Assembly: GCA_022340265.1 (NCBI GenBank)
Contig: JAJDOH010000082.1
Location: 24,186-88,185, forward strand
DNA: 64,000 bases
Origin: Deltaproteobacteria bacterium
Lineage (GTDB): Bacteria > Desulfobacterota > DSM-4660 > Desulfatiglandales > Desulfatiglandaceae
Reading direction: 5' to 3'
Under the pieces are notes generated by a model. It ran no database searches and was not told where the DNA came from. It saw only the letters and a list, made by a program, of their open reading frames with translations. Below are positions 1 through 64,000 of the stretch, one piece after another (position 1 is the first letter of the stretch; the number at the start of each line of letters is the position of its first letter). The translations under genes and the position numbers were made by a program.

Positions 1-348
1 GGCCAGAATATTTTCAAGCGCTTCTTTTGCGATGGCGATTTCATTTTCCCGATCATCCGGGACAGCGTCCGGAGCACCATCTGCCGGTTCAGGGGCGGAA
101 GCCGTCGCCTTGGAAGCGGCCTTCGGCTCCGGCGTCTTTTCTTTTGAAATTTCCTCGACCGGTTCCGGTTGTTTCGGTTTTATGGTAACTTTTATTTTTG
201 CCTTTCTGCCCCCAACGAGACCGAAGATGCCGGCCGATCCCGGTTCAAGGATGACAATATCCATCTGGTCTTTTTTGAGGTTCAGTTGGCGGCATGCATT
301 CTCAATGGCGTCTTGATCTGTTTTTCCTTCAAATTCGTAGGTTTCCAT
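1..348 (-). CDS. khpB: KhpB/Jag RNA-binding protein, N-terminal part (cut by window edge)
   Basis: The reading frame starts at an ATG (348-346) behind a good TGGAGG ribosome binding site and stays open for 116 codons to the window edge, so the C-terminal KH and R3H domains lie outside. The N-terminus (METYEFEGKTDQDAIENA) is a typical Jag_N domain, including the GxxGIFGLVGGRKAKI stretch, followed by a Pro/Glu/Ala/Lys-rich linker. Family knowledge: Jag/KhpB is an RNA-binding protein normally encoded directly after yidC, as here, 16 nt downstream of the yidC stop. Function beyond RNA binding is inferred from the family. Confidence 0.88.
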   Translation of the reverse strand, partial: METYEFEGKTDQDAIENACRQLNLKKDQMDIVILEPGSAGIFGLVGGRKAKIKVTIKPKQPEPVEEISKEKTPEPKAASKATASAPEPADGAPDAVPDDRENEIAIAKEALENILA

Positions 349-364
349 GAGTGTCCTCCAGTTA

Positions 365-2026
365 TTACGCCTTCTTTTTGTAAATTCGGTATTGCTGTCC
401 TATGGAAAGGAGGTTGTTGACCAACCAGTAAAGAACAAGGCCGGAAGGGAAATTAATAAACATAAAAGTGAAAATCACGGGAAGGAACATCATAATTTTC
501 GCTTGAGCAGGATCACCCGGTGACGGGGTCATTTTCTGCTGGATAAACATTGAAGCACCCATTAAGAGGGTTAATACCGGTATGCCATAAGGCGCCGACA
601 TGAAAGGGATTTGAAATGAGAAATGAAATAATCGGTCGGGTGCCGACAGGTCATTAATCCAGAAGATAAAGGGGGCATGCCTCAGTTCGATACAGTTGCC
701 TAACGTCCTGTACAGCGCAAAGAATACCGGGATTTGAATGACCATGGGGAGACATCCTCCCATGGGATTCACCTTGTAGGTCTTGTACAGCGCCATCATC
801 TCCTGGTTCAGTTTTTGTTTGTCACCCTTATGTTTTTCTCTGAGCTTGGCCATGCGGGGTTGAAGTTTCTGCATTTCCTTCATGGACTTATAGCTCTTGT
901 GGGTGAGCGGCCAGAACAGAATTTTGACGAGAATGGTCAAAAGGATGATGGATACCCCGTAATTATGGAGGTACTTGTCAAAAAACTTCAGCACATACAG
1001 CAAGGGTTTGGCGATGATATCGGTCCATCCGAAATTGATGGCTTTATCCAGGTTTTTGCCGAATTTTTTCAGGATGCTCAGGTCACGGGGGCCCAGATAA
1101 AGCTGATATTCGCTGGTGGCCTGGGCCGATGGCGGCAGGGAAACCTCAGCAGGCAGGTAGACCCCTTCAAACATCCCGGAAGAAAGATGTTTTCCAGTAA
1201 ACGAACCCTTGGCGGGGACCTCCGGTACAACGGCTGAAATAAAATAGTTGTCTTCATAACAGATCCAGCCGATGGTTCCTGTGGCTGATTTTGTTTCACC
1301 CGGATCTTTTACTTTCACTTCGTCAAGTTTGTCATCCAGAAACAGCGCAAATCCCACATAGGCGTAGTAGCCGCCCTTGGTCGCAGGCGGCAATGTCCGC
1401 AATGTCGTTCTGAAAACACCATTGACAGGCACCGTATTGGGGTTGGCGGCCGTCACGGCCAAATCGATACCATATCGATCGGGATAGAAACGGTATGTTT
1501 GGGTGACGGCAATGCCGTTCCGGTTGGTTCCGCGGAAGACAATCGTTGCGGGTTCAGAGCCCTGCTGGAGTGTCAAGGAATCTTTGTCTGCTGAAAAGGC
1601 GATCTCTTGCGTACCTGCAGCGGTACTGTCATCGAATTGAATGGTCAGGTAATTCCCCATTCCCTGTTCCAGCGTGACCATTTCAACAAAAGGAGAATCG
1701 GGATTGACCGTCTGACGATATTTTTTCAGTTTGAAGCTTTTAATGGTAGGGCCTACATTGCTGAAAACCGCTCTGTAAAGCGGGGTATCGATTTCGATTT
1801 TTCTTTCTTCCTGCTGGGCAACAGGCTGTCCAACTGTTTCGACTGTTTTGGAAGGTGCTGCGGGGGAGATGGTGACGGGGCTTTTTTCACCTTCCGGTGC
1901 CGGCTGGACATTTTCAGTGGATGACTGTTTTGGCGGCTCCTTTTTTGGTTTTGGTGCGAAAAAAAGAGACCATCCAACAAGTATGAGAAAGGACAGGGCA
2001 AAGGCCAATATTGTTTTTTTATCCAT
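365..2026 (-). CDS. yidC: Membrane protein insertase YidC
   Basis: Inserts and folds inner-membrane proteins, alone or with SecYEG. The 553-residue length fits the long Gram-negative form: one N-terminal membrane segment (about residues 5-24, starting MDKKTILAFALSFLILVGW), a Pro/Lys/Glu-rich linker, a large periplasmic beta domain (about 75-330), then the conserved 60-kDa insertase core with about five membrane segments (about 345-545), including the NPMGGCLPMVIQIPVFFALY stretch. It lies between yidD and khpB in the classical rpmH-rnpA-yidD-yidC order. A hairpin with a T-run sits between yidD and yidC and could lower or separate yidC expression. Confidence 0.97.
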   Translation of the reverse strand: MDKKTILAFALSFLILVGWSLFFAPKPKKEPPKQSSTENVQPAPEGEKSPVTISPAAPSKTVETVGQPVAQQEERKIEIDTPLYRAVFSNVGPTIKSFKLKKYRQTVNPDSPFVEMVTLEQGMGNYLTIQFDDSTAAGTQEIAFSADKDSLTLQQGSEPATIVFRGTNRNGIAVTQTYRFYPDRYGIDLAVTAANPNTVPVNGVFRTTLRTLPPATKGGYYAYVGFALFLDDKLDEVKVKDPGETKSATGTIGWICYEDNYFISAVVPEVPAKGSFTGKHLSSGMFEGVYLPAEVSLPPSAQATSEYQLYLGPRDLSILKKFGKNLDKAINFGWTDIIAKPLLYVLKFFDKYLHNYGVSIILLTILVKILFWPLTHKSYKSMKEMQKLQPRMAKLREKHKGDKQKLNQEMMALYKTYKVNPMGGCLPMVIQIPVFFALYRTLGNCIELRHAPFIFWINDLSAPDRLFHFSFQIPFMSAPYGIPVLTLLMGASMFIQQKMTPSPGDPAQAKIMMFLPVIFTFMFINFPSGLVLYWLVNNLLSIGQQYRIYKKKA

Positions 2027-2065
2027 AAGTTGGGCTACTCAGTTCTAAAAAGCTTATGATTGAAA

Positions 2066-2095
2066 AACCCGCAGTCAGCTATTTTGTAGCGGGTT
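2066..2095 (-). terminator. Hairpin with T-run between yidD and yidC
   Basis: Read on the minus strand, AACCCGC and GCGGGTT form a perfect 7-bp stem around a 16-nt loop and are followed by further T residues (GCGGGTTTTTC). It sits 46 nt below the yidD stop and 40 nt above the yidC start, so it would act as a terminator or partial attenuator inside the cluster. The + strand reading has only a three-T run. Efficiency is not known from sequence. Confidence 0.5.
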
Positions 2096-2140
2096 TAAAT
2101 GCCACGGCAACGGTGCGTCATTCAAAGGAGGTCAATGACG

Positions 2141-2332
2141 TTATACCAGAGGGTCATATCCGCCCGGGTGGAACGGGTGACACTTGAAAATCCTGATAAG
2201 CGCCAGTAAGGTCCCTTTCAGGATCCCATACTTCTGGTAGGCATGGCGAGCATAGGTGGAGCATGTCGGGTAGAAACGGCAGGAAGGCGACCAAAAAGGC
2301 GAAATACACCGCTGATACAGGGCTATCAGCAA
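2141..2332 (-). CDS. yidD: YidD membrane protein insertion efficiency factor
   Basis: Small amphipathic membrane-associated protein that assists YidC-dependent insertion. The family signature is plain: [20 protein letters not shown] followed by the [12 protein letters not shown] motif close to the C-terminus. The start is uncertain. No ATG or GTG lies between the rnpA stop and the conserved core; the first usable codon is a TTG at 2332, giving 63 residues. An in-frame ATG at 2455 would add 41 residues but overlap rnpA by 86 bp with unconserved sequence, so I prefer TTG. Some relatives carry about 8-10 more residues before the LYQ motif, so a non-standard start is also possible. Confidence 0.85.
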
Positions 2333-2369
2333 GATAGGGATATACCTGCAATTATATGTGAAACCCTTT

Positions 2370-2738
2370 TTAGGCGACGATCTTTTCAAGTTCTTTTTCG
2401 GCTTCGTGAAAATTGAGATAGCCAGCACCCTTTTTTGCAATGACGACGATGTCAAATCCCTTGGGAAAACGTGCTTTATGGAGCCTGTAAAATTCTCTGA
2501 TCAGTCGTTTGGCTCTGTTCCTTTTGACGGCATTCCCCACTTTTCTGCTGGCCGTTACCCCAAGTCTCGTTGTTCCTAGCTCGTTCTTTCCGGAAATGGC
2601 GATGAAATGCCTCATGTGTCGATGTTTTCCGGAACGATTTACATTGACAAACTCCGTGCGACGCAATAGCCTCTCTTCTCTTGGAAAGGAAAAGGCTCCC
2701 CGCAAGCTCGGGGGAAATCGTTTCGATTCAAAGGACAT
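2370..2738 (-). CDS. rnpA: Ribonuclease P protein component
   Basis: Protein cofactor of RNase P, which removes 5' leaders from pre-tRNAs together with the M1 RNA. The 122-residue product contains the family RNR signature ([10 protein letters not shown], about residues 74-83) and the N-terminal [14 protein letters not shown] segment. The ATG at 2738 directly abuts the rpmH stop codon (2739-2741), so the two genes have no spacer and are probably translationally coupled. A shorter start would have to lie among the first 15 residues, which look less conserved. Confidence 0.96.
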
Positions 2739-2873
2739 TTATACTGTCAATCGTTTCCGTCCTTTGGCCCTTCTTCTTTTCAGAACATTGATTCCGGCCC
2801 GTGTTTGCATTCTTGCCCTGAAACCGTGGGTTCGTGCTCTCTTTATTCTACTGGGTTGATAGGTCATCTTCAT
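2739..2873 (-). CDS. rpmH: 50S ribosomal protein L34
   Basis: A 44-residue, strongly basic protein of the large ribosomal subunit. Translation gives [18 protein letters not shown], then an RARMQTRAG segment and a final [16 protein letters not shown], the standard L34 pattern. The first ATG (2873) is used here; a second in-frame ATG lies two codons later at 2867. An AAAGGGG ribosome binding site lies about 11 nt upstream. It is first in the minus-strand operon, driven by the promoter at 2916-2944. Confidence 0.97.
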
Positions 2874-2915
2874 AATGTAATAGAACCCCTTTACTGAAAT
2901 TTTTTATAAACGATA

Positions 2916-2944
2916 ATATAAACACATGCTTTGATTTTTGTCAA
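2916..2944 (-). promoter_or_regulatory. Sigma70-type promoter of rpmH operon
   Basis: On the minus strand there is a perfect TTGACA (2944-2939), a 17-bp spacer and TTATAT (2921-2916), about 43 bp above the rpmH start. It lies in the 397-bp gap between rpmH and mreB. The rest of this gap holds the mreB promoter candidate at 3078-3106 and AT-rich sequence including AAGAAAAAT/TTTTTTCTT around 3203-3220. I see no run of DnaA boxes in it. Confidence 0.7.
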
Positions 2945-3077
2945 GCGCCAATTAGACTGCATGGCAATTCTCCAAATGGAAAGAATGCAGTTTCAACCGT
3001 GTTTTCACCTTCGGGCCGGGCCGCGGGTCGAGGTCTCAGGGATGATTTGGGTCTTTACGGTTTTTTCACAATTTGTA

Positions 3078-3106
3078 TTGATAATTTTTGGCATATCCTT
3101 TATTTA
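3078..3106 (+). promoter_or_regulatory. Candidate sigma70 promoter of mreB operon
   Basis: TTGATA (3078-3083), a 17-bp spacer and TATTTA (3101-3106) lie 165 bp above the mreB ATG. The -10 is only moderately close to consensus, and the surrounding sequence is AT-rich enough for chance matches. No better candidate was found closer to the gene. Confidence 0.4.
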
Positions 3107-3240
3107 TTATAGTTCGGGCCGGTAAACTTTTTCATTGTACGTCGACGGTATAAACTTTAAATTGGTGTATGTGCGGGCAGTCGCCGTTCCGGGTTGATTA
3201 TGGAAGAAAAATTTTTTTCTTAATAGGTGATTTTTTTTAA

Positions 3241-4305
<1,065 letters not shown>

Positions 4306-4441
4306 AATCTCTTTTTCTCCTTTGGCCTTTCATTGCCGTGCCCTTGATTTGGGCTTTGGCTTCCGTAATTGTTAACAAACGCACCAAATTTGTATCAAAC
4401 CGTCCTTTGGCGGTCGCGATTTATGGGGGCGGGATTAGCCA

Positions 4442-5296
4442 TTGAAGCGTGAAAAACGTTTTCCGAAAATCTGGATCTGGCTGGCCTTTATCTGTTTTGC
4501 ACTGTTTTTGCTTTCCTCGAATGCCAGTCAGCGCGGTGGTTGGAATCAGGCGGAGCAACTGGTCGTTGAGGGTGCAACACCGGTTCAGAGCTTTTTCAAG
4601 CAGACCGTGAACATGCTGCTGGGCCTGTGGGAGGACTATTTCTATCTGGTTGATGTTCGCCAGGAAAACCGGCGTTTGAAACTGGAATTGGATTCTCTTA
4701 AACGGGAAAATGGGCTTTACAGGGAAATGGTGACCACTCAGAAACGCCTGACCGATCTCCTGAAATTCAAAAACGCGGTTGGTCAGCCGGTCGTTGCTGC
4801 TCAGGTGGTAGGCCTGGATCCAACAGGGTGGTTCCAGTCTGTTGTCATCGACAAAGGGGCGACATCAGGCATTAGGCGGAACATGCCCGTGGTGAATTCT
4901 TCAGGTGTCGTGGGCCGAATCGTCTCGGTCTCTCCAAATTATGCCAAGGTTCTGTTGATTGTCGATCAGAACAGCGCAGTTGACTGCCTTGTGCAGCGCT
5001 CACGCGATCGGGGAATGGTCAGGGGGCTGTCAGCCCAGATTTGTCGATTGGACTACATGGTTAAATCCGGCGACGCGAAAGAAGGGGATGTGGTTATCAC
5101 ATCGGGTCTGGGACAGGTATTCCCAAAAGGTCTTCCCATCGGAACCATCTCGAACGTAAAAGAGGGGGAAGGGACCCTTTTCAAGGACATTGAAGTGACA
5201 CCTGCGGTGGATTTTTCCAAACTGGAAGAAGTTCTGGTTATGTTGCGGGCATCCAGCGAAGAACAAGAAAACCTGTCAGCGCATTCAATAAATTGA
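4442..5296 (+). CDS. mreC: Rod shape-determining protein MreC
   Basis: Bitopic periplasmic protein that links MreB to PBP2 and RodA. The 284-residue product shows an N-terminal membrane segment (about 10-27, IWIWLAFICFALFLL), a coiled coil (about 60-100) and the MreC beta-barrel region containing GLDPTGWFQSVVIDKG and VNSSGVVGRIV. The start must be the TTG at 4442, since an in-frame TAG lies only two codons upstream. The 136-bp gap behind mreB contains no convincing promoter or terminator, so read-through from mreB is likely. Confidence 0.95.
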   Translation: MKREKRFPKIWIWLAFICFALFLLSSNASQRGGWNQAEQLVVEGATPVQSFFKQTVNMLLGLWEDYFYLVDVRQENRRLKLELDSLKRENGLYREMVTTQKRLTDLLKFKNAVGQPVVAAQVVGLDPTGWFQSVVIDKGATSGIRRNMPVVNSSGVVGRIVSVSPNYAKVLLIVDQNSAVDCLVQRSRDRGMVRGLSAQICRLDYMVKSGDAKEGDVVITSGLGQVFPKGLPIGTISNVKEGEGTLFKDIEVTPAVDFSKLEEVLVMLRASSEEQENLSAHSIN

Positions 5297-5372
5297 GCAG
5301 GTTCGGTAACATTACGGAAATAGCGAGGACAGCGCCGTTAAAGCTTCAGGAAACAGGCCGATAGGCTTTTAC

Positions 5373-5879
5373 GTGTGGGCATGGGTGGGCGGAGGCATTG
5401 CAACCCTCCTGACCGGTATCTGGAGTGATCCGTGGGGTCTGGACTTTTTTGACCTGGATTTTCTGACGATTCTGACGGCATATCTGTTTATGGCGTTCGG
5501 CCAGATGGGGGCGGGCGTTTTCGCTCTGGGGCAGGGTTTTTTGATTGACGTGTTTTCAGGTGGGTTGCATGGTCTGTTTTCCGCCGCCTGCATCAGCGTT
5601 TTTTTCGTGATCCTTGTGGGATCCCGGTTCTTTAATCTTCTGAACCCAAAAGGGCAAATTATTATTGTCTCTGTTTCGGTTTTGCTGAAAAACGCCATGT
5701 TGTTGGTTCTTCTTCGTATTTTTTCACAGGATGTCCTTTACTCAAAAACATTTCTGCTGGAATCCCTTTTCTCCATAGGTATTACCGGGTTGTCCGCACC
5801 GCTTTTTTTTCAATTGTTCAACCACCTGCGCGGTGTTTCAGACAGGATGAGCAAAGGGGCTTCGCCGGATGAGAGTTGA
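5373..5879 (+). CDS. mreD: Rod shape-determining protein MreD
   Basis: Small polytopic membrane protein of the elongasome. The 168 residues form about five hydrophobic segments, and position between mreC and mrdA makes the assignment; sequence identity across the family is always low. The start is the least certain part: GTG at 5373 is the first usable codon, although the frame remains open upstream to about 5310 without ATG, GTG or TTG. The C-terminus (RGVSDRMSKGASPDES) is hydrophilic and likely cytoplasmic. Confidence 0.82.
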   Translation: MWAWVGGGIATLLTGIWSDPWGLDFFDLDFLTILTAYLFMAFGQMGAGVFALGQGFLIDVFSGGLHGLFSAACISVFFVILVGSRFFNLLNPKGQIIIVSVSVLLKNAMLLVLLRIFSQDVLYSKTFLLESLFSIGITGLSAPLFFQLFNHLRGVSDRMSKGASPDES

Positions 5880-5977
5880 GTGTTTGTGAGATTTTCTTTA
5901 ACAGGTAATGCTTCAATTCCCCCATGACATTTAGGTTTGAAGCTTTTAAAAGCATGAAAGCACAAGGGTAAAACACC

Positions 5978-7813
5978 TTGAAGTCATCAACTTTCGATCC
6001 TGTTACGCAGGATCTTTTTGAAAAACAGCTGAAAATTGCCATGGTGTTTGTTCTGGTGATTTTTGGCGTCATTTTCCTCAGACTGTGGTTTCTGCAGATC
6101 GTAAACGGATCCTTCTACCGGGACAAGAGTGAAAACAACCGAATACGGCTTGAAAGCATGCCGTCTTTCAGGGGGGTTATTCGGGACCGCAGCGGAAAAA
6201 TCCTGGTGGATAATCGACCCTCTTATGATCTTTGTGTTATTCCGGAGGAAATTCACGATACCGAAACGCTGCTGACTGGGCTGGCTGCTCTGGGCGATTT
6301 TGATATGACGTCCATGAAAGCAAAAATCAGGCAAGCGGCCAGTGGATACCCTTTCAAACCTGTCTGCCTGAAAAAGGATATTTCCCGTGATGAGCTGGCC
6401 ATGCTTGAAACGCGTCGATTCGATCTGCCGGGTGTCATGATTACAGTGAGGCCGCAACGAACCTATTTTTACGGCGATCTGGCGGCGCATGTGCTGGGAT
6501 ATCTGGGTGAGATCAGTGAGAAGCAACTAAAAAGCGGCGCATTTTCCGATACGAGGTCCGGCGACCTGATTGGTAAGACGGGAATGGAGAGAAAATGGCA
6601 GAAGTCGCTTAAAGGCGGGCGCGGCGGGGAGCAGGTAGAGGTTGATGCGGCAGGTCGAAGGATTAAAGTGATATCTCGAAGCTCGCCCATTTCAGGGGCG
6701 GATGTCTGTCTGACCATCGATCGGGAGTTGCAGATGCTGGCCGAAAGAGCCTTGGATGGAAAGCATGGGGCTGTGGTGGCCATGGACCCGCGTAACGGGC
6801 AGATTCTGGCCCTGGCAAGCAGCCCTTCTTTTGATCCCAACCTGTTCATTACGGGCTTCGATGAGGAAACCTGGAAGAACATGGTGTCATCCGGTGATCA
6901 TCCGCTGAATAACCGGGCCCTTACCGGGCAATACCCTCCCGGAAGTATTTTTAAGATCGTTGTAGCACTGGCCGGTCTTCAGGAAGGGGTGATCACGCCT
7001 GATGAAACGGTGTTCTGCAATGGTGAATATTCACTTGGCAGAGGGAAATACCGCTGCTGGAAACGGTGGGGGCACGGAAAGGTAGATTTGAATCGAGCAC
7101 TGGTGGAATCGTGTGATATCTACTTTTATCATCTGGGCATGCGACTTGGTGTCGATAGGATTGCCCGCTACGCACACCAACTGGGGCTGGGGCAAAAAAC
7201 CGGCCTGGATCTGGGAAATGAAAAAGCGGGTCTCATACCCTCAACCCAATGGAAGAAGAAACGGTGGGGCGTCCCCTGGCAGGGGGGAGAAACCGTTTCC
7301 ACCGCTATCGGTCAGAGTTTTGTGCTGGTGACCCCACTGCAGATCGCCACTTTTGCATCGGCGGTTTTTAACGGGGGGCACGTTTACAGACCCCAGTTGA
7401 CCCAATGGGTTCGAAAACCGGGCGGTGAGAACATTTTTGAATTTAAGCCCCAACTGGTCAGGGATGTGGGGATCAAGCCGAAATATCTGGAACTGGTAAG
7501 GAAAGCCCTTTCGGGTGCCGTTAACAATCCACGGGGCACCGGGACCAAAGCAAAACTGCCTGATATTACGGTGGCCGGGAAAACCGGTACCGCGCAGGTG
7601 GTGAATCTCAAAAAGGAAAAAAATGCGAAAGCAAAAGGTGAAATTCCCTGGAAGTACCGGGATCATGCCTGGTTTGTTGCGGTGGCCCCGGCCGATGCCC
7701 CCAGGATCACGGTGTCCGTTCTCATTGAGCACGGCGGGCACGGTGGAAGCGCCGCCGCCCCCATTGCCAAAAAGCTCATTGAGGCCTACCTTCGCGTACC
7801 CGTTGATTCATAA
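5978..7813 (+). CDS. mrdA: Penicillin-binding protein 2 (peptidoglycan transpeptidase)
   Basis: Class B PBP that cross-links glycan strands during side-wall growth. The 611-residue product has an N-terminal anchor (about 20-42), a PBP dimerisation region and a transpeptidase domain with the three active-site motifs: serine motif S323-I-F-K326, S378-C-D380 in the position of SxN (the SxD form is usual in PBP2), and K535-T-G-T538. The TTG start at 5978 has an AAGGG site upstream. It is followed by rodA, its glycosyltransferase partner, about 70 nt downstream. Confidence 0.96.
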   Translation: MKSSTFDPVTQDLFEKQLKIAMVFVLVIFGVIFLRLWFLQIVNGSFYRDKSENNRIRLESMPSFRGVIRDRSGKILVDNRPSYDLCVIPEEIHDTETLLTGLAALGDFDMTSMKAKIRQAASGYPFKPVCLKKDISRDELAMLETRRFDLPGVMITVRPQRTYFYGDLAAHVLGYLGEISEKQLKSGAFSDTRSGDLIGKTGMERKWQKSLKGGRGGEQVEVDAAGRRIKVISRSSPISGADVCLTIDRELQMLAERALDGKHGAVVAMDPRNGQILALASSPSFDPNLFITGFDEETWKNMVSSGDHPLNNRALTGQYPPGSIFKIVVALAGLQEGVITPDETVFCNGEYSLGRGKYRCWKRWGHGKVDLNRALVESCDIYFYHLGMRLGVDRIARYAHQLGLGQKTGLDLGNEKAGLIPSTQWKKKRWGVPWQGGETVSTAIGQSFVLVTPLQIATFASAVFNGGHVYRPQLTQWVRKPGGENIFEFKPQLVRDVGIKPKYLELVRKALSGAVNNPRGTGTKAKLPDITVAGKTGTAQVVNLKKEKNAKAKGEIPWKYRDHAWFVAVAPADAPRITVSVLIEHGGHGGSAAAPIAKKLIEAYLRVPVDS

Positions 7814-7882
7814 CGTTTTGATGTTGAAAGCGGAATCCGGTGTTATCAAATCCAAAGTTTTTAGCCCGATGCGTTCGTTGAT

Positions 7883-8986
7883 ATGCTTGATCGAAGATTG
7901 ATTCAAAATTTTGACTGGGTTTTGCTGTTGCTTCTGTTGCTGCTGGCCGGAATCAGCATTCTCAACCTCTACAGCGCTACTTACGCCATTCGGGACGTGG
8001 GTGGTTCGCGAATCTTTATGAAACAGTTTTACTGGTTCCTGATCGGTTTCAGTGTGTGTCTGGTGATGATCACCTTCAATTATTATTATCTTGAGCGGCT
8101 GGCGTATCCAGCATACTTTTTTACGGTGGCGCTCTTGATTATTGTTTTGCTGGTGGGAAAAGCCATGTCGGGATCACAGCGCTGGTTGACTCTGGGTCCG
8201 CTTGTTTTTCAGCCATCGGAGCTTGCAAAAATTTCAATGGTGCTGGTACTGGCCAAATTTTTCAGTGACAGGGGCGACGTTGTAGAATACCGTTTGAGGG
8301 ATCTCTGGCAGCCGTTTATCCTGATTCTGATACCCTGTGGCCTTATTCTGAAAGAACCGGATCTGGGGACGGCCCTGTTTGTGGGGATGGTCTCTTTTTC
8401 AATGATTCTGCTGGTAAAGGTTAATCGGAAATCCATATTGATCTTTGTTGGCGTCTGTGTTATGGCCGCTCCGGTGATCTGGTTTGGGATGAAAGATTAC
8501 CAGCAACGTCGCATTCTGACATTTTTACAGCCCGACACGGAACCCCTGGGCGCCGGTTATCACATCAACCAGTCCAAAATCGCCATAGGATCCGGTCAAT
8601 TCTGGGGCAAAGGATATCTAAAAGGGACCCAGACCCGACTTCATTTTCTTCCGGAACAGCATACCGATTTCGCTTTTTCAGTGTTCGCTGAAGAATGGGG
8701 CTTAGCCGGTGTTACGGTCCTGCTGCTGTTGTACCTTTTTCTGGTCCTTTGGGGCTTATATATCGCAAAAGGATCCAAAGACAGGTTCGGCGCCATTCTT
8801 GCCGCGGGCATTGTTGCCATTGTATTCTGGCAGGTGGTTATCAATGTGGGGATGGTGACGGGTCTTCTGCCGGTTGTGGGGATTCCGCTTCTGCTTTTCA
8901 GCTATGGCGGCTCATCTCTGATTTCAACCATGGCCGCCATGGGTCTCTTGATGAATATCAGTATGAGACGCTTTATGTTTCAATGA
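7883..8986 (+). CDS. rodA: RodA peptidoglycan glycosyltransferase (SEDS family)
   Basis: Polymerises lipid II into glycan strands in complex with PBP2. The 367 residues form about ten membrane segments. SEDS signatures visible are the N-terminal LYSATYAIRDVGGS, the FQPSELAKISMVL stretch (about residue 110), FLPEQHTDFAFSVFAEEWG (about 255-273) and the C-terminal GIPLLLFSYGGSSLIS. Adjacent to mrdA as in most rod-shaped bacteria. The ATG at 7883 has only a weak ribosome binding site. Confidence 0.96.
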   Translation: MLDRRLIQNFDWVLLLLLLLLAGISILNLYSATYAIRDVGGSRIFMKQFYWFLIGFSVCLVMITFNYYYLERLAYPAYFFTVALLIIVLLVGKAMSGSQRWLTLGPLVFQPSELAKISMVLVLAKFFSDRGDVVEYRLRDLWQPFILILIPCGLILKEPDLGTALFVGMVSFSMILLVKVNRKSILIFVGVCVMAAPVIWFGMKDYQQRRILTFLQPDTEPLGAGYHINQSKIAIGSGQFWGKGYLKGTQTRLHFLPEQHTDFAFSVFAEEWGLAGVTVLLLLYLFLVLWGLYIAKGSKDRFGAILAAGIVAIVFWQVVINVGMVTGLLPVVGIPLLLFSYGGSSLISTMAAMGLLMNISMRRFMFQ

Positions 8987-9144
8987 AAATCTGTTGCTTT
9001 CACGGCAAAAAAGCTTACTGTTTGTTTTTGTTGCATGAAAACGAAAGCCTGTGTTATAGACCCTTGCATTTTTGGGCCTGCGTGATAAATCTGTTTCAGA
9101 CACTTTCATCGGATCCTTACCCTTCAAGGAAGAGTTCATAACAT

Positions 9145-9561
9145 ATGGCCGCAAAACATCGACAAATTTTCATCAACACCACCAGTGGAACGGATATCCT
9201 TGATATTACCAGGGAAGTTGCGCGCGAAGTTGAAGAATCGCGGGTGGTGAACGGTGGGGTGACCCTTTTTGTTCCGGGATCCACCGGTGCGTTGACCACC
9301 ATTGAATTTGAAAGCGGCGTCATCAACGATCTCAAGAAGGCCATTGATAGGATGGCGCCTGTGGATATCTACTACGAGCACAATGAACGGTGGGGAGATG
9401 GAAATGGTTATTCCCACGTTCGTGCGGCGATTTTCGGTGCTTCGTTGCACATTCCCGTTATTGACGGAAGGCTGACACTCGGGACCTGGCAACAGATTGT
9501 CCTCCTGGATTTCGATAACAGACCTCGCAAAAGACGGATTGAGGTTCAAATAATTGACTAA
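9145..9561 (+). CDS. YjbQ/UPF0047 family protein
   Basis: The 138-residue product matches the YjbQ (UPF0047) family: VNGGVTLFVPGSTGALTTIE, an HNERWGDGNGYSHVRAAIFG segment with conserved histidines, and the LGTWQQIVLLDFDNRPRKR ending. Family members were reported to have weak thiamine-phosphate synthase activity, but the true role is unsettled. Its stop overlaps the phoH TTG start by 8 nt, so it heads the phoH/HD/ybeY unit. The 158-bp gap upstream has a loose TTGCAT-18-TATAGA promoter-like pair near 9034. Confidence 0.9.
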   Translation: MAAKHRQIFINTTSGTDILDITREVAREVEESRVVNGGVTLFVPGSTGALTTIEFESGVINDLKKAIDRMAPVDIYYEHNERWGDGNGYSHVRAAIFGASLHIPVIDGRLTLGTWQQIVLLDFDNRPRKRRIEVQIID

Positions 9562-10549
9562 ATCATCTTTCAAAAAGGGACTGCCGTCCATCAGCAAAAA
9601 GATCCGTTTCACGGACAATGAACTGTTGCGATCCTTATGCGGAGAACAAAACGCCCATCTGAATCTCATTGAAAAGAAGATCGGGGTTTCCATAAATCTC
9701 AGAGGGAATGTGCTCACGCTTCAAGGTGGTGACTGGGAAGTGGAGTTGGCCGAAAAGGTACTTTCTCAGCTCTATAAATTATTGGAATCTCAATATCCGC
9801 TCTATATTAATGATGTCTCACATGCCATTGGGATATTAAGTGGAGATCGCTCGGTGGATTTGAAGAAGATTTTCAAGGATGAGGTCTATATCACTTCCCA
9901 AAAAAAAATTATTACTCCCAAAACCATTAACCAGAAGAAATACATCGACAGCATCAAGAATTATGATATTGTTTTTGGGATCGGGCCGGCAGGGACGGGA
10001 AAAACCTATCTTGCCATGGCCATGGCCGTGGCGTCTTTGATCAGAAAAGACTGTAATCGCATTATTCTGGCGCGTCCCGCTGTGGAGGCAGGGGAGCGGT
10101 TGGGATTCTTGCCCGGCGATCTGTATGAGAAAGTAAACCCCTACCTGCGGCCGCTTTATGACGCGCTTCACGACATGATGCCTTTTGAGAACGCATCCGA
10201 ACTGTTGGAGAAGGGGGTCATCGAGGTGGCGCCTCTGGCCTTTATGAGAGGTCGTACACTGAACGACTCCTTTGTCATCCTGGACGAGGCCCAGAATGCG
10301 ACACCGGAACAGATGAAGATGTTTCTGACCCGTTTGGGTTTCAGCTCCAAGGCGGTTATCACCGGAGACATTACTCAGACGGATCTGCCCAGAGGGCAGA
10401 TATCGGGCCTGATTGAGGCCTCTCATACGCTATCTGGCATTGAAGGCATTCAGTTTGTGAGTTTTTCCAGGGAAGACGTGATCAGGCATCCGCTGGTTCA
10501 AAAAATCATCGATGCCTACGAGAAACTGGACTCAGAAAGGAAGGCATGA
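9554..10549 (+). CDS. ybeZ: PhoH-like ATPase (YbeZ)
   Basis: Cytoplasmic P-loop ATPase with a helicase-like fold that usually partners the YbeY RNase and rRNA maturation. The 331-residue product has Walker A GPAGTGKTYLAMAM (about residues 144-157), Walker B FVILDEAQNATPEQMK (about 237-252) and the GDITQTDLPRG motif. The start is a TTG overlapping the yjbQ stop region. ybeY follows two genes later, separated by the HD membrane protein, the common ybeZ-pgpH-ybeY order. Confidence 0.95.
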   Translation: MTKSSFKKGLPSISKKIRFTDNELLRSLCGEQNAHLNLIEKKIGVSINLRGNVLTLQGGDWEVELAEKVLSQLYKLLESQYPLYINDVSHAIGILSGDRSVDLKKIFKDEVYITSQKKIITPKTINQKKYIDSIKNYDIVFGIGPAGTGKTYLAMAMAVASLIRKDCNRIILARPAVEAGERLGFLPGDLYEKVNPYLRPLYDALHDMMPFENASELLEKGVIEVAPLAFMRGRTLNDSFVILDEAQNATPEQMKMFLTRLGFSSKAVITGDITQTDLPRGQISGLIEASHTLSGIEGIQFVSFSREDVIRHPLVQKIIDAYEKLDSERKA

Positions 10550-10562
10550 GGCTCAGGTATTT

Positions 10563-13085
10563 ATGACCAAGCAGACTGCAAACGAACGGAAACTGAAGCC
10601 CCTTCATCAAATGAAGAACGCTGGACGGCGGGAAAAGGAATCGTCCACCAGACCGAAACCCGGCCTCTCGGACCGAAAACCCCGTTTTAGCGCCGATGCC
10701 AAGAAATGGTCTATTTTTATCGGTCTCAGCCTGATTTTTTCCGTGCTCTTGTTTCCCAGCATTTTAACCCCAACCAAAACATACAATCTTGGGGATGTGG
10801 CCGATCGCGATATGAAGGCTTCCAGGGAATTTTTGGTGGAAAACAGTGAGTTGACACAAAAGAACAGAGAGGAAGCCGTTCGCGCCGTCTTGCCCGTCTA
10901 TGATTTCGACCCCATGGCCACCGATGTGATTCCCAGGGTTCGAGAAGCTTTTGCAGCCGGTCGCACGTATCTGGCTGATTCCTTAAAAACGGCGTGGACA
11001 TCCACATCTCCTGAGGAAGCGCAAAAGAATTATCTTGAGATGAAGAACGCCTTTCGCGAGCGATTTTTTGAAATCCTTGATATCCCTGATAACGAGACTC
11101 TTTTTCAAACACTGGTGATGAGCGATTTCTCGTTCAGGGCAGAGTCCGTAATCATCAGGCTCTTAAGGGATGTGTTCAAGCGGGGCGTGGTGGGTAATCA
11201 GGCGATGCTCATGAGCCATCGTGGCAGAGGCATTGCCCTTCAAAACATCCAGGATGGCAAAGAGGAGACGGTTTCCGACCTTGATCGTTTTTATGACCTT
11301 AACACGGCCGTTTCTTTTGTTCAGGACGAGGGTCGGACGCTCACCCAAAACCTATGGCCGGAAAAGCTGGTGCAAGCCACGCTGGCGCTTTGCGAAACCC
11401 TCATCAAACCCAATCTTACTTTCAACAAGCGCGAGACGGCGTTAAGGAAGGAAGCGGCCGGGAAATCGGTCAAGCCCTTCTTTTTCAAAGTAAAAAAAGG
11501 CGAGATTTTTGTCAGGGAAGGTGAGCGGATTACCCCCGAGCAACTTGTCAAACTAAATGCTCAGTACAAATACCTGAAACAGAAAAAGATGCTTGGAAGA
11601 GTCCCGGCAATGGCAGTTCTCATGGCGTTCTTGCTGGTTTCCATGTATCAATTGGGCCTCAGAAAAAGCAGGTCATATGATTCCGAAATCAGAGACCTGC
11701 TTTTAAACGCAGTGATGCTGCTGGTTATCTTTTTTGTGGTGATTGCGTTTAATTTTGTGGCAATTGAAACAGCACGGGGCTTTCATTTTTTCTCGTCGAG
11801 AGCCCTGTTGTATGCCATTCCGGTTGCCGGTGGCGCTATGCTGATCTGTATTTTTCACGGTATCGTCACTGCTGCCAGTTTTTCCCTCGTCGCTTCTGTC
11901 TTGGCCTGTGCGGTCGTGGACGGTCGCGTGGAATTTTTCACCTATTTTTTCGTCAGTTCCCTTTTGGCGGCCACCTGGGTTCGCCGTTACAGCGACCGAG
12001 GCGTCTTCGTTGAGGCGGGCCTTAAAGTGGGGCTTTGCAACATGATTCTGGCCTTTGCCATTGAGGGATTGTATGGCGCCTTTTTCAATGTTGAAAGTGT
12101 TATCGCCTGTTGCTCAGCATTCATCGGGGGCGTACTGGTCGGCGTGATTGCCACAGGGTTGATGCCGTTGATCGAAATGTCCTTCGGATACACCACCGAT
12201 ATCAAGCTGATGGAATTGGCCAATCTCGATCAACCTCTTTTGCGGGAGTTAATGGTTCAGGCCCCCGGAACCTATCACCACTGCGTTATCGTCAGCAGCA
12301 TGGTGGAGGCTTCGGCAAGGGCCATCGGCGCCAACCCCCTGCTGGCCAAGGTGGCTGCCTACTATCATGATATCGGCAAAATCAAGAAACCCCTTTACTT
12401 CATTGAAAACCAGGCGGGTAAAGCCAATCGTCATGAGAAACTGGCGCCATCCATGAGCGCCCTGATTCTTATCGCCCATGTGAAAGACGGCGTGGAACTG
12501 GCTCGTCAGGCCAAACTGGGTCGGGAGATCAGGGCCATCATTGAGCAGCATCACGGGACTTCCCTGATCTCATTTTTTTACGAAAAGGCTAAAGAGAGGA
12601 GCGAGAAAAAAGGAGACAAATCGTTGCAGGTAAAAGAGGAGGATTTTCGTTATCGAGGACCCAGGCCTCAGACCCGGGAAGCGGGTCTTGTCATGCTGGC
12701 GGATGTCATCGAAGCGGCTTCGAAAACCCTCGTGGACCCCACATCGGCGCGAATACAGGGGATGGTGCAGAAGATCATGAACAAAGTGTTTTCCGACGGG
12801 CAGCTGGATGAGTGTGAATTAACCCTGAAGGATCTTCATGCAATCGCCAAAAGCTTTAATCAGACCTTGAGCGGTATTTTCCACCATCGGGTTGAATATC
12901 CCGAGCCTGTGGCGAAAGTTGCTTCCGCGCGTCCTCAAGAGGGAGCGGGAAACGGCAAAAACGGCCAGAAAAGAAAGATCGAAAATGGAAATTCAGATCA
13001 AAATGGACTGTCCGGTGCCAAGTCTGGACGAACAGAAAATAAAGCTGAAAGCGAAGAGAGTCTTAGAAGACTTGGACTGTCGTGA
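10563..13085 (+). CDS. 7TM receptor with HD hydrolase domain (PgpH-like)
   Basis: Membrane HD-domain phosphohydrolase; relatives (PgpH) degrade c-di-AMP. The 840-residue product has a short basic N-terminus, one membrane segment (about 45-65), a large extracytoplasmic 7TMR-HDED domain (about 70-345), about seven membrane helices (about 355-560), and an HD domain with GTYHHCVIVSSMVEAS and H602-D603 in YYHDIGKIKKP, then REIRAIIEQHHG. I chose the ATG at 10563 because a start at 10512 would overlap phoH. The last ~34 codons overlap ybeY in another frame and encode a low-complexity tail. Confidence 0.92.
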   Translation: MTKQTANERKLKPLHQMKNAGRREKESSTRPKPGLSDRKPRFSADAKKWSIFIGLSLIFSVLLFPSILTPTKTYNLGDVADRDMKASREFLVENSELTQKNREEAVRAVLPVYDFDPMATDVIPRVREAFAAGRTYLADSLKTAWTSTSPEEAQKNYLEMKNAFRERFFEILDIPDNETLFQTLVMSDFSFRAESVIIRLLRDVFKRGVVGNQAMLMSHRGRGIALQNIQDGKEETVSDLDRFYDLNTAVSFVQDEGRTLTQNLWPEKLVQATLALCETLIKPNLTFNKRETALRKEAAGKSVKPFFFKVKKGEIFVREGERITPEQLVKLNAQYKYLKQKKMLGRVPAMAVLMAFLLVSMYQLGLRKSRSYDSEIRDLLLNAVMLLVIFFVVIAFNFVAIETARGFHFFSSRALLYAIPVAGGAMLICIFHGIVTAASFSLVASVLACAVVDGRVEFFTYFFVSSLLAATWVRRYSDRGVFVEAGLKVGLCNMILAFAIEGLYGAFFNVESVIACCSAFIGGVLVGVIATGLMPLIEMSFGYTTDIKLMELANLDQPLLRELMVQAPGTYHHCVIVSSMVEASARAIGANPLLAKVAAYYHDIGKIKKPLYFIENQAGKANRHEKLAPSMSALILIAHVKDGVELARQAKLGREIRAIIEQHHGTSLISFFYEKAKERSEKKGDKSLQVKEEDFRYRGPRPQTREAGLVMLADVIEAASKTLVDPTSARIQGMVQKIMNKVFSDGQLDECELTLKDLHAIAKSFNQTLSGIFHHRVEYPEPVAKVASARPQEGAGNGKNGQKRKIENGNSDQNGLSGAKSGRTENKAESEESLRRLGLS

Positions 13086-13431
13086 TAAGGAATTGAGCAT
13101 TCTTTTTACGGATGACGAACATATGGCGCTGCTGAATCGGCAATACCGAAAAAGGGAAGGCGCCACCGATGTGCTGTCGTTTTCCATGCAGGAGTCCTTG
13201 GACGGGGACGATGACACCCCCCTTTTTGAAACGGTTATGCTGGGAGATGTGGTGATATCCGTGGACACGGCGTCTAGGGATGCGAAAGAACTGGGGCAGT
13301 CCTTTGAGAAGACCGTTGACCGATTGTTGGTTCACGGTATTTTACACCTCGTGGGATATGATCATGAAACATCTCAAAAGGATTCCGAACGCATGATGGA
13401 TGAAGAAGAACGCTTATTGGCACAGATCTGA
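12985..13431 (+). CDS. ybeY: Endoribonuclease YbeY (16S rRNA maturation)
   Basis: Metal-dependent RNase needed for 16S rRNA 3'-end maturation and ribosome quality control. The 148-residue product carries the zinc motif HGILHLVGYDH with H117, H121 and H127, plus the conserved GATDVLSF segment. The start at 12985 (MEIQIKMDCP) fits the family N-terminus and lies inside the 3' end of the upstream HD gene, an overlap of 101 nt. A longer reading from 12892 would add 31 unconserved residues. Confidence 0.94.
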   Translation: MEIQIKMDCPVPSLDEQKIKLKAKRVLEDLDCRDKELSILFTDDEHMALLNRQYRKREGATDVLSFSMQESLDGDDDTPLFETVMLGDVVISVDTASRDAKELGQSFEKTVDRLLVHGILHLVGYDHETSQKDSERMMDEEERLLAQI

Positions 13432-13484
13432 ATCCGATACCTGGCAAGGGTACTTTAGATGGATATGGTTAGGGAGGTTGGATG

Positions 13485-14204
13485 ATGGCGAAATTGGCTG
13501 TAAATGTAGATCATGTGGCAACGATCCGTGAGGCCAGGGGCATTGATGCCCCCGATCCGGTTCTGGCGGCGGGCATCGCTGAGCTTGCGGGCGCGGATGG
13601 CATTATCTGCCATCTCAGGGAGGACCGGCGTCATATCAATGACAGGGACCTCAAATTGTTGCGTGAGACTGTAAAGACCAAGCTCAATATGGAAATGGCT
13701 GCGGTTGATGAAATGGTTGAGATCGCCATTTCCGTCAAACCGGACATGGTAACCCTGGTCCCCGAGAAGCGGGAAGAACTCACAACGGAAGGGGGACTGG
13801 ATGTTATGGCCCGATCCGCTCATTACAGCGAGGTTGTGGGTCGGTTGCACGAGGCTGGGATCAAGGTCAGTTTTTTCATAGACCCGGATCCGGAACAGGT
13901 GGGGGCCGCCCGCGACTGTCAGGGTGACATTATTGAGATCCACACCGGTCATTATGCTGAGGCGGAAAGCGAAGACGAGGCGGAAAAGCGCTTTGAGAGA
14001 GTCATTCGCGCAGCACAGACCGCATCATCAGTGGATTTGGGCATCAGCGCCGGCCATGGCCTCAACTATCAGAATATCAAGAGATTCAAAAAGCTGCCCT
14101 TGGTTCAGGAATACAGCATCGGTCACAGCATCGTTGCCATGGCGGTTCTGGTGGGATTTGAGAAAGCTGTTCGGGAAATGATGGATCTGGTAAAGGCGTT
14201 TTGA
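13485..14204 (+). CDS. pdxJ: Pyridoxine 5'-phosphate synthase
   Basis: Condenses 1-deoxy-D-xylulose 5-phosphate with 3-amino-2-oxopropyl phosphate in DXP-dependent vitamin B6 synthesis. The product (MAKLAVNVDHVATIREARG) has the PdxJ start, the ICHLREDRRHINDRD motif, the TLVPEKREELTTEGGLDV motif and a HGLNYQN motif near residue 190. Two ATGs follow each other at 13482 and 13485; GGGAGG is spaced better for the second. It is a TIM barrel of normal length, about 239 residues. Confidence 0.97.
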   Translation: MAKLAVNVDHVATIREARGIDAPDPVLAAGIAELAGADGIICHLREDRRHINDRDLKLLRETVKTKLNMEMAAVDEMVEIAISVKPDMVTLVPEKREELTTEGGLDVMARSAHYSEVVGRLHEAGIKVSFFIDPDPEQVGAARDCQGDIIEIHTGHYAEAESEDEAEKRFERVIRAAQTASSVDLGISAGHGLNYQNIKRFKKLPLVQEYSIGHSIVAMAVLVGFEKAVREMMDLVKAF

Positions 14205-14265
14205 AGTACGATTCGAAATCGGGATATTTTTCGATTCCAAGAAATAGTTATGGAGGTCAGCCGTC

Positions 14266-14715
14266 ATGCTGAACGCCAGCGACATAATGACGACGGAAGT
14301 CATCACGGTCAAAAAAGAAACCCCTCTGAAGGAACTTGCTGAGATTCTCTACAAGAATCGTATTAACGGTGTTCCCGTGGTGGATGATGAAGGCTTGCTT
14401 ATCGGCATTATCTGCGAGAGCGATCTGGTTCGAAAGGACAAAAAACTCCACATTCCCACAGTGGTGGCGCTTTTTGATGCGGTGTTTTATCTTGAAAGCT
14501 CAAAAAACATGGAAAAAGAAATCAAACAGATCAATGCCACAACCGTGGAAGAACTGTTTTCCCGGAAGGTTGTTACCGTTGATGAAAAAACGCCCATTGA
14601 CGAGATTGCCACCATCATGACCCAAAAAAAGATTTATACGATTCCCGTCATGGACGGAAATCGCATGGTGGGTGTCATCGGAAAGGGCGACGTCATAAGG
14701 ACTTTTCTTACTTGA
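14266..14715 (+). CDS. Tandem CBS-domain protein
   Basis: A stand-alone pair of CBS domains in 149 residues: the first begins SDIMTTEVITVKKETPLKEL, the second around residue 90 (RKVVTVDEKTPIDEIATIM). CBS pairs bind adenine nucleotides and act as regulatory modules; the partner here is unknown. Good GGAGG site before the ATG. The last bases overlap the tsaE start (TTGA), so it is translationally coupled to tsaE, although nothing suggests a shared function. Confidence 0.9.
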   Translation: MLNASDIMTTEVITVKKETPLKELAEILYKNRINGVPVVDDEGLLIGIICESDLVRKDKKLHIPTVVALFDAVFYLESSKNMEKEIKQINATTVEELFSRKVVTVDEKTPIDEIATIMTQKKIYTIPVMDGNRMVGVIGKGDVIRTFLT

Positions 14716-15185
14716 AAGAAATAGGCGTGCGTTACCGAACCGAGTCTTCCCGAAAGACCGTTGGGCTGGGGCGAAAGCTGGGACAACTCCTGCATGGAGG
14801 CGATCTGATTGTTCTGACGGGAGAACTGGGCTGCGGAAAAACATGGTTCACCAAAGGAATTGCGCTGGGCTTGGGTATTACTGAAGTGGTGACCAGTCCT
14901 TCATTTGCGTTAATGAACGCCTATGAGGGTGTGAAAACGCTTTTTCATATGGACGTTTACCGTCTGGAAGCCGCGGAGGATTTTCTGGATACGGGATTGG
15001 ATGAGTGTTTTGACGGCGAGGGGGTGGTGGTGATGGAATGGGGTGACAAGTGGCCCGAGATTCTGCCCGCCCGTCGTTTGAATGTGGCTTTTAAAATTGT
15101 GGGCGAGCAGTCACGGGAGTTGGTGATGACCGGGGAGCATCCCCGGATGGTCGAAGTCCTGGCAGCCCTCGATCAAGATGTATGA
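14712..15185 (+). CDS. tsaE: tRNA t6A synthesis ATPase TsaE
   Basis: P-loop ATPase that works with TsaB and TsaD to make N6-threonylcarbamoyladenosine at tRNA position 37. The 157-residue product has Walker [15 protein letters not shown] (about residue 37), the [13 protein letters not shown] segment and the [13 protein letters not shown] segment followed by VVMEWGDKW. The TTG start overlaps the CBS gene stop. tsaD lies 1.8 kb downstream in the same direction; tsaB is not in the window. Confidence 0.95.
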
Positions 15186-15195
15186 AGGAAGGAAA

Positions 15196-16434
15196 ATGGC
15201 ACTTATTGTACAAAAATATGGTGGCACTTCGGTGGGCAGCATAGAGAAGATCAAGGCGGTGGCTGAACGTGTTATCGAAACCCACAATGAGGGAAACCAG
15301 ATGGTGGTGGTGCTCTCCGCCATGGCCGGTCAAACCGATGGATTGATCAATATGGCGAAAGAGATCGATCCTAATCCGGATTCGCGGGAACTGGATGTGC
15401 TGATGTCCACGGGGGAGCAGGTCAGTGTGGCGTTGTTTGCCATCACATTGAAATCCATGGGCCATGATGCCTGTTCCCTGCTGGGGTTTCAGGCGGCGAT
15501 TCACACGGATGAGTTGTATGGAAAAGCCAGAATACATGATATTGCCGTTGATCGGATTACCGAGAACCTGGATGCCGGCCGGATCGTGATTGTGGCCGGG
15601 TTTCAAGGACTGAACGCGCGAGGTGACATTACGACTTTGGGACGCGGGGGTTCGGATACAACCGCGGTGGCCCTCGCGGCGGTGTTGAATGCAGACGTGT
15701 GTGAAATTTTAACCGATGTGGACGGGGTTTATACCACGGATCCCAACATCTGTCGAAAAGCCAAAAAGATGGATTTTATTTCATACGACGAAATGCTGGA
15801 GATGGCCAGCATGGGGGCAAAGGTCCTTGAAATCCGATCGGTGGAGTTTGCCAAGAAATTTAATGTGCCGATTCACGTAAGATCCACTTTTACAAAAGAA
15901 AGGGGGACCATGGTGGTTGCTGAAACAAAAGACATGGAAAAAGTTGCGGTATCGGGCGTTGCTTATAACAAAAACGAGGCCAGGATTACCATACGACAGG
16001 TTCCGGATCAGCCGGGAGTGGCATCCAGAATTTTTGACCCGGTTTTCAAAGCAGGTATTCTGGTGGACATGATCGTTCAAAACACCAGTCAGGACGGATT
16101 TACGGATCTCACCTTTACGGTGCCCAAAGGGGACTTTTACCAAGCCATGAAGCTTGTGAGTGACGTGGGAAAAGATGTGGGCGCGGAAACGGTTCTGGGG
16201 GATGAAAACATCGCCAAAGTTTCCATCATCGGTGTCGGCATGCGGGTCCATGCGGGCATTGCCAAAAAGATGTTCGCGGCCCTGGCCGAGAAAAGCATCA
16301 ATATCCTGATGATCAGCACTTCTGAAATCAAGATTTCCTGCATCATCGAAGACAAATATACTGAATTGGCGGTACGCGTTCTTCACGATACCTTTGGCCT
16401 GGACCAAGAGCATGCGAAAGAGGAAAATTTTTAA
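15196..16434 (+). CDS. lysC: Aspartate kinase
   Basis: First step of lysine, threonine and methionine synthesis, phosphorylating aspartate. The 412-residue product starts [15 protein letters not shown], shows [20 protein letters not shown] (about residue 143) and ends in two ACT domains for feedback control, e.g. [16 protein letters not shown] used the ATG at 15196, which gives the normal family N-terminus; a start at 15178 would overlap tsaE. Confidence 0.96.
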
Positions 16435-16969
16435 CGGTACCGGGGGGCTTCTTCTGCTTTTTCTGCTCCTGTTCGTAAACTTTCTGGGCAATGCTTTGAA
16501 TCTGCAGTTTTCAGGTGAACCACAACCCGCAAAAGAAGTGTTTGTTGAGGCTGCCGGTGATGTTAACAACCCTGCTGTTTATGGGTTTATTAACGTGCCT
16601 CATCTGGCGGGATTAATTGATCGGGCGGGCGGTTTGACGGGCTCAGGCTCAGCGGATATTCCTCTGGAACGTGTGTCGCTTACCTCGGGCAGTAAGATGG
16701 TCATAACCCGTGCCTTGAAAGAAGAAGTGGTCATTGCTCAGATTAAAATGTCACCTTTTTACCGTTTGACATTGGGAATTCCCATTTCCATCAACACGGA
16801 TACACTCCTGGGACTCACGGCCGTGCCCGGAATCGGCCCTAAAACGGCTGCGGCCATCATTTCGGCCCGTGAGCGAAAAGGCGGATTCAAGCAGTTGAAG
16901 GATCTCATGACCGTTCGTGGCATCAGCAATGCCGTTTACGCCAAAATCAGCCCATATCTGACATTATGA
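16412..16969 (+). CDS. ComEA-like helix-hairpin-helix protein
   Basis: A 185-residue exported or anchored protein with one N-terminal membrane segment (about 9-30), an SLBB-like region ([18 protein letters not shown]) and a C-terminal HhH domain with [20 protein letters not shown] and the [15 protein letters not shown] ending. ComEA proteins bind DNA, in competent bacteria during uptake. The start ATG lies within the end of lysC (23-nt overlap). Whether it binds DNA here is not established; in many non-competent bacteria such genes are orphans. Confidence 0.82.
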
Positions 16970-16986
16970 AAGAATTGAAGGCGTAA

Positions 16987-18018
16987 ATGATTTTTTTAGG
17001 CATCGATACATCCTGTGATGATACGTCCGCCGGCATTGTGGCCGATGGCAAACAGACCCTGGCCAACGTCATTCACTCACAGGTGAAGCTTCACCATCCT
17101 CACGGCGGAGTGGTTCCTGAACTGGCTTCCAGGGAACATGTGAGGAACATCGTTCCCGTAGTGGATGAGGCGTTGAGACATGCAGATCTCCATATGGCCG
17201 ATCTCGATGGCATTGCCGTTACCGTGGGTCCGGGTCTGGTGGGGGCACTTCTGGTAGGGCTTTATTATGCCAAAGGACTGACCTATGTGCTGAAAAAGCC
17301 ATTGGTTGCCGTAAACCATCTGGAAGCCCACATCCTTTCCGTTTTTCTGGAAACGGAATATCCGTCCTTTCCCTTTGTGGCCCTGACGGTTTCCGGGGGA
17401 CACACAAGCCTTTATCACGTTGAAGATTTCGGTCGCTATACCCTTTTGGGGCAAACCCTTGATGATGCCGCCGGCGAGGCATTTGACAAAGTGGCCAAGA
17501 TTTGCGGCATGGGATATCCGGGCGGCGCAATTATCGAAAAAGCATCCGAAGAAGGTCGCCGGGACGCTGTGGCGTTTCCACGGGCCTATCTGTCCAAGAC
17601 TTCTCTGGATTTCAGTTTCAGCGGCTTGAAAACAGCTGTTTCACTGTTTCTGAAAAAATGGCGTGAGGACGCTTTGTTGAGGGATGAGATCGGTCTAAAC
17701 GATATCATCGCCTCTTTTCAGGAATCCGTTGTGGACGTGCTTGTGGACAAGGCCGTAATCGCCGCAAAACGCATGGGAGTGGCATCACTGGTCCTTGCCG
17801 GCGGCGTGGCATGCAACAACCATTTAAAAAACCGCCTGGTGGCCACCGCCCGTTCCGAGGATATTTCGGTATATTATCCCCGTCCTGTGTACTGTACGGA
17901 CAACGGCGCCATGATTGCGCTGACCGGTTACCACCGGTTTATGCGAAATGACACCGCCCCCATGTCCGTGGACGTCAGGGCAAAATATCCGATTCAGGAT
18001 CTCATGGCGAACCACTGA
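16987..18018 (+). CDS. tsaD: tRNA threonylcarbamoyladenosine transferase TsaD
   Basis: Transfers the threonylcarbamoyl group to A37 of ANN-decoding tRNAs. The 343-residue product starts MIFLGIDTSCDDTSAGIV and shows the HGGVVPELASREH motif, the metal-binding NHLEAHILS (His-x3-His), TVSGGHTSLYHV and DFSFSGLKTAV segments, and the C-terminal CTDNGAMIALTG. Same strand as tsaE, separated by lysC and the HhH gene. Confidence 0.97.
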   Translation: MIFLGIDTSCDDTSAGIVADGKQTLANVIHSQVKLHHPHGGVVPELASREHVRNIVPVVDEALRHADLHMADLDGIAVTVGPGLVGALLVGLYYAKGLTYVLKKPLVAVNHLEAHILSVFLETEYPSFPFVALTVSGGHTSLYHVEDFGRYTLLGQTLDDAAGEAFDKVAKICGMGYPGGAIIEKASEEGRRDAVAFPRAYLSKTSLDFSFSGLKTAVSLFLKKWREDALLRDEIGLNDIIASFQESVVDVLVDKAVIAAKRMGVASLVLAGGVACNNHLKNRLVATARSEDISVYYPRPVYCTDNGAMIALTGYHRFMRNDTAPMSVDVRAKYPIQDLMANH

Positions 18019-18111
18019 AAGCAGCCCCGGTGTCATATTTTTTCTAAACTTTATTTTTCAAGGAATATGGAGAAGGCAAATTTTTCGACACTTTTCCATG
18101 GTTGTTGACTT

Positions 18112-18603
18112 TTGAAAGCAAGCAGGCTGATCCGATACTACTACCTTCGATTCATTCGGCTGCGCGGCGATCCCCATGAGTTGGCGCTCGGTATGACCTT
18201 CGGCGTTTTTACGGGTATGATGCCCATCATGCCCTTTCAAATGGCTCTTTCCGTGGCGCTGGCGCTCATCTTCAAGGGAAGCAAGATTACGGCAGCCGTG
18301 GGGACCTGGATCAGCAACCCATTGAACTGGTATTTCCTCTACTACTTCAGCTACAAACTGGGGGCCTGGGTCCTGGGAATGGAAGGATACGGCGCCATGT
18401 TTAGAACCATTATGGATATGGTGCGATCCGGTGCGGAATCCATGGCCATTGTGCAGAAGATCATGGAATCCGGCGGGCTCATGGTGGCGGCGTTTCTTGT
18501 GGGGGGGGTCATTATGGGCACGGTCGTGGCGTTGCCTTCATATTTTATTTTCCTTTACATCTTCAAACGCATAAAGCAGTGGCGGAAGTCCGGAAAGAGC
18601 TGA
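18112..18603 (+). CDS. DUF2062 membrane protein
   Basis: A 163-residue protein with about three membrane segments. The N-terminal GDPHELALGMTFGVFTGMMP, the GTWISNPLNWYFLYYFSYKL motif and the C-terminal VALPSYFIFLYIFKRIKQW define the DUF2062 family, whose function is unknown. The start is a TTG at 18112. It ends three nt before rsmA, so it is probably cotranscribed with it. Confidence 0.85.
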   Translation: MKASRLIRYYYLRFIRLRGDPHELALGMTFGVFTGMMPIMPFQMALSVALALIFKGSKITAAVGTWISNPLNWYFLYYFSYKLGAWVLGMEGYGAMFRTIMDMVRSGAESMAIVQKIMESGGLMVAAFLVGGVIMGTVVALPSYFIFLYIFKRIKQWRKSGKS

Positions 18604-18606
18604 ATT

Positions 18607-19455
18607 TTGGTAACCGTCCAAACATCGAGAACAGGTCCGTCATTTCGGCCCAGCAAGAGACTGGGACAGAATTTTCTGGTGGACCCCGGTATCAGTGCGA
18701 GGATCGTATCCCTTTCGAGGTTTACGCATGAAGACACGGTTTTGGAAATCGGACCGGGAAAGGGTGCTCTGACAATCCCTTTGGCCGCCAAGGTAAAACA
18801 TGTTCTGGCAGTGGAGAAAGATGGTCGACTGGCGGACTGGCTGGGCGGCAGGCTCAAAAGGGCCGGGATCAACAACGTGACGCTGCTGCATGGAGATATC
18901 CTGAAACTGGACTGGCTCGTCCTGAAATCCCATTTTCGAGGCAGGATGCCCGTCATGGGGAATCTGCCCTATAACATTTCATCCCCCGTTCTTGAAAAAA
19001 TGTGCCAAAAACCTCAATGGATGGGGCAGGCCGTTCTTATGTTCCAGAAGGAAGTCGCCCAACGATTGACAGCGGTACCGGGGAGCAAGGCCTACGGGGC
19101 GCTGAGCCTTCTGGTGCAGTACCATGCTGAGGTCCTTTCGAGGCTCACCGTAGTCAAGGGATCTTTTTTCCCCGTCCCAAAAGTGGATTCCATGGTGGTT
19201 TCTGTCGATTTTGAAAAGCCTTATCCCCGGAGAGCCATTAATGAGGCGGTTTTTATAAAAGTGGTGAAAGGCGCCTTTATGCATCGAAGAAAAACAATCA
19301 TCAATTCCTTGAACGGTGCTCTGCCGGATCAAACCCGGGAATCCCTTTTAACCGCTTTGGCGGCCTGTGGCATCGATCCCGGGAAAAGGGGCGAAACCCT
19401 CGAAATGGGGGATTTTCTGAGACTGTCATCCGCGCTGCAATTGACAACCGAATAA
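18607..19455 (+). CDS. rsmA: 16S rRNA dimethyladenosine transferase
   Basis: SAM-dependent enzyme (KsgA) that dimethylates A1518 and A1519 of 16S rRNA. The 282-residue product shows PSKRLGQNFLVDPGISARI, the SAM motif EIGPGKGALTIPLA (about residue 47) and the catalytic NLPYNISSPV motif (about residue 119), then FFPVPKVDSMVVSV. The likely start is a TTG at 18607 just after the DUF2062 stop; an alternative start further inside would remove the first few unconserved residues. Confidence 0.95.
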   Translation: MVTVQTSRTGPSFRPSKRLGQNFLVDPGISARIVSLSRFTHEDTVLEIGPGKGALTIPLAAKVKHVLAVEKDGRLADWLGGRLKRAGINNVTLLHGDILKLDWLVLKSHFRGRMPVMGNLPYNISSPVLEKMCQKPQWMGQAVLMFQKEVAQRLTAVPGSKAYGALSLLVQYHAEVLSRLTVVKGSFFPVPKVDSMVVSVDFEKPYPRRAINEAVFIKVVKGAFMHRRKTIINSLNGALPDQTRESLLTALAACGIDPGKRGETLEMGDFLRLSSALQLTTE

Positions 19456-19523
19456 CAATGGTGATACAAAATAAAATTTCCCTTTGAAACCATTAGAAAA
19501 TACCGCTCAGGAAAAGTACTTTC

Positions 19524-20390
19524 ATGGAGATTATAAAGACCGTTAAGCAGATGCAACAGGCTGCCCATGCCATTCGCACGGGGGGAGAATCCATTGCCCT
19601 GGTCCCCACCATGGGATTCCTTCACGAGGGTCACCTTACGTTGATGCGGGTGGGGAAAGAGCATTGTGATCGGCTGATTGTGAGCATTTTTGTCAATCCG
19701 ACCCAGTTCGGCCCCAACGAGGATTTAGAGGCTTACCCCAGAGATACCGAGGGGGACCTTCGAAAAGCCGAAAATGTGGGAGTCGATCTGGTGTTCATGC
19801 CTTCTGCAAGGGAAATGTACCCTCAAGGTGCTCAAACCAGTGTGGTGGTAAAGGATCTCCCCCGCCATTTGTGCGGTCTGTCGCGCCCCGGGCATTTTGA
19901 CGGCGTCACTACCGTTGTGGCCAAATTGTTTCATATGGTCAATCCCCATGTGGCTGTTTTCGGACAGAAGGATTACCAGCAGTTGGCCGTGATCAGCCGA
20001 ATGGTTATGGATCTTGATATGGACATTCAGATCATCGGTGTGCCAACGGTGAGAGAAAGAGACGGATTGGCCATGAGCTCCCGGAACAGTTACCTGTCGG
20101 CGGAAGAGCGGCAATCGGCCTTGTCACTCAAGAAATCGTTGAATCTGGCTGAACGGCTCTTTAACGAAGGGGAAAGGCGTGCACAGGCAGTTAAGGATTT
20201 TGTACAGTCCTATATTCTGGAACATCCTCACACGGAGATCGATTATATTGCGCTCTGCGACCCCGTTACACTGGAAGATGTCAATACCCTTACGGAAGGC
20301 ACGTTGGTAGCCCTGGCAGTTCGGGTCGGAAAAACCCGCTTGATTGATAACGCCCGTTTAAGAAAACAAAAGAAGTCAAAAAAACAATAA
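19524..20390 (+). CDS. panC: Pantothenate synthetase
   Basis: ATP-dependent condensation of pantoate with beta-alanine. The 288-residue product has [14 protein letters not shown] (with the HxGH nucleotidyltransferase motif), [30 protein letters not shown] and the KMSKS-like MSSRNSYLS. Good ATG behind CAGGAAAAG. panB and panD are not in the window. Confidence 0.97.
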
Positions 20391-20436
20391 AATAGCATCT
20401 ATTACGACTAACCAATTGAATAAGAGGAGCTTTTCC

Positions 20437-21600
20437 ATGAAAGGTACAAATTTTCTTTTTACTTCGGAGTCTGTTACCGAAGGCCATCCGGACAAAGTGG
20501 CGGATCAGATATCGGATCATATTCTCGATGAAATTTTCAAACAGGACCCCAACTCCCGGGTGGCCTGCGAGACCCTTGTAACCACCGGCATGGCCATGAT
20601 TTCAGGCGAGATTACCACCACCGCCTATGTACACATGCCGGAGGTGGTCCGGCAGACCATCAAGGATATCGGTTACAAGAATTCCTCCATGGGATTTGAC
20701 TGGGAAACCTGCGCCGTTCTTTCAACCATCGATAAGCAGTCGCCGGATATCGCCATGGGTGTTGACGGAACCGGACTTTTCAAGGAACAGGGTGCCGGCG
20801 ACCAGGGACTCATGTTCGGATATGCTTGCCGGGATACGGAAGTCCTGATGCCCATGCCCATCTTTCTGGCCCATGCCCTCACGAGACGATTGGCCCATGT
20901 ACGGAAATCAGGGCAGTTGCCGTGGCTCAGACCCGACGGCAAAAGCCAGGTAACCGTTGAATACGAGGAAGGAAAACCCAAGAGAATCCATACGGTGGTC
21001 ATTGCGGCCCAGCACAGTCCCGATGTGGATTATGACACAATCCGGGAATCGATTATCGAAAAAGTGATTCTGGAGGTGATTCCCGAGGGCTTGCTGGATG
21101 ATGAAACCCAGTATTTTATCAATACCACCGGCCGTTTTGTGGTGGGGGGGCCTCAGGGAGACTGCGGGCTTACCGGCCGCAAAATTATTATGGATACCTA
21201 TGGTGGATTCGGCTACCACGGCGGAGGCGCTTTCTCCGGAAAAGACCCTTCCAAGGTGGACCGAAGCGCTTCTTACATGTGCCGCTATATCGCCAAAAAT
21301 ATTGTGGCGGCGGGATTGGCGGAAAAATGCGAAATTCAGGTGGCTTATACCATCGGCCGTGCGGAACCGGTTTCCATTGCAGTGGGCGCCTACAGTACCG
21401 GTGTATTGCCGAGCCGTGAATTGACCGATATCGTCAAAAAGGAATTTGACCTGAGGCCGGCGGCCATTATTGAACGGTTGGACCTGTTGCGGCCCATCTA
21501 TCGCAAAACATCCAATTACGGTCATTTCGGGCGTGAACTGCCGGAGTTCACCTGGGAAAAGACGGATGTGATCAACACCCTTAAGCGCGCTGTCAAATAA
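20437..21600 (+). CDS. metK: S-adenosylmethionine synthetase
   Basis: Makes SAM from methionine and ATP. The 387-residue product carries [20 protein letters not shown] at the N-terminus, the [12 protein letters not shown] motif (about residue 117) and the [17 protein letters not shown] motif near residue 265. Start at the ATG behind AGAGGAGC; a TTG 21 nt upstream is not needed. ahcY follows 36 nt downstream, coupling SAM synthesis with SAH removal. The leader is too short for a SAM riboswitch. Confidence 0.97.
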
Positions 21601-22962
<1,362 letters not shown>

Positions 22963-22964
22963 TG

Positions 22965-22992
22965 CAATTGCGGATCTTGGATTGCGGAATTG
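22965..22992 (+). repeat. Short ATTGCGGA tandem/palindromic repeat
   Basis: The 56-bp gap after ahcY contains two copies of ATTGCGGA and the outer arms CAATT/AATTG, giving CAATTGCGGA-TCTT-GGATTGCGGAATTG. It looks like one unit of a dispersed intergenic repeat rather than a terminator, since no T-run follows. Only one unit is present in the window, so this is tentative. Confidence 0.3.
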
Positions 22993-23017
22993 AACGTAAC
23001 CCCTAACGGAGTTTAAC

Positions 23018-24115
23018 ATGCCCGAAGATATTTTTCGCCAACTGCAGGAACAGTTGGATCAGTATTCCATTGGGTTTCCCGCTACCGAATCCGGGGTGGA
23101 AATCAAGATACTCAAAACGCTTTTTACGGAAGAAGAAGCCTGGATGTATCTGCACATGAGCCTTATGCTGGAAACGCCTGAAAGCGTGGGCAGTCGCCTG
23201 AAACTGGTTTCACAACAGGTGGCGACCCGTCTCGACGAGATGGCCGAAAAAGGGCTTTTGTTCCGGGTGCGAAAAGGGGCGGAGGTCAAATACGGCGCAG
23301 CCCCTTTTGTGGTGGGCATATATGAGTTTCAATTGAAAACCATGGATGCCGGACTGGCCCGTCTCTTTGAGGATTATTTCGAGGAAGCCTTTACCGAGCA
23401 AGGGGCCCGGCAAGTGGTGCCCATGCGAACCATTCCCGTAAACAAGTCCATCGGTGTATCCTGGAAAGTGGCGCCTTATGAAGATGCCCGGGAAATCATA
23501 AAGTCAAAGAAGGACCGCCTGGCCGTGGCAAACTGTATTTGCCGGGTGCAGCAGGGATTGCTGGAACAGTCCTGTGAAAAACCGCTGGAAGTCTGTTTTC
23601 TGGCAGGCTCCCATGGGGCCTATTATGTGGAGCGGGGCATGGGCCGCTGGGTCACGGAAGATGAGGCTTTGGCGATTCTGGAGAAGTGTCAAGAGGCGGG
23701 GCTTGTGCCTCAGCCCTTTAATGCGGTCAACCCGGGTGGCTTGTGCAATTGCTGCGGGGATTGTTGTGGGATGTTGCGGACGCTCAAAAAGCACCCGCGC
23801 CCCGTGGACATGGTGGTGACCAACCATTATGCGGTGGTGGACGACGATGCGTGTGTCGGGTGTGGCATCTGTTTGGATCGATGCCAGATGGATGCCATTA
23901 TCATGGGAGACGAAGATATTGCTCAGGTGGACCTGAATCGGTGCATCGGCTGCGGGTTGTGTGTGACCACCTGCGAGGCGGAAGCCATGACCCTTCAGCC
24001 CAAATCGTCTGAAGAGCGACGCGAACCGCCCGCCAAAGCACAGCTGACCCTCATGGAGCTGGCACGGAAACGAGGGAAATCACTGGTTCCCCTGGCGGTG
24101 ATGAGAGGAGAATAG
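23018..24115 (+). CDS. Winged-helix-like plus dual 4Fe-4S ferredoxin protein
   Basis: Unnamed 365-residue iron-sulfur protein. Residues about 25-95 resemble a winged-helix fold (SVGSRLKLVSQQVATRLDEM then a KGLLFRV wing). A middle region has Cys-rich motifs CICRVQQG...SCEKPLEVC and CNCCGDCCGML, and residues about 280-330 hold two classical 4Fe-4S motifs (CVGCGICLDRC and CIGCGLCVTTC). Such proteins occur in sulfate reducers and related anaerobes, but no reaction is assigned. It could be a redox-sensing regulator or an electron carrier. It has its own 5' spacing from ahcY and no obvious partner. Confidence 0.8.
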   Translation: MPEDIFRQLQEQLDQYSIGFPATESGVEIKILKTLFTEEEAWMYLHMSLMLETPESVGSRLKLVSQQVATRLDEMAEKGLLFRVRKGAEVKYGAAPFVVGIYEFQLKTMDAGLARLFEDYFEEAFTEQGARQVVPMRTIPVNKSIGVSWKVAPYEDAREIIKSKKDRLAVANCICRVQQGLLEQSCEKPLEVCFLAGSHGAYYVERGMGRWVTEDEALAILEKCQEAGLVPQPFNAVNPGGLCNCCGDCCGMLRTLKKHPRPVDMVVTNHYAVVDDDACVGCGICLDRCQMDAIIMGDEDIAQVDLNRCIGCGLCVTTCEAEAMTLQPKSSEERREPPAKAQLTLMELARKRGKSLVPLAVMRGE

Positions 24116-24254
24116 GAACATCGGAATCCGCCCGTCGGGTTTTACGAGGAATTGATAGAACAGCAAAAAGGCGAGCGTGGGGTACGTTGGTCAATGAGCA
24201 ATGTTTTGAATCAGAAACCCGTTAAAACAAGCTGTTAAAAGAGGAAAAAATCAT

Positions 24255-24608
24255 ATGCCACCCCATACGACGCCGTCCGGCGCTGAGACCGTCATTGCAT
24301 CCATCCAAAATCAGACCGATCCTTCGCAGCGCATCGATATCAAATATCTACAAAAAGACCATATCTTTGTTACCCACGGGATCGAAGCCCAATTCGCCGA
24401 GAAAGAGATCTCGATTCCAGGTCATCTGGTGGTTATGGATTTCCAACTCATGGGGGCCATCGTCAGTGAAATCCTTGAAAAGCTTTCCATGGCGCGAGAG
24501 GGGGATACCACCTTTGCCTATGCCTCCCGGCTTCAAGTCATGGAAAAAGTCTACACCCTGGAGGACGGAGGGGAATACATGCTGCTCAAAGAGTTAACGG
24601 CACCATGA
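24255..24608 (+). CDS. Hypothetical protein
   Basis: A 117-residue soluble protein I do not recognise. It has no signal peptide, membrane segment or Cys motif. It starts at an ATG behind AGAGGAAAAAA and ends 15 nt before an alpha/beta hydrolase gene, so the two probably form an operon with manA. The preceding 139-bp gap shows no clear promoter. Confidence 0.65.
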   Translation: MPPHTTPSGAETVIASIQNQTDPSQRIDIKYLQKDHIFVTHGIEAQFAEKEISIPGHLVVMDFQLMGAIVSEILEKLSMAREGDTTFAYASRLQVMEKVYTLEDGGEYMLLKELTAP

Positions 24609-24623
24609 CGGGGGGAAGCGTTC

Positions 24624-25238
24624 GTGGCGGAAGAACGTGTTTTTTTTGAATCAGGGGATTTAAAGCTGGAAGGCCTTCTGAACCGGGGTCCGGGCGATGC
24701 GGGGGTGGTCATCACCCACCCTCACCCACAGTATGGCGGGTCCATGCACAACAACGTGGTGGAATCCCTTGTTAAGGCGTATAAAAAGGCGGACTTTACC
24801 ACCCTCCGATTTAACTTCAGGGGCGTGGGAAGAAGCGTCGGCCATTATGGTGAAGGGGTTGGAGAACAGGTCGATGTTCAAGGTGCCGCGGCATATCTCG
24901 AAGGCTTGGGCCTGACTGCCATTCACCTTGTGGGATACTCCTTTGGCGCCTGGGTGAATGCGCAGGCCATCGGTAAACTGGACACTGTGGAGCGAATGAT
25001 CATGGTATCGCCGCCGGTGAATTTCATGGATTTCTCCTTTCTGGATGATACACCGCAGCTGCAACTCATCATTACCGGCGCTCAAGATGATATCGCCCCT
25101 CCGGACATGATTCAAAAGATGCTACCCGGATGGAATGAGAATGCGACGCTTCGCATCGTTCAAGGGGCCGACCATTTCTACGGGGGAAAGACCGGAGAAA
25201 TCGAGTCCATCATCGAAGCGTTTTTAAAACAATCCTGA
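24624..25238 (+). CDS. Alpha/beta hydrolase (COG2945-like)
   Basis: A 204-residue minimal alpha/beta hydrolase. Visible features are the THPHPQYGGSMHNNVV oxyanion region, RFNFRGVGRSVGHYGEG, the nucleophile elbow GYSFGAW (serine about residue 108), a late acidic segment TGAQDDIAPPD and a terminal GADHFYGGK supplying the histidine. Substrate is unknown. GTG start at 24624. It is followed by manA after 20 nt. Confidence 0.85.
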   Translation: MAEERVFFESGDLKLEGLLNRGPGDAGVVITHPHPQYGGSMHNNVVESLVKAYKKADFTTLRFNFRGVGRSVGHYGEGVGEQVDVQGAAAYLEGLGLTAIHLVGYSFGAWVNAQAIGKLDTVERMIMVSPPVNFMDFSFLDDTPQLQLIITGAQDDIAPPDMIQKMLPGWNENATLRIVQGADHFYGGKTGEIESIIEAFLKQS

Positions 25239-25258
25239 CCAAGTCAGCGACTCATATT

Positions 25259-26482
25259 GTGGAACCCACCTTGCAACAGATCGGTATCCTGAGAAATCCG
25301 GTACAGAAATATGCCTGGGGCTCCAGAACCTTCCTCCAATCCTTTTTAGGCATGCCGGAGCCCTGGCGGGAACCCGCAGCCGAACTGTGGATGGGGGGCC
25401 ACCCCAAGGCGCCGTCAAAGGTTCGGGTGAACGGGGAATGGCGATCCCTCATTGACGTGATCCATGCAGATCCCTCATCGGTCCTGGGAAAAGAGGCGGC
25501 TGGACGGTTTGCAAATGAGCTGCCCTTTCTGTTGAAGGTGCTTGCGGTTGAGCGCCCCCTGTCCATTCAGGTTCATCCCCACCGGGAGCAGGCAAGCGCC
25601 GGGTACGATCGTGAAAACCGGCTCAATATTCCCCTGGATGCCCCCAACCGGAACTACAGGGATGCGAATTGCAAGCCCGAGTGCCTTTGTGCCGTGAGCC
25701 GGTTTGAGGCCATGAAAGGCTTCCGTGCGCCAAAAGATATTTTGAAATTGATGGATCGGGTCTTTGCCTCATATTCATTGCCGGAGTTGGATTTATTGCG
25801 GGGGGAGCCCAACGACGAAGGGTTGAAGCGATTTTTTACGGGTCTTGTGACCATGGAATCTGATCGACGTATGCGGATGATCGGGGAAGCGGTAAAAGGT
25901 GGGGAGCGCGTTATTGATGATGATCGCGCCTATTACTGGGTCCGGGCGTTGAACCGCGAATATCCGGGGGATGTGGGCGTGTTATCGCCCCTTTTTCTGA
26001 ACCTTCTGGATCTTTCTCCCGGCGAAGCCATCTATGTCCCGGCAGGTGAACTGCACGCCTATCTTTCAGGGGTGGCCATGGAAATCATGGCCAGTTCGGA
26101 TAATGTGCTGAGAGGAGGACTGACCCATAAACATGTGGACATTTCCGAACTGTTAAAAAACGTCCATTTCACCGCCGCTGCCGCCGAAAAGCTGCGACCC
26201 TTTCCTGACGACAATTTCGAACGGATCTATGAGACCCCTGCCCATGAGTTTCGCCTGTCAAGGATTGTCCTGAAAGATCAAGAGACTTTCAAAAGTGAAA
26301 TGAAAAGAAGTGTTGAAATTTTGCTCTGCATGAAAGGAAAGGGTGTGATCAAGGAGTTAAAAAGCGGCCGAACCCTGCCTTTAGAAAAGGGTGTTTCGGT
26401 TATTGTTCCTTCGGCGGTTCCTCGGTATGCTGTTTCAGGCAGCGTCACCCTGTACAAAGGAACCGTGGGAACGATACCTTGA
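25259..26482 (+). CDS. manA: Mannose-6-phosphate isomerase, type I
   Basis: Zinc enzyme interconverting fructose 6-phosphate and mannose 6-phosphate, feeding GDP-mannose for surface polysaccharides. The 407-residue product shows the N-terminal NPVQKYAWGSR, the metal region LSIQVHPHREQAS and NCKPECLCAVS, and the C-terminal cupin with VPAGELHAYLSG and EIMASSDNVLRGGLTHKHVD. GTG start. It ends in front of the hairpin at 26510-26537, converging on htrA. Confidence 0.94.
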   Translation: MEPTLQQIGILRNPVQKYAWGSRTFLQSFLGMPEPWREPAAELWMGGHPKAPSKVRVNGEWRSLIDVIHADPSSVLGKEAAGRFANELPFLLKVLAVERPLSIQVHPHREQASAGYDRENRLNIPLDAPNRNYRDANCKPECLCAVSRFEAMKGFRAPKDILKLMDRVFASYSLPELDLLRGEPNDEGLKRFFTGLVTMESDRRMRMIGEAVKGGERVIDDDRAYYWVRALNREYPGDVGVLSPLFLNLLDLSPGEAIYVPAGELHAYLSGVAMEIMASSDNVLRGGLTHKHVDISELLKNVHFTAAAAEKLRPFPDDNFERIYETPAHEFRLSRIVLKDQETFKSEMKRSVEILLCMKGKGVIKELKSGRTLPLEKGVSVIVPSAVPRYAVSGSVTLYKGTVGTIP

Positions 26483-26509
26483 GACCACGACGAAATTGAC
26501 CCAAAAAAA

Positions 26510-26537
26510 GATTCACCCTGAAAATCCAGGGTGAATC
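26510..26537 (-). terminator. Strong intrinsic terminator between manA and htrA
   Basis: GATTCACCCTG and CAGGGTGAATC form a perfect 11-bp stem around a 6-nt loop. On the minus strand it is followed directly by seven T residues, so it terminates htrA. On the plus strand there is only a T-run 10 nt later (TTGCTTTTTT), which may help terminate manA. It is the clearest terminator in the window. Confidence 0.9.
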
Positions 26538-26562
26538 CGTGGTTATTGCTTTTTTGGTTCCA

Positions 26563-28038
26563 CTATTTGGTCAGCGTGATAGCCACATACCCTCTGTTGT
26601 TTCTCAAAATGTAGAGGGAGAGGGTCTCACCTTTTTTGTACTTACCAATTTCTTTCATATACTGATCCACATCCGTTACCTCATGATGGTTGATTTCCTT
26701 GATGAGGTCTCCCGGCAGTACCCCGGCTTCGTCTCCCTTGCTGTCCGGCTCCACACCGACCACCATGACGCCATTTTCAGCCTGAAGTTGGAACTGCTGA
26801 ATGATTTCAGGGGTTAGATTGGATACGGCAATGCCAAAGGGGTTCTTTTGCAGCACTTCCGGACTCTGGGCGGCCATCATGGTTTCCGGCCGTTTGCCCA
26901 GTTCGATGGCGAATTCCATTTCGTCGCCATCTCGCAGTACCAGGAGCTTGGTTTTCTGGCCCACGGGGGATTCTGCGACGGTACGGCTTAATTCACGGCT
27001 GCTGTCAACTTCCTTGCCATTGACCGACAATATGATGTCCTTGTCCTTAATGCCTGCTTTCTCCGCCGGGTCACCGGGAAAGACTTTGGTAACCAGAACG
27101 CCTGCATTCCCTTTTACGCCGTAATACGCTTTCAGTTCTTTAGTAAGGTCCTGAATGCCGACCCCCAGCCAGCCGCGGGTAACTTCTCCCTTGGCTCGCA
27201 ACTGCTCGATAATCCCTTTGGCCATATTTACGGGAATGGCAAATCCGATCCCCTGGCCGCCTGCGATGATGGCGGTGTTGATGCCCACCACTTTGCCGCT
27301 CATGTCAATGAGGGGGCCGCCGCTGTTGCCCGGGTTGATGGAAGCGTCGGTTTGGATGAAGTCATCGTAGGGGCCCGAACCGATCACCCGTCCTTTGGCA
27401 CTGATAATACCCACGGTGACCGTATGTTCGAGGCCAAAGGGGTTGCCGATGGCCATGACCCATTCCCCGATTTTGACATTGTCGGAGTTGCCGAATTCAA
27501 TAACGGGCAAATTGCCGTCCGATTCAATTTTGATGAGGGCCAGATCCGTGTTGGGATCCCTTCCTTTCACTACCGCATCGAACTCCCTTTCGTCCTTGAG
27601 GATGACCTTGATCTTGTCGGCCCCTTCCACCACGTGGTTATTGGTGACAATGAATCCGTCATGGTCGATAATGAAACCGGAACCCAGGCTCCTCTGTTTG
27701 AATCCCTGGTTGGGCCGACCCCCGAAAAATTTTTCAAAGAAATCCCGGAAGGGGTCGTTGTTCTGAAACGGACCACCCTTGTAACGGGGGTCCATTTCAA
27801 GATGGCGTTTTCCGTTTTTTTCCGAACGGATGTTGACCACGGCCGGGCTGTATTTTTGGGCCAGTTCTGGAAAACTTTGAGGTACCCATTTAACATGGCT
27901 CTGATCAGCGTCCGTTGCGGCATGGGTAACCGGAAGAGAATAGACGGATGCTACCGCAAACAGTGTGGCCATCAAAAAAACCAGACGCAATGTCGCAGGT
28001 TTTGATCTAACTGTCATCTTTCGTGTCGTAATTTTCAT
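26563..28038 (-). CDS. htrA: DegP/HtrA-family periplasmic serine protease
   Basis: Periplasmic protease-chaperone that removes misfolded envelope proteins. The 491-residue product has a signal peptide (about 1-41), a trypsin-like domain with the catalytic triad H135 (VTNNHVV), D165 (NTDLALIK) and S239 (NPGNSGGPLID), then two PDZ domains (about 300-390 and 400-490). A DPFRDFFEKFFGG segment near residue 95 matches the LA loop region. RBS AAGGAG 6 nt before the ATG. It lies downstream of the bat genes on the same strand but with its own spacing. Confidence 0.96.
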   Translation of the reverse strand: MKITTRKMTVRSKPATLRLVFLMATLFAVASVYSLPVTHAATDADQSHVKWVPQSFPELAQKYSPAVVNIRSEKNGKRHLEMDPRYKGGPFQNNDPFRDFFEKFFGGRPNQGFKQRSLGSGFIIDHDGFIVTNNHVVEGADKIKVILKDEREFDAVVKGRDPNTDLALIKIESDGNLPVIEFGNSDNVKIGEWVMAIGNPFGLEHTVTVGIISAKGRVIGSGPYDDFIQTDASINPGNSGGPLIDMSGKVVGINTAIIAGGQGIGFAIPVNMAKGIIEQLRAKGEVTRGWLGVGIQDLTKELKAYYGVKGNAGVLVTKVFPGDPAEKAGIKDKDIILSVNGKEVDSSRELSRTVAESPVGQKTKLLVLRDGDEMEFAIELGKRPETMMAAQSPEVLQKNPFGIAVSNLTPEIIQQFQLQAENGVMVVGVEPDSKGDEAGVLPGDLIKEINHHEVTDVDQYMKEIGKYKKGETLSLYILRNNRGYVAITLTK

Positions 28039-28074
28039 GGTTTGCTCCTTTGCTCTTTAAATGTAGTTGATATT

Positions 28075-28923
28075 TTATGCCTCTTTGCTACCGGAAATTC
28101 CGGACAGCGAAAGAGATTTTCGTGTCGTATGTTTACCATTTTTCGGCAGGACTGCCGTAACCGCATCTTTCCGTAGCCATCCGGACGTCCCGTTTGTCAT
28201 TTTGACAAAAATATACCCCTGGTAAGTATCGGCTAGATTAACCACTTTTCCATCTTTTACAACACCTGAGGGTTCGGCCGAATCAAACGGGGAGACTCGC
28301 AGTTGGGCATTTTTGGCCGTGACCACCCCCCGGTCCAGATTTCCGTACTGTACCGCCACGCCGGCACCGGCTCCCATAAAGACCAGAAAACAGATGTAAA
28401 CCGCCATTTTAAGCAGCGGTCTTTTTAGAAGTCGCGGACGTATCCCGTTTAAAAGCATCATCAATGAAAGGGCGCAGAAAGCAATCACCGCCATCCATGT
28501 CCACCCGTTGATGCTCAGGCGGGTGAAAAGCGCTTTCCAGTAAGGTTGATCGGGGTTCGCCAACCCGAAATTTTTTCTGGCAAGTGCCAGGTTCGCCTTG
28601 ATATCGGCATTTTCGGGATCCAGGTAAAGCGCCCGTTCGTAATTGAGAATGGATTTTCCGATCTCTTTCTTCATGTAATAGGCATTCCCCAGGTTATATA
28701 AAATGGAAGAGGTGTATCCCTCCTGATCCAGGGCCGCATGGTAGTGCGAAATGGCCTGATCGTACGCACCTTTCACATAGGCCTCGTTGCCGAGGGCGAA
28801 GGAATTCCCCCCCACGCTGTCACCGGCAGCGCAGTATTGTGTAGGACCAGACAAAACCATCATGCCCAGGGCCAGAGAAAAAATCAAGATGCGACCCATT
28901 GTATTTTTTTTGCATATTCGCAT
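28075..28923 (-). CDS. batE: BatE-like TPR/SH3 protein
   Basis: A 282-residue membrane-anchored protein with a signal segment (about 8-30), about three TPR units (LGNEAYVKGAYDQAISHYHA, YNLGNAYYMKKEIGKSILNY), two membrane helices (about 135-190) and a C-terminal bacterial SH3 domain (AQLRVSPFDSAEPSGVVKDG, then GWLRKDAV). I used the ATG at 28923, which has an AAGGAGATA site; an earlier ATG at 28983 overlaps batD. The Bat complex is linked to envelope stress or aerotolerance in other bacteria; its exact role is unclear. Confidence 0.85.
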   Translation of the reverse strand: MRICKKNTMGRILIFSLALGMMVLSGPTQYCAAGDSVGGNSFALGNEAYVKGAYDQAISHYHAALDQEGYTSSILYNLGNAYYMKKEIGKSILNYERALYLDPENADIKANLALARKNFGLANPDQPYWKALFTRLSINGWTWMAVIAFCALSLMMLLNGIRPRLLKRPLLKMAVYICFLVFMGAGAGVAVQYGNLDRGVVTAKNAQLRVSPFDSAEPSGVVKDGKVVNLADTYQGYIFVKMTNGTSGWLRKDAVTAVLPKNGKHTTRKSLSLSGISGSKEA

Positions 28924-28963
28924 TTCATATCTCCTTGAAACTAGCGTCTCCTGCACAGCCGTG

Positions 28964-30955
28964 TTAAGATGCCGGCGGCACATGGCTCAAATCGTTTAGT
29001 TCAGAAACCACCAGATCCCGCAATTTCCGAAGTTCCTCCGGTCCGAAAGACTGGCCCGAGTAGGCCGCGGCATCGGCTTTTTCAAATACCGTTGCCATGC
29101 CTCTGGCATTATCTCCCAGACGACTTTTAATTTCAGCCAGGGTAATACTCTGCGGGGTCTGTCCCCAGAGTTCACCCAGTCGCTCCTGTGAGGCGGTTCT
29201 GCAGGCATGGAAGAATGCAGCGGTATCGTGGCCCGTTATGGCCCGGTCCATCCTTCTGATGGACTGGCTGACTTTTTGTTTGACCTGCTTTTTGCGAATG
29301 ATTCCGGGGTCGTTTAATCGTTTTTTCTGTCTTCGGCCGAAAAAAAGACCTAAGAAAAGCGCCCCCACGGGAAAGCCCTGCGCGCCCATGAACCATGGGT
29401 TTTCCACCAGCGGTTGCAGGCTTTTGATGCTTGACCCCATGGCCACATGAATGGGCGCAAGACCCTTGTTGTCCTTTCTTCTATCCACATGATCCGGTTC
29501 CGATGCGTCCCTACTGGTTTCGGCAGCTTGCGTCCCCAGTGAAGGCTGGGCCGCTGCTGAAATCAATGTCAGGGGGATCGTTTTTGAATGGAGGGTGACA
29601 TATTTTTCCTTATCCGTATCAAAATAGGAGAACGTAACCGGCGGAATGGCCTTGATGGACCGGTTCGTGGGGATGACCGCCTGCTCAAAAAACTTCTCTC
29701 CGGTGTAACCGGCGCTGTCCGAAGGTTTGAACGACGAAGACGATTTGTAGGTTTTCCAATCTTTGTCCACATCCAGCACCGGTGTGGAAACCCGGTCAAA
29801 ATTGCCTGTTCCCGTGATGCGCATTTTAATACTGATGGGGTCCCCCACCATGGCTTTTTGAGGCGTTGCCGATGCGGATAATTCAAAAGTTCCCACAGCA
29901 CCGCTAAAATCCCCGGGCCGGCCTAATTTGGGCAAGGGGAGCACGCGAATCTTAAGATGAGGGTTGCTCAGCTTGAATGGTTCCTCACGGATATTCTGGA
30001 AAAAGCCCTTGAAGAAATCGTCATCGAACAGGCTGTGGCCGAAAGGGCCGCGGCGGCGGGATTGCTCCGGAATACCCAATGTGACATCCAGTTCCGCTAT
30101 CACCGGATGCTCTCCTTCCTTGACGGCGCTTATGGCCGTATACCAGGTGAGCACGTTATAGGGAGTCCCGTCCAGGATTTCCTGGGTCTGCGCCGGTTTG
30201 TCCCGCAATTCGCGGCAGGCAAAGGCACCGCCTTTTATGGTCGGCAATGTCCGCAACGTTGCCTGTACGCCCCGGTGGAAATAGGCCTTGATTTCCATGG
30301 GAAGGAGTTCCCCCACATAGGCCTGTCCGGCCTTGGGAAGAACCCGCAGAAAGGCCGGTTTCCCTTCTTCCCAGCTCATCAACTGCCCCTTCGTTATGTT
30401 GGCGGCATGATAGTTCCCGGCGCTTTTTTGAGAGCCTTGGTTGTTGGAGGGAAAGGCTCCCTGTGCAGAAGGCCGGGACATGCCCTTGGCCACGCGAAGG
30501 GAGACCGGTTCAGACTTGTGAATGTTGCCGGCGATGTTGGCTTCCACCGGTGGGATTACAAAATCCCCGGTGTGTTCCGCTTGAACCTGAAACAGATAAC
30601 TGGTGGTGGCGGAAACACGTCCGTTAATGGACTGATACTGGCTGCTTTGACCCATGGCATAAAATCGAAGTCCGTCCACAGGGGCCAGCGCCGGCGGAGC
30701 CGCATCTTCTCCCGAGACCTGAACCACCAGAATGGCTGCCTCACCCAGTGCGATATCTCCCGGTTCAATGGCGGCTGAAACGCCGCCATTTGAAGTTTTT
30801 GAGGCGTTGTTGACACTTCCCGTGCCCCAACCCGCCTGACTGCCGCTGGAAAAGATCGCCACAGCCGCGGCAGCCAGGAAGAACAGGGTGCCGGCTATCA
30901 GGGCACGCCGCGGGGTGATGAGTTTTTCTCCCGCGTATTCCTTCAGGTTCGTCAT
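28964..30955 (-). CDS. batD: BatD oxygen-tolerance family membrane protein
   Basis: A 663-residue envelope protein with one N-terminal membrane segment (about 17-38), an extended beta-rich periplasmic region of several Ig-like domains (VGDPISIKMRITGTGNFDRV is the most typical), and a membrane segment near residue 510 followed by a cytoplasmic helical tail. Start overlaps the batBC stop by one base (TAATG), indicating translational coupling. Fits BatD in the moxR-bat operon. Confidence 0.9.
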   Translation of the reverse strand: MTNLKEYAGEKLITPRRALIAGTLFFLAAAAVAIFSSGSQAGWGTGSVNNASKTSNGGVSAAIEPGDIALGEAAILVVQVSGEDAAPPALAPVDGLRFYAMGQSSQYQSINGRVSATTSYLFQVQAEHTGDFVIPPVEANIAGNIHKSEPVSLRVAKGMSRPSAQGAFPSNNQGSQKSAGNYHAANITKGQLMSWEEGKPAFLRVLPKAGQAYVGELLPMEIKAYFHRGVQATLRTLPTIKGGAFACRELRDKPAQTQEILDGTPYNVLTWYTAISAVKEGEHPVIAELDVTLGIPEQSRRRGPFGHSLFDDDFFKGFFQNIREEPFKLSNPHLKIRVLPLPKLGRPGDFSGAVGTFELSASATPQKAMVGDPISIKMRITGTGNFDRVSTPVLDVDKDWKTYKSSSSFKPSDSAGYTGEKFFEQAVIPTNRSIKAIPPVTFSYFDTDKEKYVTLHSKTIPLTLISAAAQPSLGTQAAETSRDASEPDHVDRRKDNKGLAPIHVAMGSSIKSLQPLVENPWFMGAQGFPVGALFLGLFFGRRQKKRLNDPGIIRKKQVKQKVSQSIRRMDRAITGHDTAAFFHACRTASQERLGELWGQTPQSITLAEIKSRLGDNARGMATVFEKADAAAYSGQSFGPEELRKLRDLVVSELNDLSHVPPAS

Positions 30956-32940
30956 TACCAGTCCCTCCTACTCTGATCCTCCGGCTTTCCGCCTGCGCCC
31001 ATGTTCTGAGCGGTCATGGGCATGGTATTCTCATCGCCTTTGAGAGAATCGAGGAGCCTCTTGGCCTGTTCTTCGGTCATCTGTCCCGGCCGCCGTTTTC
31101 GTGAGGCTTGTGCGGCATTCTTTTGATCTTGTTTTTCCGCATTTTTCATCTGTTCCTTTTTGGCTGAACCGTCACTTGCTTCTGGGCGTTTTGCTTGGGG
31201 TTTGTTGTTTTTATTTAGATCGGCTTTTGCCTGTTGCTGGTTCTTTTTGTTTTGCTGTTGACTGTTCTTTTCCGGTGAATCCTGTTTCTGGTTTTTTCCG
31301 GACTTTTTCTCCTGATCGTTTTTTTTCGGGTCTTGCTTCGAGTTTTTGTTGTTTGCCTGTTGATTGTCTTTATCGTTCTTTTTGTCTTTATTTTGGTTTT
31401 GTTGTTGGTTTTTTTTGAGTTCCTCAAGTCGCTTTTTCACAAAATCACGGTTAAATTCAGCGTCTTTGTCGTCCGGTTTCAGTTTCAGGGCGTTTTCGTA
31501 CGCTTTGATGGATGCTTCCCAATCCTTAATTGTCTGCTGAGGGTTTTGTTTTTCCGTTCCTTCTCCCTTCCGGTAAAGGGTATTGCCGATGTTGTAATAA
31601 GACTGGTTTTGCAGCCCGATATCCTGAACCTTCAGAGATTTATTAAATGAGGCCAAGGCTATGGGGTATTGCTTGCCCTTGTAGGCGGCGGCACCCAGAT
31701 TGAATTGCAGTTGAGGATCTTCAGGCGCCTTTTCGGCCTCCGATCGATATTCCTGAACGGCCGCATCGTAATGCCCCGCCTTGTAGGCCGCCTCAGCATC
31801 CACCGGTGATGCATGAGCACTACGGTATCCCATCAGAACCATGGCCAGAAGCACCAGTAACAGAACGGACGCCGCTCCCGCGGCACGCCCGATTTTTGGA
31901 ATACGCCTGTAAGCGGTGGTAACGACGGGAAAGGCTTTCCGTTTCCGCTTGCGGTCCGAAATGGCAAATTCCATGACCAGCAGGAGAAGGGCCAGCATCA
32001 GGGGCCACTGGAATCGTTCGATGGGTACCCGTTGCATTTTTTCTGCCAGTTCATGCTTCGGCACCAGACTGAGTTTCTCCCGGTAAATGGTTTCAAGCCC
32101 CTCCGCCTGTTGCCCCAGCGGCTCGTAACGGCCGCCGGTGGCTTCGGCGATTTTCTGAAGCATGGTTTCATCCAGACGGGATTTCACCGGTTGGCCCTTT
32201 TCGTCTTTGACAAAGGCCCCGTCCTTTCCACCATGCACCAGGGGAATCAGTTCCCCCGAAGGGGTTCCCACACCAACGGTATAAATGGTCAAGCCCCTTT
32301 GTTTTGCTGCCCGGGCAGCGGAAAGGGCTTCCCCTTCCAGGTCTTCTCCGTCGGTGACCAGCACCAGGATCTTATGGTTGGCATCATTGTTAAAGGCGGC
32401 TTCCGCTTCATATATGGCACTGGCAATATCCGTACCCCCTTGCGGAATAATATTCGTATCCAGCGCTTCAAGGGAATTTCTGAAGGCATCATAGTCAAGG
32501 GTCAACGGGCACATGAGAAAGGCGGAGCCGGCAAAAGGGAGAAGTCCCACCCGGTCCCCTTCAAGTTTGGAAATAAAATCCATGATTCCGAATTTGCTGC
32601 GTTCCAGACGATTGGGTCTTACGTCTTCGGCCAGCATGCTCTTGGACGTATCCACCGCCATCAGGATGTCGATCCCCTTTCGCTTGACTTCTTTCCATTC
32701 ATAGCCCACTTGTGGTCTGGCCAGCGCCACAAAAATCAACCCCACCGCCAGTATCAGGATCACCCGTTTGATCAGCCTTTTCTTTGGGGAGACCCCACGG
32801 GTGAGTTTTTCCAGGAGACGCTCGGAAGCGAATTCCTTTAAGGCTGCAGCGCTCTTTTTCTGGAAACGGTAGAAACTCAAAGCAAGGATTCCGCAGGCCG
32901 CCACCCCTGCCAACAACCAGATGGAATGTGCGAATTGCAT
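30955..32940 (-). CDS. batB: BatB-BatC fusion: von Willebrand A domain plus TPR
   Basis: A 661-residue fusion. Residues about 1-80 hold two membrane segments; 90-285 is a VWA domain with the MIDAS motif DTSKSML and VTDGEDLEGEAL; a membrane segment follows (about 310-328) and another near 350-370. Residues about 380-500 are TPR repeats (LQFNLGAAAYKGKQYPIALA, YNIGNTLYRKGEG). Residues about 505-630 are a very Lys/Asn/Gln-rich stretch and the end contains RPGQMTEEQAKRLLDSLKGD, a BatC-type tail. In many genomes batB and batC are separate. Confidence 0.92.
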   Translation of the reverse strand: MQFAHSIWLLAGVAACGILALSFYRFQKKSAAALKEFASERLLEKLTRGVSPKKRLIKRVILILAVGLIFVALARPQVGYEWKEVKRKGIDILMAVDTSKSMLAEDVRPNRLERSKFGIMDFISKLEGDRVGLLPFAGSAFLMCPLTLDYDAFRNSLEALDTNIIPQGGTDIASAIYEAEAAFNNDANHKILVLVTDGEDLEGEALSAARAAKQRGLTIYTVGVGTPSGELIPLVHGGKDGAFVKDEKGQPVKSRLDETMLQKIAEATGGRYEPLGQQAEGLETIYREKLSLVPKHELAEKMQRVPIERFQWPLMLALLLLVMEFAISDRKRKRKAFPVVTTAYRRIPKIGRAAGAASVLLLVLLAMVLMGYRSAHASPVDAEAAYKAGHYDAAVQEYRSEAEKAPEDPQLQFNLGAAAYKGKQYPIALASFNKSLKVQDIGLQNQSYYNIGNTLYRKGEGTEKQNPQQTIKDWEASIKAYENALKLKPDDKDAEFNRDFVKKRLEELKKNQQQNQNKDKKNDKDNQQANNKNSKQDPKKNDQEKKSGKNQKQDSPEKNSQQQNKKNQQQAKADLNKNNKPQAKRPEASDGSAKKEQMKNAEKQDQKNAAQASRKRRPGQMTEEQAKRLLDSLKGDENTMPMTAQNMGAGGKPEDQSRRDW

Positions 32941-32970
32941 GGTTTTATGTCCTTTCTCTTATGAATATGG

Positions 32971-33969
32971 TTAAGGTAACCGTCGAAAACGCGTGTGGCT
33001 CAACGTCAATTCAATTCCCATGAGCATAAGCGCCCCCAGAGCCGCCCACAGGAACATCTCGTTTCGATTCTCAAATTTCCTTATTTTTCGTTTGGTGGTT
33101 TCAAGTTTGTTGATTTCGCTGTAAATCTTCTTGAGGGAGTCGGTATCGGTGGCCCGATAATACTTGGCGCCGGTCATTTGGGCGACCTTTTCCAGAGTTG
33201 CCTCATCAATATCCACTTTTGCCCTTACAATCTTTCGATTCCCGAATCCGTCGGTAACGGGAACGGGCACTTCACCGCGTGAACCGGCACCGATGGTGTA
33301 GATCTTGATGCCAAGGGTTTCCGCGGCCTCGGCGGCGGTTACGGGCAGTATTTTTCCGGCATTGTTCATGCCGTCCGTAAGGAGAATGACAACTTTCGAT
33401 TTGGCATTTTGATCGCGCAGACGGTTGATGCTGCTTCCGATGGCCGAACCGATGGCCGTACCGTCTTCCACCATGCCTGGGTGAATGGTTTTAAGACGCC
33501 GCTGAAGCCAGTCATGGTCCAGGGTCAAAGGACTGATCATATAAGGACGTCCGGCAAAGGCCACCAGTCCGATGCGGTCATTTGGCCGTTCTTCGATGAA
33601 CCGGGATACCACTTTCTTTACCACGTCCACCCTGTTGGCCGGCTCATTATTAATCGTAAAATCAAGCGCCTCCATGGATCCCGAAACGTCAACGGCCAGG
33701 ATGATATCGATGCCGCTGCTATCCACTTCCGAGGTTCCATGAACGATTTGGGGTTGGGCCAGCGCCACCACCAAGGCCCCCAAGGCCAGTATCCGCAGGG
33801 TCCCCAGCCATCTGCCGGCGCGCGATTTTCGAGCGCCGGAAATGGCTTTGGCCGTTTGCGTCGATGAATACCGTATGGCTGCCGCTGCTCCCCTCCGACC
33901 CCGCAAAAGGGCAAGGAGCGGAAGCAGGATCAGCAACCACAAAACTTCAGGTTGGTCGAAATGAAACAT
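32971..33969 (-). CDS. batA: BatA von Willebrand factor A domain protein
   Basis: A 332-residue inner-membrane VWA protein. It shows an N-terminal membrane segment (VLWLLILLPLLALLRG), a second one (about 55-75), a VWA domain with intact MIDAS ILAVDVSGSMEALD (about residue 88) and LLTDGMNNAG, and a C-terminal membrane segment (about 305-322). The ATG directly follows the stop of the upstream gene with no spacer. Pairs with BatB in the moxR-associated complex. Confidence 0.93.
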   Translation of the reverse strand: MFHFDQPEVLWLLILLPLLALLRGRRGAAAAIRYSSTQTAKAISGARKSRAGRWLGTLRILALGALVVALAQPQIVHGTSEVDSSGIDIILAVDVSGSMEALDFTINNEPANRVDVVKKVVSRFIEERPNDRIGLVAFAGRPYMISPLTLDHDWLQRRLKTIHPGMVEDGTAIGSAIGSSINRLRDQNAKSKVVILLTDGMNNAGKILPVTAAEAAETLGIKIYTIGAGSRGEVPVPVTDGFGNRKIVRAKVDIDEATLEKVAQMTGAKYYRATDTDSLKKIYSEINKLETTKRKIRKFENRNEMFLWAALGALMLMGIELTLSHTRFRRLP

Positions 33970-34926
33970 TTATCTACCTCCCACTGCAGCGGCTTGACGG
34001 GTGTTGCGAAAGCCCTGGTTTCCGGTGTCCTTTTTATGAAATTGAACGCCCTTAAGGCGGCCCTTGAAAAACCTTGATTTGCCTTTGATGCCGTTTTTTC
34101 CGTCTTCCGTGGCCATGACTTTGTCCTTGACCGTTGACGCACTTTTTTCCGCTTTTTTTTCATGGGGTTGTGGCATGGTTTCCTCAACGAACCGCCAGGC
34201 ACTCCGGTGCATCTTCTGCATCTGTTCCACATGGAAGGTTTGTCGGGCAAACTTTGCCAGATCGCAGTGGGCCAGAAATTCCTGAAGGGATTCTTCATGC
34301 TGTTTGAGTTCGCTGGACGGTTCGGCCGCCACCAGAATCATGAATTCGTGGGTGGTTTTTCGCGTTGCCCGCAAGCTGAAGCGCTTTTCAATGTAGGTAC
34401 GAACGGTACTGGAGACCATGACTGAAAATCTTTCCGCCTTTTCGGGGGTCATCAGGGCTTTGGCCCTTTCCAGTTCTTCAAAAGCGATTTCAAAAGCCGT
34501 TTTGGCGTGAAATGCCTTTCGTTTGCCGAACCATTTCCAGGCGGCCCAGGCCAAGAGCAGCATCAAAATTCCTCCCAACGCGTAAAAAAGCCAGAGAGTG
34601 GGATCCGGAATATGAATGGGCCCGCGGATATCGCGAATATCGCCTTTGGGTCCCGTCGAAAGTGTCAGCGGATGCGCTGAAGGAGTTCCGTTGGGCGTTG
34701 CATTTGCCCTATTGTTTAAATTGATCTTTCCGGAGGCGTTTGTTGACGGTCCCGGTATGGGTTTCCCCGGTTTTGAGGGGCTCGGCGCTGTTACACTGTT
34801 ATTCAGCGATTTCTGAGGATCCGAAGAGGTCGATGGCGCACTCCATGCCGATCCTTCGGCCAGGAACAGTGCCAGCAGGAGCAAGACGGCCCAACCGGCC
34901 GATTGTTTGAAAGGTTGCGGCATCAT
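33970..34926 (-). CDS. Bat-operon accessory membrane protein (DUF4381-like)
   Basis: A 318-residue protein between the DUF58 gene and batA. It has a signal peptide (about 12-30), a Pro/Ser/Thr/Asn-rich periplasmic part, a membrane segment (about 110-130, LWLFYALGGILMLLLAWAAW) and a cytoplasmic helical region with SVMVSSTVRTYIEKRFSLRA and HCDLAKFARQTF. The C-terminus is basic. This layout matches the short TM protein common at this place in moxR operons (DUF4381-like). The start overlaps the DUF58 stop by one base. Confidence 0.75.
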   Translation of the reverse strand: MMPQPFKQSAGWAVLLLLALFLAEGSAWSAPSTSSDPQKSLNNSVTAPSPSKPGKPIPGPSTNASGKINLNNRANATPNGTPSAHPLTLSTGPKGDIRDIRGPIHIPDPTLWLFYALGGILMLLLAWAAWKWFGKRKAFHAKTAFEIAFEELERAKALMTPEKAERFSVMVSSTVRTYIEKRFSLRATRKTTHEFMILVAAEPSSELKQHEESLQEFLAHCDLAKFARQTFHVEQMQKMHRSAWRFVEETMPQPHEKKAEKSASTVKDKVMATEDGKNGIKGKSRFFKGRLKGVQFHKKDTGNQGFRNTRQAAAVGGR

Positions 34927-35837
34927 CAGTGGCTTCTCCTTTCTCTGGAACTGAAAAATTGTCGTAAGTCCGCCAGGTAGGAACGTTCGGTGGAGAGCTC
35001 CAGCATATCCACTCCCACGGAACGGATAGCGCGTCTGAGGCTTTGCTGACGGGTTTCGGCAAGATCTCTGAAACTGGATCGGATTTGAGCGCTGGCGGTG
35101 TCCAGTTCCACCTGTTCACCGGTTTCAGCGTCTTCAATGGTGATCAGCCCGACATTGGGAAGTTCCCTTTCCCGCTGGTCATTGATCGATACGGCCACAA
35201 GATCATGACGTCGCCCCGTGATGCGAAGTTTGGGACGCAAATCGCTTAAGGAGGCGTCAAAGTCTCCCGGAAGACAGAAATCCGAGATCAGAAATGCCAC
35301 GGCCCTTCGCTTGATCACCTGGTTGGTGAAGTCCATGGCGGCAGCCAGATTGGTCCCGGTTCCCGAGGGCTGGAAGAAGAGGATTTCCCGGATGACCCGC
35401 AGAATGTGGGACCGGCCTTTGCCCGGTGGAATGTATAGTTCGGCATCGTCCGTAAAAAGCACCAATCCCACCTTGTCATTGTTGCGCATGGCGGAAAAGG
35501 CTAAAACGCTACCGATTTCGGCCATCATTTCCCGTTTGCTCTGCGTGGCGGAACCGAATTCGCCGGATGCGCTCACATCAATGATGAGCATGATGGTCAA
35601 TTCCCGCTCTTCCGTGAATTTCTTGACATAGGTCCGGCCGGTTCGCGCCGTCACGTTCCAGTCGATGGTCCTTATGTCGTCTCCCGGCACATACTCCCGA
35701 ACCTCATCAAAGTCCATGCCCCGGCCCTTGAAAACCGAGTGGTAGTGACCCGCCAGAGTGTCGTCCACCAGGCGGTTGGTCTTAATCTCCACCTGCCTGA
35801 CCTTTTGAAGAATCTCCTTGCTGATGTGGGTATCCAT
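34926..35837 (-). CDS. DUF58 (VWA-like) protein
   Basis: A 303-residue cytoplasmic protein of the DUF58 family, which associates with MoxR ATPases. It has the signature GRGMDFDEVREYVPGDDIRT followed by DWNVTARTGRTYVKKF, and a VWA-like LIIDVSASGEFGS with a near-complete MIDAS. It ends with FFSSRERRSH. Sits directly downstream of moxR (49-nt gap). Role inferred: target or adaptor of the MoxR chaperone. Confidence 0.93.
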   Translation of the reverse strand: MDTHISKEILQKVRQVEIKTNRLVDDTLAGHYHSVFKGRGMDFDEVREYVPGDDIRTIDWNVTARTGRTYVKKFTEERELTIMLIIDVSASGEFGSATQSKREMMAEIGSVLAFSAMRNNDKVGLVLFTDDAELYIPPGKGRSHILRVIREILFFQPSGTGTNLAAAMDFTNQVIKRRAVAFLISDFCLPGDFDASLSDLRPKLRITGRRHDLVAVSINDQRERELPNVGLITIEDAETGEQVELDTASAQIRSSFRDLAETRQQSLRRAIRSVGVDMLELSTERSYLADLRQFFSSRERRSH

Positions 35838-35886
35838 GATGAATTCCTTTTTTCCGTTGGTGTGCTTTTACCCTTTTAAGCTTAGT

Positions 35887-36969
35887 CTAGGGGACCGGAA
35901 TGGTTTCCAGGATTTTGTTGACCATGTCCTCGCTGGTAAGCGATTCAGCTTCCGCTTCGTAGGTGATACTTACCCGATGTCTCAACACATCCATGGCGAT
36001 GCTTTTGACATCTTCAGGCGTCACGTATCCGCGTCCCTGCAGGAATGCCAGGGCCTTGCTGGCGGTCTTCAGATTGATGGTGGCACGGGGAGATGCACCG
36101 ATCTCAATATAGGGCTTCAGGTCCAAGCCGTAACTTTCGGGGTCTCTTGTGGCGTAAACGAGACTGACAATATAGTCTTTGACCTTGTCATCCATATAGA
36201 TGGTATTGACCACCTGCCTTGATCTGAAAATGTCTTCCACCTGGACCACGGGGTTGACTTTCGGCGCGAACACGGTGGTATCCACTGAATCCAGGATGAT
36301 CCGCTCCTCGGAGACGGATGGATAGCCGATGACCACCTTCAGCATGAACCGGTCCACCTGCGCTTCGGGCAGCGGATAGGTTCCTTCCTGCTCGATGGGA
36401 TTCTGGGTGGCCAAGACCAGGAAAGGGTCCGGCAGGTTGTAAGTTTTTTCACCGATGGTGACCTGGCGTTCCTGCATGGCCTGCAACAGTGCGCTCTGTA
36501 CCTTGGCGGGCGCGCGGTTGATTTCATCGGCCAGAATCAGATTGGCAAAAACCGGACCGTGTTTCACCACAAAGGAGACGTCTTTCGGGTTGAAAATCTC
36601 CGTACCGACGATATCCGCGGGGAGCATGTCCGGTGTAAACTGGATTCTCCGAAATCCCGTCTGAATGGCCGAAGCCAGGGTGTTTAAGGTCAGGGTTTTG
36701 GCCAGACCCGGGACCCCCTCCAGAAGGATGTGGCCGTTTGACAAAATGCCCACCAGCAGTCGCTCAATGAGCATTTTCTGACCGACGATGACGCGACTGA
36801 TTTCCTGTTCCAAAGGCCGGACCCATGCGGATGCCCGCTGTACCGATTCGTTGATGGTCTGAATGCTGGTAAACTGAGGACCTGCGGTTTGGGCGTTCGG
36901 ATCGTTTGCGGGGGCTTGAAAATTCTCCCCTCTAAATTGTCGGGTCTCTTCTCCTGTTTGAATGTGCAT
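35887..36969 (-). CDS. MoxR-family AAA+ ATPase
   Basis: A 360-residue AAA+ ATPase that heads the bat operon. Walker A is ILLEGVPGLAKTLTLNTLAS (about residue 80), Walker B NLILADEINRAPAKVQSALL (about residue 146), with LVLATQNPIEQEGTYPLPEA as sensor 1 region and GASPRATINLKTASKA as sensor 2. MoxR ATPases are thought to remodel VWA-domain proteins and insert metal cofactors. The start is an ATG at 36969. The 298-bp gap above it has an inverted repeat (37077-37092) but no convincing promoter. Confidence 0.95.
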   Translation of the reverse strand: MHIQTGEETRQFRGENFQAPANDPNAQTAGPQFTSIQTINESVQRASAWVRPLEQEISRVIVGQKMLIERLLVGILSNGHILLEGVPGLAKTLTLNTLASAIQTGFRRIQFTPDMLPADIVGTEIFNPKDVSFVVKHGPVFANLILADEINRAPAKVQSALLQAMQERQVTIGEKTYNLPDPFLVLATQNPIEQEGTYPLPEAQVDRFMLKVVIGYPSVSEERIILDSVDTTVFAPKVNPVVQVEDIFRSRQVVNTIYMDDKVKDYIVSLVYATRDPESYGLDLKPYIEIGASPRATINLKTASKALAFLQGRGYVTPEDVKSIAMDVLRHRVSITYEAEAESLTSEDMVNKILETIPVP

Positions 36970-37076
36970 GATTCACTCCTTTTTGTTTTTGAAAAAGTGA
37001 TGAACCCTTTTGGTTCTCTTTGGGTTGAAGTTGCAGACACTTTAAAGATGCAATCTTACATCATCCTTTCTTGAAC

Positions 37077-37092
37077 ATTACGCCTTCGTAAT
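37077..37092. repeat. Inverted repeat in the moxR upstream gap
   Basis: ATTACG-CCTT-CGTAAT is a perfect 6-bp inverted repeat, 107 bp above the moxR start. It could be an operator for the divergent moxR/37268 pair or a weak hairpin, with a T-run eight nt further on the plus strand. It is short enough to be chance. Confidence 0.3.
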
Positions 37093-37267
37093 GATCCGCT
37101 TTTTTTATGGATGGAGAAGGGGATCACACGGTTCGTCAAATCCGCTTGACACTTTTTGATGAATGAGAGAAGAAAATAGAAGTCGTTAGAGCTTCGCGGG
37201 GGGGCGTAGGGTATCTGGTGAAGTCTGAAAAAGCTTTAGCGACAACGCCCTTGATAAAGGAGCTGTT

Positions 37268-37456
37268 TTGCAGACAATCATTGTGGTTTTTCTCGTTTGT
37301 GTGGCGGCGGGCTATCTGGTGTGGCGGTATGTGAATCGCGCCGGGAATGAAGGTTCGTGCGAATGTGAAAATTTCGAATGTCCCATGAATCAAAGTGGCC
37401 GCTTGCCGGCGGATGACGGTAGTTGTGAGGCAGTAAACTGCGAGCACAGGAAATAA
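37268..37456 (+). CDS. Small Cys-rich membrane-anchored protein
   Basis: A 62-residue protein: an N-terminal membrane helix (QTIIVVFLVCVAAGYLVW), then a hydrophilic tail with five cysteines in CECENFEC and CEAVNC. The start is a TTG at 37268 behind a strong AAGGAG site seven nt away, supporting translation. It resembles FeoB-associated Cys-rich proteins in layout, but no feoB is nearby and the Cys pattern differs. I would guess metal binding only. Confidence 0.7.
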   Translation: MQTIIVVFLVCVAAGYLVWRYVNRAGNEGSCECENFECPMNQSGRLPADDGSCEAVNCEHRK

Positions 37457-37602
37457 CGGCCTTGGGGTTAAAACAGGTTCGGGCCCTGAAGCACTAAACG
37501 CGATCCTCGGAGAATTCACATGAGCTGTCGGATTTCTCTTGCCTTTGAAGCCTCCATGGCTTTTTGTTTTCAGTTTCAGGTATTTCCTGATCGTGTGTGG
37601 CT

Positions 37603-38085
37603 CTAGGAGGCTAAAAGCACCAAATCCAACTCACTTTCCTTTTTCCTGAGTCGTTTGATCAGAACGTGAAGAATGTTTTGATAAATGATTTTGGCCATTC
37701 TATCATCGGCCATGATCTGGTCGAATTCTATTCTCGGGATTTTGAGGGCTTCTCCGCTTTCTTCCGCAACGACCGAGGCGGTGGTGCGGGTTTTTTCAAT
37801 AAGGGAATACTCGCCGAAACAATCCCCTTCGTGGAGTATGTTCAAATTGATGGCGCTGACTCTCTGTTCCTTCCTGCCCGCAACGAGGCGAGGTAGCATG
37901 ACTTTTAACTGCCCATGGATCACAATAAAAAAGCCGGGTGGTTCCTGGTCTGTGCCGATAAGAACATCTCCTTTTTCAAACCCCATTTTTTTACAGTGTT
38001 TCGAAATTGTTTTGAGCTCCTCTTTTGTCATTCCTTGAAACACTTTTGTTTTTGACAAAATCTCAACAAATTTGCTTTTGAACAT
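37603..38085 (-). CDS. Cyclic nucleotide-binding domain protein
   Basis: A 160-residue protein that is almost only a cNMP-binding domain: KTKVFQGMTKEELKTISKHC, GFFIVIHGQLKVML and EGDCFGEYSLIEKTRTTASV, the last being the phosphate-binding cassette region. The C-terminal helix lacks a DNA-binding domain, so it is not a full CRP/FNR regulator. I used the ATG at 38085 with TGGAG eight nt upstream; a start at 38130 is also open. Target unknown. Confidence 0.82.
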   Translation of the reverse strand: MFKSKFVEILSKTKVFQGMTKEELKTISKHCKKMGFEKGDVLIGTDQEPPGFFIVIHGQLKVMLPRLVAGRKEQRVSAINLNILHEGDCFGEYSLIEKTRTTASVVAEESGEALKIPRIEFDQIMADDRMAKIIYQNILHVLIKRLRKKESELDLVLLAS

Positions 38086-38231
38086 TGTTTTGCTCCATTG
38101 ATCATTTTCCCTTTTCTTGAAATTGAACACTATCCGGTGTGACGGAGCCGGGTCAATTTATTTTTGACCGATGGTTGTTTTTTGGCGGTTGAAGGCTATT
38201 AAAAAACCGCAGGGAACGACGGTAAATGGAC

Positions 38232-38261
38232 TTGACAATTTTTACACAATAAAATCATAAT
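38232..38261 (+). promoter_or_regulatory. Sigma70-type promoter before the TSUP permease
   Basis: Perfect TTGACA (38232-38237), an 18-bp spacer and CATAAT (38256-38261), about 60 bp before the permease start. The 235-bp gap also holds the start region of the divergent cNMP-binding gene, where TTGACC near 38151 is a possible -35 without a good -10. Confidence 0.6.
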
Positions 38262-38320
38262 AAACCTTCAAAAAGCATTTCTTCCGTTACGTCCGCCAAG
38301 ACTTTTCCGGGGGCTCTCAA

Positions 38321-39277
38321 TTGTATTTTCCAACAGCCGGCATTGAGGTTTCCTTCTGGGTTCCCCCGCTGGTGGCATTTGCCATATCTTTCTTCACGTC
38401 CATGGGCGGCGTATCCGGCGCCTTTTTGCTGCTTCCTTTTCAGATGTCTTTTCTGGGGTACACGGACCCTTCCGTCAGTGCCACCAACCAGTTGTACAAT
38501 ATTGTGGCCATCCCCAGCGGTGTTTACCGCTACTGCAGGGAAGGGCGGATGGTGTGGCCGCTCACCTGGGTGGTTGTGGCGGGGACCCTGCCGGGGGTCT
38601 TTATCGGAGCTTTTGTGCGGATTGCCTATCTGCCGGACCCGAAGGCGTTTAAACTTTTCGCAGGCGGGGTGCTGCTCTGGATCGGTGGAAAGATGGTTTT
38701 GGAATTGCTCAAAAAAAAAGGGAAAAATGAAAAAGTGGTTTCTGAAAAGCGATTTCAGGAACTGGTGCGTTCTCACAAAAAAGTTGAACATCAAGAAAAT
38801 AGAGCGGCCCAGGCACCCATCCCTTCGGTAAAGGTCATTCAGTTCAACCTTCAACGGCTGAAGTACACTTTTTATGGAGAAGAGTTCAACGTGTCGTTCT
38901 GGGGTATATTTGCATTAAGCCTCGTTGTGGGCGTTGTGGGAGGGATATACGGCATCGGGGGCGGTGCCATCATTGCCCCTTTTTTTGTGGCGTTTTTCAA
39001 ACTGCCGGTTTACACGGTGGCGGGTGCGGCACTCATGGGAACCTTTGTCACTTCGGTGGCGGGCGTCGCTTTTTATCAGTTGATGGCGCCGTTCTATCCA
39101 AACATGTCGGTGGCGCCGGACTGGCTGCTGGGCATCATGTTCGGCCTGGGAGGCATGGTGGGGATGTATCTGGGAGCCAGATGCCAGAAATTCGTTCCGG
39201 CAGGAGCCATCAAGTGGATGCTGGCGGGAATCATCATGCTTACGGCCGGTAAGTATGTTCTGGGATTTTTCCTTTGA
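38321..39277 (+). CDS. TSUP-family (TauE/SafE) permease
   Basis: A 318-residue permease of the sulfite/sulfonate exporter family with about eight membrane segments in two halves: first half FAISFFTSMGGVSGAFLLLP, second half VVGVVGGIYGIGGGAIIAPF, the repeated GGGxGGxxxxP-type motif. A charged cytoplasmic loop (about 125-175) separates them. Substrate unknown; in sulfate reducers such permeases often carry sulfur-containing anions. TTG start behind CCGGGGG. Confidence 0.85.
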   Translation: MYFPTAGIEVSFWVPPLVAFAISFFTSMGGVSGAFLLLPFQMSFLGYTDPSVSATNQLYNIVAIPSGVYRYCREGRMVWPLTWVVVAGTLPGVFIGAFVRIAYLPDPKAFKLFAGGVLLWIGGKMVLELLKKKGKNEKVVSEKRFQELVRSHKKVEHQENRAAQAPIPSVKVIQFNLQRLKYTFYGEEFNVSFWGIFALSLVVGVVGGIYGIGGGAIIAPFFVAFFKLPVYTVAGAALMGTFVTSVAGVAFYQLMAPFYPNMSVAPDWLLGIMFGLGGMVGMYLGARCQKFVPAGAIKWMLAGIIMLTAGKYVLGFFL

Positions 39278-39308
39278 TTTGAGATTGAGAGAGATTAAAA
39301 AACTCCGT

Positions 39309-40799
39309 TTACCAATCGTAGAGGATCTCCCAATAACGATCAAAGTAAGGATCAGTCTGGCTGTAGCGAAAGGATATGGTCTTGCCGGTTCCGAGCCCAT
39401 TGCTCGTGTCTTCCTTCCAGTACCTCAGCAATATGGCGGGAATGAGTTGCGCGGTTTCCTTTCCCTTCTCTTTAATACGCTTTTCCGGAACTTGGATCCA
39501 GGTTTCCTGCTCCTCGATCACTTTCCATATGGTATCGAACTGCTTGCTCCTGACCCGCTCTCCCACCCGCGGGAGGGCAAGGCTCTCCCTGAGTTCTTTG
39601 AACCTGTAAGAAGACTGTTCCCCCCGGTCCAGTATTCTGTTGCCGAGGATCATGATGCCGATTGCGCCGATAGGGGCGGTGATCAGTATGGAAAGTACGG
39701 CCAAGGCCAGAATGACTTCCCCCGAGGCCACCCCCGCGGCCAGAGGCACTGCTCCGATGGCGGCCTGGACGGTCGCTTTGGGGATATAGGCCACCACACA
39801 AAAAAGCTTCTCTTTTCTGTTCAGGTCCGTTCCCATGAGAGAGATATACGTGCCGACGCTTCTGAACAGGAGACCGACCGCGATAACGAGCGTACCCGCC
39901 AGCCCTGCTTTCCAGGCGACGTGGATATTGACCTGGGCACCCACGAGAACAAAGAGGAGGAGTTCGGCAAACACCCAGAGCTTTTTGAGTTTCTGCGAGA
40001 TAATGTGGGCAACGGCTTCGGATTTTTCCAAAATCACGAATCCGATGGCCATCACGCCCAGTAGACTTGCAATGGGAACGATATCCTTTAGGGAGCTCTC
40101 CAACCACGTAAGAAAGATGGCCACTCCCATGACGACGATGGTCCTTTTTGGGGGACGCCAGTCGTATTTCATGTACAGGCGATAGAGAAAGTAGCCTGGA
40201 ATCAGACCCACAATGATTCCCAAAACGATGCTCACGGGAATCTCAGCGATTTTCATCCAAATATTGACCTCTCCACCACCGTACATGCCGAGAAAAATGG
40301 TAAAGAGCACGATTACGAAGACATCATCGACACTGGAGGCCCCGAGGATGAGGGTTGGGATACCCTTTTTCGCACCCCGGCCCCTATCCATGAAATCGAT
40401 CATGAGGGGAACTACCACGGCAGGAGAAACAGCACCCAGGATGGACCCCAGGATAGCAGCTTCCAGATATGTAATCCCCAGTAGCCGTGGCGCCACCAGC
40501 ACGATGCCCGCAATTTCGAAGATTGCCGGCACGGCACTCATGGTCAATGCGGCCCTTCCGACCTGATTGAGGGTGTCCCGGCGCAGTTCAAAGCCGGCTC
40601 GAAGCAGGATCACGATAAGGGCTATTTTGCGGAAGTCTCCGGAAACGGTCATCATCCCGGGGGATATGAGATTCAGCACGTAGGGCCCGATGAGAATCCC
40701 CACAAGCAACATCCCCACCAGACCCGGCAGTTTCATTCGGCGAAAAAGGTAATCACCCAGTAATCCAAAAAGAATGATAAAGGCGACACTTATTGCCAT
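39309..40799 (-). CDS. Cation:proton antiporter under a fluoride riboswitch
   Basis: A 496-residue CPA-family antiporter with about 12-13 membrane segments and a C-terminal cytoplasmic tail of ~90 residues. The ion-binding helix has GASSVDDVFVIVLF with an Asp-Asp pair, like CPA2-type electrogenic antiporters. The ATG at 40799 follows a GGAGG site; a longer frame from 40868 runs through the leader and is rejected. A fluoride riboswitch (40922-40974) and a terminator (40815-40850) lie in its leader. Antiporters of this type recur with such riboswitches, so a role in fluoride resistance is a solid inference; the transported ion is not shown. Confidence 0.9.
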   Translation of the reverse strand: MAISVAFIILFGLLGDYLFRRMKLPGLVGMLLVGILIGPYVLNLISPGMMTVSGDFRKIALIVILLRAGFELRRDTLNQVGRAALTMSAVPAIFEIAGIVLVAPRLLGITYLEAAILGSILGAVSPAVVVPLMIDFMDRGRGAKKGIPTLILGASSVDDVFVIVLFTIFLGMYGGGEVNIWMKIAEIPVSIVLGIIVGLIPGYFLYRLYMKYDWRPPKRTIVVMGVAIFLTWLESSLKDIVPIASLLGVMAIGFVILEKSEAVAHIISQKLKKLWVFAELLLFVLVGAQVNIHVAWKAGLAGTLVIAVGLLFRSVGTYISLMGTDLNRKEKLFCVVAYIPKATVQAAIGAVPLAAGVASGEVILALAVLSILITAPIGAIGIMILGNRILDRGEQSSYRFKELRESLALPRVGERVRSKQFDTIWKVIEEQETWIQVPEKRIKEKGKETAQLIPAILLRYWKEDTSNGLGTGKTISFRYSQTDPYFDRYWEILYDW

Positions 40800-40814
40800 G
40801 AGAAGACCTCCAAT

Positions 40815-40850
40815 AAAAAATGCCCTGCCGGTAGGTGAACCTGCAGAGCA
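40815..40850 (-). terminator. Intrinsic terminator in the antiporter leader
   Basis: On the minus strand TGCTCTGCAGGT pairs with ACCGGCAGGGCA across a short loop (one G-U and one mismatch) and is followed by six T residues, then by the GGAGG of the antiporter. A terminator at this point, between aptamer and start, is the expected output stage of a transcription-attenuating riboswitch. Confidence 0.8.
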
Positions 40851-40921
40851 TTCAAATAAGAATCCCACCGAAAGTTGAGGTGGGGTAGGTATTATACACT
40901 CCTACCCCAATGCGATTTTGG

Positions 40922-40974
40922 GGTAGAAGTCATCATCCCCTTGATGAGGGCGGTTTATGGCAGACTTCATTGCC
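40922..40974 (-). promoter_or_regulatory. Fluoride riboswitch (crcB motif) aptamer
   Basis: Read on the minus strand the 5' GGCA (40974-40971) pairs with TGCC (40962-40959) as P1. The enclosed GAAGTC (40968-40963) pairs with the 3' GACTTC (40931-40926) as the pseudoknot. ATAAAC follows P1, then a CCCT/AGGG hairpin with the GATGATG segment and the TCTACC end. Order and conserved bases match the known fluoride aptamer very closely. Fluoride riboswitches switch expression on, usually for fluoride exporters, and the downstream antiporter fits. The promoter for it is at 40991-41019. Confidence 0.9.
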
Positions 40975-40990
40975 GAGTCAATTGTCGAAG

Positions 40991-41019
40991 TTTTTACACC
41001 ACAGGAGGCATGTTGTCAA
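40991..41019 (-). promoter_or_regulatory. Sigma70-type promoter of riboswitch-antiporter transcript
   Basis: Minus-strand TTGACA (41019-41014), a 17-bp spacer and TAAAAA (40996-40991). The predicted start lies about 7 nt below, some 10 nt before the 5' end of the aptamer, the spacing needed for a riboswitch leader. Nothing else in the leader looks like a promoter. Confidence 0.65.
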
Positions 41020-41067
41020 GTTGATATTCCCATTAGCAGCAATTCTCATTTTGAAATGATTGACCTT

Positions 41068-41119
41068 TGTGGGAGCGGCTTCCAGCCGCGAAAAATCGCG
41101 GCGAGACGCCGCTCTCACA
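41068..41119. repeat. REP-like palindromic intergenic repeat
   Basis: A 52-bp imperfect palindrome: TGTGGGAGCGGC at one end and GCCGCTCTCACA at the other, with inner arms CAGCCGCG and CGCGGCGAGACG. The motif TGTGGGAGCGGCTTCCAGCC is a widespread REP-type element in Proteobacteria. Between it and the hydrolase remnant (41120-41306) I see no gene; a minus-strand reading contains a short run (KSNGTAILIMDADWVQNL) interrupted by stops, possibly decayed coding sequence. Confidence 0.75.
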
Positions 41120-41306
41120 GGTTTTGCACCCAATCAGCGTCCATAATTAGAATTGCTGTTCCGTTAGATTTCAAAAATCCACTGATTGCTTCGGTATGTC
41201 CGATCTTCTGTTTTCATAGAGCACCCATTACGATTCAGTCTTAGACCGGGCGTCGGCAGATAGTCAATTTGGGGTTCGAGGTTTGATTGCGGGGCGCCGG
41301 TTTTCA

Positions 41307-41555
41307 CTATTTTTCCGATACAGGAGTGCGTGCATTCACCATTTTCTCGGCGTCCAAATGTAAAAGCAGGATGCGACGCACTTCTATAATGGTGAGGGGA
41401 TGTCCCTGGCAGGAATGACCGCTTCTTACGATAAATTCCGATTCCACATAATCCACATGTGCGCTCTTGTATTTTACGACGCCGTCATCCAGGTCCGCGG
41501 GATTTCCTTCTCCCTTATGAAAATCAAGGGCTTTTAGAATTGAGATGGCCGCATT
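41307..41555 (-). pseudogene. C-terminal remnant of an alpha/beta hydrolase
   Basis: The minus strand is open for 82 codons to a TAG at 41307, but the first methionine lies near the C-terminus, so there is no sensible start. The product contains DLDDGVVKYKSAHVDYVESE followed by FIVRSGHSCQGHPLTIIEVR and RILLLHL, a very typical tail of lipase-like alpha/beta hydrolases: the Asp-Gly-Val-Val segment and the catalytic histidine in SGHSCQ. The rest of the gene is missing. I read this as the 3' end of a deleted gene. Confidence 0.7.
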
Positions 41556-41588
41556 TCAAATTTTGAATTCGAGATGCGGCACTTTTTT
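41548..41588 (+). terminator. Terminator-like hairpin downstream of cooS
   Basis: GCCGCATTTC (41548-41557) pairs with GAGATGCGGC (41571-41580) over 10 bp with one G-U, and on the plus strand is followed by AC and seven T residues. No plus-strand gene reads into it for 2.2 kb, and on the minus strand, where cooS ends at 41595, no T-run follows. It may still stop cooS transcription weakly or be left over from a deleted gene. Confidence 0.45.
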
Positions 41589-41594
41589 TAGAGG

Positions 41595-43475
41595 TTAAAC
41601 ATCCAAAGCGGCCAGTCCCAAAGCCTTACGCTTTCCTTCAATGTGCCTGCGAATGATCAAAGCCGCTTTTTCCGGGTCCGGTTCCACGGCAAAGGTCGCA
41701 CCGACCACGTCTTTCAGCCCGTCAGTCAGGAGCTTGACCACGTTCATGCTGCCGGCAATGGGCGGCATGGGGCCCAGGACGGTTGTAACGCCGGATGCCA
41801 CAAAATAAGTTCCGATGGTAACCGCTTTTTCAGAGTACCATTCGGGGGCGGCGCCCGCAACGGGGAGATCGCTGATATCCACCCCCAAGGCATCGGCCAG
41901 GGCGGAAACCAGCACCAGGATGCGCACGTTGTCCACGCAGCTTCCCAGATGCAGCACCGGCGGGATCCCCAATGCGCCGCACACCTCCTTGAGACCCGGG
42001 CCCGCCATCTCAATAGCTTCAGGCACTTTGAATCCGGCTTTGGCGTTGGCCACGGAGACGCAACCCGTATCCACCACCAGCACATCGTTTTCAATCAGTC
42101 TCTTGGTGAGGGTTACATGGCCGTAATCCTGTTTGATCTTTGGGTTGTTGCATCCCACGATACCGACAGCCCCGCGAATTTTGCCGGCCTTGATCGCGTC
42201 CAGGAGCGGGTCGGCCGTGCCGCCCAGGGCACCGATAATGGTTTCTACGGAAAATCCCCCAATGGCGTTCACCGGCTCGACCGGAATGTAGGTTCGACCA
42301 CGGTGGGTGAAATTACTGACGGCCTCTTTTACCAGTTCCATGGCCATTTTTTCGGCGGTATCCGGATGAAATTCCCGGTGCTCCATTCCCGGGAATCTCG
42401 CTTTGTCGCTGGTGCTGATCATCTTCGTATGGTAACAGGCGGCCACCGTGCCCAAAGACGGCATAATGCACTGGTAGTCCACCAGCATCATTTCCACGGC
42501 CCCGGTGCTGAGAACCAGTTCCGTCATCAGATGATTGCCCGCCATGGGCACCCCATGACGCATGAGCAATTCGTTGCCGGTACAGCAGACGCCTGACAGA
42601 CTGATTCCGTTGGCCCCTTTTTCTTTGGCAAATGCCAGAAGTTCCGGCGATTCGCAGGCTTTCAGGATCATTTCCGAAACCACCGGGTTGTGGCCATGGA
42701 CAATGATGTTCACCTGGTCTTCCTTTAAAACGCCCACGTTCACCGTGGTCGGTTTGGGAGCGGGGATGCCGAAGAGGATATCCGATACTTCGGTCGCGAT
42801 CATGGATCCGCCCCAGCCGTCGGAGAGGGCATTGCGAAGGGCTTGCAGTAACAGGCTCTGCCAGCCGTTGTCCACCCCCATGTGGGTTCGGTGCAGCATT
42901 TCAGAGGTCTCGCGATCTATCCCGCGTGGGGTGATTCCGATCTTTTGCCAGAGCTCCCGGCGTTTTTGAGGCGCCCTGTCCACCAGTCTGATTTGCTTTT
43001 GGCGCATGCCGTAGTCTTCCATCATGGCCTGGGCCAATTCTCCCGCCAACGGCAGCGGGTCTTTCCCTTCGGTTTCAATGCCGTACTCGGCGGCCACCCT
43101 TTGAAGCTTTTCAACGCTCCGAATCCGGTACCCGGGCGCCGTGCCCTCGGAGACGCCTGCCAGCACTTCCACCAGATCACGGCCGTGGTCTGAATGGGAA
43201 GAAGCCCCCGCGGCCACCATGCGGCACAGGTTCCGGGCCACGATAATATCCGCATCGGCGCCGCAGACCCCTTTCTGCGGACCTTCCCCGAAAGGATCCA
43301 CGCGGCAGGGTCCCATGACGCAGATGCGGCAGCTCAATCCCAGATCACAGTATCCGCATTGGGGCTGCTGAGCCTGATGCCTTTCCCAAACCGTTTCCAC
43401 CTGATCTTTCTCTGCCTTTGCAAGAAGTAGTTGGCCGTCTTTCGTAATGGTGAGATCTTCAAATTTCTGATTCAT
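41595..43475 (-). CDS. cooS: Anaerobic carbon-monoxide dehydrogenase catalytic subunit
   Basis: Ni-Fe-S enzyme oxidising CO to CO2 (or the reverse) in the cytoplasm. The 626-residue product is normal CooS length. Near the N-terminus the B/D cluster cysteines appear in CGYCDLGLSCRICVMGPC; C-cluster ligands appear as HGHNPVVSE, VCCTGNE, GCNNPK and GSCVDN. It is transcribed with a CooF-like ferredoxin (30 nt upstream) and a flavoprotein. No acetyl-CoA synthase, CooC-type Ni chaperone or CooA regulator is in the window, so this is a monofunctional CODH. Confidence 0.97.
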   Translation of the reverse strand: MNQKFEDLTITKDGQLLLAKAEKDQVETVWERHQAQQPQCGYCDLGLSCRICVMGPCRVDPFGEGPQKGVCGADADIIVARNLCRMVAAGASSHSDHGRDLVEVLAGVSEGTAPGYRIRSVEKLQRVAAEYGIETEGKDPLPLAGELAQAMMEDYGMRQKQIRLVDRAPQKRRELWQKIGITPRGIDRETSEMLHRTHMGVDNGWQSLLLQALRNALSDGWGGSMIATEVSDILFGIPAPKPTTVNVGVLKEDQVNIIVHGHNPVVSEMILKACESPELLAFAKEKGANGISLSGVCCTGNELLMRHGVPMAGNHLMTELVLSTGAVEMMLVDYQCIMPSLGTVAACYHTKMISTSDKARFPGMEHREFHPDTAEKMAMELVKEAVSNFTHRGRTYIPVEPVNAIGGFSVETIIGALGGTADPLLDAIKAGKIRGAVGIVGCNNPKIKQDYGHVTLTKRLIENDVLVVDTGCVSVANAKAGFKVPEAIEMAGPGLKEVCGALGIPPVLHLGSCVDNVRILVLVSALADALGVDISDLPVAGAAPEWYSEKAVTIGTYFVASGVTTVLGPMPPIAGSMNVVKLLTDGLKDVVGATFAVEPDPEKAALIIRRHIEGKRKALGLAALDV

Positions 43476-43505
43476 CTTTCTCTCCTTATGATTGAAAGCG
43501 TCGCA

Positions 43506-44096
43506 TTAAAGGGACAGTTGTGCCCTTTTTGCAGCGGTTAGCAGTGAAAAAGCAGGGGACAGGGATATTTCTTCGGCCCCCCGGGAAACTGACCGGGCCA
43601 CTTCATCGGTCTTTCGTTTCATGGCATCGGTGCTTTCCTCAAAGGTCAACGCATTTGATTTACACACCTCCACACAGGCCGGAATGAGGCCTTCCATCTG
43701 CCTTTGGTCGCAGTTATCACATTTAACGGCAACGGTTTTTCCAAAGGGTGCCGTGGCGTCTTCGTGAAAACGAATCACACCATAGGGGCAGGCCATGGCA
43801 CAGCTGGCGCAATTGATGCACTTGTCCGGGTTAATCAGAACGGTCTCTTTTTCAGGATCGCGAAAGATGGCATTTGCCAGGCAGGCCGACATGCAGGGGG
43901 CCGGGTCACAGTGTCTGCACCGGTTGGGGAATCCTTCATTGTAAAGTCCCGCACCCACATGGACCCGTGATTTGGGAAGTGGCGTCTCCATGAGGGCCGT
44001 CAAGAGCTGACGGGTTTTGGAATGTGCCGTGGCACAGGTGATCATGCATTGCATGCACCCCACACATCTTTCGGGATGAACCATGACTTTTTTCAT
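43506..44096 (-). CDS. CooF-like 4Fe-4S ferredoxin
   Basis: A 196-residue polyferredoxin with four cluster motifs: CVGCMQCMITC, CRHCDPAPCMSAC, CINCASCAMACPYGVI and CDNCDQRQ followed by CVEVC. This is the DMSO reductase/hydrogenase small-subunit type that CooF belongs to. Electron acceptor of CooS is the clear contextual role. It lies 15 nt below the flavoprotein gene and above cooS. Confidence 0.92.
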   Translation of the reverse strand: MKKVMVHPERCVGCMQCMITCATAHSKTRQLLTALMETPLPKSRVHVGAGLYNEGFPNRCRHCDPAPCMSACLANAIFRDPEKETVLINPDKCINCASCAMACPYGVIRFHEDATAPFGKTVAVKCDNCDQRQMEGLIPACVEVCKSNALTFEESTDAMKRKTDEVARSVSRGAEEISLSPAFSLLTAAKRAQLSL

Positions 44097-44111
44097 AGTG
44101 CCTCCTTTCTC

Positions 44112-45341
44112 TCAATTCATGAGCTGTCGAAAGTTAAACCCAGGTTCAAGCAGCTTCTTCTTGGATATGCCAATGGGTGTCTCATTTCGAATGAGTGCCA
44201 GCAGAAGTCCCCCCTGTTCAATGCGGCCCAGCAGAACGGCGCCCACCAGGACATTTTCGCGGAAGACCAGTTTTCGATAGCGGTTGTTTCTAAGATCGTG
44301 GGTGGAAAGCATCCGGCAATCGGAATCGGGTTCGGGGTTGGCCAGTCCAAGGGTCATGAGATCCAGGCCAAATATGCGCATAACATTACGGCTCACGCTG
44401 CCGGTATAAGAAATATTTCGTCCGGCCATGTTCATTCCGGCCGTGCGCCCCTGCATGGCGGCTTCCGGCCAGATGGCATTGACCCATCTCCTTTTCCTCG
44501 CAATATCCACGCACTCGGCCACGTCACCGGCAGCATAAACGCCTTTTAGTGAGGTCTCCAGGTATTCATCTACCCGTATCCCCTGTCCCATGGAAATGCT
44601 GTCCCGGGGTACAAAGGAAAGCGATGGCGCGACCCCTTTTCCGGCGATCACCAGATCGCAGGGAAGGGTGGAACCGTCTGAAAGCTGAGCGCCCATAACC
44701 GCTTCATTCCCCTCAAAAGCGATGACGCTGATGCCCACGCGGACCGTCAACCCGTTTCGAACCAGTTCATCCAGGATGACTTTTCCGGCGGTTCCATCCA
44801 CCTGAATGGAGAGGGGATAGGCGGATGTGATGAGCATGGTGGGTTTAAAACCTCTTTTGAGCAGTCCATAAGCCGCCTTAAATCCCACCAGACCGCCTCC
44901 CAGAACCAGGGGTTTCCGTGTATGGGGCAGTTTATCAACGATTTGCCGCACGTGGTCCCGGGTTCTCAGATAGTGGATATTTTTGAGATTCGCGTCCTTT
45001 GCCTCGACGGACCTTGCATCGGCGCCGGTTGCGATGAGAAGTCGATCGAAAGGGATTCTTTGCCGGTTTAGAAGCACGATTTCATGATCTGCAACGTCTA
45101 TCGCCGAAATGCGATTTCCAAAACGCGTTTCGATGTTGAGATCTTCGTAGACGCTTGGAACGCGTATGGGGAGCTTTTCAAATGGGATGGATCCGTCAAG
45201 AACCATGCTGATCATAGGCCGGCTGTAGGGAACAGCTTTTTCGTCACCGACCATGGTGACATGCCCTGAAGGATCCAATTGCCGAATGGCTTCGGCCGCG
45301 GAGATTCCCGCGATGCCGTTTCCTGCAATGACATATCGCAT
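44112..45341 (-). CDS. FAD-dependent pyridine nucleotide-disulfide oxidoreductase (CODH-associated)
   Basis: A 409-residue flavoprotein of the NADH:rubredoxin/nitrite-reductase-like type. It shows the FAD motif AGNGIAGISAAEAI at the N-terminus, the NAD motif LVLGGGLVGFKAAYG (about residue 150), and the second FAD motif EYLETSLKGVYAAGDVAECV (about residue 265). In many CODH operons this gene passes electrons from CooF to NAD(P). It is first in the operon. The 363-bp gap above contains the promoter at 45400-45428. Confidence 0.92.
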   Translation of the reverse strand: MRYVIAGNGIAGISAAEAIRQLDPSGHVTMVGDEKAVPYSRPMISMVLDGSIPFEKLPIRVPSVYEDLNIETRFGNRISAIDVADHEIVLLNRQRIPFDRLLIATGADARSVEAKDANLKNIHYLRTRDHVRQIVDKLPHTRKPLVLGGGLVGFKAAYGLLKRGFKPTMLITSAYPLSIQVDGTAGKVILDELVRNGLTVRVGISVIAFEGNEAVMGAQLSDGSTLPCDLVIAGKGVAPSLSFVPRDSISMGQGIRVDEYLETSLKGVYAAGDVAECVDIARKRRWVNAIWPEAAMQGRTAGMNMAGRNISYTGSVSRNVMRIFGLDLMTLGLANPEPDSDCRMLSTHDLRNNRYRKLVFRENVLVGAVLLGRIEQGGLLLALIRNETPIGISKKKLLEPGFNFRQLMN

Positions 45342-45399
45342 GTGAGCCTCCCGGTTTGAGTGACATCAATGTACAGTCTGTGTTTGTGCAATTGAACAA

Positions 45400-45428
45400 T
45401 TTATAGGACGATTTTTTGGATGCGTCAA
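45400..45428 (-). promoter_or_regulatory. Sigma70-type promoter of the CODH operon
   Basis: Minus-strand TTGACG (45428-45423), a 17-bp spacer and TATAAA (45405-45400), about 60 bp above the flavoprotein start. An imperfect TGTGATGTTTAACACC lies just upstream (45452-45437), roughly at -51 of the predicted start; it has only one good CRP/FNR-family half-site. The rest of the 45342-45704 gap shows nothing I recognise. Confidence 0.6.
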
Positions 45429-45704
45429 TGAAAATGGGTGTTAAACATCACAATCAGGGTTCCCAATGATATATGTGATTTTTGCATGGGACAAGACCGG
45501 AAATCTCAAGAATCGCGGGTGTTAAAACCGAAAAAGGGCATTTAATCGATAGAAGTTTTGCGTTGATCCTGAGGCTCGCTTTATCGTAAAGTCTAAGACT
45601 GAAATTTCTGAAGGTGCTCAATTATTTCTGATTTACGGGAGTGTTTTTGAATTCCCGGGCATTTTTGGGCGCTACAATCTTTTGGCGACCATTTTCCCAT
45701 ATTG

Positions 45705-46553
45705 ATGCAAAATGAAAATGACAACCATGTTCGGTTTAACCGATTGGTGCTGCTGCCGGCGCTGGTGATTTTTCTTCTTTGCCAGCTTTTTTCCTGGAAA
45801 CCGGTAGAGATATCGTATGCCGGTGAGGATAGTCGGGCATTGCCGGGCGCGCCGCTCTGTGCTGAACCGACATTTGAACTGACACCGAATCAGCTGTCCA
45901 CGAGCCTTTGGGCAAGGCAAATCGTGTCGGCCGAAACCGGCGGAAAAGTCCTCAGGCAGCACACCCGTGATCTGGATACCCTCTATGGTGATGCTGCCGT
46001 AGCCCATAAGCATCTCAAACAAATAACCCTGAATATAGCGGCGTGCACCGGAGGGACGGCGGTTTTCCCCCCCGGCGGCGGGCTCAAGGGGAGAAAACGG
46101 GCTGAAGAAAAGATTGAAGTGGAGCTGGGCGGGGATGCTTCCCTGTTGATGGACATTACACGCAGTTCAATTGCTTATGATACTGTGGACCAGGTCTATG
46201 GCGCGCTCGAGTACATATTGCGGCAGGGCTATGAGGTGGTTCGATTAAAGGATCGAGCACTTGAACCCTTGCCCAGCGGGTTTTGGGATATTCATTTGAA
46301 CCTGCGGATGCCCAATGGTCATATTGCTGAACTTCAATTGCATCTAAAGAAAATCCAAGCGTACAGCAATGGTCCGGGGCACAGACTCTATGAGAAGATT
46401 CGGGGGATGGAAAGCAAGGCTTTTCGGGAAAAACGCTCCCTGACACCCGAAGAACGGGAAAGTATTGATCGTTTCAACTGCGAGCAGCGACGGTTTTATC
46501 AGGCAGCCTTCAAGCAGGGGCAAATTGTATCAAAAGAAACCAACGGGAGGTAA
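45705..46553 (+). CDS. Exported RelA/SpoT-like domain protein
   Basis: An unusual 282-residue protein. It has an N-terminal membrane or signal segment (about residues 14-31, VLLPALVIFLLCQLF), so the rest should face the periplasm. From about residue 110 it has a pattern of RelA/SpoT-like synthetase folds: a basic GRKRAEEKI strand, DITRSSIAYDTVDQVYGAL in place of the DIAGxRI segment, VVRLKDRALEPLPSGFWDIH, and HIAELQLHLKK in place of the E-x-Q-[IL] motif. Enzyme activity is unproven. It is four nt before an E1-like gene, suggesting an operon. ATG at 45705 follows a TTG at 45702. Confidence 0.65.
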   Translation: MQNENDNHVRFNRLVLLPALVIFLLCQLFSWKPVEISYAGEDSRALPGAPLCAEPTFELTPNQLSTSLWARQIVSAETGGKVLRQHTRDLDTLYGDAAVAHKHLKQITLNIAACTGGTAVFPPGGGLKGRKRAEEKIEVELGGDASLLMDITRSSIAYDTVDQVYGALEYILRQGYEVVRLKDRALEPLPSGFWDIHLNLRMPNGHIAELQLHLKKIQAYSNGPGHRLYEKIRGMESKAFREKRSLTPEERESIDRFNCEQRRFYQAAFKQGQIVSKETNGR

Positions 46554-46557
46554 GTTC

Positions 46558-47409
46558 ATGGATGAAAAAATAATCGAACGGTCAAAAACCATTCGCGATA
46601 CCGCAGGGCGCGAAGTACGGATTTTGGAAGACGTTTCCGCGTTTGAGTTGGCAAACCGTTTTGGCTGCAGTATTCGGTCAGTCTATGAAAAGGCTTTGAA
46701 CGCCGGCATCTGTCCCTATCGCTATGTTCGGAATCGGGAAAGCATCTCCATGGAAGAACAACTTCGGTTGTTGAAATCTCAAGTCGCCGTGATCGGTTCG
46801 GGGGGGTTGGGCGGACCGATTCTCCTGCTGCTGGCCAGAATGGGAATCGGTCGTCTTGTGGCGGTGGATCCCGATTGTTTTGACGAAACCAATCTGAATC
46901 GACAGGCTCTTTCCAGTGTGCCGGATCTCGGCCGGCCCAAAAGTGAAGTGGTGGCTCGCGTGCTGAAGGATGTCAATCCCGCCACTGATGTCAACGCGTA
47001 TCAGGATCGCCTGGACAGGAAGAATGCAGAAGGAATTCTGGCCGGATCAAACGTGGTCGTGGATGCGCTCGACAACGTGCCTGATCGTTTCAGCCTTCAG
47101 AGAGCCGCCCGGTCCCTCAATATTCCGCTGGTGCATGGGGCTGTGGCGGGCTTCGAAGGACAGATGATGACCATTTTTCCGGAAGATACGGGATTTTCTC
47201 TTTTGTATGGGACGGAAGAAGTTGAAACAAACCGGGAAAAAAGTCCCGAGGCGCTCCTGGGAGTGCCGGCGGTAACACCGACCTTTGTGGCGACGCTTGA
47301 AGCCATGGAGGTGGTCAAAATCTTGCTCAACCGGGGCAAACCGTTTCGAAATATGATGGTGCATGTGGACATGGAAGCAGGAGAAATGAACCGGTTTTCT
47401 TTTGAATGA
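46558..47409 (+). CDS. HesA/MoeB/ThiF-type E1-like adenylating enzyme
   Basis: A 283-residue enzyme. Its first ~70 residues look helix-turn-helix-like (FELANRFGCSIRSVYEKALN). It then has the E1 fold: AVIGSGGLGGPILLLLARMG (nucleotide loop, about residue 80), VAVDPDCFDETNLNRQAL with the catalytic arginine, and VVDALDNVPDRFSLQRAA. Such enzymes adenylate the C-terminus of ubiquitin-like sulfur carriers (MoaD/ThiS). The later zinc-type Cys-x-x-Cys motifs of MoeB are absent, and no carrier gene is nearby. I used the ATG at 46558 with GGGAGGTAAG upstream. Confidence 0.88.
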   Translation: MDEKIIERSKTIRDTAGREVRILEDVSAFELANRFGCSIRSVYEKALNAGICPYRYVRNRESISMEEQLRLLKSQVAVIGSGGLGGPILLLLARMGIGRLVAVDPDCFDETNLNRQALSSVPDLGRPKSEVVARVLKDVNPATDVNAYQDRLDRKNAEGILAGSNVVVDALDNVPDRFSLQRAARSLNIPLVHGAVAGFEGQMMTIFPEDTGFSLLYGTEEVETNREKSPEALLGVPAVTPTFVATLEAMEVVKILLNRGKPFRNMMVHVDMEAGEMNRFSFE

Positions 47410-47499
47410 GATGTGAAAGCCTTTCCGCCATGGGATGCTTTATAAACGTGTGGCAGGAAAGGCTCGGCAAAAAGTGTTTCGATTTGGAGAGGCCGGGTG

Positions 47500-48027
47500 C
47501 TACCGTTTGTATCCAGGGCAGTCGCCGAACTGGTAACCCGGGTTTCTTCCGTCATGGCCCTTACCGCGACCGTCCCATTTGTTTTCGCCATGACCGTGGC
47601 CTCTTTTAAAACGGCCGTCTCTTCCGAATCCCATGGCCAAAAGGTTTGAGGTCTGTTCGGGGGTCAAAAGCTTTCGAAAGGCGATACGCATGTCGGTCCG
47701 GATATCGCGCATCTGCGTTTCAAGCGCCTGAAGCTCTTTCTGGGTGGCCTTTATTTTATCTGCATCCAGGGTTGTCTGACTCCACAGTAGTCTCATTTCC
47801 GCCCTCTTTGTGGTAACTTGAGCCTTGAGGGGGATGATTCCCTTTTTCGCGGTCTCGTTAAGCGCCTGGATTTTTTCCGTTTGTTCATTGGTCAGCGCCA
47901 GTGCCTCTATCACGGCAGGATCCAGGTGACCCTTCCCGTCAAAGAACCTGTACCTCGGGCCTGCCACGGCCGACGTTGCAAGGGCCAATACCATCAAAAA
48001 TGCTGCAACCATGCTGATTTTCTTCAT
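47500..48027 (-). CDS. Spy/CpxP/ZraP-like periplasmic protein (LTXXQ)
   Basis: A 175-residue secreted protein: signal peptide (about 1-22), a helical region with a LALTNEQTEKIQALNE segment and a second RKLLTPEQTSNLLAMGFGRD segment, both LTxxQ motifs, then a Gly/His/Lys-rich tail (RGHGHGENKW) that could bind metal. ZraP-type proteins are periplasmic chaperones and zinc sensors. It has a sigma54 promoter at 48111-48125 and lies divergent from a histidine kinase and sigma54 activator. Confidence 0.88.
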   Translation of the reverse strand: MKKISMVAAFLMVLALATSAVAGPRYRFFDGKGHLDPAVIEALALTNEQTEKIQALNETAKKGIIPLKAQVTTKRAEMRLLWSQTTLDADKIKATQKELQALETQMRDIRTDMRIAFRKLLTPEQTSNLLAMGFGRDGRFKRGHGHGENKWDGRGKGHDGRNPGYQFGDCPGYKR

Positions 48028-48110
48028 TTTCCTATCTCCTTCTCTTTAGGGTTTTGTTTCTGAAAAGACCTTAAACCGTTTTGATTGTCGTTCTTGACTG
48101 TAGTTTAACA

Positions 48111-48125
48111 GCAGGAACTGTGCCA
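48111..48125 (-). promoter_or_regulatory. Sigma54 promoter of the ZraP-like gene
   Basis: On the minus strand TGGCAC (48125-48120) is followed by AGTTC and CTGC (48114-48111): the invariant GG and GC are 10 nt apart as required for -24/-12. The start of transcription would be near 48100, giving a leader of ~70 nt before the ATG at 48027. It points to control by RpoN and an enhancer-binding protein. Confidence 0.75.
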
Positions 48126-48243
48126 ATTTTTCCTTGTAAGGGTTTTGTTAAATGATTTCAGTTGGTTTTGTCTATGGACCTGCCTGCAGAAAATCAAGGG
48201 TGCAGAACATGGCGGCACGAATTGTCGAAAATGCGAATACCGT

Positions 48244-48261
48244 TTCGACAAAAGTGTCGAA
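48244..48261. promoter_or_regulatory. Candidate enhancer site (TTCGACA-N4-TGTCGAA)
   Basis: A perfect 7-bp inverted repeat, TTCGACA-AAAG-TGTCGAA, about 150 bp above the predicted sigma54 start. A further half-site TGTCGAA lies at 48223-48229, so the region 48222-48261 has three copies of the same half-site. Position and symmetry suit an activator of the NtrC type, most likely the regulator encoded at 50106. No other feature is obvious in the 299-bp gap. Confidence 0.6.
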
Positions 48262-48326
48262 GAGGCCGTCAGGAGGTAGTAGGAGCCCATTGACTTTGCT
48301 GCCGTTTAACCGTTATCCTTTGATCC

Positions 48327-50066
48327 ATGAAGAAGAAAGAATATGATTCAATTGGAAGCCCCAGACCTTCAAGAGGCCCTTTTCTTCAGCCTCTGGCGCT
48401 GGCAGGCGTATGTTTTGTTTTTGTGGTCCTTCTGTTGACACTGGCAGCGATGGACTTTAGAGCGCTTGATAAAACCCTTGTGGCGTATGTGGAAAAACAG
48501 GGTTTTGATTTCATCGGGACTGTTCAGCAGGCGGTTGATTTCAATCTTGAGCGAACGAACAACATTCAGGAATGGGATCTTGATGGAACTGTCTCATCAG
48601 GCCTTGTGGACCAGCGTCCCTCGCTGCAGGAGTCCATGGTGATGGAGATCCTTCAACTGGCGCAACGAATTGATCATGAAACAGAAAACGGAATGCTCAG
48701 TAATGAGGCGCTTTCAGCGCTTGTTTCCAGGCAAGGGTTGTGGAATCTGATCTTATTTGATGATCGCGGTGGCTTGAAATTTAATAAACGATCCGTACCA
48801 GGCGACGTGGAAAAGGCGGTCTCAATGATGATCAGGGACCATGAGGATTTGAACATTCACCTCTTTGAAAACTTGAATGAATCAGCATCTTCAAGGTTTC
48901 TTGCCCTCCGCCGTAAGAACGGCAAGGGGTTCGCCGTACTGGTTTTTGATCGTCAGTCGTTTCTTTTCTGGCGGCTCAAAATGGCATTGGAAATGGCTGT
49001 AGACGCTGTCGGAATGCCTTCCAATACCGATTGCCTCTTGATCCGTGATGGTAAGGGCCGGACACTCTTTCAATCAGAGACCTGCCCGGATGTGCTCATT
49101 GAAGGGGACCCTCTTACAGGCGATGCCAAAAATGCGGATAGCATCTTCAATGTGAAAGTTCTATGGGAGGGCCGGAGCCAGCTGATGATGGTCGAAAAGA
49201 TAACGTTGCGTGAACAAACACCTTTGACCGCATATCTGCAACTTAATACGGAAAACCTCGATCTGATGATCGGGAAAGAAAAGCGCTGGGGTCTGATGTC
49301 CATGGGATTCATGGTTTTCTTGGTTGTCCTTTCCATGTGGTTTCTTTACAGAAACCAGAATCGTCATATTGCCCGGGTACGGCAAATGGATCGCCTGCTT
49401 CAACAGGCTGAGCGGTTATCGGCCATGGGTCGTTTGGCATCGGGGGTGGCCCATGAGATCCGAAATCCGCTCAATGCCATCAGCATGGCATGCCAGCGTC
49501 TTAAAGAAGAGAACCTGCAGCAGCTTTCGGGGGTAATCCGCAATGAAATCGGGCGACTGAACATGATTGTGGAAGAATTCCTCGGGCTTTCAAAAGAGCG
49601 CCGGTTGAAACTGGAGAAAACAGACCTGGCGGATCTGGTGCAGCAGGTGGGGCTGCTGATGGAAGAGGAGGCACGGGCCAGGGGTATTGAGATCCGAACA
49701 AGCGGGATCGAAACCACGCTCATGATGTGGATGGACGGAAACAGAATCAAACAGGCGCTTATCAATATGGTGAAAAACGCCATGGATGCTATTATTGCGT
49801 CGGGGACCGTGACCATCAGCATCCATCGCAAAGGAAAAGATATGGCTGTGGTGAGCCTTTCCGATACCGGCACCGGCCTTGCTGAAGAAGACTTGGACAA
49901 AATTTTCAATCTCGATTTTACCACCAAAGAGCAAGGACTTGGGATGGGGTTGGCACTGTCTCACGAAATTATAAAGGCGCACGGCGGCGAAATCAAGGTC
50001 CAAAGCGCCCCGGGTGTTGGGACTACCTTTTTGATCTTGCTTCCCATAAAAGCCGGGATGAATTGA
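48327..50066 (+). CDS. Membrane sensor histidine kinase (ZraS-like)
   Basis: A 579-residue kinase with two membrane segments (about 24-42 and 318-336) flanking a ~275-residue periplasmic sensor domain, a HisKA domain with H376 (VAHEIRNPLNAI) and an HATPase with MVKNAMDAI, SDTGTGLAEEDLDKIFN and GLGMGLALSHEI. There is no HAMP or PAS visible. It is 39 nt before its response regulator and divergent from the ZraP-like gene. Confidence 0.93.
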   Translation: MKKKEYDSIGSPRPSRGPFLQPLALAGVCFVFVVLLLTLAAMDFRALDKTLVAYVEKQGFDFIGTVQQAVDFNLERTNNIQEWDLDGTVSSGLVDQRPSLQESMVMEILQLAQRIDHETENGMLSNEALSALVSRQGLWNLILFDDRGGLKFNKRSVPGDVEKAVSMMIRDHEDLNIHLFENLNESASSRFLALRRKNGKGFAVLVFDRQSFLFWRLKMALEMAVDAVGMPSNTDCLLIRDGKGRTLFQSETCPDVLIEGDPLTGDAKNADSIFNVKVLWEGRSQLMMVEKITLREQTPLTAYLQLNTENLDLMIGKEKRWGLMSMGFMVFLVVLSMWFLYRNQNRHIARVRQMDRLLQQAERLSAMGRLASGVAHEIRNPLNAISMACQRLKEENLQQLSGVIRNEIGRLNMIVEEFLGLSKERRLKLEKTDLADLVQQVGLLMEEEARARGIEIRTSGIETTLMMWMDGNRIKQALINMVKNAMDAIIASGTVTISIHRKGKDMAVVSLSDTGTGLAEEDLDKIFNLDFTTKEQGLGMGLALSHEIIKAHGGEIKVQSAPGVGTTFLILLPIKAGMN

Positions 50067-50105
50067 AATGAGAAGCAGGAAAGCGGTTGTGAGCGAGTTT
50101 AGACC

Positions 50106-51467
50106 ATGGAAAAACTGAATATTCTGGTGGTGGAAGACGGAAAGAGTCAACGGGAAATGCTTCGGGACTTTTTAAAAGACGAAGGGTATCCGGTTACGGT
50201 GGCTGAAAACGGCAAAGATGCCCTATTGAAACTGCAGGAGGACTGTTTTGATCTGGTGTTGACCGATTATAAAATGCCGGGCATGGACGGCATGGCCCTG
50301 CTAAGGGCCGGGAAAGAGCTGAATCCGGAAGTGGATGTGGTGGTGATGACCGCATTCGGCACCGTCGAAACAGCCGTCAACGCCATGAAAGCCGGTGCCT
50401 CCGATTACATCAGCAAGCCCATTGACCTGGATGAATTGCAATTGCTTATTGAGCGGATCGCCGGGCGAAGAACCATTGTGCGCGAAAATAAATTGCTCAA
50501 AAAAGAGCTGCGGGGCAAAGAGGTAACACCCGATCGGATTATTTTTAAAAGCGCACCCATGGCGGAAGTTGTCAACCTGGCAGGTCGTGTGGCCAAAAGC
50601 CGGGCCACCGTTTTAATACAGGGAGAAAGCGGCACGGGCAAGGAGCTGATTGCCAGGTTGATTCATGATCTGAGCCCGCGTTCCCATAACCCCATGACCA
50701 TTGTCAATTGTGCGGCACTGTCCGAGCATCTGCTGGAAAGCGAATTGTTCGGTCATGAAAAAGGCGCTTTTACCGGGGCGTCCGGACTACGGCGAGGCCG
50801 ATTTGAGGAAGCGGACGGTGGAACCCTTTTTCTGGATGAAATCGGCGAATTAGACAATTCAGTCCAGGTAAAACTGCTGCGATTCCTTCAGGAAAAAGAG
50901 TATCAGCGGGTGGGTGGCAACCGGACATTTCATTCCGACGTCCGCGTTATCAGCGCCACCAATCGGGACCTGGAAAAGGAGATAAAAAAGGGTCGGTTTC
51001 GGGAGGATCTTTTCTATCGATTGAATGTGGTGAGTATCAACATCCCCCCGCTCAGGGATCGGCGGGAAGACTTACCGCCTCTGATGACGTATTTCCTCCA
51101 GCAGTTTTCTTCAGAGAACGGTCGCAATATCAAAGGCTTTTCATCAAAGGCACGGGATCTGCTGATGAAGTACGACTATCCCGGCAACGTCAGGGAACTG
51201 GAAAACATTCTGGAACGGGCGGTGGTGATTGCCAGGGGGGACCATGTTGAAACCTCGGACCTTCCCTTTTCTGAAAGGGCGGCGGATGAAACCGAAAAAC
51301 GTCTCTGGAAGCGGGGGACTTTGAAAGAGTCCATGGCCCTTCTGGAGCGGGAGATGGTGCAGCAGGCCATGATGGAAACGGAAAACCATCAAACGCGGGC
51401 AGCGCGCATTTTAGGCATCAGTGAAAGAATGCTGCGGTATAAACTTAAAAAGTATCGGCTCAAATAA
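50106..51467 (+). CDS. Sigma54-dependent response regulator (NtrC family)
   Basis: A 453-residue activator: receiver domain with D54 in [16 protein letters not shown]+ sigma54-interaction domain with Walker A GESGTGKE, the essential G220-A-F-T-G-A225, and [10 protein letters not shown] as Walker B, and a C-terminal Fis-type helix-turn-helix ([20 protein letters not shown]). All residues needed for sigma54 activation are intact. Likely targets are the sigma54 promoter at 48111-48125 and possibly its own operon. It ends 9 nt from the convergent nitroreductase gene. Confidence 0.95.
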
Positions 51468-51476
51468 ACAGCGCAT

Positions 51477-52313
51477 TTATGCCCAGACAATCTTGGGTGG
51501 TTTTCGTTCCGGCAACCGGTAGTATCGGAGCTTGTTATATCCCAGCATCATCGGGTAGTGGTGGGGATGGCTCTCCGGCAATCCCAGTGCTTCTTTGATC
51601 TGTGGCCGCGAAAGAATCGCTCCCCGCAGCAGGCCCGCCCAGCAGGTGCCAAGTCCCATGGTGGGTGCCGCCAGTTCAAGATAGGACAGGGACAGTGTCA
51701 GGTCTACCATTCCGTTCAGCGCCTCTTTGGGGGCATGGGCTACCAGCAGAACGGGGGCGTTCCTCAGGATTCTATCCAATCCTTTGTCCCAGGCATTCAC
51801 AATGGCGGGGAAATAGGGTGCGCGGGCTGCCTCGGGGCCTTTTTCAAGAATGAAACGCATCCAGTCGACGGTGCGTTCCGCCAACTGATGAATTTTATCA
51901 CGATCGGTGATGACCAGCCAGTTGACCATCTGACGGTTTCCGGCAGTGGGCGCATACCGGGCGATCTCGATAAGTTCCGCAACCTTTTCTTTTTCCACCG
52001 GTTTTTCCCGGAAAATGCGGACTGAACGGCGTGATCGGAGAAACTGGACGGCTTGTTCATGGTTGATGTTCAGATCTTTTATAATGGTTGGGCAGCGTTC
52101 CATGGGAATGCTGGCGTGCTGAAGCGCTCCGTGCGGGCAGACGGCAATGCAGTGTCCACATCTGAGACAAACGGGCTCCGTGCCGGGTATGAGTCGTGGA
52201 TAGCCCTCTCCATGGTTCATTTCTATGATGGCCATGGGGCATTCAGCGGCACAGATGCCATCTTTTTTGCATTTTTCCTTGTCGGCTTTAAGCAGCCCTG
52301 CTTTATTTCCCAC
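51477..52313 (-). CDS. Nitroreductase fused to a 2x[4Fe-4S] ferredoxin domain
   Basis: A 278-residue fusion: residues 8-65 form a ferredoxin domain with a CKKDGICAAECPM motif and CLRCGHCIAVCPHGA; residues about 85-278 are a nitroreductase fold with SRRSVRIFREKPVE, YAPTAGNRQMVNWLVIT and a GLGTCWAGLL segment. FMN-dependent reduction of an unknown substrate with electrons from ferredoxin is likely. It overlaps the membrane protein gene upstream by 11 nt. Confidence 0.93.
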   Translation of the reverse strand: MGNKAGLLKADKEKCKKDGICAAECPMAIIEMNHGEGYPRLIPGTEPVCLRCGHCIAVCPHGALQHASIPMERCPTIIKDLNINHEQAVQFLRSRRSVRIFREKPVEKEKVAELIEIARYAPTAGNRQMVNWLVITDRDKIHQLAERTVDWMRFILEKGPEAARAPYFPAIVNAWDKGLDRILRNAPVLLVAHAPKEALNGMVDLTLSLSYLELAAPTMGLGTCWAGLLRGAILSRPQIKEALGLPESHPHHYPMMLGYNKLRYYRLPERKPPKIVWA

Positions 52314-52869
52314 GGCCCGACCCCCCCTGCGTCCGTTTTGATTTTCGATGTCGTAATAGAAAGGTACCTATGATGATCAGTGCCAGGGGAATCAGCACCA
52401 CCCAGATGTACTCGTCGAAAAGTGCAATGGCCACCACGGCAATGCCCAGGAAAACACCTACCACGGAGATACGCCAGCTGGCGGTTATACCTGCGCAGAA
52501 CGTGGCGAAGGAAAGAATCAAAAGGGCCACCATTCCCACGTCAACATTATTGAGTCGTCCCGTGTCCGTAGAGCTGAGCAGAAACACCAGGTATATGGTA
52601 ACCAGGTATCCGAACCAGTGAAAGCTTTGCGTCCATATCAGCCTGCCCCTGTTTTCACCCTGTCGGGCCATACGGGACCATTCGATGCTGATGCTTGCGA
52701 TGCAAAAAACAGGGGCCATGGCCATCCAGAACCAGAAACCCTTGTTGGGGCTGAAATCGGTAAGGGCAATGCCCACTACTGATAATAACAATAAGAGAAT
52801 CAGAACAAATTCAGAGGTATGTCGTTTTTTTGGGGTACTGCTGGATCCGCTGGGAATGTTTCCGGACAT
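52303..52869 (-). CDS. Hypothetical polytopic membrane protein
   Basis: A 188-residue protein with about six membrane segments after a short Ser/Pro-rich N-terminus, ending in a basic RHRKSKRTQGGSGRGK tail. I do not recognise the family. It starts at an ATG behind a strong AGGAAGGAG site and overlaps the start of the nitroreductase gene, so the two are translationally coupled. Confidence 0.75.
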   Translation of the reverse strand: MSGNIPSGSSSTPKKRHTSEFVLILLLLLSVVGIALTDFSPNKGFWFWMAMAPVFCIASISIEWSRMARQGENRGRLIWTQSFHWFGYLVTIYLVFLLSSTDTGRLNNVDVGMVALLILSFATFCAGITASWRISVVGVFLGIAVVAIALFDEYIWVVLIPLALIIIGTFLLRHRKSKRTQGGSGRGK

Positions 52870-53084
52870 GGGTTTCTCCTTCCTGAGGGCGCGTTAATCG
52901 CTTTTCTAAGACGCAAACGGATAACTGTGAAGCATTATAAACGGCTATTTTGTAGCAGAGTTTCATCAAAATCACAATGGTCGTGCTTCAAAATTCTCTT
53001 GGATTTGTCTTTTTTAAAGGATTTTGAGGGACAGGGATTTCTGAAATGGCATTTTCCTTTTATATGTGATGGTTCTTCGGGCAA

Positions 53085-53113
53085 TTGACTCCAAAAACGA
53101 AAAAGGGTAAAAC
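53085..53113 (+). promoter_or_regulatory. Sigma70-type promoter before the Cache kinase
   Basis: TTGACT (53085-53090), a 17-bp spacer and TAAAAC (53108-53113), about 60 bp above the kinase start. The -10 overlaps a short AAAAAGG/CCTTTTT hairpin (53100-53119). The 304-bp divergent gap 52870-53173 contains nothing else I recognise. Confidence 0.45.
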
Positions 53114-53173
53114 CTTTTTGTCCCATGAAAGGAACACCTGAAGTGATGCTGTCGGGCTTCCCCGAAGGGGTGA

Positions 53174-55018
53174 ATGGAGAACCCTTTGAAATTTCGCGTA
53201 TCCATCTTCAGCAAATTGTTGATGTTTATCATCCCCATGGTGTGCCTGCCCGTTGCGGTGGTGGGCTACTCCTCCATACAGGCTTCCGTGGAGAGGGTCA
53301 ATCGCCTGGTTCGCCAGGAGCAAATGGTCCAGGTGGAAGCCGCCGCCAACAAAATCAACGATATTTTTTATAACTGCCGGGTTGATCTTGGGGCCATCTC
53401 ACGCTCCCCGGTGCTTGCCGAGTACCATCTTGCAAAGCTGTTTCGCTTACACGCGGAGGCTGACTTTAATCGCGAGAACCTCCTGAAATTGTTTAAGGAT
53501 ATCCTGGCCCGTACCCCCTATTATTATGGGATACGCGTCTTGAGCGAACGGGGTGAGGAATTGATCAGCGCAGGCGGCCCCGGACCCCTGAACCCTTTGG
53601 ATGAAAAAAGCCGGGCGCTTTTTTTTGGAAAAACCGGCGAAGAAAGACCGGTCGATGTTTATTTTTCCGATCTGGTCCAATGCCGGGAGCGGAACGGGTA
53701 TATCGTTCACTGCACAAAGGCATTTTTTACCGGCTGGCAGGAATTTGCTGGCGTCATTGTCATTGACGTTGATTTCAAACGCATTACGCAATTTCTGCGT
53801 CACATCCGCGTGGGTGAAGAAGGTTATTCGTTTTTGATCGACAGTAAGGGAAAATCCCTTTCCCATCCCCGTTATGGCCCATACGAGTATGACCCTGACA
53901 AGGATCCGGACCCGAGCGTGGTCAAATTGGCTAAAAACATGGCGGCTGGGGAAACCGGCTGGCAGGAATACAATTTTCAGGGTCGAAAAAAGGTGGCGGC
54001 TTTTGCGCCCATTCCCATCATGAATTGGTCCATGGCCGTAACCATTCCCATTGAAGAATTCGGGAGAGAGGCCCAGGGGATTCGGACCCAGGTGATTCAG
54101 CTGGTAGTGCTGACCCTCTTGATAACTTTGTTGGGGGCATTTGTACTATCATACAATCTTTTGCGGCCGGTAAGGCGGCTGGTGACGGCCACAAACCGCA
54201 TGGCTGCCGGCGATTTGAACCAGATGATTCCGGTGAAGTCCAGGGATGAACTGGGGGATCTGACCCGCTCCTTCAACCGTATGGTCCACAACCTTTCCCG
54301 AATACAAAAGGAACTGGTTCGATCGGAAAAACTTATTTCCCTGGGGAGACTGTCGGCCGGTGTCGCCCATGAGATTCGAAACCCGTTGAACGCCATGAAG
54401 GGTGCCATGGTCCATCTGGGACAGAAATGGGGACATGAACCGTTGATACGGCAGTATGCGCAATTGGTGGCTGAAGAGATCGATCGCTTGGATCGGGTGG
54501 TTTCGGAATTCCTCTATTTTTCCAAACAGGCACCCCCCAAACTGGAGACCGTCGAGATCAACGGGATCATATTGGGGACGGAAGAATTGTTGGCCGGGGA
54601 GGCGGCTAAGAAGGGTGTGCACTTTCAAAATCGGCTGGCGTCATCGCTGCCGTTGATATTGCTGGATACCCATCAGATGGAACAGGTTTTCCTCAATCTT
54701 TTCATCAATGCCATGGATTCCTTAACGGAGGGCGGCGAAATTGAGGTGGGCACTCGGGTGATGGAGATGGACGGTGAAAAAAAACTGCTGGTGGTGGTGA
54801 AAGATAACGGCAAGGGCATCAGCGACGAGAATCTGCCCTACGTATTCGATCCTTTCTTCACCACAAAGGAGGATGGCACGGGGCTCGGGCTTCCCCTCAG
54901 CCTCGGCATTATTGAAGCCCACGGCGGTGTTATCGAGATGGACGGTCGTTCCGGAAGGGGAACCCAGGTGACGATCATTTTTCCGCTGGGAAGTATCCGG
55001 GAGGGAATAGAAGGGTGA
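53174..55018 (+). CDS. Cache-domain sensor histidine kinase
   Basis: A 614-residue kinase: first membrane segment (about 12-33), a ~260-residue extracytoplasmic Cache-type sensor (IDSKGKSLSHPRYGPYEYDP, then WSMAVTIPIEEF), second membrane segment (about 305-327), HAMP (RPVRRLVTATNRMAAGDLNQ), HisKA with H399 (VAHEIRNPLNAM) and HATPase with NLFINAMDSL and GTGLGLPLSLGI. Cache sensors usually bind small organic acids or amino acids, which fits the transporter downstream. An in-frame TTG at 53186 is better spaced from GGAG and could be the true start. Confidence 0.93.
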   Translation: MENPLKFRVSIFSKLLMFIIPMVCLPVAVVGYSSIQASVERVNRLVRQEQMVQVEAAANKINDIFYNCRVDLGAISRSPVLAEYHLAKLFRLHAEADFNRENLLKLFKDILARTPYYYGIRVLSERGEELISAGGPGPLNPLDEKSRALFFGKTGEERPVDVYFSDLVQCRERNGYIVHCTKAFFTGWQEFAGVIVIDVDFKRITQFLRHIRVGEEGYSFLIDSKGKSLSHPRYGPYEYDPDKDPDPSVVKLAKNMAAGETGWQEYNFQGRKKVAAFAPIPIMNWSMAVTIPIEEFGREAQGIRTQVIQLVVLTLLITLLGAFVLSYNLLRPVRRLVTATNRMAAGDLNQMIPVKSRDELGDLTRSFNRMVHNLSRIQKELVRSEKLISLGRLSAGVAHEIRNPLNAMKGAMVHLGQKWGHEPLIRQYAQLVAEEIDRLDRVVSEFLYFSKQAPPKLETVEINGIILGTEELLAGEAAKKGVHFQNRLASSLPLILLDTHQMEQVFLNLFINAMDSLTEGGEIEVGTRVMEMDGEKKLLVVVKDNGKGISDENLPYVFDPFFTTKEDGTGLGLPLSLGIIEAHGGVIEMDGRSGRGTQVTIIFPLGSIREGIEG

Positions 55019-56433
55019 TTGCGTCGGAAAAAACCATCCTTGTGGTGGATGACAGAATCAACACGCTGAAAGTATTGATGCTGTTTTTGGCGGATAAGGG
55101 GTACCGGGTGTTAAAAGCTTCCAGCGGCAAGGAAGCGTTGAAAATCTTTGATGAGAACAGGGAGATCGACCTTGTGCTGGCAGATTTAAAAATGCCGGGA
55201 ATGAGCGGATTGGATCTTTACCGGGCCATGGCCCGAACCGGTCCGGCGCCACCCTTCATCATCATGACCGCCTATGCCAGCGTGGAAACGGCCATTATGG
55301 CGCTCAAGGAGGGGGTAACGGACTATCTGATCAAACCCCTCAATTACGAGGAACTCCCCATCGTTTTGGCCAATGCCTGCCGGCAGGCGGAGATGAGTCT
55401 CGAATTGGCATCGTTGCGTCGCCAGGTCAGGGAGGAGAGCACCTTTCACGGGATTCTCGGTGCCAGTTCCGTCATGCGGGATATCTTTGAGGTGGTGCAC
55501 ACGGTGGGCCCCACGGATGCTTCGGTGCTGATTACGGGGGAAACCGGCACCGGAAAAGAGCTTCTGGCCAAGGCGCTCCATCTTGAGTCCGAACGAAAGG
55601 AGCACCCCATTGTCTGCATCAATTGTGCGGCCCTTGCGGAAAGCCTTCTGGAGGCGGAACTGTTCGGGCATGCCAAAGGCGCGTTCACGGGGGCCTTGAC
55701 AAACAGGCCGGGCCGGCTTGAGTCGGCTCACGGAGGGACTCTGTTTCTGGATGAGATCGGTCATATGTCCCTGAGTCTCCAGTCCAAGCTGCTGAGATTT
55801 CTTCAGGATGGAACTTTTGAGTCGGTTGGGGACCCAAGGGAAAAGAAAGTCGATGTCCGACTGGTGGCCGCCACCAACACGGACCTTGAGGCGGAAATCG
55901 CTTCCGGACGGTTCATGAATGATTTACGCTACCGCATAGAGGTGATCCCCATTCACGTCCCGCCTCTCAGGGAAAGGATGGAAGACATTCCCCTTTTGGT
56001 GGGGCATTTCCTGGCCCAATACGCAAGACGGTATTTGCGTGCCATGGAAGGGGTATCCCCGGAGGCCATGCGGGCGCTGATGGACTATCGTTGGCCCGGG
56101 AATATCAGGGAACTCAAGAACTGCCTGGCCCGCGCCGTCATTTTGTCCAAAAAGTCCTACCTGGCGCTGGAAGATCTTCCTCGAAAAATAAGTCAACAAA
56201 CGCCTTCCACGTCGGAGCGGTCGGGCACTGCAATGCCTGAAGATCCTACCTCTCTGGGTCCCACTCTCAAAGATATGGAGACGGATTTGATCATTAACAC
56301 GCTTAAACGATGCAACGGCAACAAAACGCTTGCCGCGAAGGTGCTCGGTATTTCGCGGAAAGGGCTTTACGAGAAAATGGAGCGTTTGGGGGTCAGAGGC
56401 TTTTTGGATTCCGGTGAGGAGATGCCCCAATGA
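55015..56433 (+). CDS. Sigma54-dependent response regulator (NtrC family)
   Basis: A 472-residue activator partner of the Cache kinase; the GTG start overlaps the kinase stop by four nt. Receiver with D57 in LVLADLKMPG, AAA+ domain with Walker A GETGTGKE, intact G222-A-F-T-G-A227 and LFLDEIGHMSLSL, and a C-terminal Fis-type HTH (NKTLAAKVLGISRKGLYEKM). The adjacent sigma54 promoter at 57943 is the natural target. The next gene starts four nt before the stop. Confidence 0.95.
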   Translation: MIASEKTILVVDDRINTLKVLMLFLADKGYRVLKASSGKEALKIFDENREIDLVLADLKMPGMSGLDLYRAMARTGPAPPFIIMTAYASVETAIMALKEGVTDYLIKPLNYEELPIVLANACRQAEMSLELASLRRQVREESTFHGILGASSVMRDIFEVVHTVGPTDASVLITGETGTGKELLAKALHLESERKEHPIVCINCAALAESLLEAELFGHAKGAFTGALTNRPGRLESAHGGTLFLDEIGHMSLSLQSKLLRFLQDGTFESVGDPREKKVDVRLVAATNTDLEAEIASGRFMNDLRYRIEVIPIHVPPLRERMEDIPLLVGHFLAQYARRYLRAMEGVSPEAMRALMDYRWPGNIRELKNCLARAVILSKKSYLALEDLPRKISQQTPSTSERSGTAMPEDPTSLGPTLKDMETDLIINTLKRCNGNKTLAAKVLGISRKGLYEKMERLGVRGFLDSGEEMPQ

Positions 56434-57707
56434 TCCCTTTAAGGTTCATTCTCACCCTTCTTGCGGCGGTTCTATTGTGGCCGGTATCCGCGGCAGCCGT
56501 CGAAGGCCGGGAGATTATTTTGGGTGCCCCCACATCTTTGAAAACGGTGGAAGGATCCGAAAGTTTGAATGCGGTCCAAATGGCCGTGGCGGAAATCAAC
56601 GGGGCCGGGGGCGTCACCATAAACGGAGAAAGTCATCAGTTCAGACTGGCGCCTTTTGACCTCAGGGAAGTTGGACCGGCGTCCCCTCCCGGCCTGGCCG
56701 TGGCCAAACTGCGCGCATTTATAAAGGAAAAGAAGCCCGATGCCCTTGTGATCGGCCCGTTTCGCTCGGAGGTGCTGTTGGCTTCAATGGACCTTTTGGC
56801 TGACAAAAAGTTGCCCACCCTGTGTTGTATCGCCATGTCTCCGGCGGTTGATGCCAAGATCCTTACCAATCCCAAATACAAATACATATTTCGCGTGGGT
56901 CTTAATACCAAATACCTGGTGGCGTATCTCATCGAGACCATGAAGTTGCTGCGGCGTAAATTCGGGTTTGAAAGAGTCTTTGTGTTGAATCAGGATGTGG
57001 CGTGGGCCAGGTCCACGGCGTACCTCATGCTGAAGCTGTACCTGGGCCGATCCGGATGGCAGGTTTTGGGGCAGGAAAACTGTCCCGAGGAGACAACGGA
57101 TTTCAGGAGGGCATTGGCTCGGGCAAAGGATGGCCGGGCCCAGGTGATTCTGGCCGTTTTTGACATGCCTTCCAGCCGAAACCTGGTCATGCAGTGGCAT
57201 GAAATGAAACCGCCTGCCGCACTGTGCGGTTTCATTTCACCGGCTTCCGGGCCGGAGGCGTGGTCCTCTTTCCGGGGGGGACTGGAGGGCGTTATCAACG
57301 TTATCTTTGAGTTGGGGAACCTGCCTTCGCCCAAGTATCCCCCGTCCGAAGTTTTCTTTGAGGCCTACAGGCGCCGATACGGTCTCCCCATTCAGGCGGG
57401 CCACGGACCGGCGCCGGCCTACGAATCGGTCTATATCCTGGCCAAAGCCTTTGAAAGGGCCGGAACTCTGGATCCGGATGGTGTTGCAGCGGCACTGGAA
57501 GCAACCGATCGGCGTGGTGTCATGGGCCGGTTGATGTTTCACAGGGGCCATCAAGCCATTTTCGGGGAGAATCCTCAAAAAGAGGTTTTGGCCTGTGTGG
57601 CCCAGTGGCAGGCGCCCGGCAAGCGTGTCATCGTTTTCCCTCGCACCGTCGCTGATGGGCAAATTATTTTGCCACCCTTTATAAAATCAGGCAATCCATC
57701 TCAGTGA
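56430..57707 (+). CDS. Liv-type ABC transporter substrate-binding protein 1
   Basis: A 425-residue periplasmic binding protein of the branched-chain amino acid/amide family. Signal peptide (about 1-20, LLAAVLLWPVSAAAV), then REIILGAPTSLKTVEGSESL, RKFGFERVFVLNQDVAWARS and GHGPAPAYESVYILA. It overlaps the regulator stop by four nt, so it is made with the two-component system rather than with the transporter. It is clearly paralogous to the binding protein at 58017. It may serve as a ligand-presenting partner for the Cache kinase; that is inference. Confidence 0.9.
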   Translation: MIPLRFILTLLAAVLLWPVSAAAVEGREIILGAPTSLKTVEGSESLNAVQMAVAEINGAGGVTINGESHQFRLAPFDLREVGPASPPGLAVAKLRAFIKEKKPDALVIGPFRSEVLLASMDLLADKKLPTLCCIAMSPAVDAKILTNPKYKYIFRVGLNTKYLVAYLIETMKLLRRKFGFERVFVLNQDVAWARSTAYLMLKLYLGRSGWQVLGQENCPEETTDFRRALARAKDGRAQVILAVFDMPSSRNLVMQWHEMKPPAALCGFISPASGPEAWSSFRGGLEGVINVIFELGNLPSPKYPPSEVFFEAYRRRYGLPIQAGHGPAPAYESVYILAKAFERAGTLDPDGVAAALEATDRRGVMGRLMFHRGHQAIFGENPQKEVLACVAQWQAPGKRVIVFPRTVADGQIILPPFIKSGNPSQ

Positions 57708-57942
57708 TATAGAATGCGTTACCTTTTCTTACATCCCCATCTTTTCGTCACCTTTGGTAACACCCTGGGGAATGTCGTACATAATAGGCTGATCATACTG
57801 GATATTTTCTTAGTTTTTGCATTTCCATTCCTTAATTCTTCATGCCACCGTAACCAATTCTTACAGCCATGTTTGATCCAAAATGGTGATCCTGGGACAT
57901 ATTCATCTTGTTTTCAATAGCTTAATGCCGTATACTGCCTTC

Positions 57943-57958
57943 TGGCACAGCTTTTGCT
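57943..57958 (+). promoter_or_regulatory. Sigma54 promoter of the Liv/acyl-CoA ligase operon
   Basis: TGGCAC-AGCTT-TTGCT is essentially the sigma54 consensus, with GG and GC 10 nt apart. The predicted start is near 57970, leaving a ~47-nt leader to the ATG at 58017. The remaining 57708-57942 stretch is AT-rich, has no gene, and includes a direct repeat of TGATCC (57864 and 57885); the activator site is not obvious. Confidence 0.85.
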
Positions 57959-58016
57959 CTGCCAGCTTTAACGGTTGACGGATACACAGAATTTTTTATT
58001 GATGAGGAGGAGATCC

Positions 58017-59294
58017 ATGAAAAAGAGCGTCTGTTTTTTGTCTGTGGTGATGTTTCTGATGGTTGCTTTGCTGGTGCCGCTTCAGAGTTCCCATGCGGCG
58101 AAACCGATTATCCTGGGGGTACCCACATCCCTGGGATTCCTTGAAGGGAAGGAAGGGCTTGCCTGTGTCCAGATGGCGGTGGATGAAATTAACGCGGCGG
58201 GCGGCGTCAAGGTGGGCGATGAGATGCGCCCCTTCGAGGTGATCGCCATCGATGCCCGGGGCGCGGAGCCGGGGGTTCCGGTGGCGGATGTGATTCGCGC
58301 CCATAAGAAACTGATTTTGGAAGACAAGGCCGATTTCATCGTCTTCGGGTCGTTTCGGTCCGAGTGCGCCATCGCCTGCATGGATGTGGTAGGGCAATAC
58401 AAGATTCCCATGATCCTGGGAACGGCCATGAGCCCGGGCATGCAGAAAAAGGTCATGACCGATTATGACAAATACAAATACACCTTCCGGGCCTGTTTGA
58501 ACGCCGTTTACCTCATCAAATACCTGGGCGGCACCATGGCCTATCTGAACAAGGAATTCGGATTTAACAAGGTCTATATCATGAATCAGGACGTGGCCTG
58601 GGCCAGAAAGACCGGGGATCTCATGATCAAACTGGTTTTTGAGAAAATGGGCTGGGAAGTGGTGGGCCGCCAGCAGTACCCCACGGGAAGTTCGGATTTT
58701 TCAGCGGGCCTCATGCAGGCCAAAACCAAAGGGGCCCAGGTGATTCTGCCCATTTTTGACATGCCCCAGAGCGGGATCCTGGTGAAACAGTGGAAAACCA
58801 TGCACATTCCGGCACTCATGGCCGGTTTCATCTCACCCCTGGCTGGACCCGGAGCCTGGAAAACCTTTGACGGCAAAATAGCGGGCGCCATAAACTGCAT
58901 CTTTGAAGTGGGAAACATGCCCGTGCCCAAAGTTCCCAAATCCGTGGAGTTCTACGAAAAATACGAGAAGAAATACGGCAAACCCATTGAAGCGGGCCAC
59001 TCCCCGGCACCTGCCTACGAAATGGTCTATATGTTGAAAGAGGCCATTGAACGGGCCGGATCCGTTAACGGCGACAAGGTGGTGGCGGAGCTGGAGAAAA
59101 CCGACCGACAGGGGGCCATGGGCCGCATCAGGTTCGGGAAGGACCACCAGGTGGTCTACGGTAACGATCCTGAAGTGGAAGCTCTGGGCTGTATGATCCA
59201 GTGGCGCGAGCCGGGAAAACGGGTCATCGTCTATCCCCCGTCCGTGGCGGAAGCCAAGATCCAGCTGCCCGAAGGGCTCAAAAGCTTGAAATAA
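58017..59294 (+). CDS. Liv-type ABC transporter substrate-binding protein 2
   Basis: A 425-residue periplasmic binding protein. Signal peptide (about 1-25, MKKSVCFLSVVMFLMVALLV), then KPIILGVPTSLGFLEGKEGL, NKEFGFNKVYIMNQDVAWAR and GHSPAPAYEMVYML. It shares these blocks with the protein at 56430, so the two arose by duplication. I used the ATG at 58017 behind GAGGAGGAG; a longer frame from 57975 is not needed. It is first in the sigma54-controlled transporter operon. Confidence 0.95.
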   Translation: MKKSVCFLSVVMFLMVALLVPLQSSHAAKPIILGVPTSLGFLEGKEGLACVQMAVDEINAAGGVKVGDEMRPFEVIAIDARGAEPGVPVADVIRAHKKLILEDKADFIVFGSFRSECAIACMDVVGQYKIPMILGTAMSPGMQKKVMTDYDKYKYTFRACLNAVYLIKYLGGTMAYLNKEFGFNKVYIMNQDVAWARKTGDLMIKLVFEKMGWEVVGRQQYPTGSSDFSAGLMQAKTKGAQVILPIFDMPQSGILVKQWKTMHIPALMAGFISPLAGPGAWKTFDGKIAGAINCIFEVGNMPVPKVPKSVEFYEKYEKKYGKPIEAGHSPAPAYEMVYMLKEAIERAGSVNGDKVVAELEKTDRQGAMGRIRFGKDHQVVYGNDPEVEALGCMIQWREPGKRVIVYPPSVAEAKIQLPEGLKSLK

Positions 59295-59299
59295 GTTGC

Positions 59300-59360
59300 C
59301 AGTTGTCAGTTATCAGTTGTCAGGAGAAGCGCGCACTGCACCCTGACAACTGAAAACTGA
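59300..59360. repeat. CAGTTGTCAG repeat with inverted copy
   Basis: The 88-bp gap between the binding protein and livH has two direct CAGTTGTCAG copies (59300-59309, 59314-59323) and an inverted copy. CAGTTGTCAGG (59314-59324) and CCTGACAACTG (59342-59352) give an 11-bp perfect stem with a 17-nt loop. It resembles a dispersed intergenic repeat seen in many genomes. A hairpin here could lower livHMGF relative to the binding protein, which is needed in excess. Confidence 0.65.
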
Positions 59361-59382
59361 AACCTTCAGAAAAAGGATTTCC

Positions 59383-60255
59383 ATGCTTCTAGGTACCCTT
59401 ATATACGGTTTCGTAAACAGTGCCATCCTGGCCCTTCTGGCCATGGGGTTCAACCTGACCTTCGGCATCAGCGGGGTAGCCAACTTCGCCTACGGGGCCG
59501 TCTACATCTTTTCCGGGTTTTCCGTCTGGATTTTCTTGAATACCTTCGGCATTCCCTACCTGCTGGCTGTTTTGATCGCCATTGTGCTGGCAGGGCTCCT
59601 GGGTCTGGCCATCTATTACGGCGTGATTTTGAGAATCAAGGGGATGCCGCTTTCGGAAGTCATGGCCACCTTCGGTCTGGGTCTGGCCATCATGGAGCTG
59701 TTTCGGTATTTTGATTTCGTGGGATTTCGCTACACCCTGCCCATCTTTTTTGACGGCAGTATCAGTATCGGCGACGTGTATATCGATTACCAGCGACTGA
59801 TTATCGGCCTTATTGCCGTGGCCCTGACGATTGGTCTCTACCTCTTTACCAACCACACCCGGACGGGACTGGCTTTCAGGGCCATTGCCCAGGATGAAAG
59901 AACGGCCCTCACCTTCGGTATCGACGCCGATCTGGTAGGCGCCTTAAGCATGGCGCTGGGATGCGCCCTGGCGGCCATCGCCGCCGTGGTAATCCTGCCT
60001 CTGGGGACGATTGCGGTGGAAGGAGGTTACGAAGTGCTCATCAACGCCCTGGCCGTTTGTATCGTTGGGGGTCTCGGGAGCACCGTGGGTATTTTAGTGG
60101 CCAGCGTTTTGATCGGATTTTCCCAGACCTTTACGGCGAATTATCTGGAACCCCACTGGATGATGCTGGTGAGCCTCATCGCCATTGCCATTGTACTGGT
60201 GGTGAAACCTTCAGGGCTTTTCAGCCACCAGAAAGAACTGGAAGAAAGAATATAA
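59383..60255 (+). CDS. livH: Branched-chain amino acid-type ABC permease LivH
   Basis: A 290-residue inner-membrane permease with about eight membrane segments. Typical LivH blocks are the N-terminal GFNLTFGISGVANFAYGAVY, the EAA-like FRAIAQDERTALTFGI (about residue 165) and the GGLGSTVGILVASVLIG ending. Forms the channel with LivM. AAGGA site before the ATG. Confidence 0.95.
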   Translation: MLLGTLIYGFVNSAILALLAMGFNLTFGISGVANFAYGAVYIFSGFSVWIFLNTFGIPYLLAVLIAIVLAGLLGLAIYYGVILRIKGMPLSEVMATFGLGLAIMELFRYFDFVGFRYTLPIFFDGSISIGDVYIDYQRLIIGLIAVALTIGLYLFTNHTRTGLAFRAIAQDERTALTFGIDADLVGALSMALGCALAAIAAVVILPLGTIAVEGGYEVLINALAVCIVGGLGSTVGILVASVLIGFSQTFTANYLEPHWMMLVSLIAIAIVLVVKPSGLFSHQKELEERI

Positions 60256-60266
60256 CCAAATAGACT

Positions 60267-61268
60267 ATGGACAGGCGTAAAGAACGAATCGATCGCGGTG
60301 TGAAAGCCCGCTCGGCGGATATATTCGCACTCACAAGCTACCGGGAAATGCTGTATCTGCTGATTCCCGGTTCCATTCCGGTGGTGGGGCTGCTCTGTTT
60401 CTCACCGCTCCTGAGCGATTACTGGCGTGAGGTGATGATTTCCACAGCCATCTATGCCCTCCTGGCCATGAGCTGGGATATGCTCATGAGTGCCGGACTC
60501 CTTTCCTTGGGGCAGTCTCTTTTTTTTGGTATGGGGTCCTACCTGGCGGGCTCTCTGAATTATTATGCGGGATTGCCGCCGATTCTGACCCTGCCCATTG
60601 CGACCATCGGTGGTGGAGTGATTTGTACCTTATTTCTACTTCCCGTATTGAGGCTTCGCGGGGTCTATTTCGCCATGGTGACGCTGGTGTTGCCGCTGAT
60701 GCTGAGCCGCCTGGTGGAGGCCACTCGGATACTCGGGGGAACAGAGGGGCTTACGGGTTTGACCCCGTTTCCCAATCCGCTGACGGCTCTGTTTATCATT
60801 GAACTGGCTCTGCTGGCGGTCCTCTTCGGGTTTCGGAGGATCATGGGATCCGATTACGGTCTGGTGATCAAGGGGATCAGCGACAATGACCGCTCCGTCA
60901 TGAGCGCGGGACTCAATATCTATTGGTACAAAACCCAGGTTCTCTTCCTGGGAGCCAGTGTGGGATGTTTCGCCGGAGCCTTCGGCACTCACATGGACAT
61001 GTTTGCGGGCATGCCCGGATTTGCCCTGGATTATTCCATCATGCCGGTGGCAGCTGCCGTTGTGGGAGGGACCGGAACCTTTGCCGGTCCTTTGATCGGG
61101 GCCTTTATCCTGGTGCCGCTCTCTGAAATGCTGCGTGCCCTGGGTGCTCTTCGAATTGTCTTTTACGGGCTGTTCCTGGTGGTCTTTGTGGTGGGCCTGC
61201 CCGAAGGTATTTTTGCGTACATCCAGAGAAAATATCAACAGATGGAAAGATGGGTGGACGTATCATGA
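60267..61268 (+). CDS. livM: Branched-chain amino acid-type ABC permease LivM
   Basis: A 333-residue permease with about ten membrane segments. LivM blocks are AMSWDMLMSAGLLSLGQSLF (about residue 70), RLRGVYFAMVTL, VIKGISDNDRSVMSAGLNIY (the EAA-like loop) and GGTGTFAGPLIGAFIL. Starts 11 nt after livH and overlaps livG by four nt. Confidence 0.95.
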   Translation: MDRRKERIDRGVKARSADIFALTSYREMLYLLIPGSIPVVGLLCFSPLLSDYWREVMISTAIYALLAMSWDMLMSAGLLSLGQSLFFGMGSYLAGSLNYYAGLPPILTLPIATIGGGVICTLFLLPVLRLRGVYFAMVTLVLPLMLSRLVEATRILGGTEGLTGLTPFPNPLTALFIIELALLAVLFGFRRIMGSDYGLVIKGISDNDRSVMSAGLNIYWYKTQVLFLGASVGCFAGAFGTHMDMFAGMPGFALDYSIMPVAAAVVGGTGTFAGPLIGAFILVPLSEMLRALGALRIVFYGLFLVVFVVGLPEGIFAYIQRKYQQMERWVDVS

Positions 61269-62023
61269 CGGATCAGGCGCCCCTGCTCAGGGTAAAGAAT
61301 TTGACCAAAACCTTCGGCGGTGTCACTGCGGTTTCGAATATGGAGTTCGATCTTCCGGAAGGAAAGCTTCTGGGAGTCATCGGTCCCAACGGTAGCGGCA
61401 AAACCACTCTGGTGAACCTCATCACGGGATTTGTGAGACCGACGGCGGGTTCCATTTTTTTCCGGGAAAAAGACATCACCGGCTGGGCGCCCTACAAAGT
61501 GGTGAGCGAGGGAATTTCAAGAACCTTTCAAATGGTTCGGCCCTTTTATCAACTGCCGGCCTACAAAAACCTCATTGTGCCCCTTTACTCCCCCCGCGTC
61601 AAGAAACTGGCCGGTGGCAAGTACGGGAATCGAGACGCCGTGGCCCTGGATCTCCTGGAAGAGGTGGGCTTTGAACGGGATGCCTACGTCAGCTACAAGA
61701 AAGCGGGGGCCTTGCCCCAAGGGTATCTGAAACGGCTGGAACTGGCCAAGTCAATGGCGTTAAGGCCCGATCTGATTATCCTGGATGAGCTGTTTTCAGG
61801 ACTCAGCCTGGCGGAAGTGTCGAGCATTGTGCCCATCATCGAAAAGCTGAAAACTCAGGGCAAAACCATTATCATGATTGAACATCGATTGAAAGAGCTG
61901 TTTCGCATCGCCGACCGGGTGATGGTTCTGAATTATGGCCGAAAAATCGCCGAAGGCCAGGCAGTGGACGTCATGGAAAGTCCGGCCGTAAAAGAAGCGT
62001 ATCTGGGCAGCGAGGCGGAGTGA
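61265..62023 (+). CDS. livG: Liv-type ABC transporter ATP-binding protein LivG
   Basis: A 252-residue ABC ATPase. Walker A is IGPNGSGKTTLVNLI, signature region LPQGYLKRLELAKSMAL (a QG variant of the usual LSGGQ), Walker B LIILDELFSGLS, and the H-loop MIEHRLKELFRIAD. I used the ATG at 61265; an ATG at 61250 would extend the overlap with livM. Drives the LivHM channel with LivF. Confidence 0.93.
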   Translation: MTDQAPLLRVKNLTKTFGGVTAVSNMEFDLPEGKLLGVIGPNGSGKTTLVNLITGFVRPTAGSIFFREKDITGWAPYKVVSEGISRTFQMVRPFYQLPAYKNLIVPLYSPRVKKLAGGKYGNRDAVALDLLEEVGFERDAYVSYKKAGALPQGYLKRLELAKSMALRPDLIILDELFSGLSLAEVSSIVPIIEKLKTQGKTIIMIEHRLKELFRIADRVMVLNYGRKIAEGQAVDVMESPAVKEAYLGSEAE

Positions 62024-62034
62024 GAGGGAACGAG

Positions 62035-62781
62035 ATGCTTGAGGTTCAAAACTTGATGGTCTTCTTTGAAAACGCCATGGCCTTAAACGACTTTCAAATG
62101 GAAGTTCGGGAAGGGCAGGTGGTGGGGGTCATCGGGAGCAACAGCGCGGGGAAAACCACATTGATGAATACCCTCTCGGGGTTGATTATCGATATGCGGA
62201 TCAAGGAAAAACGCCGCGGTGGCGAAAGGATCACGGTCTACGGAAAGGTTGTGTTCGAGGGGGAAGACATCACCAAAACCCGGCCCAGCGAACGGGTCAA
62301 AAAGGGAATCGTATTGTGCCGCGAACGCCATCCCATTTTTCCCGAAAGCGATGTCCTCCAGAACCTTAGAATGGCGGGGTATCTGCGGAAACGACGGGAA
62401 ATCCAGGAAACCATATCTTATGCTTTTGAGCTCTTTCCGGCGCTTGTTCCTCTGAAATCCCGCAAGGCGGGATTCATGAGCGGCGGAGAGCAACAGATGC
62501 TGGCCGTGGGAATGGCCCTGGTAGCAGGCCCCCGCCTGCTGCTCTTGGATGAGCCGCTTCTTGGATTGAGCCCCATGATGCAGCACCTGTTGGTGGACGC
62601 CATCAAGGGCTTGAAAGCAAGATCGGGCATTACGGTGGTCATCAGCGAGCAGTTTGCTCGGCCCGTACTTCCCATGATTGATTTTGGGTACATTATTGAA
62701 AACGGCATGTTGACATTAACCGGAACCGGTTCGGAATTGATGGATAACCCGGAAGTCAAGGCCGCCTATTTTGGTATTTGA
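62035..62781 (+). CDS. livF: Liv-type ABC transporter ATP-binding protein LivF
   Basis: A 248-residue ABC ATPase. Walker A is IGSNSAGKTTLMNTL, the signature is FMSGGEQQMLAVGMALV, Walker B RLLLLDEPLLGLSP; the H-loop histidine is replaced by Gln in VVISEQFARPVL. The ATG at 62035 has an AGAGGGAACGAG leader; an upstream GTG at 62020 overlapping the livG stop is an alternative. The acyl-CoA ligase begins two nt after its stop. Confidence 0.93.
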   Translation: MLEVQNLMVFFENAMALNDFQMEVREGQVVGVIGSNSAGKTTLMNTLSGLIIDMRIKEKRRGGERITVYGKVVFEGEDITKTRPSERVKKGIVLCRERHPIFPESDVLQNLRMAGYLRKRREIQETISYAFELFPALVPLKSRKAGFMSGGEQQMLAVGMALVAGPRLLLLDEPLLGLSPMMQHLLVDAIKGLKARSGITVVISEQFARPVLPMIDFGYIIENGMLTLTGTGSELMDNPEVKAAYFGI

Positions 62782-62783
62782 CC

Positions 62784-64000
62784 ATGACCCCACTTGATCC
62801 CGACGGAAACATATTCAGTGCCTTTGCCTCGGCGGCTACGAAAAACGGCAACAAAACAGCCATCATTTATCTGGGTACCCGGTTTACCTATAAAACCATT
62901 CTGCGCCGGGTGGAAAATTTCGCCGCCTCGTTGAAAGACGCAGGTGTGACGGAAGGAGAGCGTATCGTTCTCTACGTTCCCAACAGTGTTCACTGGGTAA
63001 TCGCCTGGCTGGGGATCCAGCGGGCCGGAGCCGTCGTGGTGCCCATAACCCCCATCTACACCAAACATGACCTGGTCTATATTGCCAATGACAGCGGTGC
63101 GAAACACATCGTCTGCTCCGATACCAATTTCGGGTACGTGAAACAGGCCATTCCCGAGACCGGTCTCCAAAAGGCCATCGCCATCAAATTGACGGATCTA
63201 TTGCCCTGGTGGAAAAGACTTTTTGGCTGGGCCTTTGACCGGGTTCCCAAGGGGAAGGTATCCCGGGAAGACGACACCATCTGGTTTGGGAACATGGTGA
63301 AAAACAATCCCCGTGCCAAGGACTTGCCGCGGCTCGCCCAAAAGGGAACGGACACGGCCGAAATCATCTACACCGGCGGTACCACCAAGTTTCCCAAAGG
63401 GGTCCCCATTTCCCACGGATTGTATCTGGAGTCGGCGGGTGAGCAGATATCCATCTGCGATCCGCTTTTCAAACCGGAAGAAAACGTGGTTCTGGGCTCC
63501 GCCCCTCTCTTTCATATCCTGGGACAGACCTGTGCGCTCAGTACGCTCCTGGTGGGAGGCGCCATCGTGCTCATGCCCAAGGTGAATCTGGATGCCATTT
63601 TTGATGCGGTCCACCGGCACAAAGCCAAAACGTTGATTGGGGTGCCCACCCTTTACCGAATGATTCTGGATCATGACCGCATCGATTTCTATGATCTATC
63701 TTCCCTCATGTACGCTTTTAACGGGGGTGATGTGTTGCCGGAGGAGATCAGCAACCGGTGGCGCAAAAAGTTTAATAAACCCATCTACCAGGGGTATGGC
63801 GCCACCGAAACCTGCGGCGGGGTTACCATGTGTCACACCGACGAGGAGAATCCCCCCAAAAGCATCGGCCGTGTGGTTCCCAGCAAAACGGTCAAACTGG
63901 TGGATCCGGCCACCCTTAAACCGGTAGCCACCGGCGAGCAGGGAGAGGCCCTGGTCCATTCGGATCGCATGGTGAAGGCCTACTGGAACAAGCCGGAGGA
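62784..64000 (+). CDS. AMP-dependent acyl-CoA synthetase/ligase (cut by window edge)
   Basis: The frame opens at an ATG (62784) two nt after livF and runs off the window after 405 codons, so the C-terminal lid domain is missing. It begins MTPLDPDGNIFSAFASAATK and has the ATP/AMP motif IYTGGTTKFPKG (Gly for the usual Ser), LGSAPLFHILGQTCALSTLL, and the YQGYGATETCGG motif. It activates a carboxylic acid to its CoA thioester. Being co-transcribed with a Liv-type importer suggests the imported compound is a carboxylic acid, perhaps aromatic or short fatty; the substrate is not shown. Confidence 0.94.
   Translation, partial: MTPLDPDGNIFSAFASAATKNGNKTAIIYLGTRFTYKTILRRVENFAASLKDAGVTEGERIVLYVPNSVHWVIAWLGIQRAGAVVVPITPIYTKHDLVYIANDSGAKHIVCSDTNFGYVKQAIPETGLQKAIAIKLTDLLPWWKRLFGWAFDRVPKGKVSREDDTIWFGNMVKNNPRAKDLPRLAQKGTDTAEIIYTGGTTKFPKGVPISHGLYLESAGEQISICDPLFKPEENVVLGSAPLFHILGQTCALSTLLVGGAIVLMPKVNLDAIFDAVHRHKAKTLIGVPTLYRMILDHDRIDFYDLSSLMYAFNGGDVLPEEISNRWRKKFNKPIYQGYGATETCGGVTMCHTDEENPPKSIGRVVPSKTVKLVDPATLKPVATGEQGEALVHSDRMVKAYWNKPE

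What the first reader, a model, noticed from the sequence alone, without database searches (positions are those of the whole stretch)
40821..40931. Relay of alternative helices linking the fluoride aptamer to its terminator
On the minus-strand RNA the order is CUACCCCA (40926-40919, overlapping the aptamer 3' end), UGGGGUAG (40909-40902), CUACCCCACC (40888-40879), GGUGGG (40869-40864), and CCUACC (40835-40830) inside the terminator arm. Each segment can pair with the one before or after it. With fluoride, the first segment is held by the aptamer, so UGGGGUAG pairs with the second CUACCCCA, releasing GGUGGG to pair with CCUACC and break the terminator. Without fluoride the register flips. This is longer than the usual fluoride expression platform.
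Basis: inference. Interest (0 to 1): 0.8.

Follow-up and report, generated by a model that had tools for sequence, protein, structure and literature searches.

The report
Fluoride riboswitch controlling chained terminators
The leader of a bacterial ion-exchanger gene carries a fluoride-sensor sequence followed by a chain of overlapping RNA hairpins whose arms have changed in step across related bacteria, and this chain would likely let fluoride disable two successive transcription stop signals instead of the usual one.

Summary
In detail: all five segments lie where stated and form a chain of four overlapping helices after an Rfam fluoride aptamer; 1 of 1000 dinucleotide shuffles gives such a chain. 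Relatives change the picture: in most long leaders the middle hairpin is followed by its own U-tract, like a terminator (T1), so this is a tandem-terminator platform. The surprising last link, T1 3' arm with terminator T2 (helix D), is stronger for a leader's own arms than for swapped ones (29 leaders, -14.8 against -12.6 kcal/mol, 0 of 20000 permutations as good); the reciprocal control is null. Just before T2 is complete, the window folds as B+D with the aptamer strand locked and as A+T1 with it free. I read it as a relay: fluoride holds the aptamer, B blocks T1, and the freed arm delays T2; a leak past a folded T1 would still meet an active T2. Limits: the window's T1 U-tract is interrupted; its completed T2 outweighs D, so the block must be kinetic; 7 of 27 leaders form little D; nothing is tested experimentally. 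It is a new variant of a known kind.

The parts
40991..41019 (-). Promoter-like sequence: TTGACA 41019-41014, 17-nt spacer, TAAAAA 40996-40991 (predicted)
   Evidence: Read; a TTGAC box stands a short distance before the aptamer in 19 of the 20 leaders printed (window included; not in L025). The automatic scan did not list it.
40917..40983 (-). Fluoride riboswitch aptamer (RF01734)
   Evidence: cmscan 51 bits, E 3.3e-11, model positions 1-64 of 64
40898..40930 (-). Helix A: ACUUCUACCCCA 40930-40919 with UGGGGUAGGAGU 40909-40898; takes the aptamer's pseudoknot strand, mutually exclusive with the bound aptamer and with helix B
   Evidence: 93.0% of cells paired in 19 leaders; own stronger than swapped, z -4.2
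40881..40909 (-). Helix B (antiterminator of T1): UGGGGUAGG 40909-40901 with CCUACCCCA 40889-40881
   Evidence: G-C to A-U double change in 4 of 19 leaders at its last pair; swap test n=34 z -3.8
40864..40884 (-).
   Evidence: pair counts
40855..40863 (-). Interrupted U-tract after T1 (AUUCUUAUU, 6 U of 9)
40828..40871 (-). Helix D (antiterminator of T2): UCGGUGGG 40871-40864 with CCUACCGG 40835-40828
   Evidence: own-leader preference; pair counts
40815..40851 (-). Terminator T2: AUGCUCUGC 40851-40843 with GCAGGGCAU 40828-40820, apical GGU/ACC, U-tract 40820-40815
40807..40811 (-). Shine-Dalgarno GGAGG of the downstream gene
   Evidence: read
39309..40799 (-). Controlled gene: Na+/H+ exchanger family protein (PF00999), 496 aa from ATG 40799
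   Evidence: Pfam E 5.4e-48; an in-frame GTG at 40868 gives a 519-aa frame without a visible Shine-Dalgarno

Best explanation
The leader of this Na+/H+-exchanger gene has a fluoride-aptamer match followed by overlapping, mutually exclusive helices A, B, T1 and D and a terminator hairpin T2, and fluoride binding is predicted to pass a strand-exchange signal down this chain that likely disables both T1 and T2 and lets the gene be read. Predicted without fluoride: the G-rich strand GGGGUAGGAGU invades the aptamer (helix A), so it cannot block T1. T1 forms (terminator-like in most long leaders, weaker in the window), its 3' arm is occupied, and T2 forms: off. Predicted with fluoride: the pseudoknot strand is held, the G-rich strand pairs with the T1 5' arm instead (helix B), and T1 cannot form. 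The freed T1 3' arm captures the T2 loop and upper 3' arm (helix D) as they leave the polymerase, delaying T2 past its termination window: on. A polymerase that leaks past a folded T1 without fluoride would still meet an active T2, so T2 would be a back-up terminator that is armed only when the ligand is absent. Shown: the sequences, the competing pairings, their conservation and coordinated change. Inferred: fluoride binding, the direction of switching, termination at T1 and T2, and the kinetic block of T2 by D.
For: Aptamer. Chain length beyond chance in the window: 1 of 1000 shuffles. D: own T1 3' arm with T2 stronger than swapped arms, 27 leaders -15.23 vs -12.92 kcal/mol, z -5.5; with two leaders I had left out put back, 29 leaders, z -5.6, 0 of 20000. 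It holds for arm lengths 8 to 13 (each 0 of 20000), without the 5 top contributors (n=24, z -4.1), in 13 leaders thinned to an alignment score per base below 0.65 (1 of 20000), and with swaps only inside four sequence groups (z -4.2). T1's own two arms score z -5.3 in the same test. Null controls: reversed arm z -0.5, A' strand x T2 z 0.1, preceding 25 nt x T2 z 0.3; reciprocal T1 5' arm x T2 z +0.5, which argues against simple hairpin duplication. Pair counts in 19 leaders: D 84.9% of cells paired, shuffles 79.0%, 0 of 500 as high; covariation score 0.260 vs 0.149, 0 of 500; 9 double-change cells, 1 of 500. B 97.4% paired (9 of 500 shuffles as high), last pair G-C in 13 and A-U in 4, 2 of 500 for double-change cells; B swap test z -3.0 with 27 leaders, z -3.8 with 34. 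Six or more U in the first 9 bases after T1 in 24 of 27 and after T2 in 25 of 27. Partition function with T2 short of its last 5 nt, mean pairs over 27: aptamer strand locked B 8.1, T1 3.0, D 6.8, T2 1.7; free A 9.8, T1 5.9, D 3.6, T2 2.95. Window: locked B 9.9, D 7.3, T1 0.5; free A 12.9, T1 6.0, D 1.7.
Against: With T2 complete, the window's locked state favours T2 (9.9 pairs) over D (1.8), so D can only act kinetically there. A pseudoknot with D and the lower T2 stem together is not excluded. At the cut of 5 nt, D has 4 or more pairs in 20 of 27 locked leaders but also in 9 of 27 free ones (L005, L009, L010, L012, L067, L068, L090, L091b, L095), and 7 of 27 locked leaders stay below 4 (L008, L019, L034, L049, L057, L081, L105). 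Of the 9 leaders whose folds are printed, L020 shows a different hairpin in place of the usual D, L018 only part of it, and L009 and L091b show D in the free state too. Nearest-relative swaps favour the own pairing in only 18 of 27 (Wilcoxon p 0.016). One group of five leaders shows no effect (p 0.30) and the reversed-T2 control is borderline (p 0.06). In the pair counts the number of pairs with a change on both sides is not exceptional: D 3, 66 of 500 shuffles as high; B 1, 335 of 500. L017 has no useful D (-5.6). T1 lacks a good U-tract in L057, L023 and L025, and the window's is interrupted. I know of no transcription data for any member.
Confidence: 0.66

Rival explanations
1. A three-helix fluoride switch (A, B, T1) followed by an uncoupled second terminator: T2 is a constitutive attenuator that lowers expression in both states, as reported for the c-di-GMP riboswitch Bc1, and the D complementarity is incidental.
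For: Leaders with A, B and T1 but no second U-tract hairpin exist by my reading (L069-L071, L085, L078, L093), so that unit seems viable by itself; in the window T2 is the stable fold in both states once complete. Bc1 is an uncoupled dual terminator in nature (PMC11218506, abstract and passages).
Against: The T1 3' arm and T2 match each other as specifically as the two arms of T1 do, with double base changes, and the reciprocal control is null. An uncoupled T2 needs no such match.
Confidence: 0.2
2. The usual fluoride mechanism only: helix A is the functional terminator overlapping the aptamer and everything downstream is unrelated.
For: A is strong and overlaps the pseudoknot strand, as in known fluoride switches (PMC11077080 passages); in L077, L098 and L004 helix A is followed by a U-run.
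Against: In the window A is followed by GUAUAAUACC, and in the 19 leaders of A4 by no U-run; B, T1 and D are conserved.
Confidence: 0.04
3. D or the T2 region acts at translation: T2 lies a few bases before the Shine-Dalgarno, and the switch controls initiation rather than termination.
For: The U-tract ends 3 nt before GGAGG at 40811-40807.
Against: T2 is followed by 6 or more U in 9 bases in 25 of 27 members; in the MFE GAGG pairs only in a 4-bp long-range helix with aptamer bases; in L008 the frame found starts well beyond T2, and in L034 the likely start is also about 50 nt beyond it by eye.
Confidence: 0.06

Closest known systems
Transcriptional fluoride (crcB) riboswitches of Bacillus cereus and Thermotoga petrophila
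   Same: Aptamer family RF01734; a downstream strand (P4, here helix A) competes for the pseudoknot strand; ligand expected to favour read-through (PMC11077080 passages; PMC13273304 abstract, passages and sections 29 and 33).
   Different: There the invading stem is the single terminator. Here A has no U-run and starts a chain A-B-T1-D-T2 with two terminator-like hairpins. The 2026 survey of 1901 fluoride riboswitches models the aptamer-overlapping terminator (it also mentions functional variants reaching through P3), and its main text has no occurrence of 'tandem', 'second terminator' or 'antiterminator'.
c-di-GMP-I riboswitch Bc1 of Bacillus thuringiensis (dual terminator)
   Same: One aptamer followed by two intrinsic terminators in one expression platform (PMC11218506, abstract and passages).
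   Different: In Bc1 T2 stays almost intact when T1 unfolds and masks the response. Here the T1 3' arm is complementary to T2, which is predicted to couple the two.
rimP-leader of Gammaproteobacteria
   Same: Two tandem terminators with a potential antiterminator at the upstream one (PMC2965389, passage).
   Different: The passage names no small-molecule aptamer and reports no pairing that couples the second terminator to the first.
Classical trp attenuator (recalled, no call)
   Same: Relay of mutually exclusive neighbouring segments 1:2, 2:3, 3:4.
   Different: The input is ribosome position and there is one terminator; here the relay is longer, the input is an ion aptamer, and two terminators are addressed.

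Membership tests
Fluoride riboswitch (RF01734) | Aptamer sequence and structure above gathering score | tested here: met
   51 bits vs 34, full length
Fluoride riboswitch (RF01734) | Pseudoknot between the P2 loop and the 3' strand | tested here: met
   GAAGUC in the P2 loop and GACUUC in the 3' strand are complementary in the window sequence; by sequence only
Fluoride riboswitch (RF01734) | Gene plausibly linked to fluoride or ion toxicity | tested here: met
   Na+/H+ exchanger PF00999; enolase in L011. That such genes are typical is recalled
Fluoride riboswitch (RF01734) | Fluoride binding and fluoride-dependent expression | not testable with these tools
   needs biochemistry
Known transcriptional fluoride expression platform | The stem that overlaps the aptamer 3' strand is itself an intrinsic terminator | tested here: not met
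   helix A is followed by GUAUAAUACC, no U-run; met in L077, L098, L004
Dual-terminator expression platform (Bc1-like) | Two consecutive hairpins each with a U-tract | tested here: inconclusive
   24 and 25 of 27 long leaders; in the window T1 has 6 U of 9, interrupted
Dual-terminator expression platform (Bc1-like) | Second terminator independent of the ligand | tested here: inconclusive
   conserved T1 3' arm x T2 pairing argues against independence; not measured

The most novel reading that the evidence does not exclude
This is a riboswitch that drives two intrinsic terminators in series through a single strand-exchange relay: blocking the first terminator frees the very arm that disarms the second, so the second is a proofreading back-up that works only when the ligand is absent. 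Different bacterial families aim the freed arm at different parts of T2 (its loop and 3' arm, or its 5' arm) while keeping the coupling.
Probability: 0.6. Interest if true: 0.82.

Novelty: new variant of a known kind. Interest (0 to 1): 0.72.

Why it matters
Fluoride switches are a model for how a ligand signal is relayed to a terminator within the seconds of transcription, and that model has one competing stem. A leader with a conserved five-helix relay would show how riboswitches can lower their leak: two terminators in series that multiply their stringency without losing the response, which an uncoupled pair (Bc1) does lose. It gives a natural series of leaders (A as terminator; A-B-T1; A-B-T1-D-T2) for asking how expression platforms grow, and a ready template for low-leak synthetic switches.

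Tried and rejected
Duplication of T1 into T2 as the cause of D: rejected for the set as a whole, because T1 5' arm x T2 shows no own-leader preference (z +0.5). In L067 and L068 the two hairpins do resemble each other, and for those two duplication stays possible.

Composition or relatedness as the cause: reversed sequences, another G-rich strand and within-group swaps were used as controls. The within-group effect is absent in one group of five (p 0.30). Thinning to 13 divergent leaders keeps it. No tree-based null was run.

An upstream GTG start at 40868: no Shine-Dalgarno, seen in L001 and L015 among the rows; not pursued.

The class search held the same 85 genomes as the order search and added nothing. 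Searches around G096 and G104 gave no members beyond L066-L071.

Choice of rows: the 79 matches (from 73 loci; L029 gave none) were reduced by hand to 60 distinct leaders. Of these, 27 with two hairpins were typed for the D test; L017 and L092 had been left out and were added. The others lack a second U-tract hairpin after T1, or lack T1, by my reading. The A4 pair counts use 19 leaders, all above 100 bits; L001 sits one column out of register there for D and is counted as given.

Full report
What is there. On the minus strand the window has one Rfam match at gathering score, a full-length fluoride aptamer at 40983-40917. It is preceded by a promoter-like TTGACA-17-TAAAAA; a TTGAC box stands a short distance before the aptamer in 19 of the 20 leaders printed. 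The ATG of a 496-aa Na+/H+ exchanger family protein (40799) follows 117 nt after the aptamer match. In the 107 bases 40926-40820 they make a chain of four linked helices (A: 9 bp in this stretch and 13 pairs with the aptamer strand; B: 9 bp; middle hairpin: 6 bp; D: 8 bp), and the last one ends in the loop and upper 3' arm of a terminator (T2). Only 1 of 1000 dinucleotide shuffles gives a chain of four.

Relatives. A search of the window's own genome and 60 relatives found the aptamer in 24 of 61 genomes. I built a covariance model of aptamer, A, middle hairpin and T2 from 11 leaders. In the 85 genomes held for the order, 18 have a match at E 1e-15 or better, with scores of 82 bits and more, and the next match scores 59 bits. 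In a sample of 395 genomes of the phylum, which overlaps with the former, 14 reach that E-value, adding two more families. A pattern scan of named genomes for this aptamer subtype with a helix-A strand, relay or not, returned 34 records; 29 titles name Deltaproteobacteria, Thermodesulfobacteriota, Syntrophobacteraceae or Desulfo- taxa, including the isolates Desulfoferrobacter suflitae, Desulfacinum hydrothermale and Desulfacinum infernum; one is Methanoregula, one Neomarinimicrobiota and three name no taxon. The 60 distinct leaders fall, by my reading, into a series: helix A itself followed by a U-run (L004, L077, L098); A, B and one terminator (L069-L071, L085, L078, L093); the long form with two hairpins; and other simple or unclear forms. 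In 27 long leaders the middle hairpin has 6 or more U in the first 9 bases after it in 24, and T2 in 25. So the middle hairpin, T1, looks like a terminator in most of them.

Is the last link real? D, the pairing of the T1 3' arm with T2, is the claim that goes beyond known designs, so I tested it hardest. For 27 leaders the pairing energy of a leader's own T1 3' arm with its own T2 averages -15.2 kcal/mol, against -12.9 when arms are swapped among leaders (z -5.5). Adding the two leaders I had left out gives 29 leaders, -14.8 against -12.6, 0 of 20000 permutations as good. The effect is as large as for T1's own two arms (z -5.3). It remains for arm lengths 8 to 13, without the five strongest contributors, and in 13 leaders thinned by alignment score (1 of 20000). 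It also remains when swaps are allowed only within four sequence groups (z -4.2). Controls with a reversed T1 arm, the A' strand, or the 25 nt before T1 show nothing; reversed T2 is borderline (p 0.06). The T1 5' arm with T2, which a simple hairpin duplication would favour equally, shows nothing (z +0.5). Against it: comparing each leader with its nearest relative, the own pairing is better in 18 of 27 (p 0.016), and one group of five shows no effect (p 0.30).

Pair by pair, in 19 leaders (alignment A4, which was fitted to A, T1 and T2 but not to B or D), D pairs in 84.9% of cells against 79.0% after shuffling (0 of 500), with 9 double-change cells (1 of 500); slid registers drop to 23-56%. 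The number of D pairs with a change on both sides, 3, is reached by 66 of 500 shuffles. Examples: A-U, G-U, G-C and U-G at columns 187-236; U-A to C-G at columns 190-227 in L020 and L096. The window's own D is one base out of register there, although it forms 8 bp in its own register. B pairs in 97.4% of cells (9 of 500), and its last pair, which lies outside T1, is G-C in 13 and A-U in 4 of 19 leaders; it is the only B pair with double changes. In L005, L066, L067, L068, L090, L091b and L095, among others, the T1 3' arm pairs best with the 5' arm of T2 instead. I read this as the coupling being kept while its target moves.

Two states. I folded leaders with the aptamer's 3' strand left out (as if locked by fluoride) or present and free. 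For the window, with T2 short of its last 6 bases, the minimum-energy fold is B+D when locked and A+T1 (with the top of T2) when free. Of the nine leaders printed, L020 and L018 do not show the plain D when locked, and L009 and L091b show D when free as well. The partition function at a cut of 5 bases gives, for the window: locked B 9.9, D 7.3, T1 0.5 pairs; free A 12.9, T1 6.0, D 1.7 pairs. Over 27 leaders D has at least 4 pairs in 20 locked and 9 free. Once T2 is complete, the window prefers T2 in both states (9.9 pairs). D in the window therefore can only delay T2 while the polymerase crosses the U-tract. In 9 of 27 leaders (L005, L010, L018, L040, L066, L067, L068, L091b, L095) D still outweighs T2 at full length when locked; in L010 T2 itself is poor. 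The lower stem of T2 could also coexist with D as a pseudoknot; these tools cannot decide that.

Mechanism. Known: in fluoride switches the ligand protects the pseudoknot strand from an invading downstream strand (PMC11077080, passages). Inferred here: without fluoride A forms, T1 is free to form, its 3' arm is occupied and T2 forms. With fluoride B forms, T1 is blocked, and its 3' arm captures T2. The polarity would be right for a detoxification gene at every length of the series. The useful property would be that a polymerase slipping past a folded T1 without fluoride still meets an active T2, while a polymerase that passed because B formed meets a disabled one.

Comparison with print. The 2026 survey of 1901 fluoride riboswitches (PMC13273304; abstract, passages, sections 29 and 33 seen) models the aptamer-overlapping terminator. 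The c-di-GMP riboswitch Bc1 (PMC11218506; abstract and passages) has two terminators, but T2 stays almost intact and masks the response; its authors call a dual terminator in one platform rarely seen. A tandem terminator pair is noted in the rimP leader (PMC2965389; passage). The listings of the searches, judged by title and start of abstract, show no paper on a riboswitch whose first terminator arm controls its second terminator; most subscription papers are not in that library.

Verdict. The aptamer is an ordinary member of RF01734. The expression platform does not meet the defining feature of the known fluoride platform (overlapping stem as terminator) and is a new variant: a tandem-terminator relay. 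A-B-T1 is close to certain as a conserved structure. D is strongly supported as a conserved pairing, but its effect on T2 is inferred.

Noticed in passing
L012:1698-3071; by similar start also L005, L009, L010, L025, L040, L066-L071 downstream frames: The frame behind the relay riboswitch of L012 is a dynamin-family GTPase (PF00350), an unexpected partner for a fluoride switch; the other loci were judged only by eye from the start of the sequence after the leader.
   Followed up: partly
L011 / L027 (G053:C178:5447-5732): Two fluoride aptamers lie back to back on opposite strands about 150 bp apart: a relay type before enolase and a simple type (37 bits to the leader model) before a frame that was not scanned.
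   Followed up: no
L084 (Methanoregula sp. PtaB.Bin085 record) 3596-6842: Four matches to the leader model in about 3 kb of one archaeal contig, perhaps an array of fluoride-switched genes.
   Followed up: no
L034 and L049 (same genome G063): Two very similar relay leaders; in L049 the T2 3' arm and U-tract are degenerate and D is weak too.
   Followed up: partly
L002 1014-1097 (G000:C57): A second, sub-threshold fluoride-aptamer-like match (25.2 bits) in the window's genome with no frame of 100 aa starting in the 500 bases after it.
   Followed up: no
window 40868-40800: An in-frame GTG inside the T1 3' arm extends the exchanger frame through D and T2 (519 aa); L015 has the same extension. 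Probably chance.
   Followed up: partly
window 41595-45341: Upstream neighbours: a Prismane/CO dehydrogenase family protein, and by eye from the translations a ferredoxin-like protein and an NAD(P)/FAD oxidoreductase.
   Followed up: no
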